A stretch of DNA of 64,000 bases from Sulfurimonadaceae bacterium. Lineage in GTDB: Bacteria; Campylobacterota; Campylobacteria; Campylobacterales; Sulfurimonadaceae. The position numbers and the translations under genes were made by a program. The stretch is from NCBI GenBank assembly GCA_016744905.1, contig JADGDM010000005.1:1-64000 (forward strand), in the 5' to 3' direction. Position 1 is the stretch's first letter. Every line of letters starts with the position of its first letter. The notes under the pieces are model-generated. The model searched no databases and was not told the DNA's origin. It saw only the letters and a list, made by a program, of their open reading frames with translations. Below, piece by piece: positions 1 through 64,000 of the stretch.

Positions 1-47
1 TATTCTAGTGCTTGATCTAATAAAACAGTGAACTCTATATTTATCAT
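1..47 (-). CDS. 5' end of a gene running off the window edge
   Basis: An ATG on the minus strand at 47 opens a frame that stays open to the window edge, reading M-I-N-I-E-F-T-V-L-L-D-Q-A-L-E. A weak AGGGA lies about five bases upstream of it. Only 15 codons are visible, so the product cannot be named. It would be divergent from the phosphate transporter at 224, which would make 48-223 a two-way promoter region. The frame could be chance. Confidence 0.3.
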   Translation of the reverse strand, partial: MINIEFTVLLDQALE

Positions 48-223
48 GGTATCCCTATATATTTGAATAATAGAAGTATAAAAGTAGATGGTTACATGAT
101 AATTACTGCTGTGTATCAGGGCTGTGTCGAAGTTGTTTTACACCAGTAACCAAAGCCCTAAAAACGTAATATGGAGGTAATAAATAGTGATAATAATAGG
201 GAATATTAAATAGAAGGTGAGTG

Positions 224-1708
224 ATGACATTAAGTAGAGAAAATTTGGTTGCCCTTGGTGCATTTATAAGTTCGGTAGCGATTTTTTTATATTGGGGCGT
301 TGGACATATTGATGAACATTATGGGATGTTTGTTCTGGCAACTGCCTTTGGGGTATTTATGGCATTTAATATTGGTGGGAATGATGTGGCGAACTCTTTT
401 GGAACCTCTGTTGGAGCAAAAACATTAAGTATTAAACAAGCACTGGTGATTGCTGCGATTTTTGAGATTTCTGGTGCCATGCTTGCAGGTGGAGAGGTGA
501 CGAAAACCATTCGTAAAGGGATTGTTAACCTTGATGGGGTGAGTTTTGATCCGATGCTTTTTGTTTTTGTAATGATGGGCGCCTTAGTTGCTGCAGGGTC
601 TTGGTTGCTGTTTGCTTCTAAAAAAGGACTGCCAGTGTCCACAACACACTCGATTGTTGGAGGTATTGTGGGGGCATCTTTAGCACTGGGTATGGTGGTT
701 TCCGGACCTGATGTGAGTCCGCTGGGAATGATTAACTGGGAAAAGATTATGATGATTGCTCTGTCTTGGGTACTCTCACCTTTGCTTGGAGGTATTCTCT
801 CTTACGCTATTTATTGGTATCTAAAACACTATATATTGGATTTTAATGAACGCAAAGAGAAAGAGATCAATATTGCTAAAGTAAAAATTACTGAACTGCG
901 CGCTGAGTTAGAAAAAGAAGGTTTGAGTATTGCTGAGAGTAAAGAGCTAGAATATCAAATATTAAAGCAAAAACATATCACTAAAAAATCAAATGCCTTT
1001 TGTTCTATACGAACCCATGTCCCTATTGTTTCTGCTTTTGCGACAACGATTATTGCTGGGATGTTGTTATTTAAAGGCCTCAAAAAACTTCATCTTGACC
1101 TCAGTACCATTGAAATCAGTATGTTAATTCTAGCTATGAGTACTTTGGCCTATGCACTTTCCTACTCTTTAGTCAAAGTAATGCGAAAAGATTCGCCTAA
1201 AAAAGCGACGATTCGTGTTTTTAGTATTTTACAGATTTTTACGGCATCTGCCTTTGCCTTCTCCCATGGTGCCAATGATATTGCCAATGCCATTGGTCCT
1301 TTCGCAGCGATTATTGATATCTTGAGTACAGGTGAGATTAGTACAACTTCACCAGTGCCTACTATTGCGATGTTTACCTTTGGTGTGGCATTGATTGTGG
1401 GACTTTGGTTTATTGGTAAAGAGGTGATAGCCACTGTCGGAACCAGACTCGCTGAGATATTTCCGGTTACTGGGTTTGCGGCGGAATTGGGTGCGAGCGC
1501 TGTTATTTTAGCGGCAACAAAACTGGGTATTCCTGTATCTTCTACGCACATCTTAATTGGTGCCGTTCTTGGAATTGGGGTTTTAAATAGAAATGCCAAT
1601 TGGAAACTAATGCAACCTATTGCCTTGGCATGGATGATTACCCTGCCTGTCTCAGCACTGATTGCTGCACTTGTTTTTGTGATATTAAAAACGGCATTTG
1701 GATACTGA
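224..1708 (+). CDS. pitA: PiT-family inorganic phosphate transporter
   Basis: An inner-membrane permease that moves inorganic phosphate, usually driven by H+ or Na+. It carries the duplicated PiT signature: GGNDVANSFG near residue 52 and GANDIANAIG near residue 348. About ten hydrophobic helices surround a hydrophilic, charged coiled-coil-like central loop (roughly residues 205-265), which is the classic PiT layout. Length (494 aa) is normal. A GTG at 221 precedes the ATG at 224; the ATG has better spacing from AAGG at 214-217. The stop lies two bases from the end of the convergent gene, with no terminator between. PitA is often paired with a DUF47 regulator, which is not seen here. Confidence 0.92.
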   Translation: MTLSRENLVALGAFISSVAIFLYWGVGHIDEHYGMFVLATAFGVFMAFNIGGNDVANSFGTSVGAKTLSIKQALVIAAIFEISGAMLAGGEVTKTIRKGIVNLDGVSFDPMLFVFVMMGALVAAGSWLLFASKKGLPVSTTHSIVGGIVGASLALGMVVSGPDVSPLGMINWEKIMMIALSWVLSPLLGGILSYAIYWYLKHYILDFNERKEKEINIAKVKITELRAELEKEGLSIAESKELEYQILKQKHITKKSNAFCSIRTHVPIVSAFATTIIAGMLLFKGLKKLHLDLSTIEISMLILAMSTLAYALSYSLVKVMRKDSPKKATIRVFSILQIFTASAFAFSHGANDIANAIGPFAAIIDILSTGEISTTSPVPTIAMFTFGVALIVGLWFIGKEVIATVGTRLAEIFPVTGFAAELGASAVILAATKLGIPVSSTHILIGAVLGIGVLNRNANWKLMQPIALAWMITLPVSALIAALVFVILKTAFGY

Positions 1709-1710
1709 TT

Positions 1711-2880
1711 TTAAAGATAACTAAGCCACCAATCTTTTCGTCTTTGTTTCAATTTTACAAACCATCTGCTGGGAAAGTATAAACCGATAACAACAACAAT
1801 CCAAGCGATGTAAGTCGGGAGTAACTCACTTCCATAACTGTAGCCTATTGGAGAATTTTCAATAGGGGCACCAAAGAGCCAACTGGAATCTCCAAAGACC
1901 AGTTCTGCGAGGACAATACCTCCTAAATGTAAAATAGGAATATGCAAAATATAGAAGAAAAAAGGGACTTGTCCAAAATCACGTAAAGGGTTTGACCATA
2001 CGCCTAAATCCCTATCAAAAACCGACATAAAAATCATGGCCAAGCCGATAAATTCACTTAAGTATATCAGTGATGGTGGATATTTTGTAAAGTTTAAAAA
2101 GCTCATCAGTGTTGTTTCAAAATCGCTGTAGATTAGCCATGTATGCTCGTCTCCATAGAAGTTTGAAAAGCGTAAAAGTAGTCCAAAAAGTACCACTGTT
2201 ATCCCAGTCCATAAAAAGATTTTTTTACGCTCAATTCTGGGCAGTTTGGTGATGGGACCAAAGAGATACCCCAGCGCCATAACCCCGATCCATGGGAAAA
2301 AAGGATAAACAACTCTTATTTGAATCTCTCCAATAAAAAAATCTCCAGGATCATGTGCCAGCATCCAAACCCATGAATAAACACCAAAATCACTGGCATG
2401 GATACCATCAAAGGCATTGTGTCCAAAGAGCATGATGAGTGCTATTGTGGCGATAAGATACTTGGGAAGGTATATAAGTAAACCCACGCCTATCATAGAG
2501 ACACCGATGGTAAAAAGGACGGCGACTTTAGGATGATAAACAAACTCCGAGTTAAAGGACCAGAAAAACCCTACAAGGGTCAGTTCAAGAAAAATGAGCC
2601 ATATTCCACGACTGATGGCCAGAAATGCCAGCTCATTTTTAGAGCGCCTCTTGGAGGCAAAAAAGAGACCAATTCCTGCTAGAAATATAAAGACAGGTGC
2701 CGCAAAATGGGTTATCCAACGTGTGAAAAAAACTTCTAAATTGCTTAATGCAATGTCTGTTGGCGCATAATAAACCCAACCAAGCGCAAAAAAATCACGT
2801 GCATGATCAAGTGCCATAATCACCATGGTTAAGCCTCTAAGTACATCAAGGGCTACAAATCTTTCAGCTTTAGTATGCAT
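1711..2880 (-). CDS. DUF1624/HGSNAT-like membrane acyltransferase
   Basis: A polytopic inner-membrane protein of 389 aa with about ten hydrophobic helices. The N-terminus RFVALDVLRGLTMVIMALDH matches the opening of the heparan-alpha-glucosaminide N-acetyltransferase-like (DUF1624/DUF5009) family, where a conserved D-x-x-R-G and a histidine sit in the first helix. Family members are thought to move acyl groups across the membrane onto sugars; the substrate here is unknown. It has no partner gene on its strand. The downstream TetR gene at 2963-3589 lies upstream in transcription with an 82-base gap, so co-transcription is possible. Confidence 0.75.
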   Translation of the reverse strand: MHTKAERFVALDVLRGLTMVIMALDHARDFFALGWVYYAPTDIALSNLEVFFTRWITHFAAPVFIFLAGIGLFFASKRRSKNELAFLAISRGIWLIFLELTLVGFFWSFNSEFVYHPKVAVLFTIGVSMIGVGLLIYLPKYLIATIALIMLFGHNAFDGIHASDFGVYSWVWMLAHDPGDFFIGEIQIRVVYPFFPWIGVMALGYLFGPITKLPRIERKKIFLWTGITVVLFGLLLRFSNFYGDEHTWLIYSDFETTLMSFLNFTKYPPSLIYLSEFIGLAMIFMSVFDRDLGVWSNPLRDFGQVPFFFYILHIPILHLGGIVLAELVFGDSSWLFGAPIENSPIGYSYGSELLPTYIAWIVVVIGLYFPSRWFVKLKQRRKDWWLSYL

Positions 2881-2962
2881 ATTTTTATTACCTTATTTAT
2901 ATGAAATTTGAGTGAATTAAAAATAGGGAGAGGAGCAGCACAGTGTTTGGATACTAATAAGC

Positions 2963-3589
2963 TTATTTTTGCAATATGCCTGATAGAAGCACTTTAAAAG
3001 AGAGTGCAATCATCTCCTCTTTTTGGGCGATTATCATTAAGTGTCCGTCTATAATAAGAGAACTGATTCCATGAATATTTACCCAAATAGAACTTGCGAG
3101 TAAGGCGGGATCAGTTTGTATAAATAAACCCTCATTTTGTCCTTGGATAACCAAAGTAATCAGATTTCCAAAACCACTCTCTTCGATGTTCTCTTCTAAA
3201 GAACAATTCTCTTCACGCGCCTGCATCATAGCATTACCCATGATAAGACGGTACAACGCAGGATTTGCAATGGCAAAATTGATATAAGCCATCCCCATAT
3301 CCTCTAAGCGCTCCAAAAGAGGACTTTGTCTATCTTCAACCATTGGTTTTAATTGTACGTCTAGTTTTTTAAAACCAGAAATAATTACGCCTTGAAAAAG
3401 TGCCTTTTTAGAATCAAAATGTCTATATATAGCTGAACGTGATGTGCCTAAACGTTGAGTAAGTTCACGCAAGGTGATTTTTTCAAGTCCCTCTTTTTCT
3501 AACATCTCTAAGGTCATTTCTATAAGAGAATTTTTGAGGTCCCCATGATGGTAGTTGCTATTCTTTTGTTCTAAATCTTCTTTTTTCAT
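2963..3589 (-). CDS. TetR/AcrR-family repressor of the adjacent exporter cassette
   Basis: A DNA-binding regulator of about 208 aa. After a short basic lead, residues 15-60 form the TetR helix-turn-helix: ITLRELTQRLGTSRSAIYRH followed by FDSKKALF, as in the family consensus. The rest is a helical ligand-binding domain. The reading frame is open back to 3634, but ATG 3589 (M-K-K-E-D) is preferred because the longer start would lie inside the operator. It is divergent from the reductase gene at 3701; the 111-base gap holds four ATGTTRAC half-sites that overlap both promoters. Autoregulation and control of the 3701-9038 cassette are inferred. Confidence 0.88.
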   Translation of the reverse strand: MKKEDLEQKNSNYHHGDLKNSLIEMTLEMLEKEGLEKITLRELTQRLGTSRSAIYRHFDSKKALFQGVIISGFKKLDVQLKPMVEDRQSPLLERLEDMGMAYINFAIANPALYRLIMGNAMMQAREENCSLEENIEESGFGNLITLVIQGQNEGLFIQTDPALLASSIWVNIHGISSLIIDGHLMIIAQKEEMIALSFKVLLSGILQK

Positions 3590-3623
3590 AATGAAAGTGT
3601 AACATAAAAGTAGATATGTGACT

Positions 3624-3687
3624 TTTGTCAACATTGAAATAACTTTATGTTGACAAAGTTTACATACTATGTTAACATCGTCAACAT
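3624..3687. promoter_or_regulatory. Four-half-site operator between tetR and the exporter cassette
   Basis: A perfect inverted repeat TTTGTCAACAT (3624-3634) / ATGTTGACAAA (3647-3657) is followed by a second imperfect one, ATGTTAAC (3669-3676) / GTCAACAT (3680-3687). All four share the half-site ATGTTRAC. A plus-strand -35 TTGACA at 3650-3655 lies in the second half-site, and a 17-base spacer leads to TAACAT at 3673-3678 inside the third. On the minus strand the first half-site also supplies TTGACA for tetR. Binding here would block both promoters. Confidence 0.75.
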
Positions 3688-3700
3688 AAAGGACAATATT

Positions 3701-4639
3701 ATGAGATATACAGTACTTGGAAGTGGTGGAGCGGTTGGAAGGTCTTTGGCTGAAATAGTGCCAAAAGAGATTGAATTACGTTTAGTCAGTCGTCATCCAA
3801 AAGCAGTACAAGGAAGAGAAGAACTTTTTTGTGCAGACTTGCTTTCTAAAGAGGAGACAAATAAAGCCATTAAAGGCAGTGATATAGTATTCGTTTTACT
3901 GGGATTAGAATATAAAACAGAAATCTGGCAGGCTCAGTGGCCTACTATTATGCATAATATTATTGAAGCCTCTTCGGAATTTAAGTCAAAGATCATCTTT
4001 TTTGATAATGTGTACATGTACGGAAAAGTCGAAGGATGGATGGATGAAGAAACGGCTATTAATCCCTGCTCAAAAAAAGGTGAAGTACGTGCAGAAATTG
4101 CGCAGACACTTTTAGACGCTTCTTCATCACAAAAAGTTCAAGCCCTAATAGCGCGCTCAGCAGACTTTTATGGACCAGGCGCAGATAAAACTTTTGCACA
4201 GCCGATGATATTTGATAAGGTGTACAAAGGTGCATCCCCTATGTGGCTTATGAACAGCAATTTTAAACACTCTTTGACCTTTACTCCTGATGCTGCAAAG
4301 GGGCTTTTGGCACTTGCTCAAGCCAAAGATGATGTTTGGAATCAAGTGTGGCATTTGCCAACGGACAGTAAAGTAGTCACAGGAAAAGAGTTTATGAATA
4401 AAGTGAGTCAATCTTTTGAAGTAGAAGAGAAGTTCACTACTTTAAAGCCGTGGATGATTACTATGGCAGCATGGTTTGACCCGATGGTTAAAGAGACAAA
4501 AGAGATGCTTTATCAATTTGATTCTCCTTATCTATTTGATAGTCGTAAGTTTGAAAAACGTTTTTTTATGGCGACTGCTTATGAAGATGGGATTAAAAAA
4601 ACGGTAGAATATATTAAAAATATTCAAGAGGAATTTTAA
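3701..4639 (+). CDS. NAD(P)-dependent epimerase/reductase, Rossmann fold
   Basis: A cytoplasmic 312-aa extended-SDR-like protein. The N-terminus YTVLGSGGAVGRSL is a G-x-G-G-x-x-G dinucleotide-binding loop, and the middle reads FFDNVYMYGKVEGWMDEET, resembling the catalytic tyrosine region of epimerase/dehydratase relatives, though a clean Y-x-x-x-K is not obvious. Start 3701 is chosen because AAAGGA lies 7 bases upstream; an upstream in-frame start would sit in the operator. It is the first gene of a cassette (reductase, LolA-like, OMP, MMPL) and ends one base into the next start. The substrate is unknown; a role in preparing or modifying the exported lipid-like cargo is inference. Confidence 0.78.
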   Translation: MRYTVLGSGGAVGRSLAEIVPKEIELRLVSRHPKAVQGREELFCADLLSKEETNKAIKGSDIVFVLLGLEYKTEIWQAQWPTIMHNIIEASSEFKSKIIFFDNVYMYGKVEGWMDEETAINPCSKKGEVRAEIAQTLLDASSSQKVQALIARSADFYGPGADKTFAQPMIFDKVYKGASPMWLMNSNFKHSLTFTPDAAKGLLALAQAKDDVWNQVWHLPTDSKVVTGKEFMNKVSQSFEVEEKFTTLKPWMITMAAWFDPMVKETKEMLYQFDSPYLFDSRKFEKRFFMATAYEDGIKKTVEYIKNIQEEF

Positions 4640-5391
4640 TGTTGAAAATTACCATGTTATCTCTAATGACTACCCTAAGTCTGTTTGCTATATCAAATCA
4701 TGAGTTGGCTGTTAAAAGCGACGCTGTTATGAAAGGTTTTGGATCATCTGAGGCGAAGATGAGTATGACGCTGATTAATGCAAGTGGATCTAAACGTGAA
4801 CGTTCTATGTATATGAAGGTTTTAGAAAAAGAGGGTGGAAATAAATCTTTAATGGAATTTTTAACACCTTCTGATGTTAAAGGCACAAAGTTCCTATCTT
4901 ATGAACATACCAAAAAAGATGATGACCAATGGCTCTATCTTCCCGCGCTAAAACGTGTAAAGCGTATCGCTTCTCGTAACAAGTCAGGGGCTTTTATGGG
5001 CAGTGAATTTTCGTATGAAGATTTGAGTGCTTTTAATATTGACAAGTACAATTACGTTGGTGACGCTGAGGTAGTAGAGCTTGATGGTAAAAAAGTCTAT
5101 AAATCACCACGAACACCTAAGTCAAAAGATTCTGGATATACCAAGCAGGTCTCTTATGTAGATGTTGAAACATTTTTAGCACAAAAAGTGGAGTATTTTG
5201 ATCGCAAAAAAGAGCTTTTAAAAGTCTCTTTATTTAGTGGCTACAATAAAGTAGAAGGTATCTGGCGTGTGAGCCGTATCTCTATGAAAAACTTACAAAA
5301 CGATAAAGAAACCGTACTGATCTGGTCAGATGAGAAGATTAAGATAGGTCTTAAAGATAAAGATTTCCATAAAAGAGTACTCAAAAAATGA
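4639..5391 (+). CDS. LolA-like outer-membrane lipoprotein-sorting family protein
   Basis: A 250-aa exported protein. Residues 1-18 form a signal peptide ending near LSLFAIS. The body has the features of the LolA-like family PF17131 that accompanies MMPL exporters: an N-terminal alternating strand region (KMSMTLINASGSKRERSMYM), the D-D-Q-W-L-Y-L-P-A-L-K-R-V-K-R stretch and the S-G-A-F-M-G-S-E-F-S-Y-E-D segment. It likely forms an open beta-barrel that binds a lipid or hydrophobic cargo in the periplasm. Its start overlaps the stop of the reductase by one base, and its stop overlaps the next gene by ATGA, so the genes are translationally coupled. Confidence 0.82.
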   Translation: MLKITMLSLMTTLSLFAISNHELAVKSDAVMKGFGSSEAKMSMTLINASGSKRERSMYMKVLEKEGGNKSLMEFLTPSDVKGTKFLSYEHTKKDDDQWLYLPALKRVKRIASRNKSGAFMGSEFSYEDLSAFNIDKYNYVGDAEVVELDGKKVYKSPRTPKSKDSGYTKQVSYVDVETFLAQKVEYFDRKKELLKVSLFSGYNKVEGIWRVSRISMKNLQNDKETVLIWSDEKIKIGLKDKDFHKRVLKK

Positions 5392-6731
5392 GACTTTTAC
5401 TGCTTCTGCTAACTCTTAGTGTGAGCGCGCTGGCAGAGTTTGAAGTAGCTGGTTATGTGGGTTTAAATATGCAAGATTTTCTTGCTAAACCTGCTGGGAA
5501 ACATCAGTACAACATCACCGCAGAGCAGCGTCTTGAACTTACTTATAGTGAAGATGAGTTTAAGTACTTTCTGAACATTTATGCACAAGAAGATGCGTAT
5601 GATTTTCATGAAGATGAGCGTGAGCACAATAAAAGAACCTTTGCCCGTGTTGATGAGGCTTATATAGAGTACGAAGGGGACACCTCTAAATTTTTCATAG
5701 GACGTAATGTCCGTTTTTGGGGCGCGCTAGAAGTACGTAATATTACGGATGTGTTTAACCCATTAGAGTTTAGAAATGACCCTACTTCTGGAGATAAGCT
5801 GGGTGTGTGGAATGCGCAATATACACACTACACCGATAGTGGAGAACTAAGCGTTATTGTCAAGTTTTATGAAGAAGAACAAAAAATGGCGGCGTATCCC
5901 TATGTCTACTATTTTTTACCTCCAGTCGTGTCGAGTCCTGAGGGAACTGTCATCGGAGGTCAGGTGATACCAAGCTTTGACCTCGCTGCCTCTTATGACT
6001 CTACATTAGACAGTGAAAAAGGACAGGATCACCCCAGCCTTTTTTTAACCTACTCAGGTTCAACAGATTGGGACAGCGCGCTGGACTACGCTGTTATTTA
6101 TGAACATGGTTATGATGCACAGCGAAAATTTAATATCAACGAGTTTATTAATAAAAATGACTTAAATGCGAGCACGATAACGTTTCAACAAAGTGTCTAT
6201 CTGGTTAATAAATTTATGACCTATAACACCATGGTCTTGGGTTCTGCACTGATAAAACTAGAAGCGCAAGCAGTCGATGTCATTAGTGATAAAGATATCT
6301 CTGATTATATACATATAGGTTTGGGAACAGAGTACACTTTAAATGGACTTTTAGGTGAAGCGGATATAGGCTTGATGGCAGAATATTATAAATATTACCG
6401 TTTTGATAAGGAAAAACGTAGTGATTTAGAGCTTTTTGAAACCATGCAAAATGATCTTTTTATTGGTGCGCGCATTACTTTTAATGACTTGCGTGATTCA
6501 AGTTTGATAATTGCGTCGATTATTGATCTCTCTTACGCGGAACAGGTTTATAGTGCCAAGTATGAAACACGTCTTTTTGAAAGCATAAATATTGCGCTGG
6601 ATTATCAGTATATTAATGCTTCTGAAAACACTTTTACAGCGTATCATCTAATGGGCAGTGATCCGTATAACCCCAAAGCCAAACCCATTGATAATCAACG
6701 TCTTGGACTTGATGTCTCTTACCATTTTTAA
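5388..6731 (+). CDS. Outer-membrane beta-barrel protein of the MMPL cassette
   Basis: A 447-aa protein with a clear signal peptide (about residues 1-16, ending A-L-A) and a C-terminus of alternating residues ending Y-H-F, the usual terminal aromatic of outer-membrane barrels. The barrel strands, the early GRNVRFWGALEVRNITDVFN segment and length recall DUF1302-like proteins that sit beside MMPL exporters. It overlaps the LolA-like gene by 4 bases and is 18 bases before the MMPL gene. It may form the outer-membrane part of the export route; that role is inferred from context only. Confidence 0.72.
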   Translation: MRLLLLLLTLSVSALAEFEVAGYVGLNMQDFLAKPAGKHQYNITAEQRLELTYSEDEFKYFLNIYAQEDAYDFHEDEREHNKRTFARVDEAYIEYEGDTSKFFIGRNVRFWGALEVRNITDVFNPLEFRNDPTSGDKLGVWNAQYTHYTDSGELSVIVKFYEEEQKMAAYPYVYYFLPPVVSSPEGTVIGGQVIPSFDLAASYDSTLDSEKGQDHPSLFLTYSGSTDWDSALDYAVIYEHGYDAQRKFNINEFINKNDLNASTITFQQSVYLVNKFMTYNTMVLGSALIKLEAQAVDVISDKDISDYIHIGLGTEYTLNGLLGEADIGLMAEYYKYYRFDKEKRSDLELFETMQNDLFIGARITFNDLRDSSLIIASIIDLSYAEQVYSAKYETRLFESINIALDYQYINASENTFTAYHLMGSDPYNPKAKPIDNQRLGLDVSYHF

Positions 6732-6749
6732 CATTTTAGGAAAAAAACA

Positions 6750-9038
6750 ATGCAAAAATTTGTAGATTTTATTATTAAAAGACGGTGGTTTATTGCCATC
6801 TTAATTCCATTGATTACCTTCGGTTTGGCTTCACAGCTTAAGTATTTAGAATTTGAAGGCAGTTACCGTATTTGGTTTGATGAAAACTCTCCAACGTTGA
6901 AAAGTTATGATAATTTTCGTGCAGTTTTTGGCAATGATGATGGAGTAACGATCTCCTTTAAAGATGAAAATGGGATATTTAATGCCAAGGCGCTTGGTGT
7001 GATTGATAGAATTACACAAGAGTTATGGAGAACAAAGTACATCACCCGTGTTGATTCATTAAGTAACTATCAATACGTTCATGCCGACCCTGAATATCCT
7101 GATGATGTTTTAGTTGAGGATTTTATTTATGATTACGACAACCTTAGCGCGCCAGAGTTAGAGAAGTTAAAAGATATCGCTTTGGGTGAAGATTTGATTG
7201 TAGGACGTATCATCTCTAAAGATGCAAAAGCAACGATGATTGTGGGACGTTTAACGCCAAAAGCGGCAGAAGACCCCGCGTTAAACTTAGAACTAAAAGG
7301 TCTGGTTGAAGCCATTTTAGAAAAAGAAAAACTCAGTGGATACAGTTTCCATATGGGTGGAGGACCTATTATTAATGCAGCTTTTATAGAACTGGCACAG
7401 CATGACATAAGTGTTTTTACTCCTGTAGTTTTACTTATTGTTATGCTCTTACTGATTGTGATCTTTAGAAAATTTACTCCGGTCTCTATTAGTTTAATAG
7501 TGGTTATTTTTACCTTCTTAATTGTACTTAGTGTGCAAGTGATGGCTGGATATAAACTTAATAATTTTACGGGAAATATGCCTGTTTTTGTGGTCGCCAT
7601 TGGGATTGCCGATGCGATGCATCTGTTTTGGATCTACACCATCGGTCGTAAAAAAGGGATGGATAATAGTGAAGCAATTCATTATAGTGTTTCAAAGAAC
7701 TTTTTAGCGATTCTTTTTACCTCTTTAACTACGGCAGTAGGCTTCGCCTCTTTAAGTATTAGTGATGTTATTCCTGTTAAAACATTAGGAATAGCAACCG
7801 CAAATGCAGCTTTATTGGCATTTGTTTTGACTATTTTATTTGTGCCCGCACTTTTGGCCATTATCAATCCGCGTATGAAAGAAGAGCACGTTGATAAGAA
7901 AAGTAAAAGTTCTCAATTTGCTTCATCCTACGCCACTTTTATCATTGCACATGATAAATTGATATTGGGATTAACCACTATTTTGTTTATGATTACTGCT
8001 TATGGGATAACGCAGGTACGGGTTGATTCTAATACTGTACGTTACTTTACACCTGATGTCCCTTTCCGTGAAGGAGTCAACTTTGTTCAAGAGAATCTGG
8101 GTGGACCGATGTCGTATGAAATTGTGGTTGATTCAAATGAGGCAGATGGGATTAAAAAACCTGCATTTATGAAAAGTGTAGAACGTTTTAAAAATGAGTT
8201 TCAAGAAAAATATCCAGACATAAAACATGTGAGTTCTCTTGTCGATGTGGTGAAAAGTTTTAATGAGGTCTTAGACAGTTCTAAAACGGTTCCTGAAGAT
8301 CAAAATCTCATTGCGCAGTATCTGTTACTCTACTCACTGTCTCTGCCACAGGGTATGGAGATGAATGATAAAATGGATGTAAATGAGCAACTACTACGGG
8401 TGAGTTGTTCTGTTAATATGGTGGATACCTCTAAAGACTTGGAGATGATACAGTGGGCTGAGGATTGGTGGAAAAGTACACCATATGGTGCTTCTATAGA
8501 AGGCCAAACTGTTCTTTTTGCGCATATGCAACATGATGTAACGGATACCTTAGTTCAGTCTATTAGTATCGCTATTGTCGCCGTCTCTATTATGATGTTT
8601 TTAATCTTTAAAAATCTAAAATTATTGCCATTAATTATTGCGCCAAATATTATTCCTATTGCGCTGGTGATAGGGGTTATGGGCTGGATAGGCATTGATA
8701 TTGATATTGGGGTGGCAGTCTCAGGCGCAATTATTATCGGTGTGGCGGTAGATGATACCATTCACTTTTTAGTGAAGTTTTTTGAGGCCAAAAAACGTGG
8801 AGACAATATACATGATGCACTCACCTATGTCATGCAGTACGCAGGAACCGCTATAATCTTCACAACTATTATTTTAAGTGCCGCCTTTTTGATTTTTATC
8901 TTTTCTCAGTTCAATCCAAACTACCATTTTGGAATTGTAACGGCGAGCGCGCTGATTATTGCTGTTATTGCTGATCTATTAATGTTGCCAGCGATATTTA
9001 GTTTACTCGATAAGAGAGACAATCAGCCAAGAATTTAG
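6750..9038 (+). CDS. RND-superfamily MMPL-type exporter
   Basis: A 762-aa inner-membrane transporter with the RND two-repeat layout: one helix near residues 12-30, a large periplasmic loop to about 215, five to six helices to about 375, then a second helix near 400, a second loop to about 590 and a final helix block to 755. Acidic residues expected in the proton path are visible as G-I-A-D-A-M-H in the first half and G-V-A-V-D-D-T-I-H-F in the second. MMPL relatives export lipids, hopanoids or siderophores. The partner LolA-like and OMP genes suggest transfer of a hydrophobic product toward the outer membrane. It is the last gene of the TetR-controlled cassette. Confidence 0.88.
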   Translation: MQKFVDFIIKRRWFIAILIPLITFGLASQLKYLEFEGSYRIWFDENSPTLKSYDNFRAVFGNDDGVTISFKDENGIFNAKALGVIDRITQELWRTKYITRVDSLSNYQYVHADPEYPDDVLVEDFIYDYDNLSAPELEKLKDIALGEDLIVGRIISKDAKATMIVGRLTPKAAEDPALNLELKGLVEAILEKEKLSGYSFHMGGGPIINAAFIELAQHDISVFTPVVLLIVMLLLIVIFRKFTPVSISLIVVIFTFLIVLSVQVMAGYKLNNFTGNMPVFVVAIGIADAMHLFWIYTIGRKKGMDNSEAIHYSVSKNFLAILFTSLTTAVGFASLSISDVIPVKTLGIATANAALLAFVLTILFVPALLAIINPRMKEEHVDKKSKSSQFASSYATFIIAHDKLILGLTTILFMITAYGITQVRVDSNTVRYFTPDVPFREGVNFVQENLGGPMSYEIVVDSNEADGIKKPAFMKSVERFKNEFQEKYPDIKHVSSLVDVVKSFNEVLDSSKTVPEDQNLIAQYLLLYSLSLPQGMEMNDKMDVNEQLLRVSCSVNMVDTSKDLEMIQWAEDWWKSTPYGASIEGQTVLFAHMQHDVTDTLVQSISIAIVAVSIMMFLIFKNLKLLPLIIAPNIIPIALVIGVMGWIGIDIDIGVAVSGAIIIGVAVDDTIHFLVKFFEAKKRGDNIHDALTYVMQYAGTAIIFTTIILSAAFLIFIFSQFNPNYHFGIVTASALIIAVIADLLMLPAIFSLLDKRDNQPRI

Positions 9039-9070
9039 AGGTTTTTAGCATCTTTAAAAGGATATATAAC

Positions 9071-9076
9071 TATAAT
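9071..9076 (+). promoter_or_regulatory. -10 element upstream of the OprD-like porin
   Basis: TATAAT lies 35 bases before the porin start, in the 72-base gap after the MMPL gene. No good -35 is visible, which is common for sigma70 promoters in Campylobacterota. It suggests the porin can be transcribed apart from the cassette. Confidence 0.45.
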
Positions 9077-9110
9077 GAACTAATTACTAAAATATTATTA
9101 GGAGTTTGTG

Positions 9111-10640
9111 ATGAACAGATATTTAACTAAATTTAGTTTGGTTGTTCTTACCCTGTTAACTACCCTTAGTGCAGATGAAGGTTCTTCTACTGAACCTAGA
9201 ATTGCGATGAAAACCAATGCCCAATTAATTTATAATGATAAAGCACCTGTTGTAGAGGACATCTTAGAACTTTTTACAGAAGGAAAGTTTTATGGACGTT
9301 TACGCTCAAATAATTTTCACTTTAATTGGAATGCTCAAAATGAGACACATGACATTCATACCATTGCCGGTGTTGGTACCAGTTTGGTTTATCAAAGTGC
9401 GACTTGGAATATGTTTGATTTTCGTGTTGGTGTGTATGGCTCGTATGCTTTTTTTCAAGATAAAAATGACCCGGCTTCAAGTCTTAAAGCAGGGAAAGAT
9501 GTAGTGAGCCGTTATGATGTTATTAATGGTGGAAATCGTTATATGGCTGTTATAGGCCAATCCTATCTTCGTTATGGTGATGTGAAGTATGCTGAGGTTT
9601 TAGCAGGTCGTCAACTCGTAGAGACTTTTTACACCAAGTCCAATGACACTAAAATGATTCCAAATACCTTTGATGGTTTGGTAATCAACTCTAAAGCAAT
9701 TCCAAAAACGGCCATGAGTGTTGCTTATTTGGCACAACAAAAACTGCGTGATCATACAACTGCGCACTCGGTATTAATGTTTGGTGACTCCGCGTCAGAC
9801 CCAGATGCTGCAACAGCAACTTATGAATATGCAGGTAAGCCAGTTACAGTGAGCTCTAGTAAATACAGCGAAAATGATGATGCGGGAATGCATAAAGGTT
9901 TAACCTATACGGCGCTTAGCGCTGCTGGAAAACCGACCGATTCGCCTCTTATTACAGGTGATGTTCATAATAAATCTGTTGAAAACTTAAAACTTGATGG
10001 ATCATTTTATGTGGTTCCTGAACTGCTGTCTCAGGTAATGCTTGAAGGTAATTATAAATTTAAAGTCAATGAAAAACTCTCAATATCTCCAGGTATGCGT
10101 TATATTAATCAAATGGACAGTGGTGCAGGAAGTGTTGGTGGTGCCTCTTTGTCAGGAAACACTTTAGGATATGAGAACAAAGATTCTCTAAATGCACAGA
10201 TGATCGGTGCCAGATTGGTAACGCAATATGAAAACTATAAACTCAACCTTGGATATACACAAATCCTAGATGAGGCAGATTTAGTGACCCCATGGAGAGG
10301 ATTTCCAACTTCTGGATATACCCGTTCTATGGCACGCTACAACTGGAAGGCAAATACACAAAGTGCGCGTATTCAGCTAGAGAGAAATGCCAACAAATCA
10401 GGGGTGTATAAAGACCTTTACATTCAGACATCTATTTTACTTAATAATGGTGATGAAAGTAAAAATGTTCCAAATTCACTCTATTATTATGCAGGTTTTG
10501 TCCAAAACATCCCTTCAATGGTTGAGATGCAATGGCGTCTGCGTTTGGGGTATGCACAGTATCTTTCTAATGGAGCGACGGTTAATTTTGAAGACTTTAA
10601 CAATCTTGATGCGCGCTTAGAACTGAACTATTTTTTCTAA
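9111..10640 (+). CDS. OprD-family outer-membrane porin
   Basis: A 509-aa outer-membrane porin. It has a signal peptide (to about residue 22, ending L-S-A), an N-terminal FTEGKFYGRLRSNNFHFNW segment and the GRQLVETFYTKSNDTKMIPN segment typical of the OprD-like porins of Campylobacterota, and ends Y-F-F. ATG 9111 is preferred over GTG 9108 because TTAGGAG sits 6 bases upstream. It probably passes small organic acids or similar solutes. It is 12 bases before the GGDEF-EAL gene, so the two may share a transcript. The substrate is unknown. Confidence 0.82.
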   Translation: MNRYLTKFSLVVLTLLTTLSADEGSSTEPRIAMKTNAQLIYNDKAPVVEDILELFTEGKFYGRLRSNNFHFNWNAQNETHDIHTIAGVGTSLVYQSATWNMFDFRVGVYGSYAFFQDKNDPASSLKAGKDVVSRYDVINGGNRYMAVIGQSYLRYGDVKYAEVLAGRQLVETFYTKSNDTKMIPNTFDGLVINSKAIPKTAMSVAYLAQQKLRDHTTAHSVLMFGDSASDPDAATATYEYAGKPVTVSSSKYSENDDAGMHKGLTYTALSAAGKPTDSPLITGDVHNKSVENLKLDGSFYVVPELLSQVMLEGNYKFKVNEKLSISPGMRYINQMDSGAGSVGGASLSGNTLGYENKDSLNAQMIGARLVTQYENYKLNLGYTQILDEADLVTPWRGFPTSGYTRSMARYNWKANTQSARIQLERNANKSGVYKDLYIQTSILLNNGDESKNVPNSLYYYAGFVQNIPSMVEMQWRLRLGYAQYLSNGATVNFEDFNNLDARLELNYFF

Positions 10641-10652
10641 GAGGAGATAAAG

Positions 10653-12812
10653 ATGGATATTGAAAATATTACTTGTGATGATATGGATTATGTTGACACA
10701 GATACAGTACCTATCTCTCCTGATGAATATGTCAAAATTTTGGAGCTTCAAAACAATATCTTAGAAATGATTGCTTCTCATGGTAAATCACAAGACATCT
10801 TAGAACAACTCTGTTTACAAGCTGAGAGCTTATTGGATAATGCCGTTGCGTCTATTATGCTTCAAAATCCAAGTGATGGACTTTTAAATGTTTTAGCCGC
10901 CCCTTCTGTTCCACAGCAAGGTCATGATGCGCTTTCAAAACTCAATCCGGGAATAGGTGGAGGCTCTTGTGGAAATGCCGTATTTACCAATAAAGCCCAG
11001 TATGTTCAAAATACCTTTGAAGACAATCGCTGGTTAGATCTACGTCAAATAGCAGTTGATTATAATCTATGTGCCTGTTGGTCTTCTCCTGTGAGAAATG
11101 AAAAAAAAGAGGCGATAGGTAGCTTTGCACTCTCCTCTTTTGAGCATCGTTCTCCCTCTGCTTTTCATAAAAAACTTCTTGATACAGCGGCGACTATTGT
11201 TAATATAGTCTTAAAAAATAGAGATATAGAACAGCGTATGGCACTTTTTTCAAATTCTATGCAAAATGCTTCTGATGGGGTAGTGATTACGGATAAAAAC
11301 AATAAAATTGTTGAAGCCAATCGCGCCTTTGAAAAGATTTATGGTTACAAAGAGACAGAGGTCTTGGGAAAAGATCCCTCCGCTCTCGCTTCAGGTAAAC
11401 ATGATGCCCATTTTTATAGTGATATGTGGGTCTCACTTCATAAAGAGGGCGCTTGGAGTGGTGAACTTATTAATAAGCGCGCTGATGGTTCTTTGATTAC
11501 CGAGTGGATGAGTATCAGTGCACTGCATGATGATGAGGGAAAGATACAAAATTATATGGCTATCTTTAGTGATTTAACCGAATTGCGTCGCGCACAAGAG
11601 CAGGTAGGTTTTATGGCGTATCATGATACTTTGACAGGCTTACACAACAAGGGTTATCTTGAAACCGTTTTAGCAAAGCGTAAAGAAGCGTGTACTCTGA
11701 TACTTTTAAATATTGATAACTTTAGTTATATCAACACGGCCTATGGATTTAACTCAGGAGACAAACTTTTGATTAAACTGGCGGACATTTTTAAAACAGT
11801 CTGTTTAGCGGATGTTATCTGCCGTATTAACTCTGATGAGTTTGCCTTAGTATTTTATGAAGAGACAGATATTGAAGAGCGTATAAATAGTATCCAAAAT
11901 TATTTTTACACCACGCAAATAGACATTGCAGAGATTGTTTTAAGTATCTCTTTTACCTATGGGGCTGTTTATGGAAACACGCATCGTTTGCGTAATGCTG
12001 CCTTGGCTTTAAAGCAGGCTAAAGAACATGGTAAAAATCGTTTTCATATTTTTAATGAAGATGAAGAGAGTATTCAACACTCAACGCGTGAGTCTTTTAT
12101 CGCCTCAAACAATATTCTAAGACATGCTCTTTTAGAAGATGAAATTGTGCCTTTTTTTCAAGGCATACGGAACAATACTACAGGAGTGATTACCAAATAT
12201 GAAGCATTAGTCCGTATCATTCATAAGGGCGAAATTATCTCTCCGTTTAAGTTTTTAGAACCCGCAAAACTCTCCGGACTTTTAAGTGAGATTACTAAAA
12301 TTATGATTGACAAAAGTTTTAAAGTGATGTCCGCGCGTAGTGAAAATTTTTCTATTAATATTACCGAAGATGATATGAGTAAAAATTATCTTCCTGAGTA
12401 TCTCAGTGCAAAATCAAAAGAGTACGGCATCTCTGCGAATAGAGTTATTTTAGAGATACTTGAGGGGGTTAGTGCGACTGGTAAAGAGAACCATGTTTCA
12501 CAACTACTGCGACTAAAAGCCTTAGGATTTAGTATTGCTATTGATGATTTTGGAACAGAGTATTCTAACTTTGAACGTGTTTTAGATCTTGATATTGATT
12601 ATTTAAAGATAGACGCAAAATACATTAAAGATATTGATACCAATACAAAAAGTTTAGAAATTGTACGCGCGATTGCTTTTTTTGCTAAAAATGCAAAGAT
12701 TCCTTGTATTGCAGAGTTTGTACACTCTCAAAGTGTTCAAGAGATTGTGGATAGTTTGGGTATTGATTATTCACAGGGGTATCACTTTAGTGAACCCAAG
12801 GAATTTGAATGA
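10653..12812 (+). CDS. GAF-PAS-GGDEF-EAL c-di-GMP phosphodiesterase
   Basis: A 719-aa soluble signalling protein with no membrane helix. Order: GAF (about 30-180, with the GIGGGSCGNAV core), PAS (about 188-305), GGDEF (about 318-465), EAL (about 475-719). The cyclase signature is degenerate, reading N-S-D-E-F, so cyclase activity is unlikely. The EAL domain keeps YEALVRI near 515, an INI asparagine, ILE, IDDFGTEYSN near 631, KID, an AEF glutamate and SQGY, so it should hydrolyse c-di-GMP. GAF and PAS imply control by a small ligand or redox state. It overlaps the next gene by ATGA. Confidence 0.88.
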   Translation: MDIENITCDDMDYVDTDTVPISPDEYVKILELQNNILEMIASHGKSQDILEQLCLQAESLLDNAVASIMLQNPSDGLLNVLAAPSVPQQGHDALSKLNPGIGGGSCGNAVFTNKAQYVQNTFEDNRWLDLRQIAVDYNLCACWSSPVRNEKKEAIGSFALSSFEHRSPSAFHKKLLDTAATIVNIVLKNRDIEQRMALFSNSMQNASDGVVITDKNNKIVEANRAFEKIYGYKETEVLGKDPSALASGKHDAHFYSDMWVSLHKEGAWSGELINKRADGSLITEWMSISALHDDEGKIQNYMAIFSDLTELRRAQEQVGFMAYHDTLTGLHNKGYLETVLAKRKEACTLILLNIDNFSYINTAYGFNSGDKLLIKLADIFKTVCLADVICRINSDEFALVFYEETDIEERINSIQNYFYTTQIDIAEIVLSISFTYGAVYGNTHRLRNAALALKQAKEHGKNRFHIFNEDEESIQHSTRESFIASNNILRHALLEDEIVPFFQGIRNNTTGVITKYEALVRIIHKGEIISPFKFLEPAKLSGLLSEITKIMIDKSFKVMSARSENFSINITEDDMSKNYLPEYLSAKSKEYGISANRVILEILEGVSATGKENHVSQLLRLKALGFSIAIDDFGTEYSNFERVLDLDIDYLKIDAKYIKDIDTNTKSLEIVRAIAFFAKNAKIPCIAEFVHSQSVQEIVDSLGIDYSQGYHFSEPKEFE

Positions 12813-13240
12813 GTGCTGAAGCCTGTCCCATATCCATGGAACCACGTATAAACTCTACCGTACTACGTGTCAATTCACTTTTTTATCTTATCGCACTTTG
12901 GAGTGCTTATTTTTTCGATCAACCCTATATATTGATGCCTCTTATTATTATTTTCATCTCAAAAAACTTCAATCTAAAGTTTGATTGTTTTTTAGATACC
13001 CTGAGTAAAAAAATAACCAATATATTGGATCTTAAAAAAAATATGATAGATCCTGCACCAAAAAAATTGGCAAATGCCATGGGATTAGCAATGAGTTCTG
13101 TGGTTTTTTTACTTGCTTTTTTTGAAAGTGAACTATTGATTTTTCCGTTTGTACTTCTTAGTATTGCTTTTCTTTTAGAAGCTGTATTGGACTACTGTAT
13201 AGGTTGTAAAATTTACGCTTTATGGATTAAAATTAGATGA
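12809..13240 (+). CDS. DUF4395 family membrane protein
   Basis: A 143-aa small integral membrane protein with about four hydrophobic helices. The pattern matches DUF4395: an N-terminal C-P with R-I-N-S-T-V-L-R-V-N, a middle D-P-A-P-K-K-L-A-N-A-M-G, and a C-terminal C-I-G-C near residue 130. The function of the family is unknown; some members accompany thioredoxin-fold or rhodanese proteins, which are not adjacent here. It is coupled by 4-base overlaps to the phosphodiesterase before it and the HAD phosphatase after it. Confidence 0.75.
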   Translation: MSAEACPISMEPRINSTVLRVNSLFYLIALWSAYFFDQPYILMPLIIIFISKNFNLKFDCFLDTLSKKITNILDLKKNMIDPAPKKLANAMGLAMSSVVFLLAFFESELLIFPFVLLSIAFLLEAVLDYCIGCKIYALWIKIR

Positions 13241-14070
13241 TGAAAAACAGTTATATAACAGATCTTGACCACACTTTTTTACGTTCTGACTTGAGTATTA
13301 GTGCCTTTACCAAGGGTATTTGGAACAGCTACGCTTCACATTCAATAATGAGTGTCGCCACCGCACGAACCTTTAAAAAAACCGAGCAATTTATGCAAGG
13401 CATTGAGGTAAATGCTCCAATGATTTTACTCGATGGCGCGCTGGTTGCGACTATGGATAAAAAGATAATTGATACCAAGTTTATTCCTAAATTTGTCGCT
13501 GATGAGATTATTGATGAGGGAGGTAAAATGGGAATTTATCCTTTTGTCCTCTCTTTAGGTGAAGGTGAACTTCATGAAGACTTTCTCTACAGCGATATCC
13601 TTAACCCGCATCAAAAAACAGTACTTGCGCGCTACGCTAGTGATGATAACCTTCAAGTGCGTCACAATATTCGTGGTGAAGAGAAAAATTTTAAAATTGT
13701 TTACATGGGTGAAGAGGAACTGCTTCGTGATTTAGATGCCCGTCTTCGTGAGCTTTTTGGCGATGCCTTTGCCTACATCTTAGCGCCTGAAGCCTATGTC
13801 GGATGTTACTTTTTAACTGTTTTACATAAAGATGCAGACAAGGCACATGGGATTAAAAGTGTGAGTGAATATAGTGGCTTTGATTTAGAAAAACTGACTG
13901 TCTTTGGAGACAATTTTAATGACGTGGGTATGTTTGAACTGGCACGCCACTCTTTAGCCGTATCCAACGCCCAAGACGGTGTTAAAAAACTCGCTTCTAT
14001 GGTTTCCGAATTTAGCAATGATGATGACGCAGTAGCGCGCTACTTAGAGAAACTTCAATATGCAAAATAG
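13237..14070 (+). CDS. HAD-superfamily (Cof-like) phosphatase
   Basis: A 277-aa cytoplasmic hydrolase. Motif I is ITDLDHTFL near residue 8, with H in place of the usual G of D-x-D-G-T; motif IV is FGDNFNDVGM near residue 228, where acidic residues hold Mg2+. The large inserted cap between them is the C2B type found in Cof-like sugar-phosphate phosphatases. It overlaps both neighbours and leads into a sugar permease and a hexose mutarotase, so a sugar phosphate substrate is likely. It is not a good match for MupP, the MurNAc-6-phosphate phosphatase, which has a small helical cap. Confidence 0.82.
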   Translation: MMKNSYITDLDHTFLRSDLSISAFTKGIWNSYASHSIMSVATARTFKKTEQFMQGIEVNAPMILLDGALVATMDKKIIDTKFIPKFVADEIIDEGGKMGIYPFVLSLGEGELHEDFLYSDILNPHQKTVLARYASDDNLQVRHNIRGEEKNFKIVYMGEEELLRDLDARLRELFGDAFAYILAPEAYVGCYFLTVLHKDADKAHGIKSVSEYSGFDLEKLTVFGDNFNDVGMFELARHSLAVSNAQDGVKKLASMVSEFSNDDDAVARYLEKLQYAK

Positions 14071-15334
14071 CAAAACACTTTTTCCGATGGTGATTATCGG
14101 ACTGCTCTTTTTTATCTTTGGTTTTGTGACATGGCTTAATGGCTCATTGATTCCTTTTTTAAAAATAATCTGCGCACTCAGTGACAGTCAAGCACTTTTA
14201 GTGACCTTCGCTTTTTATATCGCATACACGGTGATGGCGCTACCGATGGCGTACGTTTTAGAACGTACGGGCTATCGCAACGGTATGGCATTGGGATTGG
14301 GTGTGATGGTGGTGGGTAGTTTGCTTTTTATCCCTGCTGCACTGAGCGCAGAGTTTATGCTCTTTTTAGTAGCACTGTTTACACTAGGAACGGGTTTAAC
14401 CATCTTGCAAACTGCTTCAAATCCTTATGTGGTTTTTCTCGGTCCCATTGAGAGTGCGGCACAACGTATCAGTATTATGGGTCTTATTAACAAAGGCGCA
14501 GGGGTCTTGGTTCCTCTACTTTTTACGGCTTTAATATTCTCAGATATGGGCAGTAAAGATGTGAGCGCGCTGAATCAAAGTGAGATAGATGTTTTGGCAC
14601 AGAGATTAATTATTCCCTATCTTATTATGGCGGGAGTACTCAGCGCACTGATCGCTCTGGTAAAGTTTTCAAATATTCCTGAGATAGAGTTTGCACAGAG
14701 TGAAAGTGTTGAAGAAAAAGGAAGTATTTTTGCTTTCCCTCAAGTCGTTCTTGGCGCGCTGGCACTTTTCTTCTACGTAGGTATCGAAGTGATTGCTGGG
14801 GATACTATAGGTCTTTATGGACAAAGTTTGGGTGTTGACAATATTACGGCACTCACCTCGTATACCATGATATTTATGGTTGTTGGTTATATCGTTGGGG
14901 TCAGTATGATTCCAAAATACCTGTCTCAAGAAAAAGCACTGATTGGTTCAGCACTTTTTGGCATACTTTTTTTACTGGGTGTCTCTTTTGGCTCAACCAC
15001 ATCCACCTCTATCGCCGCTATTTTATGGGGCTGGATGGGCATTCCTCTGCTTCCTAACTCTTTGAGCTTTGTGGCACTTTTAGGCTTAGCCAATGCACTG
15101 GTCTGGCCTAGTATCTGGCCCTTGGCCTTAGAAGGTCTGGGTAAGTTTACCGCTCAAGGCAGCGCGCTGCTTATCATGGCAATAGCGGGTGGCGCCATAC
15201 TACCACTCATCTTTGGTGAGTTAGCGCAAAGAAGTGGTGATATGCAGGGTTCTTATTTGATAGGAATTCTGTGTTATCTCGCTATTTTGGCGTATGGGAT
15301 TAAAGGACATAAAATGCGTTCATGGAGTAAGTAG
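14060..15334 (+). CDS. gluP: FucP/GluP-type sugar:H+ symporter (MFS)
   Basis: A 424-aa inner-membrane permease with twelve predicted helices. FFIFGFVTWLNGSLIPFLK at the first helix, the L-Q-T-A-S-N-P-Y segment near residue 118 and G-L-I-N-K-G-A-G near 137 match the glucose/galactose and fucose permease branch, including Helicobacter GluP. It overlaps the HAD phosphatase by 11 bases and the mutarotase by one base. Together they form a plausible hexose uptake and interconversion unit. Sugar specificity cannot be read from the sequence. Confidence 0.87.
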   Translation: MQNSKTLFPMVIIGLLFFIFGFVTWLNGSLIPFLKIICALSDSQALLVTFAFYIAYTVMALPMAYVLERTGYRNGMALGLGVMVVGSLLFIPAALSAEFMLFLVALFTLGTGLTILQTASNPYVVFLGPIESAAQRISIMGLINKGAGVLVPLLFTALIFSDMGSKDVSALNQSEIDVLAQRLIIPYLIMAGVLSALIALVKFSNIPEIEFAQSESVEEKGSIFAFPQVVLGALALFFYVGIEVIAGDTIGLYGQSLGVDNITALTSYTMIFMVVGYIVGVSMIPKYLSQEKALIGSALFGILFLLGVSFGSTTSTSIAAILWGWMGIPLLPNSLSFVALLGLANALVWPSIWPLALEGLGKFTAQGSALLIMAIAGGAILPLIFGELAQRSGDMQGSYLIGILCYLAILAYGIKGHKMRSWSK

Positions 15335-16188
15335 TGGTAGTTTTAAAAAAATTAGAAAATGGTTTTGATATTTTAGAAATTGATAATGAATTTGCGAGCG
15401 CAAAAATAGCGCTTCAAGGTGGACATATTTATCATTATGAACGCGCTGATGATAAGCAGGTTCTTTGGGTAAGTCCGAGCAGTGACCTTGAGCTTGGTAA
15501 AGCTATTAGAGGTGGAATTCCACTGTGCTGGCCTTGGTTTGGGATGAATAAAGAAGATGAAAACCTACCCCAACATGGCTTTGTGCGAACGAGCCTATTT
15601 CATTTAGAAAGCTCACAAAAACTAGAAGATGGAAGCACTCAGGTTATTTTACTTTTATGTGACTCAAAAGAGAGTAGAAGTGTATGGAATCATCGCTTTG
15701 AATTGCGTGTAGAATTCATCATCTCTGATAGCTTAGAGATAAAATTAACCACTAAAAACCTTGATGATCAACCTTTTACTATTACACAAGCCTTACACAC
15801 CTATTTTGAGGTTTCAAATATTAATGATGTGAAAATTACAGGATTAGAAGAGAAACCTTATTTTGATGCTTTAACAACAAAAGGGTGTGTTCAAAAAGAT
15901 GCAATAATCTTTGAGCAAGAAGTTGATAGAGTGTATCAAGAGGTGCAAGATGCGGTATTTTTAAAGGATGCCACACGGAGCATCCAAATTAATAACCAAG
16001 GTTCATCCTCAGTTGTGGTCTGGAATCCCTGGATTGAAAAAACAAAACGTATGAGTGCGATGAATGACGATGCGTATAAAACCATGGTCTGTATAGAGAG
16101 TGCAAATGCCTTAGATGATGAAAGAAGTATACAAGCACAAGAGAATCACACAATAACGGCTATAATTACACCATTAAAAGAGGATTAA
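15334..16188 (+). CDS. D-hexose-6-phosphate mutarotase (YeaD-like aldose epimerase)
   Basis: A 284-aa galactose-mutarotase-fold enzyme that interconverts the alpha and beta anomers of glucose-6-phosphate-like sugars. Visible marks are LQGGHIYHYE, the RGGIPLCWPWFG block near residue 65, LPQHGFVRTS near 85, and late VVWNPWIEKTK. It begins at a GTG that shares one base with the stop of the permease gene, which indicates coupling. It ends one base before an HTH-like gene. Confidence 0.85.
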   Translation: MVVLKKLENGFDILEIDNEFASAKIALQGGHIYHYERADDKQVLWVSPSSDLELGKAIRGGIPLCWPWFGMNKEDENLPQHGFVRTSLFHLESSQKLEDGSTQVILLLCDSKESRSVWNHRFELRVEFIISDSLEIKLTTKNLDDQPFTITQALHTYFEVSNINDVKITGLEEKPYFDALTTKGCVQKDAIIFEQEVDRVYQEVQDAVFLKDATRSIQINNQGSSSVVVWNPWIEKTKRMSAMNDDAYKTMVCIESANALDDERSIQAQENHTITAIITPLKED

Positions 16189-16189
16189 C

Positions 16190-16558
16190 ATGAAAATCAA
16201 TGAAAATAAAATAGCAACAGAGCTTAACCAAAGTCGTCAAACATTTGCGTACTGGAAAAAAGAGCGTCCTGAAGTATATAACACCATTCGTGGCTATTAT
16301 GAACTTCGTGAAGAGTTAGAGAAAGAAAATCCAAGTATCGATGCACTTAGAGAAGTCATCGCCAATGTTGGTAAAAATCTTTCAAGCCTGACTCAAAAAC
16401 TAGAGACAGATACTATTAAAGATCTAGAGACAAGACTAAACCTAGCGAAGACTGATAAGGCAAAGAAAAAAATAATGGGTGAGTATGTTAGCAACCTAAA
16501 GAAATACCCACAATGGGCACAACTTAAAAGATCTTATCAGACAAATAAAGAAAAATAG
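16190..16558 (+). CDS. Small protein with HTH-like N-terminus
   Basis: A 122-aa highly charged, mostly helical protein. Residues 6-35 (KIATELNQSRQTFAYWKKER) resemble the helix-turn-helix of phage Cro/CI-like and transposase-type DNA-binding domains; the rest looks like coiled coil. No family is recognised with certainty. It begins one base after the mutarotase stop, so it is probably the last gene of the sugar operon and could be its regulator. The perfect hairpin at 16583-16608 follows it. Confidence 0.6.
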   Translation: MKINENKIATELNQSRQTFAYWKKERPEVYNTIRGYYELREELEKENPSIDALREVIANVGKNLSSLTQKLETDTIKDLETRLNLAKTDKAKKKIMGEYVSNLKKYPQWAQLKRSYQTNKEK

Positions 16559-16582
16559 TAAGATTTAGACCTCCTTCATTCA

Positions 16583-16608
16583 AGAGTGTTACGGTTTGGT
16601 AACACTCT
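16583..16608. terminator. Perfect 10-bp stem, terminator-like hairpin
   Basis: AGAGTGTTAC (16583-16592) pairs perfectly with GTAACACTCT (16599-16608) around a 6-base loop. It lies 24 bases after the stop of the HTH-like gene. No T-run follows on either strand, so it is not a textbook intrinsic terminator; it could also be an mRNA-end stabiliser or an operator. Confidence 0.5.
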
Positions 16609-16709
16609 AAAACTCCCTATATAAAGCTTCTTCAAGAGATTAACTAGAATATTATATTTAAATAAAAATAAATTGTATATGATATAAATAGAATATATCA
16701 CATTTGTGT

Positions 16710-16715
16710 TATAAT
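16710..16715 (+). promoter_or_regulatory. Extended -10 promoter of the hemerythrin gene
   Basis: TATAAT is preceded by TG with one base between, giving an extended -10. It is 20 bases before the chosen start codon at 16736. The sequence upstream is strongly AT-rich. Confidence 0.5.
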
Positions 16716-16735
16716 TTCAAAAAAGAGAAATGACG

Positions 16736-17197
16736 ATGATAAAAAGACTTTTTGCCACAAAAAACCAGAAATTAGTACGTAGATGGAAAAAAGAGCATGG
16801 AAATATGGTTACCTTAGCACACAAAATTATTTCAGCCTATAAACATCATAATTACAAAGCAGTAAGAAAAGAACTCAAACGTTTGAATCATGTTGCGATG
16901 GAGCATTTGATGACAGAAGACTTAGAATTCTTCGAATTATTGCAAAACAGTGCCAGAGTAGATAACAATACAAAAAAAATGGTAGATGAATTTAATCTTT
17001 CATTTCGTGATACTAAAGCAGTATTACGTGGATTTTTTGCGACGTATACACACTCAAATGCAATTTATGATGAAGAATTTTTTACTACCTTTGGTGCCAT
17101 TGTTGAAGCATTGGGCAATAGAATTGCTTATGAAGAGAAAAATCTCTATGTGAAACTTGATGAGAGCAGAAGAGTCGTTAATCAGAAGATACGTTAA
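16736..17197 (+). CDS. Hemerythrin-like (HHE) protein
   Basis: A 153-aa soluble four-helix protein. The metal-ligand pattern is visible as KEHGNMV near residue 18, LNHVAMEHLMTEDLEF near residue 48 and a later Y-T-H-S plus Y-E-E-K-N-L-Y, consistent with a di-iron hemerythrin domain, although spacing differs from textbook bacteriohemerythrins. Campylobacterota have many such proteins, used for O2 binding or protection of iron-sulfur enzymes. An upstream ATG at 16730 is only 2 bases from the AGAG, so 16736 fits better. Its TAA lies in a TTAA shared with the convergent cyclase stop. Confidence 0.72.
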   Translation: MIKRLFATKNQKLVRRWKKEHGNMVTLAHKIISAYKHHNYKAVRKELKRLNHVAMEHLMTEDLEFFELLQNSARVDNNTKKMVDEFNLSFRDTKAVLRGFFATYTHSNAIYDEEFFTTFGAIVEALGNRIAYEEKNLYVKLDESRRVVNQKIR

Positions 17198-18921
17198 GCG
17201 TTAAAACTCTCTAACCTATCTCTTCCCAACTCTTTGGCCCTATACAGTGCTTTGTCTGCTTCTTGTAGAAGTACTTCAAGGTCTGCGTTATTGCTACTAA
17301 GACCAATACTCACATTTACCTTTAGCTCCTCACTTCCTTTAATAGAAATCTCACGTGTACTAGAGAGGACTCTTTGTGCAATAGCTATGGCGCTCTCTTT
17401 ATCTGTATGAGGCAAAAATAGTACAAACTCCTCTCCCCCGTAACGTGCAAATATATCATCATTACGTAGCATGGTTTGACACATTTTAGAGAAACTAATC
17501 AGTACTTTATCTCCGACATCATGCCCATAGGTATCATTGATATTTTTGAAAAAATCAAGGTCTAACATTAGAAGAGTAAAAGAGTTGTTATTGGCGTCGC
17601 TTAGGTATTCATTCACAGTGCTGTAGAAGTACCGTCTGTTATAAATTTTGGTGAGTGGATCAGTTTGAGAGAGTGTTATGAGCCGTTCATTGGCTTGAGA
17701 GAGATTATTATTAAAACGTTCTTGTTCTTCAATAACATTGCTCTTTTTTTGATCTAAAACTTTAAGTGTTTGATGTTCATTTTTTAGTTGATTGTAAGAG
17801 TATGCCAGACCGATTGAGAGCAACAGCATCTCTATCGAAGAGCCTATCTGTGGAGCAAAATCAATATACTCATTTGATGGGATGATTCCAGCATTACCTA
17901 AGATGCTAATGCTGGAACCTATAACCACTGAAGTCCATGCAACGGCGTAAAATAAAAAGGTGATGGTTCTTTGATAAAGGATGAAATAGAACAAAATTAA
18001 TACAAAAGCCAGTACCGCCAACAATGCTAAAAAGGAAGCAATTTTGATTGCAGTGGCATAACCAAATATAAAAGGTGTCAGACTCACTATAAGAGTGCTG
18101 TAAAAAAAGCCATTTAGAAGTTGATATAATCTTAATGAATAACGTTTAAGTTGAAGAAAATGAATGGAAAACTTTATTGAAAATCCGGCTGAAAGCATAA
18201 TCGCAATAGGAACGAAATAATAATTAATAGACGGAGTATTGGGCCAAAGCAGTTCAAAGGCTGCACCACTAAGTCCTATGGAAAATCCGAAAAATACCAG
18301 ATGAAAAAGTACGTAGTAAAAATAATCCTCACGGCGAACGATGAGAAAGATGAGAAAATTGTACGCCAACATAATGATAACTGCACCAAAGTAGAGGGAG
18401 AGAATTCTCTCACTATGGTGAATTTTCTTTAAATAGCTGCGCTCTTCCTCAATATGTAGGCCTATATTGGTATTGCTGTCTGTTTTTACTTTGATAAAAA
18501 AATGACGTGTTTGCGCTGGGGTAAGGCTAAAAATGTAAGAGGGTTTTGTACTGACTCCGTCTTGATCAAAGGGGCGTAAATCTCCAAGTTCTTTTTTGAG
18601 AATAAGTGTCCCATGTATTAATTCAAATATATCAACATAATCAAGAAGGGGGTATTCAAACTCTAAAAGATATCTTTGTTCTAAAGGATGTGAACTGTTG
18701 ACATCAACTTTAAGCCAAAATATATCGCTGATATATCCAAACCGTGTATGTTCAGTCTGTAGGGGTTGAAAAAGTCCTTGAGCATCTTTTGCTAAGATCT
18801 CTTTCTGGCTGTAAGATCTATCTTCAAGTTGTATATAACTGATATTTTGAGAAAGCAGTGTAGCATTGGCAAACAGGGTGCTTACTAAAAATGTAGTAAA
18901 CAGTAGATATTTAAACATCAT
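17194..18921 (-). CDS. 7TMR-DISM diguanylate cyclase
   Basis: A 575-aa inner-membrane sensor. Order: signal peptide (about 1-20), periplasmic 7TMR-DISMED2 domain (about 25-150, a jelly-roll thought to bind carbohydrates), seven helices (about 170-385), coiled coil, then GGDEF (about 410-570) with an intact YGGEEFVLF near 497 and the DPLTKIYNRRYF entry. It should make c-di-GMP. It starts 18 bases after the stop of the lytic transglycosylase and appears to be the last gene of the peptidoglycan-recycling operon, which suggests that wall fragments may be the ligand. That link is inference. Confidence 0.9.
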   Translation of the reverse strand: MMFKYLLFTTFLVSTLFANATLLSQNISYIQLEDRSYSQKEILAKDAQGLFQPLQTEHTRFGYISDIFWLKVDVNSSHPLEQRYLLEFEYPLLDYVDIFELIHGTLILKKELGDLRPFDQDGVSTKPSYIFSLTPAQTRHFFIKVKTDSNTNIGLHIEEERSYLKKIHHSERILSLYFGAVIIMLAYNFLIFLIVRREDYFYYVLFHLVFFGFSIGLSGAAFELLWPNTPSINYYFVPIAIMLSAGFSIKFSIHFLQLKRYSLRLYQLLNGFFYSTLIVSLTPFIFGYATAIKIASFLALLAVLAFVLILFYFILYQRTITFLFYAVAWTSVVIGSSISILGNAGIIPSNEYIDFAPQIGSSIEMLLLSIGLAYSYNQLKNEHQTLKVLDQKKSNVIEEQERFNNNLSQANERLITLSQTDPLTKIYNRRYFYSTVNEYLSDANNNSFTLLMLDLDFFKNINDTYGHDVGDKVLISFSKMCQTMLRNDDIFARYGGEEFVLFLPHTDKESAIAIAQRVLSSTREISIKGSEELKVNVSIGLSSNNADLEVLLQEADKALYRAKELGRDRLESFNA

Positions 18922-18939
18922 TGGCTCTTTATTGGTAGT

Positions 18940-19914
18940 TTATTGACTCAGTCCTAGATGGGCATCGTAAGCGAGTCTCATAACGCCTATGGCGTAATTA
19001 GATGAGTTATTATACCGCATAATTTTTTTGGCATATTCACGCAAGTAGGCCAACTCTGGTTTATCACAGCTAAAACAGTCATAGGTTTTGTTATGACGTT
19101 TACTTTTTGCGTAGACAAATGAGGCGGAGTCATTATCAAACTCATAATCATACCACTGTGCTTCAATGACGTCCATGTCAGGAATTTTATCCCAATCCAT
19201 TAACTCCGTAAAGTTTGCTTTTTTATGTAAAAAATAGCTGGCACTGACAATGGCATCTTCCATTTTTGTGAGATCAGCGTACTTGTTTTTATATCCTTTG
19301 GCATAGACAAATGAGTTGGGCATAAACTGTGGAATACCTACCGCTCCAGCGTAAGAGCTTGGAAGATTACACGATTCTGGTTTGAGGTCTTGTTTGTAAC
19401 AGTGGGTGATGATAGAGGTCATATTGGTTTTTGCCATCTTGATGAGCCATTTTTCACGGTTGGTATTGGGTTTGGTGCGTACGAGAAGCGTATTAAAAAC
19501 GATAAAAGCATCATGCGTAGGATTGATACGTCCGAGATTGGTCTCTTTAATCAATATCCCTGCGATGATTTCACGATTGACACCATAGGTCTCTTCAGCG
19601 TAGTCATAGACCTCTTTGTACTCTTTAAGATGGGTAACAATACGGGGTACATATTTTACTAAGGTATTGTTTGCTTTTTTCTCATTTTTTTTGTGATGTT
19701 TAATTTTACTGGGTTGAAGATATTTAAAACTGACTTCATCGAATTTTTGTGTTTTAAAGTAAGAGAGTAGAAATTGGTTGGCGTACTGAACACTGACCCC
19801 TTTTTTCACAACCTTTTTACAGATCTCTGTATAGTCAGGGTTTTGAAAGGTACAGTTGTCATGTTTGGCAAAAAGTAGGCCAGTAAGGCCGAGTATTAAT
19901 AGTAATTTTTTCAT
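18940..19914 (-). CDS. mltB: MltB-like lytic murein transglycosylase
   Basis: A 324-aa exported enzyme that cleaves MurNAc-GlcNAc bonds, leaving 1,6-anhydro-MurNAc ends. A signal peptide covers residues 1-16. The catalytic glutamate is in ILIKETNLGR near residue 123, and the SLT_2 family block SYAGAVGIPQFMPNSF is near 185. No lipobox is seen, so it is probably a soluble periplasmic enzyme. Its start lies 2 bases after the murU stop. It supplies the substrate for the enzymes encoded upstream. Confidence 0.9.
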   Translation of the reverse strand: MKKLLLILGLTGLLFAKHDNCTFQNPDYTEICKKVVKKGVSVQYANQFLLSYFKTQKFDEVSFKYLQPSKIKHHKKNEKKANNTLVKYVPRIVTHLKEYKEVYDYAEETYGVNREIIAGILIKETNLGRINPTHDAFIVFNTLLVRTKPNTNREKWLIKMAKTNMTSIITHCYKQDLKPESCNLPSSYAGAVGIPQFMPNSFVYAKGYKNKYADLTKMEDAIVSASYFLHKKANFTELMDWDKIPDMDVIEAQWYDYEFDNDSASFVYAKSKRHNKTYDCFSCDKPELAYLREYAKKIMRYNNSSNYAIGVMRLAYDAHLGLSQ

Positions 19915-19916
19915 TA

Positions 19917-20582
19917 TTATTTGTGTGCTTTCATATTTATTTTATTTAATCGCTCAGGTGTTCCAATATCTTCCCAGATACCACTGTGTAGCGTGCCAGA
20001 GATTTTATTTTGATGCATCGCTTCACGTAAAAGTGGGGCTAAGGCACTACGTCCATAAGGGAGGTCTTTAAACATCTTGGGATTATAGTAGGCGATGCCT
20101 GAATAAGTCTTTGAGTCATCCGTGTTATCTAAAACTCTGCCTTTTTTTAAAGTAAAGTCACCCTTTGTGTGTTGTGGAGGATTGGGCACTAAGATAAGGT
20201 GTGCATCATCCTCGCCTAAATCAAAACCAGTATCAAAAGCATAATCAGACCAAACATCTCCATTGACCAGTAAAAATGCTGCATCACCTAAGAGTGGAAG
20301 GGCTTTTATGATACCACCTGCACTCTCTAACGCACCTTCTTCTCTCTCATCAGAGTAGGTGAGTTTGATACCCCACTGTTCGCCATTACCCAGCGCGCTC
20401 AGTATTTTATGACCCAGATGGGCAATGTTGATGATAATCTCTTCAAATCCTGCTTGTGCGAGTTTTTCGATATGCCAAACAATCAGTGGTTTTGCATGAA
20501 CTTCAAGTAGAGGCTTGGGTGTGACATTCGTTAAGGGTCGCATACGTTCACCCCGGCCAGCAGCCAATATCATCGCTTTCAT
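19917..20582 (-). CDS. murU: N-acetylmuramate-1-phosphate uridylyltransferase
   Basis: A 221-aa cytoplasmic nucleotidyltransferase that joins MurNAc-1-phosphate and UTP to give UDP-MurNAc, bypassing de novo synthesis and MurA. MILAAGRGERMRPLT is the sugar-nucleotidyltransferase loop, followed by TPKPLLEV and the VNGDVW metal site. Length and order next to amgK match MurU of pseudomonads. ATG 20582 is preferred because it overlaps the amgK stop as ATGA; a GTG two codons earlier is also open. Confidence 0.88.
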   Translation of the reverse strand: MKAMILAAGRGERMRPLTNVTPKPLLEVHAKPLIVWHIEKLAQAGFEEIIINIAHLGHKILSALGNGEQWGIKLTYSDEREEGALESAGGIIKALPLLGDAAFLLVNGDVWSDYAFDTGFDLGEDDAHLILVPNPPQHTKGDFTLKKGRVLDNTDDSKTYSGIAYYNPKMFKDLPYGRSALAPLLREAMHQNKISGTLHSGIWEDIGTPERLNKINMKAHK

Positions 20583-21600
20583 TGACACTCTTTTAGAAGT
20601 TTGACCAAGGCTTTTGTCTCATCATAGCGCGCTGCGGTTTCTAGCACGTATTTGAGTGTCAGTGGGATATCTTTTAAGTATCCCTCTTTTCCATCACGAA
20701 GATAGAGTCTGGAAAAAATACCTAAGACCTTGATATGTCGTTGAAGTCCCATAAAGTCAAACCATTTTATAAAGGTTTTATCATCTGTTTTCAAACCCAA
20801 GATGTCACGAAATTCTAAAACCAATTTCTCTATCTCGTGCCGTTCAAATTCGATATAACAATCTTTTAAAAGTGAAACCAAATCATAAGTAATCGCACCA
20901 CACATTGCATCTTGATAATCAATAACGGCGACTTCATTTTTTGCATCCAGCATAATATTTCGAGAGTGAAAATCACGGTGGACAAAAACATTTTGCGGCT
21001 GTTCTAAAACGAGGTCAGATATCGATTCTAGCGCGCTGGATAGGGTCTTTTTTTGCGTATCTGTTAGTGCGATATTTAAGTGCTGTTTTAAGTACCACTC
21101 TTGCATTAAATCCATCTCAAAATGAAGAAAGGCTTTGTCATATAAAGGAAGCCCTTGTGTGTCAGCGCGCTGCATGTTAACGATGCAATTAAGGGCTTGT
21201 TTGTAAAGTGTTATAAAGTTGTTAGTATTTAAAACATTTAGATAATGGGTATTTCCAAAGTCCTCTATGATGAGATATCCAAGTTCTAAATCTTGTTCTA
21301 AAATATGAGGAACTTGTACCCTCACATCAAGCAGTCTTTGTGTGACATCGATGAAAGGACGAAGAGACTCTTTTTCTAATGAAGAGTCCATGAGAAGAAC
21401 GGTTTCCTTATCTTTTGTAAGACGGTAATATTTTCTAAAACTTGCATCGGCTGAAGCGATGGTAAGTTGAAAATCTTTATAAGGGGTATGCTTTAGCCAA
21501 TTGTTGATTTTATCCATAGATAGCTCCAATGATTGAATCTTTTTTTGCTCCAGTAATAGAGCTGAGATTGATGACTCTGTTGTGTACTCTTTGGCGCGCC
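20392..21600. repeat. Cluster of GCGCGC palindromes in the murU-amgK-anmK region
   Basis: AGCGCGCT occurs at 20392, 20626, 21030 and 21164, and GGCGCGCC at 21593. All lie inside coding sequence. They are part of a window-wide set described in the findings. Confidence 0.8.
20579..21517 (-). CDS. amgK: Anomeric MurNAc/GlcNAc kinase
   Basis: A 312-aa aminoglycoside-phosphotransferase-fold kinase that phosphorylates C1 of MurNAc. The catalytic loop is FVHRDFHSRNIML near residue 180 and the metal-binding VIDYQDA follows. The reading frame is open upstream to 21634, but ATG 21517 has GGAG seven bases ahead and overlaps anmK by 8 bases, so the shorter form is chosen. Pairing with murU is the known AmgK-MurU salvage module. 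Confidence 0.88.
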   Translation of the reverse strand: MDKINNWLKHTPYKDFQLTIASADASFRKYYRLTKDKETVLLMDSSLEKESLRPFIDVTQRLLDVRVQVPHILEQDLELGYLIIEDFGNTHYLNVLNTNNFITLYKQALNCIVNMQRADTQGLPLYDKAFLHFEMDLMQEWYLKQHLNIALTDTQKKTLSSALESISDLVLEQPQNVFVHRDFHSRNIMLDAKNEVAVIDYQDAMCGAITYDLVSLLKDCYIEFERHEIEKLVLEFRDILGLKTDDKTFIKWFDFMGLQRHIKVLGIFSRLYLRDGKEGYLKDIPLTLKYVLETAARYDETKALVKLLKECQ

Positions 21601-22592
21601 AACCAAGCAAAAGCGAGGGCTTCCATATAGTCACTGCTCACACCATAGTCATCACTGGGTTTAATGGTACATCCCTTGAGATATTTACTTAATGATACGA
21701 TGAGGGCTAAGTTTTTTGCGCCCCCTCCACATAAAATAAGATGTTTTATTTTTTTGTCTTCTAGTGCTTCCGCGATACTAAGGACACTGAGTTCAAGGAG
21801 TGTTGCTTGAACATCAACAGGACGCAGAGCAGAAAACTCTTGAAGTTTTTCTTCCAACCAGTGGCCATTAAAAAGTTCTCTCCCTGTACTTTTTGGAGGA
21901 GTTTGATTAAAGTAAGATTCGCTAAGCAGTGTGTTTAATAGGGGTTGATGAATATTACCACTACGTGCCCACTCCCCTTTTTTATCAAAAGGTTTGTTAA
22001 GATTTTTATCAATCCAGTAGTCTAGAAGTACATTGGCTGGTCCAACATCAAAACCTGTTGGTAAGCCTAAAAATGTGATGTTGGCGATACCTCCAAGGTT
22101 AAGAACGGCAACATCATCGCCAAGGTAGTTAAAGATAGATTGATGAAAGGCGGGAGCGAAGGGTGCGCCTTGACCACCATGGGCGACATCTAAACGTCTA
22201 AAATCAGCAACGACTTTAATGCCAGTCTGGGCATATACAATATTGGCGTCACCGAGTTGCATCGTAAAAGGAGTGTCACCGAAGGGTTGATGCCACAGTG
22301 TTTGTCCATGTAGTCCAATGGCCGTAATATTTTCAGATAGGATCTCTTCTCTTTGCAGTAGTGCATTAATGGCCTTGGCAAAGAGATGTCCGAGTTGATG
22401 ATCAAGTTTACCAACGGCTTCTAGACTGCTTGGCTTTTCAATCATCTCTAAAATTTTAGCTTTTAGTAATGGGTCGAAGGGATATTCTAGTGCGCTGATA
22501 AAGGCAGGCTTATGTGCACCTATTTCGCACAGAACGACATCTACGCCATCAAGGCTGGTTCCCGACATTACACCGATATATTGTTCACTCAT
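21510..22592 (-). CDS. anmK: Anhydro-N-acetylmuramic acid kinase
   Basis: A 360-aa cytoplasmic kinase that opens 1,6-anhydro-MurNAc and yields MurNAc-6-phosphate. The N-terminal GVMSGTSLDGVDVVL is the family's ATP-binding signature; GLHGQTLWHQP, the LNLGGIANIT block and the GGGAKN motif near residue 293 are also present. Full length. It overlaps the symporter by 8 bases. The following step in the pathway needs MupP, which is not encoded in this window. Confidence 0.93.
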   Translation of the reverse strand: MSEQYIGVMSGTSLDGVDVVLCEIGAHKPAFISALEYPFDPLLKAKILEMIEKPSSLEAVGKLDHQLGHLFAKAINALLQREEILSENITAIGLHGQTLWHQPFGDTPFTMQLGDANIVYAQTGIKVVADFRRLDVAHGGQGAPFAPAFHQSIFNYLGDDVAVLNLGGIANITFLGLPTGFDVGPANVLLDYWIDKNLNKPFDKKGEWARSGNIHQPLLNTLLSESYFNQTPPKSTGRELFNGHWLEEKLQEFSALRPVDVQATLLELSVLSIAEALEDKKIKHLILCGGGAKNLALIVSLSKYLKGCTIKPSDDYGVSSDYMEALAFAWLARQRVHNRVINLSSITGAKKDSIIGAIYG

Positions 22593-24054
22593 GAGATTTT
22601 CCTAACTGCATAATAATAAAAGAGACAAAGGTTCCAATGACGATTTGCCATGAAAACCCTAGGGAGATACCAAAGATATAAGGCTGAAGAGACAAGACGG
22701 TAACAAATCCACCCAATAGTGCCCATGGTACGGTGTTGGCGTTACCACGTTTAGTAAAGATGGCTGAAAAGAAGACACCCAAAAGTCCGGTGTAGGCAAA
22801 AGCCATCACGCCAAGCGCAAAACTCACCAACGAAAGGTCACTGTAATGTTGCCAATAATAACTTATCATCGCCATAAGGGAGAGAATCAAAGCAAAGAAG
22901 AGAACGGCTTGGCGAGAAGCTTTGATGTAATGTGTCTCATCCATTTGAACGCGCTTGGACTTCCAAGGACGGTAGATATCTTCAACGGCTACAGAAGCCA
23001 TCGCCCCTAAAACAGAGTTGGTACTTGAAAGCGCTGCGGCTATAGCGCCAACAGTCACTAATCCACGCAGACCATCAGGCATCTGTGTGAGTATATAGTG
23101 CATAAAAATAGTAATTTTTTCACCTTGAAAACTCTGTGTGACATCGGCTTGATTGTAAAAAAGATAGAGTAGGGCACCGATAGATAAAAAAAGTAAAACT
23201 ACAGGAATCGTCAAAAGAATAGAGACAATAAGTGAGCGCGCTGCATCTTTAGAATTTTTACACGAGAGTACGCGCTGCGTCATATCTTGATCGAGTCCAA
23301 AGGCGGCGATGTTGAGTAAGAGCCAGCCCGTTAGTAGACCGATGATACTAAATTTTCCATCCAGTGAGGTGTCAAAAACTCTCAGTTTATTGTGCTCTTG
23401 CAGTGTCTCAATAATGTTGATATCACCTAAAGAATTATAGAGATAAAAAAAGACGATAAGTGCGGCACCGATGTAGGTGATGGCTTGAATGATGTCTCCC
23501 CAAATAACAGACTTGACTCCGCCAAAGTAAGCATACGCCAGCGCGCCAAGTATTAAGATGACGATAGAGACGGTGACATGGAGAAAGGTGACATCTAAAA
23601 AAAGTATCATAGAGATAGCCAGCGCGCCGATATAGAGTCTTGCCCCACTGGCAAGAACACGGCCAAGAAGAAACATAATTCCTGCTTGTCGCTTAGCGCG
23701 CTCGCCGTAACGTGATTCTAAAAGTTCATAAACAGTAATAGCGCGCAGGGCATAAAATTTAGGAATTAGAATATAGGCAACAAAAAGTACCCCTAACAGT
23801 CCTGAGAAGTAAAATCCGATAAAAGTGAAGTCATGGGCATATGAAAACTCTGGCGCGCCCAAGAAGGTGGCGGCGGATTGTGAAGTAGCAAGAACAGAGA
23901 TCGCAACGGCAAACATGGGCATGGAGTTTGCACTTACAAAAAACTCCCGCGAAGAGGAGATCTTTGTCCGTCCTAGAGCGTAAGAGCTAAGCGCTAAGGT
24001 GAGAAAATAGGCGGAAAATATAGCCCAGTCGAGCGGTGAAAAAGCACTTTCCAT
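22585..24054 (-). CDS. SSS-family sodium:solute symporter, likely for wall sugars
   Basis: A 489-aa inner-membrane transporter with thirteen to fourteen helices of the SSS family; FFVSANSMPMFAVAISVLAT and the later A-A-A-L-S-S-T-N-S-V are typical sodium-site regions. It begins on the last base of nagZ and overlaps anmK by 8 bases. The placement suggests uptake of anhydro-MurNAc or GlcNAc-anhydro-MurNAc in place of AmpG. Specificity is inference from operon context. The gene carries at least six GCGCGC palindromes. Confidence 0.87.
   Translation of the reverse strand: MESAFSPLDWAIFSAYFLTLALSSYALGRTKISSSREFFVSANSMPMFAVAISVLATSQSAATFLGAPEFSYAHDFTFIGFYFSGLLGVLFVAYILIPKFYALRAITVYELLESRYGERAKRQAGIMFLLGRVLASGARLYIGALAISMILFLDVTFLHVTVSIVILILGALAYAYFGGVKSVIWGDIIQAITYIGAALIVFFYLYNSLGDINIIETLQEHNKLRVFDTSLDGKFSIIGLLTGWLLLNIAAFGLDQDMTQRVLSCKNSKDAARSLIVSILLTIPVVLLFLSIGALLYLFYNQADVTQSFQGEKITIFMHYILTQMPDGLRGLVTVGAIAAALSSTNSVLGAMASVAVEDIYRPWKSKRVQMDETHYIKASRQAVLFFALILSLMAMISYYWQHYSDLSLVSFALGVMAFAYTGLLGVFFSAIFTKRGNANTVPWALLGGFVTVLSLQPYIFGISLGFSWQIVIGTFVSFIIMQLGKSHE
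23235..23859. repeat. Cluster of GCGCGC palindromes in the symporter gene
   Basis: AGCGCGCT at 23235 and 23695, AGCGCGCC at 23540 and 23621, AGCGCGCA near 23744, and GGCGCGCC at 23852: six sites in about 620 bases of an AT-rich genome. Confidence 0.8.
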
Positions 24055-25148
24055 TATTTTCTTTCTCTTTCTCTATATTGATGTAATCGCTCAATTCTTC
24101 TGTTTGACTCGATGATTCTCTTTTTATCAATTTTTCCATCATGAACTCCTTTTAAAATAGTTTCTACAATCTCACCCGTGTTATTGGTGCTTAATTGATT
24201 GCCAAAAAGTAAGATATCTACACCCGCATTGATGGCCAAGGTTACTGTCTGAGAGAGCGTATAATGCGCAGATATCGCTTTCATCTGTAAGTCATCACTG
24301 ATAATGACACCCTGATACCCCATCTGATGACGAAGTAAAATATTATTAACTTTATGTGATAAAGTAGCAGGAAACGTTCCATCTAGTTGGTCGTTAAAAA
24401 CATGTGCGGTCATAATCATCTGCACATCATCACTGTTGATGAGGTTTTGGTAGGGTTCTAATTCTGCGTTAGACCATGTTTTACTGATATCAACAAAACC
24501 TTTATGGGAGTCTCCTAGCGAAGAACCATGACCAGGAAAGTGTTTTAAAACAGAGAGTACTTTCTCTTTTTTCAGTGCGTCCATAAATATTTTGGCGTAG
24601 GCAGTAACGTCTTCACTTTTAGCGCCATAAGAACGATCAAGTCCTACTATGACTTTATTGTCTGGATTGCGCGCTAAGTCCACCACCGGAGCAAAATCAC
24701 AGTTGATGCCATTTTCTGAAATCATCTTAGCTTGGTTGGCATAGATCTGTGCTGCTTGTTTGTAGTCAAGACTAGAGACATCAAAGGCAGAAGGAATTTT
24801 CAAAAAGCCATACTTCGGCTTCAAGCGCGCTACCTTTCCACCCTCTTGATCGATAGAGATAATAAGTGGTTTTTTAGCGTATGACTTTAGTTGGGTACTC
24901 AGCGCGCTGAGTTGTGAAGGGGAGCTTATATTTTTTGTTCTGTTACGATCATGATAAAACCTATCAAATAAAATAACGCCACCCAAGTCATAGTTTTGGA
25001 TATCTTGAACAATTAAAGAGTCTCTGCTTAGATTTGAATCTTCAAACCCCACCACCAACATCCGACCAATCATCTTTTTGAGTGCATCATCATTGGTTTG
25101 AAGGGTATGAAAATTTAAAAATAGTAGTAGAAGTAGGGAGAGTTTCAC
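24054..25148 (-). CDS. nagZ: Beta-N-acetylglucosaminidase, GH3 NagZ type, apparently exported
   Basis: A 364-aa GH3 hydrolase that removes GlcNAc from muropeptides. The His/Asp loop KHFPGHGSSLGDSH is near residue 201 and the nucleophile lies in IISDDLQM near 284; ISIDQEGG is also present. The start is a GTG at 25148 with AAAGGA seven bases ahead; an upstream ATG adds 30 poor-looking residues. The N-terminus is then a basic residue plus L-rich core (MKLSLLLLLFLNF), which looks like a signal peptide. Most NagZ enzymes of Gram-negatives are cytoplasmic, so export is unusual. First gene of the recycling operon. Confidence 0.88.
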   Translation of the reverse strand: MKLSLLLLLFLNFHTLQTNDDALKKMIGRMLVVGFEDSNLSRDSLIVQDIQNYDLGGVILFDRFYHDRNRTKNISSPSQLSALSTQLKSYAKKPLIISIDQEGGKVARLKPKYGFLKIPSAFDVSSLDYKQAAQIYANQAKMISENGINCDFAPVVDLARNPDNKVIVGLDRSYGAKSEDVTAYAKIFMDALKKEKVLSVLKHFPGHGSSLGDSHKGFVDISKTWSNAELEPYQNLINSDDVQMIMTAHVFNDQLDGTFPATLSHKVNNILLRHQMGYQGVIISDDLQMKAISAHYTLSQTVTLAINAGVDILLFGNQLSTNNTGEIVETILKGVHDGKIDKKRIIESNRRIERLHQYRERERK

Positions 25149-25337
25149 GTTCAAATCCTTTGAGGGATTTAAGCAATTACTATTCCTTTTGTACGTCTGT
25201 GTAAGAGCAAAACAGCTTTCTAATAAGCATTTTGTCATTCAAAGATGTATTACAAATTCCTAACAGATTAATAATGGTAGTATTGTTAAAAAATAGTCTC
25301 TTTCTTCATCATTCATATCTCGATTTATAATATTTAA

Positions 25338-25596
25338 AAATTAACTATCTTTATACCTAGTTCAGAGACAGGAGTAACTACAGAAGAAGTTAGCAAGAAC
25401 GTCAGCACGCTCTTTTTGGGGTGGTGGTGTACGCGCTACTAATGAGCCAAATTATAAAATTGTCAAACTCGCACACCCTATGCCATACGCCAACAAGTTT
25501 TGGTTAAAAAGTCTAGGACTAAAAGAGAACAGACAGTATATTAGGTTTCAAGAGAATGTTGATTGTACGCCTTTTATTGAATCCGAAGAAGAGTAA
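25338..25596 (+). pseudogene. Broken gene remnant of unknown family
   Basis: Two overlapping frames look coding but neither has a start. Frame A (25338-25442) reads KLTIFIPSSETGVTTEEVSK then N-V-S-T-L-F; frame B (25378-25596) reads ...SFWGGGVRATNEPNYKIV, then AHPMPYANKFWLKSLGLK, and ends FIESEEE with TAA. A one-base loss in the T5G4 run near 25411-25420 would join them into one protein. No ATG, GTG or TTG with a ribosome site is seen, so the 5' part is missing too. The family is not recognised. It lies in the 500-base gap between nagZ and the lipoprotein; the rest of that gap shows only AT-rich sequence. Confidence 0.5.
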
Positions 25597-25652
25597 AACG
25601 ACTTGCTAAAATATCAAATTTTAGAGATAATAATAAAAAAAAGAGAGAGAAG

Positions 25653-26284
25653 ATGAAAAATATAATATTTATGTTACTGCTTACAGTACTTGTTTTTAGT
25701 GGATGTGAGAAGCCTGGGGAGAGTGAAGAGAGACGACCATCAACGGACGCAAGTATAGTGATTGATTCAATGGAAGAGACAAGCACAATGGTGAGATGGT
25801 CTGGTATACATATTACCAAGGACAGTTCTCCACAGGGGCAGTATTGGTTTGGAGTGGACAGCTCGCGAACAAGTATTATTGATGGAGTACGAACCGTAGG
25901 CAGTCGGGGGGGGGTACGACAGGATTTTACCAAGTCAGCGATTACCAAAGACAAAACATTGTTGACATTGATAATATTGAGCCAAGAGATAGTGCAGTGG
26001 TATTTGATGTTGAACAGGTAGAGTCAGTACAGTGTGACTTTGATAGTATGTCAGGCAATTCAGCAATAGTGCAATGTGTAATATACAGCAAAAACAATGA
26101 ACTGATAACACAATTTGAAACCAGCCTCGGGGTAAACAGTGGAGAAGTTGTAGAAGATGTATTCTTCCCAATTTTAAGAGTTACTACTCCAGAACTAGAA
26201 GAGTGGGATGATATTATGGACACAGTGTTCGATTCAACAAAACTTTTTGATGGACGCAGTTTCATTGAAGAAGAGGAACTTTAA
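25653..26284 (+). pseudogene. Lipoprotein gene split by a G9 tract (possibly phase-variable)
   Basis: The frame from ATG 25653 has a lipoprotein signal ending V-F-S-G-C near residue 18, then runs to a G9 tract at 25906-25914. As given, it continues in a poor-looking frame to a stop at 26021. From the tract on, another frame is open: GGTTGFYQVSDYQRQNIVDI, then DNIEP, continuing to 26284 and ending E-E-E-E-L. Ten or seven Gs would fuse the two into about 210 residues. AGAGAGAAG precedes the start. No family is recognised. Slipped-strand switching or a sequencing error in the run could explain it. Confidence 0.65.
25906..25914 (+). repeat. Homopolymeric G9 tract inside a lipoprotein gene
   Basis: Nine consecutive Gs in the coding part of the lipoprotein gene, at the exact point where the reading frame is lost. 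Runs of this kind are the usual contingency switches in Campylobacterota. Confidence 0.85.
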
Positions 26285-26547
26285 ACAAGGCCTCATAGGG
26301 TAAAATAACCCAGTTACACCGCACTAAATACAGAAGAGACTTCTAGGCTAAGCGAGGCACTTTAATGCTCCTTAGCCAACTACTACATCAAGAAAAAAAA
26401 GGTGTCAGGTGATTCCAATAACTAAATATATATTGGTATATTTTTGTATCTCTTGTCTTTCATACTTCATCTAAGAATAAGGGACTTACCGGGTATTTTC
26501 TTCTCTCGATCATTATTATTAAACTATAGATAGATATTTAAATATGC
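26285..26547. other. Gene-free stretch before the toxin-antitoxin pair
   Basis: About 260 bases with no supported gene. It holds an A8 run near 26393, followed by GGTGTCAGGTGATTCC, and AT-rich sequence. I see no transposase, terminal repeat or RNA fold that I can support. Confidence 0.5.
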
Positions 26548-26565
26548 TATAATACATTAATACAT
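26548..26565 (+). promoter_or_regulatory. Promoter and direct repeats of the toxin-antitoxin operon
   Basis: An extended -10, TG-C-TATAAT, places TATAAT at 26548-26553. It overlaps a direct repeat AATACAT (26551-26557) and AATACAT (26559-26565). Short direct repeats over the promoter are typical operators for ribbon-helix-helix antitoxins, so autoregulation is likely. Confidence 0.5.
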
Positions 26566-26585
26566 CACTATGTAAAGGAGTGTTT

Positions 26586-26834
26586 ATGCATAGATTAAAT
26601 TTAACTATTGATGAGGGACTTTATGAGAAGGCCAGAGCTTTTAGTTTTTTAGAAAATAAATCTATCTCTCAAATGATTAGAGAGAGCCTTTCTGATTACT
26701 TAGAGAATAGCAAAGAAAAAAGTAAAAAAGTAGAACTTCTGTTAGAAGCAGATGATGAAGAAGAAATTTTGGCTATCATGAAAAATGATGATTTTGTCTC
26801 TCAAGATAACTTCGCTAAAAAATTTAATTTATGA
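26586..26834 (+). CDS. Ribbon-helix-helix-type antitoxin
   Basis: An 82-aa protein. Residues 1-35 (HRLNLTIDEGLYEKARAF, then SISQMIRESL) fit the beta-strand plus two helices of the RHH/CopG DNA-binding fold, and the acidic C-terminal half would wrap the toxin. ATG 26586 has AAAGGAG five bases upstream; a GTG at 26580 lies inside that site. It overlaps the toxin gene by ATGA, the usual order of such modules. It would neutralise the toxin and repress its own promoter. Confidence 0.8.
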   Translation: MHRLNLTIDEGLYEKARAFSFLENKSISQMIRESLSDYLENSKEKSKKVELLLEADDEEEILAIMKNDDFVSQDNFAKKFNL

Positions 26835-27070
26835 TTATCAGCTATTCGAAAACTTTTGAAAAGAAGTTTTCAACCTATCCTAAAAACCTACAATCTAAAA
26901 TCTTTAAAGCTATAAATAATATCCCAGATGGGGACATTAAACGAATGACAGGGAATGACATTCCTCCTATCTACAGACTCAGAGTATCTAAATATCGAGT
27001 TCTTTTTCATATGAATGAAGAAGAGATAAAAATATTAAAAGTTGATAGTCGTGGTGATATCTATAAGTAG
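26831..27070 (+). CDS. RelE/ParE-superfamily toxin
   Basis: A 79-aa basic protein. The pattern S-K-T-F-E-K-K-F, then I-P-P-I-Y-R-L-R-V-S-K-Y-R-V-L-F-H, then I-K-I-L-K-V-D-S-R-G-D-I-Y-K is the RelE/ParE fold order: helix pair, then beta strands with conserved R-V-x-x-Y-R and a terminal H/D-R region. It could be an mRNA interferase or a gyrase poison; sequence alone does not decide. It is complete and in frame, so the module is probably active. Confidence 0.8.
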   Translation: MIISYSKTFEKKFSTYPKNLQSKIFKAINNIPDGDIKRMTGNDIPPIYRLRVSKYRVLFHMNEEEIKILKVDSRGDIYK

Positions 27071-27080
27071 AAGTGCATAT

Positions 27081-27155
27081 ACGCATTATATTAAGAGACG
27101 ATTAAATACCATTTACGCATCATATTATGATATGATTATAACAGTTAATCGTCTC
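27081..27155. promoter_or_regulatory. Repeats in the Fic gene leader
   Basis: A perfect 11-bp inverted repeat, GAGACGATTAA (27095-27105) and TTAATCGTCTC (27145-27155), encloses the probable promoter. A direct repeat ACGCATTATATTA (27081-27093) and ACGCATCATATTA (27115-27127) is interleaved with it at a 34-base period. The far arm ends 11 bases before the start codon, so it could be an operator or a leader hairpin. Confidence 0.55.
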
Positions 27156-27166
27156 ATGGAGTAAAT

Positions 27167-28282
27167 ATGCAGCAGGTAAAAAAATGGATTTGGCAACAAA
27201 AAGAGTATCCTAATTTTTATTATGACAAGGAAAAATTTGAAAGCTTATTTCTGGATATAAGATATGAGCAGGGTCTTCTTGATGGGATATATCGAAGTAT
27301 TAAGGGTGATGATTTACTGCAAACACAAGTTGAGATTTTGACAGAAGATGCACTGAACACCTCGGCCATAGAAGGAGTTTCTCTTAGTCGTGATAGTGTT
27401 CGATCTTCTATAATGAATAGATTTGGTTTGGAGTATGAGTTAAAAGACAGTTCAAATCGTTTAACTGATGGTGTTATAAATATATTATTGGATGCGACAA
27501 ATCATTATGAGAAAGAGATTACTTTAGAACGAATATTTGGCTGGCAACATGCTCTGTTTCCTTATGGAATTAGTAGTCATCAACATATTAATATTGCAAG
27601 CTTTAGAGGGGATGGAGATATGCAGATCGTTTCAGGAGCGATAGGCAAAGAGAAGGTTCATTACATTGCACCCAAGCGAAAAGACCTCGAAGCGCAGATG
27701 ATACAATTTTTAAAATGGATTAATGATGATTCTGATCTTAGCATAGTGAAAGCAGCTGTAGCACATTTGTGGTTTGTGATTATTCATCCTCTTGATGATG
27801 GTAATGGGAGAATTGCTCGTGCCCTTAGTGATCTGGTTTTAGCAAGAGATGCTTCTCAGACTCTAAAACTTTATTCGGTATCTCAAAGTATTAGAAACAA
27901 TAGAAAGGCTTATTATGATGTTTTGCAGGAGACTACTTCTGGAAATTTGGATATTACAGCTTGGATTAGTTGGTTTTTGCAAATGATGCTGGAGGCGTTA
28001 AAAGAAGCGCAGGTGAGCATACATTATATTACAGAAAAGATGCATTTTTGGGATAGACATAGAGAAACAGTTTTGAATGAGAAACAGATTAAAGTCTTGA
28101 ATAAACTTTTAGACATGGGGAAAGGAAACTTTCAAGGAGGATTGAATACAAGAAAGTATGCAGGGATGACAAAAAGTAGTAAGCCTACTGCTAGCCGTGA
28201 CATAAAAGATTTGCTTGAGAAAGGGTGTCTAAAGCAAATCCTAGGAACAGCTGGTCGTAGTAGTAGTTATGAACTGAACTGA
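27167..28282 (+). CDS. Fic-domain protein (predicted AMPylase)
   Basis: A 371-aa cytoplasmic enzyme of the Fic family, which usually moves AMP from ATP to a protein hydroxyl. The N-terminus resembles DUF4172, the common partner of Fic. The active-site loop is HPLDDGNGRIAR near residue 206, matching H-P-F-x-x-G-N-G-R with F replaced by L. The self-inhibitory motif S-A-I-E-G is near residue 65 (class II arrangement). The C-terminus, LNTRKYAGMTKSSKPTASRD, looks like a winged helix. GGAG precedes the ATG. It sits in an accessory patch with a toxin-antitoxin pair; a toxin-like role is possible. Confidence 0.88.
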   Translation: MQQVKKWIWQQKEYPNFYYDKEKFESLFLDIRYEQGLLDGIYRSIKGDDLLQTQVEILTEDALNTSAIEGVSLSRDSVRSSIMNRFGLEYELKDSSNRLTDGVINILLDATNHYEKEITLERIFGWQHALFPYGISSHQHINIASFRGDGDMQIVSGAIGKEKVHYIAPKRKDLEAQMIQFLKWINDDSDLSIVKAAVAHLWFVIIHPLDDGNGRIARALSDLVLARDASQTLKLYSVSQSIRNNRKAYYDVLQETTSGNLDITAWISWFLQMMLEALKEAQVSIHYITEKMHFWDRHRETVLNEKQIKVLNKLLDMGKGNFQGGLNTRKYAGMTKSSKPTASRDIKDLLEKGCLKQILGTAGRSSSYELN

Positions 28283-28714
28283 TTAAAACTCTACATCTTC
28301 AAAACGATCGATGATCCACTCAGCAACGGCTTGTGCTTCGGCGTCGGTTAATTGTGTTTGCGCTGGCATAACACCAAAGGTCTCTTTTGCATGGTCTTGA
28401 CACAGTGAAGTGAAAATATCGGGCTGTTTTAGGTAGGCTTTGATAAAAGAGTGGTGTACAAATAGACGTGCCTCTTCGTTATCAAGATTTACTGTGATGA
28501 CTTCTTGAATACGTTTGGATACTTCTACCATCGGAGGAGCGAGCAATTTTTTTGCTTTAAGTGCCGTCATCGTCTCAGACTTGGTTAAAAACTCTACATG
28601 ACACTGTTTACAGTCTCTATTATAGATATCATACCCATCAATATCATCAGAAGTAAGCTCAGCTGCAAAAAGTGTTGAGAAGCTCAGTAGAGCTAATAGT
28701 GCAAATTTTTTCAT
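28283..28714 (-). CDS. Monoheme c-type cytochrome
   Basis: A 143-aa periplasmic protein. A signal peptide (to about residue 17, F-A-A) is followed by the haem site CKQCH near residue 35 and a late GVMPAQTQL whose methionine can be the axial ligand. The acidic C-terminus EWIIDRFEDVEF is helical as in class I cytochromes. It likely carries electrons in the periplasm. Its stop is adjacent to the stop of the Fic gene, with no terminator between. Confidence 0.85.
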   Translation of the reverse strand: MKKFALLALLSFSTLFAAELTSDDIDGYDIYNRDCKQCHVEFLTKSETMTALKAKKLLAPPMVEVSKRIQEVITVNLDNEEARLFVHHSFIKAYLKQPDIFTSLCQDHAKETFGVMPAQTQLTDAEAQAVAEWIIDRFEDVEF

Positions 28715-28900
28715 TATGTTTCCTTTAGGATTTGTTTTGATGATAAATTATAGATTATTTGTGTTAAGTGAATGTTAGTGATAATTTTGTGTTATTATTT
28801 ATATACTATTTTATTAAGGTATATTTAAAGAGTGATTTATTAATCATTGTCTTTTCTGGAATAAACTGTGTATAAGAAAATTAATAAGGAATACAAGATC

Positions 28901-29341
28901 ATGAAAAAAAGTTTTTTACTCGCCACAGTTTTAGCAAGTAACATAGTTTTTGCCCAAGTCATTCCGACCCAAACAATTTTAACACAAGCAACAAAGCTTC
29001 AAAATAATTCACTATCAAGTATGGCCATTACACAACTCCAAAATCGTGGATTAGATACAGATGTTGCCACATCAAAAGTTAATAAATCTTTATCTCAAGA
29101 TGCTTTAGTTATCGATTTGATGACACAAAATTTAGTCAGTGTCGTTGATGAAGTGTCTTTAGAAGATGTGGTAAGTTATATCTCAGAAGCAGCACTGTTT
29201 GATAGATCTATTGATTTAAGCACGTACTCTTCATTGGTAAGTATCACACAAAAAAAGATGGGTGCTTCTTTAAGTGACGAAACTTTGAGTGTTTTAGCAA
29301 AAGTGTCTTTTCAAAATCTAAAAATAAGTAAACTGATTTAG
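28901..29341 (+). CDS. Small secreted protein of unknown function
   Basis: A 146-aa protein with a clear signal peptide (MKKSFLLATVLASNIVFA). The mature part is helical and rich in S, T, L and V, with no cysteines and no motif I recognise. The frame is open to 28868, but the ATG at 28901 begins the signal sequence. AAGGA lies about ten bases upstream. It may be co-expressed with the following triheme lipoprotein, but palindromes in the gap suggest separate control. Confidence 0.55.
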   Translation: MKKSFLLATVLASNIVFAQVIPTQTILTQATKLQNNSLSSMAITQLQNRGLDTDVATSKVNKSLSQDALVIDLMTQNLVSVVDEVSLEDVVSYISEAALFDRSIDLSTYSSLVSITQKKMGASLSDETLSVLAKVSFQNLKISKLI

Positions 29342-29361
29342 TTAAGAAAATTCGTATAAAT

Positions 29362-29398
29362 TTATAGTATACTATAAGATTAATTAATAATTTAATCT
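29362..29398. promoter_or_regulatory. Palindromes ahead of the triheme lipoprotein
   Basis: A perfect 16-bp palindrome, TTATAGTATACTATAA (29362-29377), abuts an inverted repeat AGATTAA (29377-29383) / TTAATCT (29392-29398). They end just before the likely start codon at 29411. Operator or leader structure are both possible. Confidence 0.45.
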
Positions 29399-29410
29399 GG
29401 GATGTGTCGT

Positions 29411-30373
29411 ATGAATTTTAAGAAAACAGTACTTCTAGGTGCTCTCTTAGGCACCTTTTTTGTGGGATGCGAGAGAGATTTTATCGACCCTGTAGAAGAT
29501 AAGCAAAACCTTACAAAGACCACAGTCTCAAACTCCATCAATACTTCATCAATACTTACTCAAAAAACTTTTACAGATGTATACAGCGTACTTAAAACTG
29601 CTTGTCTCAGTTGTCATGGAAGTAGTGGTGTCTTTACTTTAGGGACGAGCGCTTCTGCCCTTTCTGAGAGCGAAGCGTATAATAATATTGCAAACTTTAT
29701 TGATACTTCAAGTAGTGCAGAGAATTCTATTCTCCTTCAAAAAGCAAGTGGAGGGCTCTCTCACGGTGGTTCTACTGTTTTTACCAGCAGTTCAAGTGAT
29801 TATATTTTAGTAGCTGCGTGGATAGACGCAGGATTGCCCTCAGGGACAACAATATTTGGTTCTACTGAGAGTAATACAACGCAAGAGGCAAGTGCCCGTC
29901 CTGGTTATGATATTCCCAGCGCGCCAGCTTTGAGTTTTACTAAAAAACATAAAGAGGACTTTTCTCCGGTTCAAGGCAAAGCGTGTATAGTATGTCATAG
30001 AGAAGAAGAAGGAAAAGATATTGTCTCCATAGGCGGGACACTCTCTTCATTTATCAATACAGAAAATGGAAAGTACTATCAAGACCTAACAGGGTACAGT
30101 GTAAATATTGTTGGGGAAGATGGTTTAAATATTACTATGCATCCAAAAAGTGCAAGTTCAGAAATAGGGCATAATAATTTCTACACTAAAAGTGAAGATC
30201 TGCCAAGTTCTGAAAAGTTTACTGTTTTGATTAAAGATGAAAATTCAACAACGTTTAACCAATCAGGAAGCAACACGCACAGTACTAGAACACATAGAGA
30301 TTGTAACAGTTGTCATGGTGAAGTGGGATTAAATGGAGCACCAGGAAGAGTTCTGGTACCTTTAGTAAATTAA
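29411..30373 (+). CDS. Triheme c-type cytochrome lipoprotein
   Basis: A 320-aa predicted lipoprotein: the signal ends F-F-V-G-C near residue 20. Three haem-binding motifs are visible: CLSCH near residue 61, CIVCH near 188 and CNSCH near 294. Between them is a serine- and threonine-rich linker. The wide spacing suggests separate haem modules. It may act in electron transfer at the inner or outer membrane. The frame opens nine bases earlier at 29402, but the M-N-F-K-K start gives a better signal peptide. It converges on prfA. Confidence 0.75.
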   Translation: MNFKKTVLLGALLGTFFVGCERDFIDPVEDKQNLTKTTVSNSINTSSILTQKTFTDVYSVLKTACLSCHGSSGVFTLGTSASALSESEAYNNIANFIDTSSSAENSILLQKASGGLSHGGSTVFTSSSSDYILVAAWIDAGLPSGTTIFGSTESNTTQEASARPGYDIPSAPALSFTKKHKEDFSPVQGKACIVCHREEEGKDIVSIGGTLSSFINTENGKYYQDLTGYSVNIVGEDGLNITMHPKSASSEIGHNNFYTKSEDLPSSEKFTVLIKDENSTTFNQSGSNTHSTRTHRDCNSCHGEVGLNGAPGRVLVPLVN

Positions 30374-30385
30374 AAAGTGAAGGTC

Positions 30386-31453
30386 CTAGAGACCAGCGGC
30401 TTCCATCACTCTTGCCTGAGTATCAGTAATAAGCATATCGATTAACTCATCAAAAAGTCCACCACCCATAATTTCACCCAAACGATAAAGAGTTAAGGTA
30501 ATACGATGATCTGAGATACGATTTTGTGGGTAGTTGTAGGTTCTAATACGACCAGAACGGTCACCTGAACCAACCTGTGCATTACGAATAGCATCACCCT
30601 CAGATTGTGCATTGCGCATTTCAATATCAAAAAGACGGGCTTTAAGAACTTTCATCGCCTTATCTTTATTTTTATGTTGAGATTTTTGATCTTGATTGGT
30701 TACAACCAGACCTGTTGGAAGGTGCGTAATACGTACCGCAGAATCGGTAGTATTGACTGATTGACCACCATTTCCTGAGGCGCGCATCACATCTATCTTA
30801 AGATCAGTTGGATCGATTTCAACCTCAACATCGTCCACTTCTGGCATGATAGCTACCGTGATAGCAGAGGTGTGAACACGTCCCTGAGACTCAGTTGCAG
30901 GAACACGTTGAACACGGTGTGTTCCCCCTTCGTACTTCATACGAGAGTAGACATTTTCACCTTTAATCAGTGCGATAATCTCTTTATATCCACCTGATTC
31001 AGAAGGTGAAGTACTCATAAGCTCAATTTTCCAGCCACGTACTTCAGCGTAACGCTGATACGCACCAAAAAGGTCACCAACGAAAAGAGCTGCCTCATCT
31101 CCACCCGTTCCAGCGCGCATCTCAATGATGGTATTTCTATCATCATTAGGATCGACTGGCAACATTAAAAGCTTGATCTCTTCTTCAAGTTCACTGATTT
31201 GTGGTTCTAATTCTCTAAGTTCTTCTTTGGCCAATTCTCCAAGTTCTGCATCACCGAGCATGGATTTATTGTCTTCGATATCTGCTAAAAGTTGCTTATA
31301 CTCTTTAGTTTTTTCGTAAACAGGAAGGATAGAAGATTGTTCTTTTGAGAGTTCTGTCATTTTAGCGATGTCTGAATTTACTTCTGGTAGACAAAGTAAG
31401 TCTGTAATATCATCATAGCGTTTGATAAATGGATCTAATTTTTCTGATAGCAT
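30386..31453 (-). CDS. prfA: Peptide chain release factor 1
   Basis: A 355-aa translation factor that ends synthesis at UAG and UAA. The codon-reading P-A-T is in [11 protein letters not shown] near residue 184, and the catalytic GGQ is in [15 protein letters not shown] near 228. Length is typical. It lies downstream of rpsT on the same strand, the arrangement also found in other Campylobacterota, with a stable hairpin between them. Confidence 0.97.
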
Positions 31454-31494
31454 GGAGTTTTACCTTTATATATAGGTGAAGAGTGGGTTGAGAG

Positions 31495-31517
31495 TTTTCA
31501 GACCGAAGTCTGAAAAA
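31495..31517 (-). terminator. UUCG-capped hairpin between rpsT and prfA
   Basis: On the minus strand TTTTCAGAC, loop TTCG, GTCTGAAAA forms a perfect 9-bp stem with a C(UUCG)G tetraloop. It begins 6 bases after the rpsT stop. A T-run does not follow, so it could be an attenuator or an RNA-processing and stability element rather than a full terminator. Confidence 0.65.
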
Positions 31518-31522
31518 GTGAA

Positions 31523-31783
31523 TTAGATAGCGTTTACAGCTTTGTGTAGACGGCTAATTTTACGAGATGCAGTCTCTTTTTTAAGAATGCCCTTGCTTAC
31601 AAATGTATGAATTTGCTTGTTAGCAATTTTGAAAGCAGCTTCTGCTTCTTCTTTATTACCAGCTTCGATTGCTCCACGAACATCTTTAACGATGTTTTTA
31701 AGACGTGTGCGGTAGTAACGGTTACGTTCTGTACGTACTTCAGTTTGACGAATACGCTTTAATGATGACTTATGATTTGCCAT
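31523..31783 (-). CDS. rpsT: Ribosomal protein S20
   Basis: An 86-aa basic small-subunit protein that binds 16S r[16 protein letters not shown] is the family start, and [15 protein letters not shown] and the [12 protein letters not shown] end are typical. ATG 31783 is preferred to an open ATG five codons earlier. It is transcribed leftward toward prfA and is divergent from glmM. Confidence 0.96.
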
Positions 31784-31926
31784 AAATTCTCCTGTCATGT
31801 AATTTTAGGGGCGAATAATACCTTAAAGAAGTTTAAATTTAAGTTAAGCCAAAGTAATAACTTCAAAGAGAGTAGATATTAACCTTATAAATGTTAAAAT
31901 CGGTCCATTAAAACACAGGATGTTAA

Positions 31927-33267
31927 ATGGAATTTTTTGGAACTGACGGAGTACGTGGCGAAGCAGGTAGTTTTTTAAGTGCGCAATTGGCTATGAAGGT
32001 AGCAATGGCGGCAGGAATCTATTTTAAAGACAAAGCAGTAACCAAAAAGATCTTAGTGGGTAAAGATACACGTCGAAGTGGTTATATGATAGAAAATGCC
32101 ATTGTAAGTGGTCTAACTGCTGTTGGATATGATGTTATCGAGATTGGCCCGATGCCAACTCCGGCTATCGCTTTTTTAACAGCAAATATGCGTTGTGATG
32201 CAGGAATTATGATCTCTGCTTCGCATAATTCATTTGAAGATAATGGTATCAAATTTTTTGATGGCAATGGAGATAAGTTAAATTCTGATGTTGAAAAACA
32301 GATTGAAGCAATTATCAATAATGATGAGCTTTTAAATGATTCTGCGGTCGTTGGTAAAAAAATAGGACAAGCAAAACGTATAGATGATGTTATTGGTCGC
32401 TACATCGTTCAACTGAAAAATTCTTTTCCTAAAGATTTGAGTCTTCAAGGTCTGCGTATTGTTCTTGACGCTGCAAATGGGGCGGGATACAAGGTAGGAC
32501 CAACGGTTCTTGAAGAACTTGGTGCTGAAGTGATTGTCCTTCACGATAAGCCAGATGGTTTTAATATTAACGAAGGTTGTGGCGCGCTACACCCTAAAGA
32601 TGTGAGTGACGCAGTCAAAAAATACCGTGCAGATATCGGTTTTGGACTTGATGGTGATGCGGATAGATTGGTTGTTGTTGATGAGAAAGGTGAAGTCGTT
32701 GATGGAGATCAACTGATTGGTGCGATTTCTCTTTATCTGAAAGATCAAAACCTTTTAAAAGGTAATGGGATAGTAACCACCGTGATGAGTAATCAAGGTT
32801 TAGATGACTCGATGAAAAAAGCAGGTTTAACGCTTCACCGTTCAGCAGTGGGTGATAAAAATGTTCTTGAAGTGATGAAAAAAGAGGGAATTAACTTTGG
32901 TGGTGAACAAAGTGGTCACATCATCTTTACAGATGCGGCAAAAACGGGCGATGGCTTGGCGAGTGCATTACAGACTTTAGCACTTCTACTGCGTACTAAA
33001 AAACCAGCTTCACAAGTTTTACGTCCCTTTGATCTTTATCCTCAAAAACTGGTGAATATTCAAGTTAAAGTGAAAAAACCACTGGATAAAATCAAAGGTC
33101 TGTCTGAAATGCTGAGCGCGCTAGAGAAAGAAGATATTCGTCAACTGGTACGTTATTCAGGAACTGAAAATAAATTGCGTATCTTACTTGAAGCAAAAAA
33201 TGCAAAAATCATGAATAAAAGAATGGATGAATTGGTTGATTTCTTTCAAAAAGCTTTAAATGCCTAG
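31927..33267 (+). CDS. glmM: Phosphoglucosamine mutase
   Basis: A 446-aa enzyme that converts glucosamine-6-phosphate to glucosamine-1-phosphate for peptidoglycan and lipopolysaccharide. [11 protein letters not shown] is the family start; the phosphoserine loop is [16 protein letters not shown] near residue 98, the Mg2+ loop [10 protein letters not shown] near 240, and the phosphate site [11 protein letters not shown] near 415. It overlaps lspA by 8 bases, as in Campylobacter, where the two are neighbours. Confidence 0.97.
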
Positions 33268-33796
33268 GCTTGTTAAAACCAAGGAAGATAGCCTTAAGTA
33301 CTACGGGGGTCTTTTCTTTGCCCTCGTAGGTATCTTTTTAATGGACCACTACATCAAAGAGTGGATACTGCTCAGCGCGCTGGATAAGTATGCACTTCAA
33401 GACACCACACAACTGTTTGGCAAATTTTGGCCACTGTATGAGACAAAGATTATGAATCTTGATTTGATTTTTAATAAGGGCGTTGCCTTTAGTATGTTTG
33501 CCTTTCTAGAAGAGTGGTTAAAGTGGATACAGTTACTACTTATTAGTGGGGTTATGGTGTATATTGTCATGCTCAGGGACCTCTGTTTTGCTATTCCTGG
33601 TGGGATTCTTCTCGGTGCTGGTTTTTCAAACGTTTTTGACCGCTTTCAACATGGTGGGGTTGTGGATTATTTTCACTACCACTATGGTTTTAATTTTGCC
33701 ATCTTTAACTTTGCAGATGTGATGATTGATTTTGCGGTAGCTTGGATTATTATCTTAAATATTTGGCCACATTTGTGTGCTACTAAGGAGTCTTAG
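33260..33796 (+). CDS. lspA: Lipoprotein signal peptidase (signal peptidase II)
   Basis: A 178-aa inner-membrane aspartic protease that cuts prolipoprotein signals. Four helices are visible; one catalytic aspartate is in [17 protein letters not shown] near residue 118 and the other in FNFADVMID near residue 150. The [10 protein letters not shown] segment near 72 is also conserved. The N-terminus carries about 15 extra charged residues compared with short family members. It is coupled to glmM and closely followed by an Omp85-like gene. Confidence 0.94.
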
Positions 33797-33798
33797 TA

Positions 33799-34869
33799 GT
33801 GCGTGTCTTTTTACTGATAGCACTTTTAGTTTTTAGTTTAAAAGCCGTAGATATTACGTTTGTCCCAACCCTAAGCTCAAACCCTACCAGTGGTACAGGT
33901 TTTGGTGTAATGAGCTCTATCATCTATCAAGCAGATAAAGAGTCATCCCCTTCTCAAGCTATTTTCTTAGCCCAATATACCAATACGGATTCATATAATG
34001 TATTTGCTATCAATTCAATGTTTTTCGACTCGGATAAATATATTTCAAATACAGTCGCTGGGTATGTATTTAATAACTCTTCTTTTGATTTGAGCAGTGC
34101 GATACCAATAAGCATAGAAAACAGTGATGCAAACTTTCAAGCCAATGCCTTGATTTTTCAAGAACAACTTATGGTTCTTGTTTTTGAGCACTTTTATGCA
34201 GGGGGACAATTTTTTTATACCCAACAGAAATTCAGTTCAAATAATACAATAGGCGCACTTTTTTTAGCGCTCAAAGGGATTGAGGACTCGAATAATGGGG
34301 CACTTGGACTGGTAGCCAATTATGACACGCGTAGTAAAAAAGAGAAATTCTATCCACGCGATGCCTCTTTACATGAACTTAAGTTCTATTATTATCCTAC
34401 AAGTTTTGGTAACTTTGAAGAGTTTAGTACCGCAGAAATTAATATGCGTAAATACATTCATGCTTTTAAAGAGAGCGATGTTTTGGCGATGCAAGTATAT
34501 ACCAAGGTGTGTAGTCCAAATACACCGGATGCCTCTTTATCTTCATTGGGTATAAACAATATTCTTCGTGGTTTTAGCATTGGTCAGTATAAGGCTCGAA
34601 ATATGTTTGCATCGCAACTAGAGTATCGCTACGAGTTGGATGAATCCAATTTTAAATTTACGACCTTTGCCGGAGCTGCTTATCTCGCTGGTGGATCTAA
34701 AGGTACAGAGGTAGGTAGTAGAGACGCTGACAATGGCGCCTATGGAAGTTTTGGCGTCGGGGTACACTATCTTATACAAAAAGAGGCGGGTATTGACTAT
34801 CGTGTTGACTTAGTAAGCACGAGTAAAAATGAGCAGTCTATTTATGCTACCGTCAATCAAGCCTTCTAG
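33799..34869 (+). CDS. POTRA-less Omp85 (BamA/TamA-type) outer-membrane barrel
   Basis: A 356-aa exported protein: a signal peptide (to about residue 16) leads straight into barrel strands. DTRSKKEKFYPRDASL near residue 176 and ILRGFSIGQYKARN near 255 correspond to the Omp85 D-x-R...P and loop-6 R-G-F/Y motifs of the D15 surface-antigen domain. No POTRA repeats or patatin domain precede the barrel. GTG start with AAGGAG eight bases upstream; it is two bases after the lspA stop. Its job is unknown: it lacks the parts used by BamA to bind clients. The C-terminus ends N-Q-A-F. Confidence 0.78.
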   Translation: MRVFLLIALLVFSLKAVDITFVPTLSSNPTSGTGFGVMSSIIYQADKESSPSQAIFLAQYTNTDSYNVFAINSMFFDSDKYISNTVAGYVFNNSSFDLSSAIPISIENSDANFQANALIFQEQLMVLVFEHFYAGGQFFYTQQKFSSNNTIGALFLALKGIEDSNNGALGLVANYDTRSKKEKFYPRDASLHELKFYYYPTSFGNFEEFSTAEINMRKYIHAFKESDVLAMQVYTKVCSPNTPDASLSSLGINNILRGFSIGQYKARNMFASQLEYRYELDESNFKFTTFAGAAYLAGGSKGTEVGSRDADNGAYGSFGVGVHYLIQKEAGIDYRVDLVSTSKNEQSIYATVNQAF

Positions 34870-34909
34870 CTGGCGCGCTAGATAAAAGTTAAGTTTAAAA
34901 TTAAAACGA

Positions 34910-34915
34910 TATACT
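34910..34915 (+). promoter_or_regulatory. -10 element of tRNA-Val
   Basis: TATACT lies 21 bases before the tRNA 5' end, downstream of the Omp85-like gene stop. Confidence 0.4.
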
Positions 34916-34936
34916 TCCACCCTTAACTAAGTATAT

Positions 34937-35011
34937 GCTCGATTAACTCAGTGGTAGAGTGCTTCCATGACATGGAAGAAGTCATTGGTTCAAGTCCAAT
35001 ATTGAGCACCA
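34937..35011 (+). tRNA. tRNA-Val (anticodon GAC)
   Basis: The sequence folds as a full cloverleaf: acceptor GCTCGAT with ATTGAGC (one G-T pair), D stem ACTC/GAGT with loop AGTGGTA, anticodon stem CTTCC/GGAAG enclosing ATGACAT (anticodon GAC), variable AAGTC, and T stem ATTGG/CCAAT around TTCAAGT. The CCA end is encoded. The anticodon reads GUC and GUU valine codons. It stands alone and is followed by an accessory-looking region. Confidence 0.93.
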
Positions 35012-35081
35012 TCAATTTAAATTCACAAATACTTTCCCTTTAAACCTCTATATAACAGCCTTATTGATATACTTGTCATTG

Positions 35082-35095
35082 ATACCAGTTGGTAT
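35082..35095. promoter_or_regulatory. Short palindrome upstream of the large lipoprotein gene
   Basis: ATACCA-GT-TGGTAT is a perfect 6+6 inverted repeat in the 287-base gap between the tRNA and the lipoprotein gene. The same gap has a tandem repeat, two copies of GCAATGTTTTT at 35224-35245. No gene was found in the gap. Confidence 0.35.
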
Positions 35096-35298
35096 TTTAT
35101 ATTAGTCCAAAGAACAGAGAAAAGAAACCATCAATAGGACTACTCTACATTTCAGGATTGATCTTCTTTTAGTAGTTTTAATGTGTCGCATAAATTACTT
35201 AAAAAAGTAAGACGTATAAAAATGCAATGTTTTTGCAATGTTTTTATGTTAGTGTTGACAGTAGGTTATGCAGATTCCTGCTGAATAAAGGAAGTGAA

Positions 35299-38200
35299 AT
35301 GAAATATGTAGTGTCAAATATAATAATAATTTTAATAATGTCTTTTATGTTAGAAGGATGTAGCGGTGATTCATCTGATGGAAATATACAACATGTTAGT
35401 ACTGCGCCAATAACTTCTATTGAACTTCCAGTATTGGATGATTTTACGGTCTCAGTTGTCAACACAGTTGAAACAGGCTTTTTCTACTCAGACTTTTTTG
35501 CAGGATTTACCTATGACATAGCATTGTCCCAGGATGGAACAAAAGCATATCTAGCTAATTGGAATGAGGGACTAGTTGTCTTAGATACAACGAACCCTCT
35601 CTCGCCATCTCTACTTTATAGCGATGAGTATATGAATGAAGCTGCACAAAGTATTATCTTGTCCCAAGATGAGACGACGGTATATATTGGAACCACTAGA
35701 GGGATAGTAATAAAAGATGTTTCAAATTCAAAAGTACCTGTTGTTTTGGGTGAGATACTTGATTTAGATGGGGCAGTAAGAAACTTAGCGATATCTAAAG
35801 ATGGGACAAAAGCTTTCCTCGCTAAATCACAACGGATTTCAGGGGATTCTAACGGCTTTGTAATAGTAGACCTTACAACTATTTCAACCCCAACAATTTT
35901 GAGTGATTATACTCCTGTCGTTGGAAATATTGGAGATGTTACTTTATCAGAAGATGAAACTAAAGCTTTTGTATTAAATAGCTCGAAGTTATTAATATTT
36001 AGTATTATTGATGCAGCGGCACCCGTCCTATTAAGTGAATTACAAATGGAAGGATATCTTAATGAAATAGTACTGTCTCCTGATGAGAAGAAGGCGTATA
36101 TAGTAAACAGTGATTATGGTTTACAAGTGATAAATATTGAAGAACTTGAGTCACCAAGTGTTATTGGCTCGATGAGGGATTATATGAGCAGTGGATGGAA
36201 AGGGATAACTCTTTCATCCAATAGTGAAATGATCTACATGACAAGTTATGAAGAGCTATTAGTTATTGATGTAAACAGTCCTACGCTGCCTATTTTAGTT
36301 AGTAGATATGATACCGCCATAGAAGATCCGGATATAACTGATGTCCAAGATATAACCTTATCAGCTGATAACAAGTATGCATATATATCCAATGGTAGAC
36401 AAGGTGTTCAAATATTAGCGTTGACCCAAAAAAGAGTTGTAGGACAGATCTCAGTTATCTCTGATGGTGGTTCTAAGATTAGTTCGTTTACTCTTAGTGG
36501 TACAGGTTATTCTGACTTTAATATAGATGAAGGTGGGACAATTACCTTAAACAATACCCTTAGCGATGTGATGTATTACAAGTTATTAGTATCTGCAACA
36601 AATGAGTTGGGTGAGAGTAACTTGGTAAATTTAAATATTACGGTTGGAAGTACGAATTTGATTCCATCAGCTGATGGAGGAACAGATAAGAGCGTAAATA
36701 CCTTAGATACTGTAACTTTGAGTGGTAGTGAAAGCTCAGATGGTAATGATGATGGCTTAACTTATTTTTGGCGTCTTATAAGTAAACCTTTAGAGAGTGT
36801 AGCAATCTTATCAGACAATACAACAGAAGAGACGACATTTACAGCTGACATAGATGGTACTTACGTGTTTGGATTAATCGTCAATGATGGACAGATTGAA
36901 AGTGTTGAAGATACTGTTACTATAACAGCTGGAGATTTTGAAGGTCCTAGCCGTTATGTGATATCTAAAGATCTCAATAATAAGTTATACATCGAAAAAT
37001 ATAATAATTATGGACTTGTTGTCACTGAGATAAAAAATGCTGTTTACAAATCAACAAAAATATTGTTAGACGGTGACGATAATGTACTTGAATTTGAGTA
37101 CAAAGACGACCGCGTGACACTAAAATATAAGGGTGATACCAAAGATGTACTCTATTCAGGTGAGGCTATAACTAACTCTTCTTCTCTTAGAGGTTTTTTA
37201 GACTTTTTTTCAGAAACAGGTGAGGCTACAGACTTAGAATCAGAATTTGATCAAACAAGTAGCAAAATGGGGGATGTCTTTGAAACACATATAGTTTTGA
37301 AGACAGGCAAAAATATAGTTGATTGGATTACAACAAAAGTAAATAGTAAAATAGATCGTTTTAAGAACATCTGGGATGCAGCGGTAATTGCTAGGGATAA
37401 ATTTAAAAGGTATGTGGGCATTAAAGCACCTCTTGGAGATAGTTCCGCATATGAGAAAGTATCTACTCAATTTAATGGGAATGATATCACTGGAATAAGG
37501 GATGATATTGATGATTTTGAGGATTATACAAATATTGATAATACCAACTCTTTTAAGAATACTACTTTTATGTATGAAGAAGAGAGCAGTGATTTTAAAG
37601 GGAGTAAGATCATATCATATGATGCAGATGCTAAAAAGGTTGAGGAGCTACCTAATTATGATGCCAATGGAAAAATAGAATCTATCAGTATAAAAACAAA
37701 CTTTGATGTTAATGGTGGATATGATGAAGAGCTTGTATCTCCTCAGTTATGTACAGATGGTGAGACAAAAGCACGAGAATGTAGTATAGAAAATGGTTTA
37801 GGTTTTCATACTCAAACTTGTTTAGATAACAGCTGGATTGCACAATCAATAGAGTGTGTTCTTTCGCATTGTAATACAGGTTATATTGTAAATGGAAATA
37901 TGTGTGTTCTTAGTGGAGGAGATGAAAATGCGGTTGCGATAGATGATGTGTTTATTTTCACAGGTGATTTATTAGTAGATAAGAGCTATCTTAGTGAAGG
38001 ATACATAAGTACTTTTACTTTTGATGTATTGGCCAATGATACAGGGAATTTAGGGAATATTACCTCCATAAAAATGGATGGAACAAAAAATATGGGGTTT
38101 AAAATTTCAGAAGATAAAAAATCAATTTTTTATGATCTATTTTATATAGGTGAGAACTCTTTTTCTATGAGTTCACAGGCCTCAGAGCTTTCATTTAGCT

Positions 38201-38655
38201 ATGTAGTAGAAGATCTGACTTCAGGTAGCACAGTTGAAGCAACGGTGACGATAAAGTTCAATATTAGTACAGTTACTCTTATACCAAGATCTTACGGTTC
38301 TCCGGATCTAAAATACGTATATCCAATAGTAGATACTATGAATACAGCATTTGGATATAACACCTTACATGTAAATGGTATAGTAAAAACATATCTAAGA
38401 GTAGATGGTCAAGATGTTGGTATTGTTGAGGAAACTCAATATGAGAATGGTATAAAAAATGGTAGTTTTCTATTTTATGAATGGAATACTGATAGTGGTT
38501 CAGGTGCAATTATGTACGAACCTAGTTCATGTGCAACTATAGTAGGTGAATTTATTGATGGCAGTCAAAGCGGTACTACACATAATTATTATCACCCTTC
38601 TTGGGATGTGTATTATACTCCTTGTGAATATATTAATAGTATAACGTTTGAGTAG
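35299..38655 (+). CDS. Large LVIVD-propeller lipoprotein with PKD-like domain
   Basis: A 1118-aa surface or periplasmic lipoprotein. The lipobox M-L-E-G-C puts the lipid cysteine at residue 21. Residues about 60-375 hold seven LVIVD-type repeats (for example GLVVLDTTNPLSP, GFVIVDLTTISTP, GLQVINIEELESP), which should form a beta-propeller. A PKD/REJ-like domain follows (about 455-545), then a long polar region, a cysteine-rich patch (about 814-870) and a VCBS/cadherin-like segment with DVLANDTGN near 907. ATG 35299 has AAAGGAAG upstream; the frame is open from 35227. Probably adhesion or substrate binding; no enzyme motif seen. Confidence 0.8.
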   Translation: MKYVVSNIIIILIMSFMLEGCSGDSSDGNIQHVSTAPITSIELPVLDDFTVSVVNTVETGFFYSDFFAGFTYDIALSQDGTKAYLANWNEGLVVLDTTNPLSPSLLYSDEYMNEAAQSIILSQDETTVYIGTTRGIVIKDVSNSKVPVVLGEILDLDGAVRNLAISKDGTKAFLAKSQRISGDSNGFVIVDLTTISTPTILSDYTPVVGNIGDVTLSEDETKAFVLNSSKLLIFSIIDAAAPVLLSELQMEGYLNEIVLSPDEKKAYIVNSDYGLQVINIEELESPSVIGSMRDYMSSGWKGITLSSNSEMIYMTSYEELLVIDVNSPTLPILVSRYDTAIEDPDITDVQDITLSADNKYAYISNGRQGVQILALTQKRVVGQISVISDGGSKISSFTLSGTGYSDFNIDEGGTITLNNTLSDVMYYKLLVSATNELGESNLVNLNITVGSTNLIPSADGGTDKSVNTLDTVTLSGSESSDGNDDGLTYFWRLISKPLESVAILSDNTTEETTFTADIDGTYVFGLIVNDGQIESVEDTVTITAGDFEGPSRYVISKDLNNKLYIEKYNNYGLVVTEIKNAVYKSTKILLDGDDNVLEFEYKDDRVTLKYKGDTKDVLYSGEAITNSSSLRGFLDFFSETGEATDLESEFDQTSSKMGDVFETHIVLKTGKNIVDWITTKVNSKIDRFKNIWDAAVIARDKFKRYVGIKAPLGDSSAYEKVSTQFNGNDITGIRDDIDDFEDYTNIDNTNSFKNTTFMYEEESSDFKGSKIISYDADAKKVEELPNYDANGKIESISIKTNFDVNGGYDEELVSPQLCTDGETKARECSIENGLGFHTQTCLDNSWIAQSIECVLSHCNTGYIVNGNMCVLSGGDENAVAIDDVFIFTGDLLVDKSYLSEGYISTFTFDVLANDTGNLGNITSIKMDGTKNMGFKISEDKKSIFYDLFYIGENSFSMSSQASELSFSYVVEDLTSGSTVEATVTIKFNISTVTLIPRSYGSPDLKYVYPIVDTMNTAFGYNTLHVNGIVKTYLRVDGQDVGIVEETQYENGIKNGSFLFYEWNTDSGSGAIMYEPSSCATIVGEFIDGSQSGTTHNYYHPSWDVYYTPCEYINSITFE

Positions 38656-38689
38656 TTGGCACGTCATACACACAAGGATAAAAAAAAGT

Positions 38690-38698
38690 GGGGGGGGG
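38690..38698 (+). repeat. Second homopolymeric G9 tract
   Basis: Nine consecutive Gs, preceded by an A8-G-T run, lie 35 bases after the stop of the large lipoprotein gene. I find no open frame across it on either strand long enough to support. The surrounding 245-base gap (38656-38900) holds no other gene. Confidence 0.8.
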
Positions 38699-38900
38699 TA
38701 AAAGTATCCTAATACTATGTGTGTCTTGGTAGACCCAGTTAGAAAATTGATTTATAGAACAAACCTTATTGAATCTCTTGAGGTAACTATAAAAAGAAAG
38801 ACAAAAACTCTTTTAAAGTTATATATCTACTATACAGGAGCAACAAGAAAAATGGAAAGTTAATAGTATTAGAAATTACTATGAGATTTATTTAAATTTT

Positions 38901-39356
38901 CTACTTATGATGTACCAAATTATATTCTTGAATAAATTCTCTTGCACTATCGCCTCTCCAGTACTCTGCTAGTCCAGTGAGCCCATCTAGAAGATAACGT
39001 GTCTTATAGCCCTTGAGTTTCAAATATGTACGTGCCATAATTGCTCGATCCTTATGTGGACAAGCGGTTACTATTACTTTCGATTTATCAAGCTCATTTA
39101 ATCGTGTAGGCAGTTCATTAATCGGAATATTGATTGAGCCTATCATATGCCAAGCATCATACTCTTCTTTAAATCTGATATCTACAAACTGAGCAGTACC
39201 TTCTTCAAGCATAACGGTAAGTTCAACACTATCGATTTTCATATTTTTACGCTCTTCATAGGTAAAGGAACTCAAGTATTTATCATAGCTTAGTGCTTGT
39301 GCCTCCGCAAATAAGCTTATATATCCACAAAGAAATAGTAAAATTATTTTTTTCAT
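38901..39356 (-). CDS. Exported single-domain rhodanese
   Basis: A 151-aa periplasmic protein. A signal peptide ends F-A-E-A near residue 18. The rhodanese fold is marked by QFVDIRFKEEYDAWHMIGSI, then INIPINELPTRL, and the catalytic cysteine in IVTACPHKDRAIMARTYLKL near residue 100. It likely carries sulfane sulfur or moves thiols in the periplasm, which fits a sulfur-using organism. ATG 39356 is preferred; the frame is open four codons further. It is 34 bases downstream of an unknown gene on the same strand. Confidence 0.83.
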   Translation of the reverse strand: MKKIILLFLCGYISLFAEAQALSYDKYLSSFTYEERKNMKIDSVELTVMLEEGTAQFVDIRFKEEYDAWHMIGSINIPINELPTRLNELDKSKVIVTACPHKDRAIMARTYLKLKGYKTRYLLDGLTGLAEYWRGDSAREFIQEYNLVHHK

Positions 39357-39390
39357 GTTTGACTCCATTTATTAGTAATCTAGTTGATGC

Positions 39391-39720
39391 TTAAATAGTC
39401 TCTTTAATGTTTAAAAGCATGACACTATTTATCTCTTTATTTTTCATTTGAAAAAAATCTATGGCATTTTGATATTCATCTAAACTCTTCTCCAAAACTA
39501 TCGCTTCTATTTTAATATTTAACTTGTGTAAATAATCTGTTTTATCTTTAAATGTTAAAGTGAAGGTTTCACTTTTCAGTAGTGCTTCACTGGGATTAGC
39601 CAGATAGAAGTTTTCACTGTTTTTGATGTATAAACAATTTAGACTAATCTCTTCTTGATTGATGGAGAATTTTTTATGACTCTGGATATATCGTACATGG
39701 AGTTTTGAAAGTCTTGACAT
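39391..39720 (-). CDS. Unknown 109-aa protein
   Basis: A small cytoplasmic protein with no signal peptide or membrane helix. It mixes strands and helices, for example HKKFSINQEEISLNCLYIKN and AIDFFQMKNKEINSVMLLNI. I do not recognise the family; the strand pattern could suit a small PilZ- or DUF-type fold. It may be co-transcribed with the rhodanese. Confidence 0.5.
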   Translation of the reverse strand: MSRLSKLHVRYIQSHKKFSINQEEISLNCLYIKNSENFYLANPSEALLKSETFTLTFKDKTDYLHKLNIKIEAIVLEKSLDEYQNAIDFFQMKNKEINSVMLLNIKETI

Positions 39721-39841
39721 AGGTGTCCTTTGATTTTATAGACGAATTATGCTGAGTTTGCCAAAAAAATATCTAAAATTTCACAATTAATTCACAGTAA
39801 GTTCTTATCATTCAAAATCTTAAAACATTAAAGGTTTGATT

Positions 39842-40162
39842 ATGAAAAAGTTATTAACAGGGTTACTTATTTTAAGTCTGGGTGCTATGAGCGCGCAAGC
39901 AGAGATTAAAAAAGGACAAAAAGCGTATTTAAAACAGTGTAAAAAGTGTCACGGAAATGGAACTAAGGGTGCAAGTATGAAGACCCAAGATGAATGGAAT
40001 GAGGCCTTTGCAAATGAGGGAACAGTTTTTAAGTCATGGCATAAAGGCACGAAGGCACAAAAGTATGTTAGTGGGAAAAAATTTAAAAAATATGTACCAC
40101 ATTTGAAAGACTTTCTAAGCGAATATGGGTCAGATTCTGGGAATGTACCTTCGTGCGGATAG
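39842..40162 (+). CDS. Small monoheme c-type cytochrome
   Basis: A 106-aa periplasmic protein. The signal peptide ends MSAQAEI near residue 20; the haem site is CKKCHGNG near 34. A methionine in GASMKTQDEW is a possible axial ligand. The gene ends with a cysteine close to the C-terminus (P-S-C-G). ATG 39842 has AAGG seven bases ahead. It stands alone just upstream of gyrB, with about 100 bases between. Confidence 0.82.
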   Translation: MKKLLTGLLILSLGAMSAQAEIKKGQKAYLKQCKKCHGNGTKGASMKTQDEWNEAFANEGTVFKSWHKGTKAQKYVSGKKFKKYVPHLKDFLSEYGSDSGNVPSCG

Positions 40163-40227
40163 GGAATTTAAGAGAGTAGATATCGCCAGTTATTTCTAGC
40201 ATTAAAACCTAAGCTATTTTTGGGTAA

Positions 40228-42600
<2,373 letters not shown>

Positions 42601-42620
42601 GTAGTTTAGGAAATAATGTT

Positions 42621-44024
42621 ATGTTGTTTCCTGAGCAAAAAGAGCGTGAATTACGCTTTAAGTTAGCACTACGCATCGGTCTTCCGATCTTTGCGCTAAC
42701 GGTTACATTACTTTTTTCTATCTTAAGTGAATATTTCACTACTATCCCTCACTCCTTAGCCATTCTTGCACTTGTTGTTTTAGGCATTATGATTTATTTT
42801 ATTTTCTTTCTTATTTATCGTGGGGAAGATGAACGTATTACTGATCTGACAACTGGAACCTTTAAGCCTGAGTACCTTGTAAAACTTTTTGAGAGAAAAA
42901 TTAAAAAAGATATTTATTCTATTGTTTTAATATCTGTTGATAATCTTGATGATATTAACAGACGTTATGGAAGTAAAAATGGGGATAAGATACTTTTTGA
43001 AGTCGCACATTTAGTGGGCACTTTCTTTGAATCAAAAGGTTTAAGCAAGTTCCCTATTGGTCACTACCGTGGAGGAGATTTTCTTCTTGGATTTGATGGT
43101 AGTAAGATAGAATATAAAAGTATGCTGGATCTCTTTAGTCTAAAATCAGACAGTTTAGTTCTCGGGGATATAGAGGTACAGATGAGTACTTCTATTGTGG
43201 ATAGCTCTTTAAGCGAGAATTTAAATCATCTATTTGATAGACTTTATGAGATACAAAAAGAGAGTCTTGAAGAGCGACGCGAAAATGAAGAAAATGAGAT
43301 CAATCCTAGTAGTCTAGAATCTGAAGTCATAGAAGCGATTAGCAATAGATCATTTTCATGTATGTTTCAAGACGTTAAAAATAGTAGTTTAGGACATATG
43401 TTAGAGACCTCCGTAAAATTGGTATCTCAAGATAAACATATGATTCATCAAAAGAAATTTATGCCTATTATCTCTAGACTGGGACTGCTTAGAGAGTTTG
43501 AAACCTTGATGGTAGGGGAGTTGGTTCGTGTCTGTTCGGCTGATGAAAGTAATGATATTTATGCGATCTCTATTACACCCTCAATTCTTAGACATCATGG
43601 ATTCTTTGAATCTGTGCAGCAACTTTTTAATGACAATCATAAAGTACGAGGGCGTATCTGTTTTATTTTAGAAGAGAGTGAATATTTTCATCGTGTAGCG
43701 CGCTACAATGAAGTTTTACAATCATTTAGACGCATGGGTATTTTGATTACACTGGATCGATTAGGGGTACTGAATACAACCCTGCAGTATTTAAAAGTAC
43801 TTGATGTTGATATGGTTCGTTTTGATAGCTCTTTAGGTAAACATATTAATATTAAAAGTTCGCGTAGTATATTAAAAGGTCTTCAACTGATGTGTAAAGA
43901 TATGGGCTATAAAACATGGATAAAAATGATTGAGAATGAAGAGGGTGCCAAACATATTGAAAAAATTGGTATCGATTATAAACAGGGAAATTATTACGGA
44001 AAGATGTTTAACCAAGGATCTTAG
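42621..44024 (+). CDS. Membrane protein with degenerate GGDEF and EAL domains
   Basis: A 467-aa protein. Two hydrophobic helices cover about residues 20-65. A GGDEF-like domain follows (DLTTGTFKPEYL, then YRGGDFLLGF near 155), and an EAL-like domain (about 235-467). The GGDEF site has lost a residue (G-G-D-F), and the EAL markers are changed: ETSVKLV in place of EAL, ITLDRLG in place of D-D-F-G. So it is probably a c-di-GMP receptor or scaffold rather than an enzyme. It follows gyrB by 20 bases and may share its transcript. Confidence 0.75.
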   Translation: MLFPEQKERELRFKLALRIGLPIFALTVTLLFSILSEYFTTIPHSLAILALVVLGIMIYFIFFLIYRGEDERITDLTTGTFKPEYLVKLFERKIKKDIYSIVLISVDNLDDINRRYGSKNGDKILFEVAHLVGTFFESKGLSKFPIGHYRGGDFLLGFDGSKIEYKSMLDLFSLKSDSLVLGDIEVQMSTSIVDSSLSENLNHLFDRLYEIQKESLEERRENEENEINPSSLESEVIEAISNRSFSCMFQDVKNSSLGHMLETSVKLVSQDKHMIHQKKFMPIISRLGLLREFETLMVGELVRVCSADESNDIYAISITPSILRHHGFFESVQQLFNDNHKVRGRICFILEESEYFHRVARYNEVLQSFRRMGILITLDRLGVLNTTLQYLKVLDVDMVRFDSSLGKHINIKSSRSILKGLQLMCKDMGYKTWIKMIENEEGAKHIEKIGIDYKQGNYYGKMFNQGS

Positions 44025-44123
44025 TGAAGTTGCGCCATATAATGACGCATTACGCTTTGAGGCTTGAAGAATCGTAAGTGAATTATAATTACTTAGTGTT
44101 ACAATAGTGTTAAGAGGAATAAA

Positions 44124-45305
44124 ATGATTGATTTTGAAATGGTACATAAATACACAAAAGACTTACGACTGCTTTACGTAGAAGATGATGAATTGCTTAG
44201 AAATGCCAATATCAAAGTATTTGAGCGTTTTTTTAGTGTTTGTGTTGATGCTTATGATGGCGTTGATGGACTCTTGAAATATAAAGATTCGGTAGAGGAT
44301 TTTGACCTTATTATTACTGATTTGAATATGCCCCGCATGGATGGTCAAGAGATGATCAGAAAAATTTTAGAGATTAATACAGAGCAGAGTATTATCGTCG
44401 TCTCTGCGCATAATGATTCAGAGAAATTACTTGAGCTTATTGCGCAAGGGATTACTAACTTTATTTTGAAGCCTGTTAGTCCACAGCTTTTACTTCAGAT
44501 CTTATATAAAAGTTGTAAAACTATTACAGATTCAAAACTGGCACAAACCTATCATCAAGAACTTCAAGAAAAAGTAAATACACAGGTGGAAGCACTGCGT
44601 AAACAAGATCAGATATTGATGCATCAAGCAAAACTGGCATCGATGGGTGAAATGCTTGACGCCGTCGCACATCAATGGTTACAGCCCTTAAATGTTATCA
44701 GTAGTAACGTTGAACTGCTGCAGATGGATTTTCAAGAGGGGAAAATAGATAAGAAGGCACTTCAGGAGTTCTTTTCTACTTTCGAGCATCAGACAATGTA
44801 TTTACAAGACACCTTACATGAGTTTAGAGCTTTCTTCAGACCAAATGAAAATATTAAATATGAAAGTATCTCAGATATTATTAATAATGCCTTGTTGTTG
44901 TCTAAAGATGAATTGACGTCTAATCAAATAGAGATAGTGTTAGATATTAAAAATGACCCTAAAATTAAGATTGCCACCAATGGGCTTAAACATGTGATTT
45001 TAAATCTTTTAAGTAACTCAAGAGATGCCTTTGTTGAGCATAATATTAAAGAACGCATTATTAAAATTTCAACACTTTCAGAAGAAGAAGATCTTCTATT
45101 GTGTGTTGAAGATAATGCTGGCGGTATTGAAGAAAAGATATTAGAGCACATATTTGAAGCGCACTACACAACTAAAGGTGAGGGTAAAGGCACAGGGATT
45201 GGTCTGTATATGACTAAGATTATTATTGAGAAACTTAACGCAGATATTGAGGTTAACAATAGTGAAAATGGCGTTAAATTTAGTATTAAATTGCCTATCG
45301 CCTAA
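44124..45305 (+). CDS. Receiver-histidine kinase hybrid, receiver first
   Basis: A 393-aa soluble signalling protein. An N-terminal receiver (about 14-130) has VEDDE and the phospho-acceptor in LIITDLNMPRMDG near residue 66, with a late K in ILKPVSP. A coiled coil leads to the H box, MLDAVAHQWLQPLNVISSN near 180, then N (NLLSNSRDAF), G1 (EDNAGGI) and G2 (GKGTGIGLYMTK) boxes. With no membrane segment, it probably reads the state of a partner kinase or phosphorelay. Its stop overlaps that of pyk at CTAA. Confidence 0.88.
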   Translation: MIDFEMVHKYTKDLRLLYVEDDELLRNANIKVFERFFSVCVDAYDGVDGLLKYKDSVEDFDLIITDLNMPRMDGQEMIRKILEINTEQSIIVVSAHNDSEKLLELIAQGITNFILKPVSPQLLLQILYKSCKTITDSKLAQTYHQELQEKVNTQVEALRKQDQILMHQAKLASMGEMLDAVAHQWLQPLNVISSNVELLQMDFQEGKIDKKALQEFFSTFEHQTMYLQDTLHEFRAFFRPNENIKYESISDIINNALLLSKDELTSNQIEIVLDIKNDPKIKIATNGLKHVILNLLSNSRDAFVEHNIKERIIKISTLSEEEDLLLCVEDNAGGIEEKILEHIFEAHYTTKGEGKGTGIGLYMTKIIIEKLNADIEVNNSENGVKFSIKLPIA

Positions 45306-46765
45306 GCGTTAGGATGTAACTCTTTAAGAGATCTGAAAAATTCCATTTCGTAGGCTTTAAGCACTCGGATCATATTGGTTGAACCTACGGTTCCGATAGG
45401 ATCTCCCGCAGTTAGGATATAGGTATGATTTTTATCTAAAATATCTTCTTTAATACCACGCTCCATGACTTCGCTAAGTATCATCCCTAAAGATTTACTC
45501 TCTACAGAAAAGACGGGAATAATTCCCCATGAAAGGGTGAGTTGACGACGTACTCTATCGCTATGTGTGATAGAAAATATTGCTTCCGTAGGTCGGTAGC
45601 GCGCCAGCTTTCTAGCAGATGCCCCAGATGAAGTCAGAGCGAGGATTCCTGCTGTTTTTAAATCATGAGAGAGGCGTACTGCTGATTCATCAATAGAGTC
45701 TGTATCATCAATCCTATCATAGGTATCAAGACGAAGAAAGTTGTATCCTCTTTCTGTTTCACGTATGGTCTCAAACATAGTTTGTACTGCTAAAGAGGGA
45801 TGGTCACCCACCGCACTCTCTTCAGAGAGCATGACGGCGTCAGTTCCATCTAAAACAGCATTGGCGATATCACTAATTTCTGCACGGGTAGCGCGCTCAT
45901 TTTTTGTCATGGAAAGGAGCATCTGTGTGGCAGTGATGACGGGTTTAGAGCAAGCATTGGCTTTTTGAATCAACATCTTTTGCAGATTTGGTACTTCATA
46001 GTAAGGTACTTCGATACCCAAGTCTCCACGCGCTACCATCAAACCATCACTTGCTTCAAGAATGGCATCAATATTTTCAATGGCGTCAAACTTCTCTATT
46101 TTGGCAAGTAACATCTGTTCTCCACCATACCCATGCACAATTTCTCGTGCTTGAATCATATCTGATGCGCTTTGTACAAACGAGATGGCCATAAAATCAA
46201 CGCCATTTTTAACACCCCAAGCCATATCAAGACGGTCTTTTGCTGTTAAAACATCAACACCAAGTTTTGTATTTGGGAAATTAACCCCTTTTTTGGAAGA
46301 GAGTGTTCCACTGTTTTCGACTAAAACTTTTACACCTTCTTTAGAGCATTCGACTACCTTAGTTCGAATGATTCCATCATAAAGATAGATATAATCTCCC
46401 ACATTCAGTTGTGCTAAGATAGCTGGATAGTTGATTGAGACTTCATATGAAGTCAGGGTTAATTTTTTCCCAACGATCTCTTCTTGGTTGAAGAAAATAG
46501 TGTCTCCTTGGTTTAACTCAAAAGAGTGAACCAACTCACCAATACGAATTTTTGGACCACTAATGTCTTGTAGTACTCCAACAATCCTCTGCGTCGTTAT
46601 GACTGCATTACGGATGCGTTCTAAGACACTCAAATGATACTCATGCGTTCCATGTGAAAAGTTTAATCTAAAAACATTGACGCCAGATTTGATAAGGGAT
46701 TCTATGGCTTCCAAGGAGTCAGAAGCAGGTCCAATTGTGGCGAGAATTTTGGTTCTTTTTTTCAA
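45302..46765 (-). CDS. pyk: Pyruvate kinase
   Basis: A 487-aa glycolytic enzyme making pyruvate and ATP from phosphoenolpyruvate. Typical marks: RTKILATIGPAS at the N-terminus, VFRLNFSHG near 32, LLAKIEKFDAIENID near 220, MVARGDLGIEVP near 243 and the VITATQML block near 275. A complete C-terminal allosteric domain follows. In an autotroph it may run the lower glycolytic route for anabolism. It overlaps the upstream small membrane protein by 4 bases. Confidence 0.96.
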   Translation of the reverse strand: MKKRTKILATIGPASDSLEAIESLIKSGVNVFRLNFSHGTHEYHLSVLERIRNAVITTQRIVGVLQDISGPKIRIGELVHSFELNQGDTIFFNQEEIVGKKLTLTSYEVSINYPAILAQLNVGDYIYLYDGIIRTKVVECSKEGVKVLVENSGTLSSKKGVNFPNTKLGVDVLTAKDRLDMAWGVKNGVDFMAISFVQSASDMIQAREIVHGYGGEQMLLAKIEKFDAIENIDAILEASDGLMVARGDLGIEVPYYEVPNLQKMLIQKANACSKPVITATQMLLSMTKNERATRAEISDIANAVLDGTDAVMLSEESAVGDHPSLAVQTMFETIRETERGYNFLRLDTYDRIDDTDSIDESAVRLSHDLKTAGILALTSSGASARKLARYRPTEAIFSITHSDRVRRQLTLSWGIIPVFSVESKSLGMILSEVMERGIKEDILDKNHTYILTAGDPIGTVGSTNMIRVLKAYEMEFFRSLKELHPNA

Positions 46766-47202
46766 GACTTTGCCTTTTTAAATAGAGAAATAAGATAGAC
46801 AGCTCTTTTAAATGAAAATAAGTTTGAGATAATTGAGCGGGTGTTAAAGATATTATCACGTACTTCATCTACTTCGCGACGAACCTGATTTCGTGCAAAA
46901 TCACGAATTTCATAAGCGCTTTTTTCATCTTCACCCAGACTTAAATTGGCAGCAATAAAAAAGAGAATTAGGGAGAGGAAAATATTGACACCCGCAAGGC
47001 TCAGCGCGCTATATATAGGTGTGAATAAAGTGCTTAGGTAGAAGTATAGTGCAACATTTAAGGCACTTAAGGCAACTAGAAGTGCGATTAATGCAATAAA
47101 AATTAAAATTACTTGTCGTACTTTTTTACGCATTTCAAGGCGTAGTAAGGTCTTTTCAGACTTTAAAAGTAGGGTCAGTTTATCTTGTAAATCATCATTC
47201 AT
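46762..47202 (-). CDS. Holin-X-like two-helix membrane protein
   Basis: A 146-aa protein with two adjacent hydrophobic helices (about 27-50 and 65-92) between charged ends, resembling the phage-holin-3/DUF1469 family found widely on bacterial chromosomes. Together with the DUF883-like protein upstream it matches the YqjE-YqjD type pairing seen in other proteobacteria. It is not evidence of a prophage, as no phage genes are near. Function unknown. Confidence 0.65.
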   Translation of the reverse strand: MNDDLQDKLTLLLKSEKTLLRLEMRKKVRQVILIFIALIALLVALSALNVALYFYLSTLFTPIYSALSLAGVNIFLSLILFFIAANLSLGEDEKSAYEIRDFARNQVRREVDEVRDNIFNTRSIISNLFSFKRAVYLISLFKKAKS

Positions 47203-47210
47203 GTTTAGAC

Positions 47211-47441
47211 TTAACGAGAAAGAAGACGGCCAAATAGAGCGCCTAGTAAAAACAGTGCAATGATAGAGATGATAGAACTATTTTTATAATCCTCTTTTAT
47301 TGTCTCCACACTCTCTTGTAGTTTTTCATTCATGTCACCATCTAAAAATTCTTCAATCTTCTGTGCGGTTTCAGAGTTTTTGAGACGTTCAACCTCTTGT
47401 TTTAAAAATGCCAACTCTTCATCAAGTGATAAATCTTTCAT
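47211..47441 (-). CDS. DUF883/ElaB-YqjD-like tail-anchored protein
   Basis: A 76-aa protein: a long amphipathic helical N-terminus (LAFLKQEVERLKNSETAQKI) and one C-terminal helix (IISIIALFLLGALFGRLL) ending in basic residues. This is the layout of ElaB/YqjD proteins, which bind the inner membrane and can tether ribosomes under stress in Escherichia coli. It lies 8 bases upstream of the holin-like gene. Confidence 0.7.
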   Translation of the reverse strand: MKDLSLDEELAFLKQEVERLKNSETAQKIEEFLDGDMNEKLQESVETIKEDYKNSSIISIIALFLLGALFGRLLSR

Positions 47442-47603
47442 TAATAATCCTGTAAGTAATATATGTTATTTCTTATTACTATTGTATCTATTTATTTCTT
47501 TTAAATTCTTTGTCATGAAAGTTAACCCATGTACAAGATTTTTATTGTTTATGGCGAAGAGGTTATAGGTAATGAACCTAGGAACAGTACAAAACTATAG
47601 AAG

Positions 47604-48617
47604 TTACAACAACATCCCAATAAGTACGGCACTAAAGACCAACTGTAGTGCAAACAGAAGTGAAGAGACTTTAAATGCCGTTCCTGCTGTTTTCATAATC
47701 GTTCCAAAGTGTATCATCAGGCCTATTGCACTCATTGCGACAAGTGTAATGTATCCGCTAATAGAAGAGATAATCGTCTCTACCTCTTTTGGTAGCCATC
47801 CTAACGAAGCGACAATGGAAAAACCTACAAACCAGATGATAAAAGAGGGTACGCCAACTTTTCCTGCCTGTTCTACCGCTTCACCACTATTTTGATTCTC
47901 TTTTTTTACTATATATATTAATATAAGAACAAGTGGAACAAGAAGCAATACTCTTCCCATTTTAACAACCGTTGCATAGTGTCCAGCCTCATCAGAGATA
48001 CTAAATCCTGCTGCAACTGCTTGACCAACGGCTTGAAGCGTGTTACCTGTGAAAACCCCTGCTTGAATATCATTAAATCCAAGAGCATGTGCTAAAAAAG
48101 GTGCTAAAAATATACCTACTGTTCCCATAAGATTTACAAGTGCTATGGAGATACCTATATCGTTGCTTTTTACTTTAGCAATGCCAGATGTCGCTGCGAT
48201 TGCAGAACTACCACAAACACCATTTCCTATACCTATCATGAGTGAAAGTTTCGGATTTAATTTGAAGAGTTTTCCCAGTAAGAGACCCATACCAATGGTA
48301 AAGGCCATTCCTAAAACGATGATTAAAATAGTTTTAACACCCAAGTTCGCCAGCATGGTAAAGTTGAGGTTTATTCCCATAAGGGCGATAGCAAACATGA
48401 GTAAATCTTTTTCTGCAAACTTCACACCACTTTTAAATCCAGGCTCATCGGTATGAAAAGTCTTAAAGAATATATTTCCCACTATCATCCCAAGAACAAT
48501 AGCGATAGTGGCTGTACTAAACGAGATAAAATGCGTAATTATACTCGCTATGATGGCTACTGCAATACTCGCAAGTAAGCCTTTTGTATATGTTTTATAT
48601 TTAGATAGATCTAACAT
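47604..48617 (-). CDS. YeiH-family (UPF0324) membrane protein
   Basis: A 337-aa inner-membrane protein with about ten helices. IAIVLGMIVGN, GVKFAEKDLLMFAIALMGI and the GNGVCGSSAIAATSGIAKVK block near residue 135 are strong marks of the family PF03601. Members are annotated as possible sulfate exporters, but evidence is thin. It stands alone; the 160-base gap before the DUF883-like gene has no supported feature. Confidence 0.85.
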   Translation of the reverse strand: MLDLSKYKTYTKGLLASIAVAIIASIITHFISFSTATIAIVLGMIVGNIFFKTFHTDEPGFKSGVKFAEKDLLMFAIALMGINLNFTMLANLGVKTILIIVLGMAFTIGMGLLLGKLFKLNPKLSLMIGIGNGVCGSSAIAATSGIAKVKSNDIGISIALVNLMGTVGIFLAPFLAHALGFNDIQAGVFTGNTLQAVGQAVAAGFSISDEAGHYATVVKMGRVLLLVPLVLILIYIVKKENQNSGEAVEQAGKVGVPSFIIWFVGFSIVASLGWLPKEVETIISSISGYITLVAMSAIGLMIHFGTIMKTAGTAFKVSSLLFALQLVFSAVLIGMLL

Positions 48618-48677
48618 CCAAATCCTTCGGGTTTTTATAAGTTGGCAATTATACCAAAAAGGTATTTTACTTCTTTT

Positions 48678-48962
48678 TCATCGTTTAAACACTCTATCAT
48701 GAAATTTTGCCCACTTGCATTTTTTCTTATTTTTAATAGCGTAGAGATTGTAGGTGAAATGGCGTCCGCACTCTTGGCACTCAAAGGTGGCGCGTTTAGG
48801 GGCTTTGTTGTAGTGAACAAATAAAAAGTTTCCTACTTGATCGCCTTTTTTATAAAGTATTTTTTCATTTTTGGCACTCGCCTCTTCTGCGAATTTGGCG
48901 TCAGCGCGTTGTTTGGCTAACCAAGAGGGTTCGATATCTTCTTCGAACTCTTCTTCGCTCAT
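48678..48962 (-). CDS. Small cysteine-pair protein, possible zinc site
   Basis: A 94-aa protein with an acidic start (EEEFEEDIEP), a strand-rich middle (KGDQVGNFLFVHYNKAP) and F-E-C-Q-E-C-G-R-H-F-T-Y near residue 64, a C-x-x-C pair; a third cysteine lies at K-K-C-K. It ends with a basic region. It could bind zinc or nucleic acid. The family is not recognised. The only neighbour on its strand is yeiH, 60 bases downstream. Confidence 0.6.
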   Translation of the reverse strand: MSEEEFEEDIEPSWLAKQRADAKFAEEASAKNEKILYKKGDQVGNFLFVHYNKAPKRATFECQECGRHFTYNLYAIKNKKKCKWAKFHDRVFKR

Positions 48963-49083
48963 TAAATTCCTTTTGAAGTGTAGACGGAGATTTATTTTTA
49001 TAATTATAGCGAAGAAAATGAGCAGTTTATTTATAAAGTACTATTTATTACAGTATTGAACTACTTTTTTTGCTTAAATCCTG

Positions 49084-49089
49084 TATAAT
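49084..49089 (+). promoter_or_regulatory. -10 element of gdhA
   Basis: TATAAT, 27 bases before the chosen start at 49117, preceded by a T-rich run, which is typical of Campylobacterota promoters lacking a clear -35. Confidence 0.5.
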
Positions 49090-49116
49090 TCGAAAAAATA
49101 TTATAGGATGTGTAAA

Positions 49117-50472
49117 ATGGGTATTGCAAAAGAAGAGTTAGAAAAGTTAGAAAGTACTGGATGTGCTCAAGATGATGTATTTTTTCAAGCAGTTGAAGAG
49201 GTAGTTTATTCTATTGAGAGACTTTTAGAGTCTGATGAAAAATATACAAAGCATGCTGTTTTACACCGTCTGGTAAATCCAGATAGAATTATAAAATTTA
49301 GTGTTACATGGTTAAATGACAAACAAGAGATCCAAGTAAATACAGGTTTCCGTGTACAATTTAACAATGCACTGGGGCCATATAAAGGTGGTTTACGTTT
49401 TCACCCAACGGTTAATGAAGGTATTTTAAAATTTCTTGGATTTGAGCAAATTTTGAAAAACTCATTAACAGGTCTACCTATTGGTGGCGGTAAAGGGGGA
49501 AGTGACTTTAATCCTAAAGGAAAAAGTGACTGGGAAATTATGAAATTTTGTTCAGCTTTTATGACAGAATTACATAAATATATTGGGCCACGTATTGATG
49601 TTCCCGCAGGTGATATCGGTGTTGGTGGTCGTGAGATTGGTTACCTATTTGGAGAGTATAAAAAAATCACTTCTTCATACGAAGGTGTTTTAACAGGTAA
49701 GCCATTTATGTTTGGTGGATCTTTAATGCGTCCAGAAGCAACAGGTTATGGTGTGGTTTATTTCACACAAGAGATGTTGAAGTTAGAGAAGCAAGATAAG
49801 TTAGAAGGTAAAATCTGTACGGTTAGTGGTGCAGGTAATGTTGCGATTCATACTATAGAAAAACTTCACCACCTCGGTGCAAAAGCGGTTACGTGTACAG
49901 ATTCACGTGGTACACTTTATGATGCACGTGGAATTGATGTTGAACTGCTTAAAAAAATAAAATTAGAAAACCGTGGTACTTTTGATGAGTATATTGCAGT
50001 TAATAAAGAGGCGCAATATATTAAAGTAGAAGATTATCCAGAAGATGCACATGCGGTATGGCAAATAAAATGTGACGCAGCTTTCCCATGTGCAACTCAA
50101 AATGAGTTGACTGAGACTGATGCTAAAGCACTACTTGCTAATGGTTGTACCATTGTGGCTGAAGGGGCAAATATGCCATCAACTTCTGCAGCGGTAGAAC
50201 TGTTTGTTAAAAATAAAATTCTTTTTGCACCAGCAAAAGCGGCAAATGCTGGTGGTGTTGCTGTAAGTGAATTTGAGATGTCTCAAAATGCTTCTATGCA
50301 AAAATGGAGTTTTGAAAAAGTAGATGAAAAACTTAAAACAACTATGCAACAAATTTGTAAACGTGTTTCATATACAGCCAACGAATATGGTGTACCGGGT
50401 AACTACGTAGATGGTGCTAATATCGCCGGTTTTAAACGTGTGGCTGATGCAATGATTGCAGAAGGTATCTAA
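49117..50472 (+). CDS. gdhA: NADP-type glutamate dehydrogenase
   Basis: A 451-aa enzyme that makes glutamate from 2-oxoglutarate and ammonium. GPYKGGLRFHPTVN near residue 87, the catalytic lysine in LPIGGGKGGSDF near 125, PAGDIGVGGREIGYL near 165 and the nucleotide loop VSGAGNVAIHTIEKL near 235 are all present. Length fits the hexameric NADP-dependent class. AGGA at 49105-49108 is correctly spaced for ATG 49117; an ATG at 49108 is too close. It is 4 bases upstream of the DUF808 gene. Confidence 0.96.
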   Translation: MGIAKEELEKLESTGCAQDDVFFQAVEEVVYSIERLLESDEKYTKHAVLHRLVNPDRIIKFSVTWLNDKQEIQVNTGFRVQFNNALGPYKGGLRFHPTVNEGILKFLGFEQILKNSLTGLPIGGGKGGSDFNPKGKSDWEIMKFCSAFMTELHKYIGPRIDVPAGDIGVGGREIGYLFGEYKKITSSYEGVLTGKPFMFGGSLMRPEATGYGVVYFTQEMLKLEKQDKLEGKICTVSGAGNVAIHTIEKLHHLGAKAVTCTDSRGTLYDARGIDVELLKKIKLENRGTFDEYIAVNKEAQYIKVEDYPEDAHAVWQIKCDAAFPCATQNELTETDAKALLANGCTIVAEGANMPSTSAAVELFVKNKILFAPAKAANAGGVAVSEFEMSQNASMQKWSFEKVDEKLKTTMQQICKRVSYTANEYGVPGNYVDGANIAGFKRVADAMIAEGI

Positions 50473-50476
50473 TTTT

Positions 50477-51349
50477 ATGACTGGGGGCTTTTTTGCAGTC
50501 TTTGATGATATTGCTATTCTTTTAGATGACGCTGCTGCGATGAGTAAGGTGGCGACAAAAAACACTGTCGGTATCTTAGGCGATGACTTAGCGGTCAATG
50601 CACAAAAAGCTTCTGGCTTTTCCGCATCGCGTGAACTCCCTGTTTTATGGGCGATTACCAAGGGTTCATTTAGAAACAAACTTATTATCCTCCCTTTCGC
50701 CTTTGTGCTCAGCGCGCTGGCCCCATGGAGTATCATTCCCATCTTAATGCTTGGTGGTATTTACCTCGCTTTTGAGGGTGTAGAAAAAATCTATGAGTAT
50801 TTTGTTCCGCATGCGCATAAAAAAATTGAGCGCGCCAGTCTTAGTGAATCAGAAATATTAGAGATAGAAAAATCAAAAATCAAATCTGCTATTTTTACAG
50901 ACTTTATCCTCTCTATTGAAATTGTGATTATGGCGATGAGCTCTGTTTTAGAACAGACTTTACCTATTCAGATTATTGCGGTGAGTGTTGTGGCGATTAT
51001 TGCGACTATTGGTGTGTATGGATTGGTTGCTCTTTTAGTTCGGATGGATGATTTTGGTTTTAAGCTGATTGATATTGCAGATGAGAAAAATAGAGTTTTA
51101 GAACGTATTGGAAATATCCTTGTTAATGGTCTTCCTAAGGTGATACAACTTTTAACAGTGGTGGGAACGGCTGCCATGATTTTAGTAGCTGGTGGGATCT
51201 TTGTACATAATATACATCAAATTCATGAGCTACTTCACTTTCTCCCAAGTGTACTTCCTGAGATAGTAGTGGGACTCAGTGTTGGTTCGTTGGCCTTGAT
51301 AGTGCACCAACTCTTTATATTTCTTAAGCCCTCTAAAAAGAGTGCTTAA
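50477..51349 (+). CDS. DUF808 (YedI-like) membrane protein
   Basis: A 290-aa inner-membrane protein. MTGGFFAVFDDIAILLDDAA is the family start, followed by KVATKNTVGILGDDLAVNA and the A-S-R-E-L-P-V-L-W segment. About six helices follow. Function is unknown. Start 50477 is taken from the conserved M-T-G-G; the frame is open 7 codons upstream into gdhA. Its stop shares TTAA with that of the convergent cytochrome c peroxidase gene. Confidence 0.85.
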   Translation: MTGGFFAVFDDIAILLDDAAAMSKVATKNTVGILGDDLAVNAQKASGFSASRELPVLWAITKGSFRNKLIILPFAFVLSALAPWSIIPILMLGGIYLAFEGVEKIYEYFVPHAHKKIERASLSESEILEIEKSKIKSAIFTDFILSIEIVIMAMSSVLEQTLPIQIIAVSVVAIIATIGVYGLVALLVRMDDFGFKLIDIADEKNRVLERIGNILVNGLPKVIQLLTVVGTAAMILVAGGIFVHNIHQIHELLHFLPSVLPEIVVGLSVGSLALIVHQLFIFLKPSKKSA

Positions 51350-52362
51350 TTCATATCTGGTTGAGGTGTAGTTGCTGTTGAATTTGGTAACTGAGGGTAG
51401 GTAACCGTTGGTTTTTTACCCTCTAGTGCACCAAGGAAAGTCTCAATAGACGCAGCGTCTGCATCATTAATCTCCATCCCTAACTGTGTTCGTCCCATCT
51501 CCTGAATGGCTTCTTTAAGTGAAAATATCGCACCATTATGAAAATACGGAGTAGTTTCGGTGATATTTCTTAAGGTAGGTACTTTAACCATGCCATTTTT
51601 ATCTCCTTTAAAGTCACCCATATTTGCATATTTATATGGTGAGACCAGTGGAAACATCTGCATTGAACCACCTAAAGCGATGCCGTTATGACACGTCGCA
51701 CAGCCTTTATCCATAAAAGTTTTTAAGCCTTTTTTCTCTGCAGCATTTAAAGCATTTTCATCACCTTCAAGATACGCATCAAATGGAGCGGGCGTAACCA
51801 GTGTTCGCTCAAATAGTGCGATGGTATCGGTTACTTTTTCAAAGTCAATCTTCACATCTTTTCCATATGCTTTTTGAAAACGACTGACATATTCAGGCAT
51901 AGAGACTACCGTATCAACAACATGTTTCTGTGTTGCTGCCATCTCTGGACCTGCTTGGATAGGACCTTGTGCTTGTTTTTCTAAGTCTGGATCTCTTCCA
52001 TCCCAAAACTGAGAATCAAAAAATACTGCATTATAAACAGTTGGTGAGTTTAATCCATGAGGATTTGCTGCCCATTTATGACCAATAGCTGCAGATACCC
52101 CATCAACGCCACCCATCCCTAAGTTATGACACGTGTTACAACTGATGATGCCACTTTTAGATAAACGTGGTTCCATATAAAGCATTTTTCCTAACTCAAC
52201 CTTTTGTTTAGTGATAGGGTTTTTAGGATTATCAATAAGTTTTAGTAGCGCGCTGGGTGCTGAAGGAATAGCAATAAGTCCTGAGTCCTGTGCTTGTTTA
52301 CTTAATGGTGAGCTAAATGCTATTGAGGCGGTAAGTGCTGAAATTATTAATGTTTTAATCAT
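51346..52362 (-). CDS. ccpA: Diheme cytochrome c peroxidase
   Basis: A 338-aa periplasmic enzyme that reduces hydrogen peroxide with electrons from cytochrome c. Signal peptide to about residue 18; haem sites CNTCHNLGMGG near 75 and CATCHNGIALGG near 217. VFFDSQFWDGRDPDLEKQAQ and the PTLRNITETTPYFHNG block are typical of the CCP/MauG family. It starts 22 bases after the rubrerythrin stop, so the two form an operon led by a PerR-type operator. Confidence 0.92.
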   Translation of the reverse strand: MIKTLIISALTASIAFSSPLSKQAQDSGLIAIPSAPSALLKLIDNPKNPITKQKVELGKMLYMEPRLSKSGIISCNTCHNLGMGGVDGVSAAIGHKWAANPHGLNSPTVYNAVFFDSQFWDGRDPDLEKQAQGPIQAGPEMAATQKHVVDTVVSMPEYVSRFQKAYGKDVKIDFEKVTDTIALFERTLVTPAPFDAYLEGDENALNAAEKKGLKTFMDKGCATCHNGIALGGSMQMFPLVSPYKYANMGDFKGDKNGMVKVPTLRNITETTPYFHNGAIFSLKEAIQEMGRTQLGMEINDADAASIETFLGALEGKKPTVTYPQLPNSTATTPQPDMN

Positions 52363-52384
52363 GGTATTTCCTTTTTTATTTTAA

Positions 52385-53044
52385 TTATTTTTTACTATTT
52401 AATCGAGATTGATACTCTTGTGGATGTTTACACACTGGACAGACTTTAGGCGCTTTTTTACCACGATGGACATGTCCACAAATCTCACAAATCCACTCTT
52501 CTTCTTCATCTTCACTGACAAATTCTGCTTCTTCTTCAAGACGTTCTAGTAGCATTTTAAACATATTTTCATGTTCAACTTCTATTTTACCAATACCCGT
52601 AAAAAGACGTGCTGCTTCACCAAAACCCTCTTCTTTCGCAATAGCTGCAAAATCAGGATACATCGTTACGTTTTCATATGATTCGCCATTAATGGCTTCT
52701 TGTAGATTTACTTTGGTATCACCAAAATTATTTTCACTCTCATTCTTCATACGGTTATGTAGAGAAAGCTCTAATTTGGCATGTGTCTTTTCATTATCTG
52801 CAGCGCGCTGGAAGTGTTCTGCAATATCTCTATAGCCCTCTTTTTGTGCTACTTTTGCAAAATACTCATACTTATTACGTGCTTGAGATTCACCGGCAAA
52901 AGATTTTAGTAAATTAACAAGGGTTAAATTTGTCGTAATATTTTCCATCGCTTCACCACAGCAGTGTAGTTCACCACCACCAACATTACTCACTTCAACT
53001 TCATTTCCACAGTGATTACATTTATATGTTTCGTACTGTCTCAT
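52385..53044 (-). CDS. rrc: Desulforubrerythrin (three-domain rubrerythrin)
   Basis: A 219-aa cytoplasmic peroxide reductase. Order: desulforedoxin-like N-terminus (C-N-H-C-G-N near 9 and H-C-C-G near 28), rubrerythrin four-helix di-iron domain (about 40-170, with [14 protein letters not shown] and [11 protein letters not shown]), and a C-terminal rubredoxin with [20 protein letters not shown] near 190. This is the layout of Campylobacter jejuni Rrc. AGGAG precedes the start, and a perfect operator covers its promoter. Confidence 0.94.
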
Positions 53045-53054
53045 CTTGAACTCC

Positions 53055-53065
53055 TAAAGGATAAT
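53055..53065 (-). promoter_or_regulatory. Extra operator half-site at the rrc ribosome site
   Basis: TAAAGGATAAT recurs here exactly as in the left arm of the operator at 53101-53123. On the coding strand it lies next to the AGGAG of rrc, so a bound regulator could also affect elongation or initiation. Confidence 0.4.
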
Positions 53066-53081
53066 TTTTTTCCATTAGAAA

Positions 53082-53123
53082 ATTATAACCTTTTAAAACT
53101 TAAAGGATAATTATTATCCTTTA
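53082..53123 (-). promoter_or_regulatory. rrc promoter with a perfect PerR/Fur-type box
   Basis: TAAAGGATAAT (53101-53111), a central T, and ATTATCCTTTA (53113-53123) form a perfect 11+11 palindrome. The minus-strand -10 TATAAT is at 53087-53082, and the box covers the -35 position. It is divergent from the barrel gene at 53230, which could be co-regulated. Confidence 0.75.
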
Positions 53124-53229
53124 GTGAACTGGTTTTTCAATATTATTAGAAAAGATTATTTTTATAATTAGATATTGTTTTTATGTAAATTGATTTATAA
53201 TTAGGAAATTGAAAATTACAGGAGAAAAA

Positions 53230-53850
53230 ATGAATATTAAAACGCTTATCCTTTTAGGAGCAAGTCTGATTTTTAGCAGTGTACTTTATGCTGATGAAGT
53301 AGAAGTGATAGAAGACAAGTCACGCGCACACATTAAAGCAAAACATCATGAAGAGGGTAACCTCTATATAGTAGCGAAAGCCTTAATGGATACGGGACAC
53401 ACAATTACTGAAGAAGCAACAGAAGAAGAGCATGCGCACGAGTTACATGGAGAAATTGGCGGAGGTATTGGTGTGGATCTTGGATATCGTCTTGGGTATG
53501 GCTTTGCTACAGAATTTGATTTTACCTTTGCACACAATAGTGTTAAAAAAAGTATGATAGGTGAAGAAGATGTTAGTGCTGGTGCGGACTATTTTACTTA
53601 TGGGCTTGATCTTCTTTATGGATATCATGTAAGCGAGGCCTTTGTTGTTTTTGCTAAAGTTGGTTGGGAGATAGAGCATGAAAAGATTGCTGATTTTGAT
53701 ATAGAAAATACATCTAGTGGATTTTGTTACGCAGTAGGTGTAGAATATGGATTTACAGAGCATTGGGCATATATTGGTGAATTTGAATCTGCTGTAATTG
53801 AAAGTACACGAGGGAACAGTATTATGACAGGGTTAAGTTATATATTTTAA
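53230..53850 (+). CDS. Small outer-membrane beta-barrel protein
   Basis: A 206-aa exported protein. Signal peptide ends S-V-L-Y-A near residue 20. The first 65 mature residues are acidic and His/Glu-rich (HEEGNLYIVAKALMDTGHTI, then E-E-E-H-A-H-E), then eight or so amphipathic strands run to a terminal SYIF, as in OmpA/OmpW-like porin-family barrels. The His/Glu segment might bind metal. ATG 53230 has AGGAG seven bases ahead. It lies between rrc and perR and could belong to their regulon. Confidence 0.7.
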   Translation: MNIKTLILLGASLIFSSVLYADEVEVIEDKSRAHIKAKHHEEGNLYIVAKALMDTGHTITEEATEEEHAHELHGEIGGGIGVDLGYRLGYGFATEFDFTFAHNSVKKSMIGEEDVSAGADYFTYGLDLLYGYHVSEAFVVFAKVGWEIEHEKIADFDIENTSSGFCYAVGVEYGFTEHWAYIGEFESAVIESTRGNSIMTGLSYIF

Positions 53851-53872
53851 TTTAGACGCTGATAATAAGTAC

Positions 53873-53916
53873 TAAGGAATAATTATTATCCTTTAGTAAG
53901 TTTACTCTGTTATACT
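53873..53916 (+). promoter_or_regulatory. perR promoter with autoregulatory box
   Basis: An imperfect copy of the rrc box spans 53873-53895: the right arm ATTATCCTTTA is identical and the left arm TAAGGAATAAT has two changes. A -10 TATACT follows at 53911-53916. The start codon at 53923 falls where transcription would begin. Confidence 0.65.
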
Positions 53917-53922
53917 CCGATT

Positions 53923-54333
53923 ATGAATTATGAACTACTACTACGTGAGCATCATCTTAAAGTTACCCCACAGCGTTTGGGTATTCTCTCTTTAATGGTG
54001 GATGCGGGTCATATCAGTGTTGAAGATCTTTTCGCCCAGATAAAGCAGGAATTTAGCTCAATCTCTTTGGCCACCTTGTATAAAAATATCAATGCCATGT
54101 TACACAACGCCTTGATTAAAGAGATCAAAGTGCCCCATATGAAACCTAAGTATGAAGTCACAAAACCACCACACGCCCATCTTTTATGCCAAGGTTGTAA
54201 TGAATTTATGGACATAGATATTAATGTGAATGCTTTGGTAGATGAAGCCAGTAAAAAAAGCCACTATCAGCTACTTGATAGCAGTATCGTTTTATGTGGT
54301 TACTGTGAAAAATGCCAAAAACAAAGTGTGTAA
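53923..54333 (+). CDS. perR: Fur-family regulator, PerR-like
   Basis: A 136-aa metalloregulator. Residues 8-75 form the winged helix (LKVTPQRLGILSLM, then SISLATLYKNINAM). The metal region has PPHAHLLCQGCNEF near 84 and late C-G-Y-C-E-K-C, giving the two C-x-x-C structural zinc pairs. Linkage to rubrerythrin and a peroxidase under a shared operator favours PerR over Fur. No ribosome site is seen before the ATG, and the -10 is only 6 bases upstream, so translation may be leaderless. Confidence 0.85.
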   Translation: MNYELLLREHHLKVTPQRLGILSLMVDAGHISVEDLFAQIKQEFSSISLATLYKNINAMLHNALIKEIKVPHMKPKYEVTKPPHAHLLCQGCNEFMDIDINVNALVDEASKKSHYQLLDSSIVLCGYCEKCQKQSV

Positions 54334-54356
54334 AGCGGCAAACCTACAACATTAAG

Positions 54357-55700
54357 TTATAAAACCAAAGCCCAAAAATACTTCGCAATAATGACAATCA
54401 TAATAATTCCTACAATATTAAAAATAATTCCATAAGTGGCCATCGTTTTAATGGTGACCACACCTGAACTCATGGCAATGGCGTTTGGTGGAGTGGCGAT
54501 GGGAAGCATAAAAGCGTACGAGGCACAGATGGTGGCGAGCATCATAAAGAGTGTGGTGTTGAGGCCTGCTTGTTCACTCACGGCGTAAAGAACAGGAAGC
54601 ATGATAGAGATAAGTGCGGTGTTGCTCGTGATCTCTGTTGAAAAAGTAATGAGTGCAGCAACGGCGAGCATAAAAAGAACACCAGGCAGTGAAGTAAGCG
54701 CTAAAAGATACGAGGCGATCTCTTCGGCCATTCCCGTTTTTGTAAAAGCCATTGCAATGGCAAAACCTGCGCCAAATAAAAACATAATTTCAAAAGGAAT
54801 CTCTTTTTTATCCTCTTTCCATTTTAAAATAGAAAATGGTGGCGCAAAAAGAAGCAGACCTGCGCCTAAGAGTATGCCCGTTTCACTCAGGCCAAGACCA
54901 TTGTAATAAGGTCTGATTGGGGCATTTATAAAAAGCATAAAAATGAGTCCCAGTAAAACAAAGAGTACTTTTTTTTGATCACGATTCAGTGCGGGCGTAG
55001 ATAAATCGGGTGCAACCTTTACATCTTTTAGACCAATACTTAATATAGTTCCGACAATAATAAACATGACTAAAACCAAGGGAGTCACCATCCACATCCA
55101 CTGGAAAAAAGGAATGGCTGGCATCCCTATCTCACTCATAAATCCCATCAAAATAAGGTTTGGTGGCGTGCCGATGGGGGTGAGAATCCCTCCAATACTG
55201 GCGCCATAAGCGATACCCAATGCAAAACGAAGTTTGAGTTTATTGTCCTGACTTAAAAAAAGGGCGATTGGTAAAAGCAGTAGAGTCGTTGTCGTGTTGG
55301 AGAGCACAGAACTTAACAGTCCTGAGGTGATAATTAGGGCAAAGATAATACCCCTGGCTGTTTTGGGAAAAAGTCCCAGCATCTTATTGGCAATCCATTT
55401 GTGCAAAGAGGTCTTTTCTACGGCAATAGCAATCATAAATCCCCCTAAAAAGAGGTAGACGATAGGGTTAGAGTAGTTCATTGCTGCTGCTTTGGTATTG
55501 ATGATATCAAAGGCGGGGAATAGGATAATTGGTAGCAGTGAAACAACGCCTAATGGAAGGCCTTCGTTGGTCCAAAGGGTAATCATTAAAACCACACTGG
55601 CTAAGAGTGCTGACTGAGGTAGAGTAAAAAATAGTTGGCTTATAGAGAAGGTGATTAAGCCTAAAAGTAGCGCAATAGTAATGTTTTTTGTTTGAATCAT
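54357..55700 (-). CDS. DASS-family (SLC13) anion:Na+ symporter
   Basis: A 447-aa inner-membrane transporter for dicarboxylates, citrate or sulfate. The two S-N-T hairpin motifs are visible in SSVLSNTTTTLLLLPIAL and STEITSNTALISIMLPV, which set the sodium and substrate sites, and NYSNPIVYLFLGGFMIAIA is also typical. ATG 55700 has GGAG upstream; the frame is open eleven codons further. It is divergent from a second carboxylate transporter (55777), with 76 bases between them. Confidence 0.88.
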   Translation of the reverse strand: MIQTKNITIALLLGLITFSISQLFFTLPQSALLASVVLMITLWTNEGLPLGVVSLLPIILFPAFDIINTKAAAMNYSNPIVYLFLGGFMIAIAVEKTSLHKWIANKMLGLFPKTARGIIFALIITSGLLSSVLSNTTTTLLLLPIALFLSQDNKLKLRFALGIAYGASIGGILTPIGTPPNLILMGFMSEIGMPAIPFFQWMWMVTPLVLVMFIIVGTILSIGLKDVKVAPDLSTPALNRDQKKVLFVLLGLIFMLFINAPIRPYYNGLGLSETGILLGAGLLLFAPPFSILKWKEDKKEIPFEIMFLFGAGFAIAMAFTKTGMAEEIASYLLALTSLPGVLFMLAVAALITFSTEITSNTALISIMLPVLYAVSEQAGLNTTLFMMLATICASYAFMLPIATPPNAIAMSSGVVTIKTMATYGIIFNIVGIIMIVIIAKYFWALVL

Positions 55701-55776
55701 AAATACTCCAATTGATAAGAAACATTTTGCCACTTAAATGTTAAGATACAGTTAAGAAAATCATAGGATAGTTATA

Positions 55777-57006
55777 ATGAAGAAGTATTTGACAACAAAT
55801 AACCTGGTTATTTTAGGAATTGTATTGGGCGCACTGTTTGGTAGTTTCTTACCAGAACTGGCGCTCCAACAAAAAGTGATAGGAACGATGTTTATCTCTT
55901 TACTTAAAATGTTGGTGGTTCCTCTTGTCTTTGCCAGTATTTATGTGGCTATTTTAGGTCTTGGTTCATTGGAACGTCTGAAAACTATTGGACTTAGAAC
56001 CATTGGTCTTTATTTGACAACTACAGCACTCTCTGTTATGGTTGCCATTATTATGATGAATATTTTTCCCATCGGTGAAGCCGTTAGTGCGGAAAATCTT
56101 ACCTACGCTAAAGCTGCAAGTATTGCACCATTTTCTTTTGAAGCGATGATCTTGAGTTTTATTCCAACGAATGTTTTTGCTTCATTGAGTGAGGGTGATA
56201 TGATGCCTATTATTATGTTTGCTATTGTCTTTGGTGTGGCTTCTTTACACTTGAGTGAATCTCAACAAAGCGTTATGGTGAACTTTTTTGACGCAGTCAG
56301 TGCAGCGATGTTGACAATAGCGGAGTGGATTATAAAACTAACACCGATTGGTGTTTTCTCTCTTATCTCTTATGTTATTGCAGAACAAGGTATTGAAGTC
56401 GTTCTTGGTCTGTGGCAATACATGTTGGTTGTTGTGGGAGTGATTGTATTTCACGGTATTGTGACACTTCCTGCAATGCTGGCGATTGTTGGAAAAATTA
56501 ATCCTTACAAATATCTCGCAGCGGTTCGTGAAGCGCCGATCATGGCATTTTCTACCGCTTCATCAGCGGGAACCTTGCCTATCTCTATGAAAGTCAGTGA
56601 AGAAGAGGGTGGTGTGGATCCAAAAACTGCTTCTTTTGTGCTTCCTTTAGGGGCGACCGTGTCTATGGATGGAACAGCGGCGTATTTAACAGTGGCAGTT
56701 TTGTATATGGCAAATCTTGCAGGGGTGAGTATGGGCTTTGGCGAGCAGGCACTTTTAGGGGTAACGGTTGTGGCGCTGAGTGTGGGTGTTGCAGCACTTC
56801 CCAGTGCCTCTTTGGTGATGATGGTTATTATCTTAAACCAGATAGGTTTACCAGTCGAGTATATGGCTCTAATTATTGCCGTAGATAGAATCTTAGATAT
56901 GCTTAGAACTGCTTTGAATGTTACCTCTGACTTGGTGGTAGCAAAAGCAGTTGATCAGATGCAAAGACGTAGAGAACCACGTCATGAAGATCTGAAGCGC
57001 CTTTAA
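55777..57006 (+). CDS. Dicarboxylate/amino acid:cation symporter (DAACS)
   Basis: A 409-aa inner-membrane symporter of the GltP/DctA fold. STASSAGTLPISM near residue 260 matches the serine-rich hairpin, GATVSMDGTAAY near 290 the conserved NMDGT region (here S in place of N), and VDRILDMLRTALNVTSD near 370 the final substrate-binding helix. It probably takes up a C4-dicarboxylate or an acidic amino acid. It converges on the OprD-like porin gene, sharing TTAA. Confidence 0.9.
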   Translation: MKKYLTTNNLVILGIVLGALFGSFLPELALQQKVIGTMFISLLKMLVVPLVFASIYVAILGLGSLERLKTIGLRTIGLYLTTTALSVMVAIIMMNIFPIGEAVSAENLTYAKAASIAPFSFEAMILSFIPTNVFASLSEGDMMPIIMFAIVFGVASLHLSESQQSVMVNFFDAVSAAMLTIAEWIIKLTPIGVFSLISYVIAEQGIEVVLGLWQYMLVVVGVIVFHGIVTLPAMLAIVGKINPYKYLAAVREAPIMAFSTASSAGTLPISMKVSEEEGGVDPKTASFVLPLGATVSMDGTAAYLTVAVLYMANLAGVSMGFGEQALLGVTVVALSVGVAALPSASLVMMVIILNQIGLPVEYMALIIAVDRILDMLRTALNVTSDLVVAKAVDQMQRRREPRHEDLKRL

Positions 57007-58496
57007 AAAACGTAGTCCACATACAAACGGGTGTCAATAAAGTCATCTGTTACGGTTTGAAAGTCATAACCGTGTTCCGCTTTATAAGCCTCATAATCAT
57101 AATCCGTTTTATAATCATCATAGGCAATTCTAAATTGTAGACTCAGTCCATCCATCTGTGTAAATATTCCAAATCCATCGTTTTTTGTAAATGAGTAACG
57201 CAGATCAAAGGTCGCTTCACTTCTATCTTGTGCGGCATCTTTTTGGCTTATGTCATCAGGCATATCATAATAAGCGTATCTAAAACGAATCACTGTATTG
57301 TTAATAATGCCCATCTTACCCAGTTCAAACTGTGCGCCAAGACCATAAGACTTAGTGCCGGCAAGTTCTGAATCCTGAACCTGATATGAGTTAAACATCT
57401 GAGGTGTTCCCCAACGGACAAAGAGGGTTCCTCCATCATAAGAAGCTTCATTATAAGCGACTTCATTATAAGCGGTGAAGAATGTCATGCCCTGTTTTAA
57501 AGAGAGTTGGGCTTTTAGTCCATAAAACCATGTTTCAACTGCGCCTCCTACTTTTTCACCTACTCCATTTTGAGAGGCAATTTGTGTGGCAAAACTGAGG
57601 TCGCTATTTTTTGAAAGTTGTAAATTGTACGCACCATAAAAATAGACAGTATTGATAAAATCATCGACATAGTAATCCCACAGTTCTAGGTTGAGTTCGC
57701 TGTCTTTATAGGTCAGCGCGCTCATCATCATTGCCTTGTCTGCGCCATCATATTTACCACTGAGTGCATCAAAGTTAGTTTCATTAATAGCTCCACGAGT
57801 TTTACTTTTTGTCACACGCGCTGAGCGAACCATATCTTCAAAAACTTCTGCATTTCTATCTTTTTGACGATTGATATAGGCGAGGTTGATTTGAAAGTTT
57901 TCAAAGAAGGTGTTCTCGTACGTTCCTCCCTCATGGGTAAATGGAGACATACGGATATTTGAAAGTGAGATAAAACGATAGTTTGGCATCTCTTGACGAC
58001 CTAAAACAAGACGGTTCTCTTCATCTTGCACTTTTAAAAAGGCCTCTCCTAGAACTGTGTACGTATTGGCAGTTCCCCCATCTTCATTGGCGCCACCAAG
58101 ACCCAGTCTGTCGTCTGGATTTGGACCGATTGGTGTGGCAGTATAAAAGGTAGCCCCGATGGAAGTGTAAAGAAGAGGTGCGCTCTCTATTCCAAAATAT
58201 CCACCAAGAGTGGAGTATTGTTGTAATTTTCTTGTAGAGGTGTCTGTCCCCTCTGCATCTTGGGTAAGATGAAGATTTGAATTTCTAGTCTGCGCGCTGT
58301 AACGAATGAGACCTTTTATCTTTGCTTTGCTACAAGCTTCTTTTAGATTGCTCGCATCGGCGCGCTCCGTGGTGTCAATCTTGGCTTTAATAGGGAGCGA
58401 ATCACCAGCAAGTCTGGGTGCTTCATATTTTGTGCCGTCTTCGTTAACAGCAAGTAGAGGGATTGTGAGTAAGCTTAGGAGTACAATGTTTTTCAT
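57003..58496 (-). CDS. OprD-family outer-membrane porin
   Basis: A 497-aa porin. Signal peptide to about residue 16 (L-L-A). IKGLIRYSAQTRNSNLHL, the GGYFGIESAPL strand, RLVLGRQEMPNYRFISLSN and the terminal L-Y-V-D-Y-V-F identify the OprD-like class, related to the porin at 9111. It follows the RND gene by 23 bases on the same strand and converges on a dicarboxylate symporter, so uptake of organic acids is one guess. No ribosome site is seen; the start codon lies in the loop of a perfect hairpin. Confidence 0.85.
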   Translation of the reverse strand: MKNIVLLSLLTIPLLAVNEDGTKYEAPRLAGDSLPIKAKIDTTERADASNLKEACSKAKIKGLIRYSAQTRNSNLHLTQDAEGTDTSTRKLQQYSTLGGYFGIESAPLLYTSIGATFYTATPIGPNPDDRLGLGGANEDGGTANTYTVLGEAFLKVQDEENRLVLGRQEMPNYRFISLSNIRMSPFTHEGGTYENTFFENFQINLAYINRQKDRNAEVFEDMVRSARVTKSKTRGAINETNFDALSGKYDGADKAMMMSALTYKDSELNLELWDYYVDDFINTVYFYGAYNLQLSKNSDLSFATQIASQNGVGEKVGGAVETWFYGLKAQLSLKQGMTFFTAYNEVAYNEASYDGGTLFVRWGTPQMFNSYQVQDSELAGTKSYGLGAQFELGKMGIINNTVIRFRYAYYDMPDDISQKDAAQDRSEATFDLRYSFTKNDGFGIFTQMDGLSLQFRIAYDDYKTDYDYEAYKAEHGYDFQTVTDDFIDTRLYVDYVF

Positions 58497-58509
58497 AAAA
58501 CATTGTACT
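58480..58509 (-). promoter_or_regulatory. Perfect 13-bp inverted repeat around the porin start codon
   Basis: AGTACAATGTTTT (58480-58492) and AAAACATTGTACT (58497-58509) are perfect inverse copies with four bases between them. On the mRNA the loop is A-U-G-A, that is, the start codon itself. The upstream arm takes up more than half of the 23 bases after the RND stop. It could be an RNA switch, an attenuator, or an operator. Confidence 0.8.
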
Positions 58510-58519
58510 GTGGGTCGTG

Positions 58520-60943
58520 TTAATTTATACTTTCTTTGTCTTTATATAGCAGTGCCATGAGTGCTGGTGCGATAACTAAGTCTGCAACAAGAGCCATGAT
58601 GATAGCCGTTCCGGCAAGCAGTCCAAAGTTAAATAAGTTTGCCATAGAAGCAAATAGATAAACATAAAAACCGATACTTAAAACAATAGTGGTCATAAGC
58701 ATAGCGCGCCCACTTCCTGTTAAGGTAAGACGTACGGCTTCTTCAGTGCTTTTTCCCTCATCTTTATAACGTACAAAGTTATGCATAAAGTGAACATTGT
58801 CATCGACGGCGAGTCCAAGAACAATACTTCCCACCAACATGGTAAAGAGATCAAATGGGATACTGAAAATAACCATAAAAGCGATGATAAAAAAGACAGG
58901 GAAAAGGTTTGGAATCATACTTACCAGACCAAGTTTAACTGATGAAAGTAATAAAATCATCATAAAAGCGATGGCAATAAAGGCGATGACATAACTCTCT
59001 CCTGCACTGGTGATGGCTTGAGTAATGGTGTTGGCTAAAAGTGGAATCATTCCGGTGAGTTCAATCTCAACACCGGCTGGAAGACTTTTTTCTAGATGTG
59101 TTTGAATGTCGACTAAAAGACCATGATATTTAACGGAGTCAACCCATGGCATTTTAAAAGTGATACGTGCTTTAGAAAACTGTGAATCTACAAAATCTTC
59201 AAGATCATCACTTCCACTATTTTCAAAAAGTAAAATTTCTTGGGCTAAAAGGTTAGGATTATCGGTGATGGTGTAAAAAGCTTCTTGATTTTCATTAAGT
59301 GCCTTATGAATCTCTTTCATCACATCAACAATACTGACTACCTTACCTACAAAGTAGTCATCATTTGAAATCGTCTGTGCGTACTGTGAAATCTCTTCGA
59401 TACTTTTTAAAAGTTCATAGTTATATAGACCATTGGCTTTTTTAGTATCAATGATAAGTTCTAGTGAAATGGTACCACGCATCTCTTTATCGATTTTCTC
59501 TGTCGCAGTGCGAGCACTATTTTTTTCATTTAACCAAGTCAGTGGGTTGTGTGAATACTTCATCTGTGTAGTAAGTGCAATAGTGATAGCCATTAAGGTA
59601 AGAGAAATGATGACGATAGCCTTCGCATGAACTTGTGTAAAGTGTGCCAGACGTTCTAAAAATCGATCAAAAAAGTCTTTATACTCTTCGTTGGCAAATG
59701 CCTTACGTTTGAGTGGAAAGATGGCGATAAGTGTTGGTAGTAAAACCATACTAATAACCAGTGCCACAATAACACCGGCTGCTCCATACATTCCTAGGTC
59801 TGCAACGGGTGCAACAGAAGAGAAAGAGAAAGAACCAATCCCTGCTGCCGTTGTGAGTGAGGTCATGATGATGGCCAAACCAGAGTGGTGTAGAGTATAG
59901 GCGAGGGATTCTATTTTGTTGCCAAATTGATCATAATGATGAAAAAATATCGCCATAATATGAATAGAAGTACCGATACCAACGGCTAAAATAAATGAAG
60001 GTAGAATTTGTGTAGGAATTTTAATAGGTGTTCCAAAGTAGCTCATCAGACCGACCGTACTTAAAACAGATAAGATAACTGCTAAAAGTGGGAAAAGAAC
60101 ACCAGAGACGCGTTTAAACAGTAGAGACAATAAAATTACAATAGAGAGTAAAATAAGCCCATTGAATTTTTTGATATCGTGTTTCATAGAGTGTTTTAAA
60201 GTATCCGTTACGCTGGGACTTCCTGCGATATCGATGATAAACTCAGGGGTGTTGTAGCGTGCTGTGATCTCTTTGACTTTCTCCAACATCTCAGCGATTT
60301 CATCATCACTTATGAACTCTTGTTCCTCTGCTTCAATTTCACCCTCATCACTATCAAAATCATCTAAGCCAGAGAGATCATCATCTGAGCTTTCTTGGCC
60401 TACTAAAGTATAGGTATTGGCCTCTAAGACGATGACATTAAAGCTACCATCACTGTTAAGTAGTAGATCTTTATAAATAGGGTTGTTAAGGGCTATCTCT
60501 TTTTTTTCTTGGCGCGCTGTCTCATTTTCTGGCCACTGTTCAAAAAGGTCTTCAACCAGTAGTGAGTCTTTGTCCCCAGTGGTGTTACGGGCATTGATTA
60601 AAGAGGTAATATCATTAAGATAAGGCACTTCATTTTGCAATTCATTGTGCAACTTTTTCAGTTGTGCTAAATTGGTCTCTTTAAATATACCATCTGTTTT
60701 AATGGCAACAACAATCTTCTCATCATGTCCAAACTGATTTTGAAACTTATCATAAGTAACACGAACAGGATCATCAGTACGTAAAAACCCCTCTGTCGAC
60801 GTGTCTAAAGTAATACGAGGAACATTAGAAATCATCCCTGCTAGTAAGGCAAGCATCACTATTAGAACAAGGTATTTATATTTGTTAATACCATGTCCCA
60901 TTTTATATAGGAGTTTATCAACACTCTGTGTGGCTCTTTTCAT
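58520..60943 (-). CDS. RND-superfamily MMPL-type exporter, second copy
   Basis: An 807-aa inner-membrane protein with the RND duplicated layout: helix near 25-45, first loop to about 255, helix block to 415, helix near 440, second loop to about 635, final block to 800. Proton-path residues show as AVGIGTSIHIMAIFFHH and VLGLAVDDNVHFMHNF. An acidic insert (about 190-225, E-S-S-D-D-D-L-S-G-L-D-D-F-D) in the first loop is unlike the 6750 copy. It is followed by an OprD-like porin, so the pair could span the envelope. Cargo unknown. Confidence 0.88.
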   Translation of the reverse strand: MKRATQSVDKLLYKMGHGINKYKYLVLIVMLALLAGMISNVPRITLDTSTEGFLRTDDPVRVTYDKFQNQFGHDEKIVVAIKTDGIFKETNLAQLKKLHNELQNEVPYLNDITSLINARNTTGDKDSLLVEDLFEQWPENETARQEKKEIALNNPIYKDLLLNSDGSFNVIVLEANTYTLVGQESSDDDLSGLDDFDSDEGEIEAEEQEFISDDEIAEMLEKVKEITARYNTPEFIIDIAGSPSVTDTLKHSMKHDIKKFNGLILLSIVILLSLLFKRVSGVLFPLLAVILSVLSTVGLMSYFGTPIKIPTQILPSFILAVGIGTSIHIMAIFFHHYDQFGNKIESLAYTLHHSGLAIIMTSLTTAAGIGSFSFSSVAPVADLGMYGAAGVIVALVISMVLLPTLIAIFPLKRKAFANEEYKDFFDRFLERLAHFTQVHAKAIVIISLTLMAITIALTTQMKYSHNPLTWLNEKNSARTATEKIDKEMRGTISLELIIDTKKANGLYNYELLKSIEEISQYAQTISNDDYFVGKVVSIVDVMKEIHKALNENQEAFYTITDNPNLLAQEILLFENSGSDDLEDFVDSQFSKARITFKMPWVDSVKYHGLLVDIQTHLEKSLPAGVEIELTGMIPLLANTITQAITSAGESYVIAFIAIAFMMILLLSSVKLGLVSMIPNLFPVFFIIAFMVIFSIPFDLFTMLVGSIVLGLAVDDNVHFMHNFVRYKDEGKSTEEAVRLTLTGSGRAMLMTTIVLSIGFYVYLFASMANLFNFGLLAGTAIIMALVADLVIAPALMALLYKDKESIN

Positions 60944-61021
60944 CTATCCTCTTTTCAGTAAAATTAATGTGGAATTTTACAGTGTTGGTGTTAGTCTAAT
61001 GTTAATTTGACGATTAAAGGA

Positions 61022-63493
61022 TTAAAAAAGAGGTTGAGGCTCTGCGATAAAATAACCTTGAAATTCATCAACGCCAAGTTCTTTAACAATTAAGTAGACT
61101 TCTTCACAATGTACAAACTCAGCAACAGTTTTAGCATCAATTTCTTTGGCCAATAAGACAATAGCCTTAACAACAGAATAAGAGTGCGGGTCATTATGAA
61201 TGTTTTTGATGATAGAGCCATCTATCTTAATATAATTGGGTCTTAACTCCATAATATGGGTGAAATTTGAAAACCCTGATCCAAAGTCATCAATAGCAAT
61301 ACGGGCACCATATCCTTGGAACTCTTGACAAAATTCTCTCATAAGCTGATAATCCTCAAGGTTTGCATCTTCAAGTATCTCAAGGACAACACGATCAAAC
61401 ATATCATGCTCTTGTAAGAGTGCTTTAAACCACACACGAAATTCAGGGTTTTTAATTTCAATAAAGCTGAGGTTTAGTGTAATATCACACTCTAAATCAG
61501 AGACACTTTTTATACCTTTTTCGAGAACATATCGTGAAAGCTTTTCGTATTGATTGGTTTTAATGGAGATGTCTAAAAACTCATAAGGAGAGATGATTTT
61601 CGTTGTTCCATTTTCAAACTGTTCAAGACGCATTAAAAGTTCATATTTTTGAGTGGTATGTACAGAAGAGATGATAGGTTGAAAAAAACAGACAAATCTA
61701 TCTTCTTCAAGGGCAAGACGAATCTCTTTTTTATAGTAGAGGTTTTTTTGTAGTTGATGGGTATGATCAAAAGAGTCTTGGTAGAGAAGTACTTTTTTTC
61801 CCTCTTTTCTTGCAGTAAGAAGCGTCATATCTGCTTTGTTGAGGATATTGGTCTGATGTTGAACCACAGCAATAGTGATACTCAACTCAATACTCTCATT
61901 AATCTCCTCAATATTATAACTTTCTGCTTCAATGGTAGTGTGTAATTTTTGTGCAAGTTGAAGATAGCTCTCGATAGACACTGCGTATTCAAACTGGGTT
62001 AATAAAATAAATTCATCGGCGCCTAAACGGTACGGGATTAAGTGCTCATTTAAAAGTAGTTCCTGTAGCTTGTGTGAAAATTGTTGAAGGATTTGATTAC
62101 CTACTTGAATTCCATAAAGGTCATTAATTTGGCTAAAACCGTTAATATCAATAAGCATGATTAGATTATTGTCTGTCTCTTTCAAAGTACGTACTAAGGC
62201 AAATCTATTTTGTAGACCACTGAGTTGATCAGTATAGAGTTGATGTTGTAACTCTTTAGTCCTATCATCAACCAATGATTCTAGTTGGGTATTAGAGTAC
62301 TCTAGTGAAACGTTATCCTCTTTTAGTGTATTGATTTTATCACCAAGTATGATTGCGAGTAAGATTACTTCTGAGACCGAGCCTATTGCAAGAAGGTTGT
62401 TACTCCAAGAGAAGCTAGGGATAGTTCCATTCATTTGTAAGACAAAAACAATAAGCGCTAAGGTGAAAAATGACCAGGCAATACTAAATAAGATAGCGGT
62501 ACGCTCTTTTCTAATTGCCAAATAATAAGCAACCCCTATAATGAATATGAAAAGTGACAAGATTGGTATCAAAGAGATTGAAGTGAGTTTCAAGCCTAAG
62601 GTGTCATTGGTACTGAAAAGCTCAAAGTAGACAGTACTTGTGAGCAGTAAAGTAATGACGGTAAGATGTGCTATAAAGAGCAGTCTTATTTTTGGATAAT
62701 TATGACGTGTAATCCCCAGCAGCTTAATAATAAAAAGTACACCAAAAAGAATAAATATAAGAACGGCCAATGTGTCTGCTATACGTGTAAAGAATAGTGA
62801 ATTGGGCCAGATATAGTGATTTGTAAATCCCCGAATACTTGCATGATAGACAAGGCTTGATAATACCAATGAGATGTAATAGAGATAATAGGAGTAGCGC
62901 GTAAATAGATAGAGGACCAAATTATATAAAACCATAACAAAGAGAATGCCGTACAAGAAACCATCAACGAGTTTAGATTCTGTACTGTGTAAGAAAAACT
63001 CTTCTGCACTGTGTATGGAGAAGAAGATTGGAATAGAGCCAAAATGTTTAATCTTAAAGTAGTAGTCAAGTTGATCTGTGTTTTGGAAGTTGAGTGGAGT
63101 GATAAACTGTTCATAATCAAGAAGGTACTCTTTTGGTGGATAATCCGTTCCAAAGTATAGTGTTTGGGTTTTTTCATTATTTATGTATTGATAAGCGATA
63201 AGGTTTTCTATATTTGGAAAGTCATAGGTTAAGATATAGGTTTGGACGAGAGGCTGACTTTGTTTGATACGCACATGAAACCAAGCCGTATGATCGATAA
63301 AACCCAGCCGATGTTTTGGTACGTCGACATAATTTTTTGAATTCTTTGCCTCTTCTAGCGTTAGTTTATTACTAGGGTCTACTAGGAGTTCTATAGAATA
63401 CGATAGTTTCTGATTTGAGTTTAGTATGGTTGCTTCAAGCGCTGATGAAAAAAATAAAAAAAGTGATAATACATATATAAAACGATAAATCAT
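61022..63493 (-). CDS. 7TMR-DISM sensor with GGDEF and EAL domains
   Basis: An 823-aa inner-membrane sensor. Signal peptide, periplasmic 7TMR-DISMED2 (about 28-155), seven helices (about 180-395), coiled coil, GGDEF (about 420-575) and EAL (about 585-823). The cyclase site reads RLGADEF near 493, so activity is doubtful. The EAL side has YELLMRLE (ELL variant), NLSFIEI, LEILED, AIDDFGSGFSN near 734 and KIDGSII, so it should cleave c-di-GMP. Its sensor domain is the same type as in the cyclase at 17194, suggesting opposing outputs from related signals. Confidence 0.9.
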   Translation of the reverse strand: MIYRFIYVLSLFLFFSSALEATILNSNQKLSYSIELLVDPSNKLTLEEAKNSKNYVDVPKHRLGFIDHTAWFHVRIKQSQPLVQTYILTYDFPNIENLIAYQYINNEKTQTLYFGTDYPPKEYLLDYEQFITPLNFQNTDQLDYYFKIKHFGSIPIFFSIHSAEEFFLHSTESKLVDGFLYGILFVMVLYNLVLYLFTRYSYYLYYISLVLSSLVYHASIRGFTNHYIWPNSLFFTRIADTLAVLIFILFGVLFIIKLLGITRHNYPKIRLLFIAHLTVITLLLTSTVYFELFSTNDTLGLKLTSISLIPILSLFIFIIGVAYYLAIRKERTAILFSIAWSFFTLALIVFVLQMNGTIPSFSWSNNLLAIGSVSEVILLAIILGDKINTLKEDNVSLEYSNTQLESLVDDRTKELQHQLYTDQLSGLQNRFALVRTLKETDNNLIMLIDINGFSQINDLYGIQVGNQILQQFSHKLQELLLNEHLIPYRLGADEFILLTQFEYAVSIESYLQLAQKLHTTIEAESYNIEEINESIELSITIAVVQHQTNILNKADMTLLTARKEGKKVLLYQDSFDHTHQLQKNLYYKKEIRLALEEDRFVCFFQPIISSVHTTQKYELLMRLEQFENGTTKIISPYEFLDISIKTNQYEKLSRYVLEKGIKSVSDLECDITLNLSFIEIKNPEFRVWFKALLQEHDMFDRVVLEILEDANLEDYQLMREFCQEFQGYGARIAIDDFGSGFSNFTHIMELRPNYIKIDGSIIKNIHNDPHSYSVVKAIVLLAKEIDAKTVAEFVHCEEVYLIVKELGVDEFQGYFIAEPQPLF

Positions 63494-63608
63494 ACAAACT
63501 CATTTAATTAATTTCACTTGATAGTATCATAATAAAAATGAATATAAGATTTAGGTTTTAAACTATTTAATAAAGCTTTTATAGGAAAATTAAATTTGCG
63601 GTTAAACA

Positions 63609-63637
63609 TAAAAAAAGAAGGGCTATTTGACTTAGCC
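63609..63637 (-). terminator. Rho-independent terminator of the DUF1059-like gene
   Basis: On the minus strand GGCTA, loop AGTCAAA, TAGCC is followed by CTTCTTTTTTT. A second hairpin, a 9-bp inverted repeat TTAAGAGAG (63667-63675) / CTCTCTTAA (63685-63693), lies between it and the gene. Confidence 0.65.
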
Positions 63638-63709
63638 TATAGTATCGAATGTATTTGATGGATATGTTAAGAGAGCAGGTGTGACTCTCTTAAGTGTGTA
63701 CGCTGTCTC

Positions 63710-63946
63710 TTAGTCTTGAGGAAGTGCTTCAAATTCTTGGCGTTTGCCTTCAAACCATTTCATCATATCTTCTGGAGATTGCATGAGTTCTTGCATCTGC
63801 GCAATTACTGCTAAGTGTGCTGCATCACCTTGTTGGAACATCTCCATTCCGTGTGATTTACTAAGTTCAGCCATCTCTTCAAAAGTTTCCGCACTAAAAG
63901 TAGCATCACACGCGCCACCAAGTTGTTTACATGTCATTGTTTTCAT
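63710..63946 (-). CDS. DUF1059-like small protein
   Basis: A 78-aa soluble protein. MKTMTCKQLGGACDATFSAE followed by TFEEMAELSKSHGMEMF matches the small DUF1059-type family with its conserved cysteine pair and S-K-x-H-x-M-E-M. The C-terminal half (IAQMQELMQSPEDMMKWFEG) is helical. Function unknown. GGAAC precedes the ATG. It is monocistronic, with a terminator downstream. Confidence 0.78.
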   Translation of the reverse strand: MKTMTCKQLGGACDATFSAETFEEMAELSKSHGMEMFQQGDAAHLAVIAQMQELMQSPEDMMKWFEGKRQEFEALPQD

Positions 63947-64000
63947 AAAGTTCCTTATTTAAGTAGTGAGGAAGTTTAGCATAGAATGATAAATGTGTAA

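Follow-up and report, generated by a model that had tools for sequence, protein, structure and literature searches.

A proposed AmpG-independent, symporter-based route for peptidoglycan salvage in the Sulfurimonadaceae

Six genes conserved as a unit in the Sulfurimonadaceae (nagZ, an SSS-family symporter gene, anmK, amgK, murU and an mltB-like gene) point to an AmpG-independent, symporter-based form of peptidoglycan salvage in which wall debris would be dismantled in the periplasm, a reading to which we assign a probability of roughly 0.7. The unit was analyzed in a 64,000-nucleotide stretch of a Sulfurimonadaceae bacterium (GCA_016744905.1, contig JADGDM010000005.1, positions 1–64,000; hereafter the window) and in a collection of 200 genomes in which the host genome is the sole member of its genus. 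In the proposed mechanism, GlcNAc-anhMurNAc-peptides would be set free by lytic transglycosylases, among them the MltB-like protein, and would then meet two exported enzymes in the periplasm, NagZ and an AmpD-like amidase (encoded separately in the host, fused to NagZ in most relatives), which would split them into GlcNAc, anhMurNAc and peptide. The anhMurNAc would enter with sodium through the SSS symporter and the GlcNAc through a NagP-like permease. AmpG would be unnecessary, because muropeptides already broken down to monosaccharides before uptake leave no disaccharide that must cross the membrane. AnmK would then yield MurNAc-6-P, a phosphatase would strip the phosphate from it, AmgK, which may act on GlcNAc too, would form the 1-phosphate, and MurU would produce UDP-MurNAc.

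Open reading frame and Pfam profile searches recover seven minus-strand genes with all their named domains between positions 17194 and 25148 of the window, and the genes, coordinates and near-contiguous spacing given in a preliminary description of the locus are all confirmed. The first is nagZ (24054–25148), which encodes an exported-type GH3 beta-N-acetylglucosaminidase (Pfam GH3, 228.8 bits), and it is followed by the gene of the SSS-family symporter, the proposed (anhydro)MurNAc importer (22585–24054; Pfam SSF, 106 bits), and by anmK, encoding the anhydro-MurNAc kinase (21510–22592; PF03702, 440 bits) and present as a single copy in the genome. Next come amgK (20579–21517; APH, 96 bits), for a MurNAc/GlcNAc 1-kinase, and murU (19917–20582; NTP_transferase), for a MurNAc-1-P uridylyltransferase, a pair that is adjacent here and throughout the family. 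The series closes with the gene of an MltB-like lytic transglycosylase carrying a signal peptide (18940–19914; SLT_2, 110.8 bits) and that of a 7TMR-DISMED2/7TM/GGDEF diguanylate cyclase (17194–18921; Pfam scores of 80.7, 121.3 and 153.7 bits). The symporter gene and anmK overlap by 8 bases, as do anmK and amgK, and amgK and murU overlap by 4, while murU and mltB are 2 bases apart and mltB and the cyclase gene 18. Promoter and terminator scans of the locus returned nothing above shuffled expectation, and operon boundaries were therefore drawn from gene spacing.

The seven-gene operon of the preliminary description holds up across the family as a six-gene core, all of whose genes are present at 47 of the 71 loci from relatives, with many of the remaining loci broken by contig ends; the cyclase does not share this conservation as a seventh member. 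AnmK and the symporter occur together in 100 of the 200 genomes, just one of them in 7 and neither in 93 (Fisher p ~ 8e-48, uncorrected for relatedness), and AnmK is accompanied by an Amidase_2 protein in 99 genomes. The AmpG model TIGR00901 has zero matches in the whole host genome, as the absence of AmpG reported earlier would have it, and none above the cut-off in any of the 200 genomes. Together with the genomic contexts of alphaproteobacterial homologues described below, the synteny of the core and the co-occurrence with AnmK lend support to the original proposal of a self-contained salvage operon in which a symporter replaces AmpG.

The best solved relative of the symporter is the SiaT-type symporter 5nv9, and the substrate of SiaT is another acidic amino sugar. 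The sodium-site residues Ser60, Thr63 and Asp187 are invariant, as are Arg132 and Arg139 among 83 symporter homologues. SiaT Arg135, which binds the sugar carboxylate, aligns with Ala135 of the host protein, and the two invariant arginines lie one turn off. Alphaproteobacterial symporters at 45% identity adjoin a MurQ-like SIS protein and a D-lactate dehydrogenase-type FAD-linked oxidase, and other relatives at this identity in the same class are found beside a BadF-type (NagK-like) kinase, or beside AnmK and a TonB receptor. These contexts, the SiaT-type relative and the co-occurrence with AnmK point to (anhydro)MurNAc as the probable substrate. The varied substrates of SSS proteins, and the sialic acid specificity of the best solved relative, would also agree with import of a different amino or acidic sugar, such as sialic acid or GlcNAc, by a symporter that merely rides along with the operon. 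Such a passenger role is nevertheless very unlikely in view of the near-perfect co-occurrence with AnmK, the position of the gene inside the operon, the muramic-acid genes adjoining the alphaproteobacterial homologues and the presence of a NagP-like protein available for GlcNAc.

The placement of the dismantling step depends on NagZ and its partner amidase, whose export was judged from N-terminal hydrophobicity and inspection of the sequences alone. The host nagZ has a GTG start and encodes the motifs KHFPGHG, GDSH and SDDL; the protein scores 182 bits with the NagZ-type model PRK05337, under the cut-off of 207. Its N-terminus has a hydrophobic core but lacks a clear cleavage site, clear signal peptides being seen by eye in orthologues, and a hydrophobic N-terminus is present in 59 of 63 NagZ proteins. 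Fusions of NagZ to an amidase, preceded by an N-terminal signal, account for 41 of the 65 NagZ open reading frames examined (duplicates counted), and in one 564-aa protein both GH3 and Amidase_2 are found by Pfam. The host genome encodes a single Amidase_2 protein as a separate gene; it is 57% identical to the fused amidase domain and has a signal-like N-terminal segment. Both NagZ and the separate AmpD-like amidase of the host are thus apparently exported. The symporter could instead act as a direct functional AmpG, carrying GlcNAc-anhMurNAc or muropeptides to a cytoplasmic NagZ, and a small clade (L014, L113 and L117) in which the same symporter is kept beside an apparently cytosolic, signal-less NagZ speaks for this. 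The hydrophobic NagZ N-terminus of the host and nearly all relatives, and a partner amidase predicted to be exported or fused to NagZ, make this reading unlikely. The cytosolic-NagZ loci form one clade in a quick symporter tree, and there the symporter may carry the disaccharide or work otherwise. The same tree suggests that the NagZ-amidase fusion was gained or lost several times.

Under the preferred reading, periplasmic dismantling followed by import of single sugars, the intracellular steps of AnmK, AmgK and MurU are taken from the established biochemistry of their families, with which the earlier account of the pathway accords. The host AmgK reaches 253 bits with the equivalog model NF045759 (cut-off 550), and the MltB-like protein 70.8 bits with TIGR02282, also under the cut-off. 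MurQ is above its cut-off in none of the 200 genomes, and its best match in the host genome scores 28 bits. The path from anhMurNAc to UDP-MurNAc cannot be completed without a MurNAc-6-P phosphatase. None of the seven genes encodes one, and no MupP over the cut-off was found: the best HAD-IA protein in the genome scores 106 bits against a cut-off of 359. That protein is assigned by its own model as a phosphoglycolate phosphatase, and the next HAD-IA candidate (L123) occurs in 193 of 200 genomes, with or without AnmK; both were rejected as MupP.

The best candidate for this step lies in a plus-strand operon convergent with the core (13237–16188). It is a Cof-type HAD-IIB phosphatase (13237–14070; PF08282, 133 bits; TIGR01484, 64.5 bits, cut-off 41.8), followed by a NagP-family MFS permease, the proposed GlcNAc importer (14060–15334; TIGR01272 gluP, 233.9 bits, above the cut-off of 202.55; NagP model NF046060, 505.5 bits, under the cut-off of 625), and by an aldose 1-epimerase, a proposed amino-sugar mutarotase (15334–16188; PF01263, 154.8 bits). 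At least one of these three genes accompanies the operon in 27 of 49 loci and at least two in 23 of 49, always convergently, and in relatives the epimerase gene abuts mltB tail to tail. From this arrangement we infer roles in salvage for the NagP-like permease and the epimerase. The HAD candidate is linked to the operon in only part of the family. The need for a MurNAc-6-P phosphatase, the apparent export signals of NagZ and its partner amidase and the convergent operon had all been overlooked in the preliminary description.

Anabolic peptidoglycan salvage is itself already known, and what would be novel here is its AmpG-independent, symporter-based form. The proposed route has AnmK, AmgK, MurU, the absence of MurQ and the product UDP-MurNAc in common with the AnmK-MupP-AmgK-MurU route of Pseudomonas, and the fosfomycin target would likewise be bypassed (PMC5371407). 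Reduced fosfomycin sensitivity is expected wherever this route operates. The route differs from that of Pseudomonas in that no MupP passes the cut-off and a Cof-type HAD is the candidate, NagZ is apparently exported and AmpG is absent. In Bacillus subtilis, NagZ and an amidase (AmiE) act outside the membrane and single sugars are imported (PMC5061867), both as predicted here, but the present system is Gram-negative, would involve anhydro-sugars from lytic transglycosylases, a symporter instead of a PTS and anabolic AmgK/MurU instead of MurQ, and has NagZ and the amidase fused in most relatives. The MurT-MurK-MurQ system of Tannerella forsythia also combines an operon of MurNAc enzymes with a MurNAc transporter, Tf_MurT, described as a member of the sodium symporter superfamily (PMC5790795), a likeness drawn from that description; it uses MurK and MurQ, has AmpG and is without AnmK (PMC5790795; PMC7670621). 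Recycling without AmpG is shared with the YejBEF-YepA system of Agrobacterium, an ABC transporter for muropeptides as opposed to the sodium symporter for monosaccharides proposed here (PMC9790009). AmpG is missing from many bacteria that possess recycling enzymes. A sodium symporter combined with an exported NagZ-amidase would, if true, join AmpG and YejBEF-YepA as another answer to the import of wall debris, and dismantling would then take place in a Gram-negative periplasm. The genes of the symporter, the Cof-type phosphatase and the NagP-like permease are the few that lend themselves to individual tests.

The diguanylate cyclase appears to be a local acquisition and not an integral member of the operon. 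Its DISMED2 domain and intact GGEEF, as first described, are confirmed by Pfam and motif inspection, and an RxxD I-site (RNDD) and a DPLT motif are also present. The preliminary description had read it as a c-di-GMP output built into the operon, and had proposed a check of gene order in relatives that by its own account could overturn this reading. That linkage is not conserved: this cyclase is at none of 44 mltB loci and at the operon of no relative in the 200 genomes, and synteny thus rules it out as a conserved output. Any same-strand GGDEF gene follows mltB in only one of the 44 loci (L101, a different protein), which is about the rate expected by chance given some 70 GGDEF candidates in the host genome, and the closest homologues of the cyclase (44%) adjoin rml-type nucleotide-sugar genes. 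The same observations render quite unlikely an operon that both salvages and reports wall sugars, in which DISMED2 would bind muropeptides or amino sugars and c-di-GMP would rise in response, even though the gene shares the strand of mltB and follows it after an 18-base gap without a terminator-like site, its GGEEF and I-site are intact and DISMED domains are predicted carbohydrate binders (PMC6107284); moreover, most of the RgsP DISMED2 remained in solution in the presence of peptidoglycan (PMC6107284). The cyclase gene would rather be a lineage-specific insertion at the point where the two convergent operons meet, and it is probably co-transcribed. A genus-level variant, in which the inserted cyclase reads the periplasmic pool that an exported NagZ and amidase would generate (GlcNAc, anhMurNAc or muropeptides) and c-di-GMP follows wall turnover in a cell recycling through a symporter instead of AmpG, is similarly doubtful. 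The combination of DISMED2, 7TM and a cytoplasmic signaling module is shared with the 7TMR-DISM proteins RetS, NicD and RgsP (PMC6107284), from which the host cyclase differs by having no conserved link to cell-wall genes; RgsP in turn pairs a degenerate GGDEF with an active EAL, unlike the host protein.

The open reading frames and domains of the window, which lies on contig C29 of a 3.0-Mb genome in 122 contigs, confirm the minus-strand operon at 17194-25148 (nagZ, an SSS symporter gene, anmK, amgK, murU, an mltB-like gene and a 7TMR-DISM GGDEF cyclase gene) as the preliminary description gave it, including the 18-base gap from mltB to the cyclase gene and the 8-base overlaps of anmK with the symporter gene and with amgK. 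Relatives' loci were gathered both by symporter similarity and through AnmK (single-copy in the genome of the window) in 200 family genomes, with up to 19 kb around AnmK sampled in 60 genomes; the named family members collected belong to Sulfurimonas, Sulfuricurvum and other Sulfurimonadaceae. The order nagZ, symporter, anmK, amgK, murU, mltB is kept throughout these loci, and the six-gene set is complete in 47 of 71, many of the remainder being cut by contig ends. Unrelated genes, judged by reading translations, repeatedly break up the operon in relatives: a DNA cytosine methyltransferase with its likely restriction partner (L101:9546-11428), RhuM/Fic-like genes (L003:5094-6083, L100:9962-10792) and a chemoreceptor (L008:9541-11496).

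The proposal that the symporter takes the place of AmpG is well supported by gene context. AmpG has no match in the genome of the window and none over the model cut-off in the 200 family genomes (weak matches in 3), bearing out its reported absence. MurQ is also absent, its sole matches scoring ~28 bits where the cut-off is 302, mostly in proteins of ~600 aa, the size of GlmS. Across the 200 genomes, AnmK and the symporter occur together in 100, AnmK alone in 3, the symporter alone in 4 and neither in 93 (Fisher p ~8e-48, uncorrected for shared ancestry). Alphaproteobacterial symporters, 45% identical, lie beside a MurQ-like SIS-domain protein and a D-lactate dehydrogenase-type FAD-linked oxidase, D-lactate being a by-product of MurQ; others of these symporters neighbor either a kinase of the BadF type or AnmK, the latter accompanied by a TonB-dependent receptor and a GntR/UTRA regulator. 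This second, distant gene context independently supports a substrate of the muramic-acid type. Among solved structures, the SiaT-type symporter 5nv9 is the best relative. Asp187, Ser60, Thr63, Arg132 and Arg139 are invariant among 83 symporter homologues, and Asp187 is likely a sodium-site residue. SiaT Arg135 aligns with Ala, and the sugar site is hence related to, but not the same as, that of SiaT.

The preliminary description missed where NagZ works, which is predicted to be the periplasm. The NagZ of the window (GTG start at 25148) has a hydrophobic N-terminus, and its relatives carry clear signal peptides, with a strong N-terminal hydrophobic stretch in 59 of 63. Furthermore, 41 of 65 NagZ ORFs (a few loci counted twice) carry a fused Amidase_2 domain that is AmpD-like. 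The window NagZ lacks this fusion; the only Amidase_2 protein of its genome (G000:C100:21809-22234), 57% identical to the fused domain, has its own signal-like N-terminus, and Amidase_2 occurs in 99 of 103 AnmK-positive genomes. These signal sequences, the fusion and the co-occurrence suggest that GlcNAc and peptide are most likely both cleaved off in the periplasm. A permease would therefore be needed only for the monosaccharide anhydro-MurNAc, the simplest reason for AmpG to be dispensable. The arrangement is not uniform, since in three loci of a single clade (L014, L113 and L117) the NagZ next to this same symporter has no signal peptide; there GlcNAc would be freed inside the cell.

AnmK yields MurNAc-6-P, whereas AmgK acts on MurNAc. 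In Pseudomonas, the phosphatase MupP is required between these steps (PMC5371407); none of five HAD-IA proteins scored in the genome of the window reached the MupP cut-off, and the best unassigned one was rejected, being present in 193 of 200 genomes, with or without AnmK. Tail to tail with the recycling operon lies a plus-strand operon whose three genes encode a Cof-type phosphatase of the HAD-IIB group (13237-14070), a permease of the NagP family (14060-15334) and an aldose 1-epimerase (15334-16188). Among the 49 loci with enough downstream flank, 23 have two or more of these genes behind the recycling operon and 27 have one or more, in every case convergent with it, and the epimerase gene directly abuts mltB in several loci. 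The HAD protein is a candidate for the MurNAc-6-P step, NagP for import of the GlcNAc that NagZ sets free, and the epimerase for exchanging anomers ahead of AmgK. In L113 and L117, with apparently cytosolic NagZ, the flank examined retains the HAD gene but showed no NagP gene, which fits the NagP role within this single clade.

Of the closest systems, the anabolic route of Pseudomonas shares enzymes with this one, but MupP and AmpG were not found here. Extracellular NagZ/AmiE salvage in Bacillus subtilis follows the same logic, with a different importer and fate (PMC5061867). Also among the closest are the Tannerella MurNAc transporter MurT, which has been described as a member of the sodium symporter superfamily (PMC5790795), and the ABC route by which Agrobacterium recycles without AmpG (PMC9790009). 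Searches of mostly openly accessible literature returned nothing on recycling in Sulfurimonas, an exported NagZ-amidase fusion or an anhydro-MurNAc symporter.

The proposed c-di-GMP output, by contrast, is not supported. The cyclase is intact (GGEEF, RxxD I-site, DPLT) and likely co-transcribed with mltB, but it adjoins the recycling operon in no relative examined, including all 44 loci in which mltB has enough flank, and its nearest homologues (44%; relatives' genomes G048 and G054) adjoin rml-type nucleotide-sugar genes, not anmK. A same-strand GGDEF gene directly behind mltB occurs in one of the 44 (L101), encoding a different, 241-aa protein, which is the chance rate given ~70 GGDEF candidates in the genome of the window, or roughly one per 40 genes. 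In the window the junction holds the cyclase gene, a 122-aa gene and a hemerythrin-like gene (16730-17197, plus strand), convergent with the cyclase gene, overlapping its end by 4 bases and inserted together with it; in relatives, mltB and the epimerase gene often stand end to end there. Sensing of wall material by the cyclase is unsupported, and the DISMED2 domain of the cell-wall-linked RgsP stayed mostly soluble with peptidoglycan (PMC6107284). Differing GGDEF or GGDEF-EAL genes, unlike the cyclase of the window beyond their GGDEF domains, lie within or beside the operon in a few relatives (L065:14434-15648, L066:12686-14191 and, as oriented, L068:16161-17324 and L115:10261-11694), probably by chance in GGDEF-rich genomes.

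Elsewhere in the window, a lipoprotein gene (MKNIIFMLLLTVLVFSGCEK...; 25653-26284, plus strand) is broken into two frames that overlap, and nine G at 25906-25914 lie upstream of the overlap, a pattern that either resembles phase variation or reflects an assembly error; another G9 tract lies at 38690-38698, and a Fic/DOC protein with a DUF4172 domain is encoded at 27167-28282 (plus strand). Only in this genome is the palindrome AGCGCGCT (core GCGCGC) hugely over-represented; in about 85 loci from relatives and alphaproteobacteria, the observed/expected ratio is ~1. GCGCGC occurs 51 times in the window (2.3 expected) and 59 times in 60 kb taken from other contigs (2.2 expected); genome-wide, the palindrome occurs 1152 times, against 2 for the reversed control. 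Found in all reading frames at a median spacing of 534 bp, it is reminiscent of HIP1, a cyanobacterial repeat, or of an uptake sequence.
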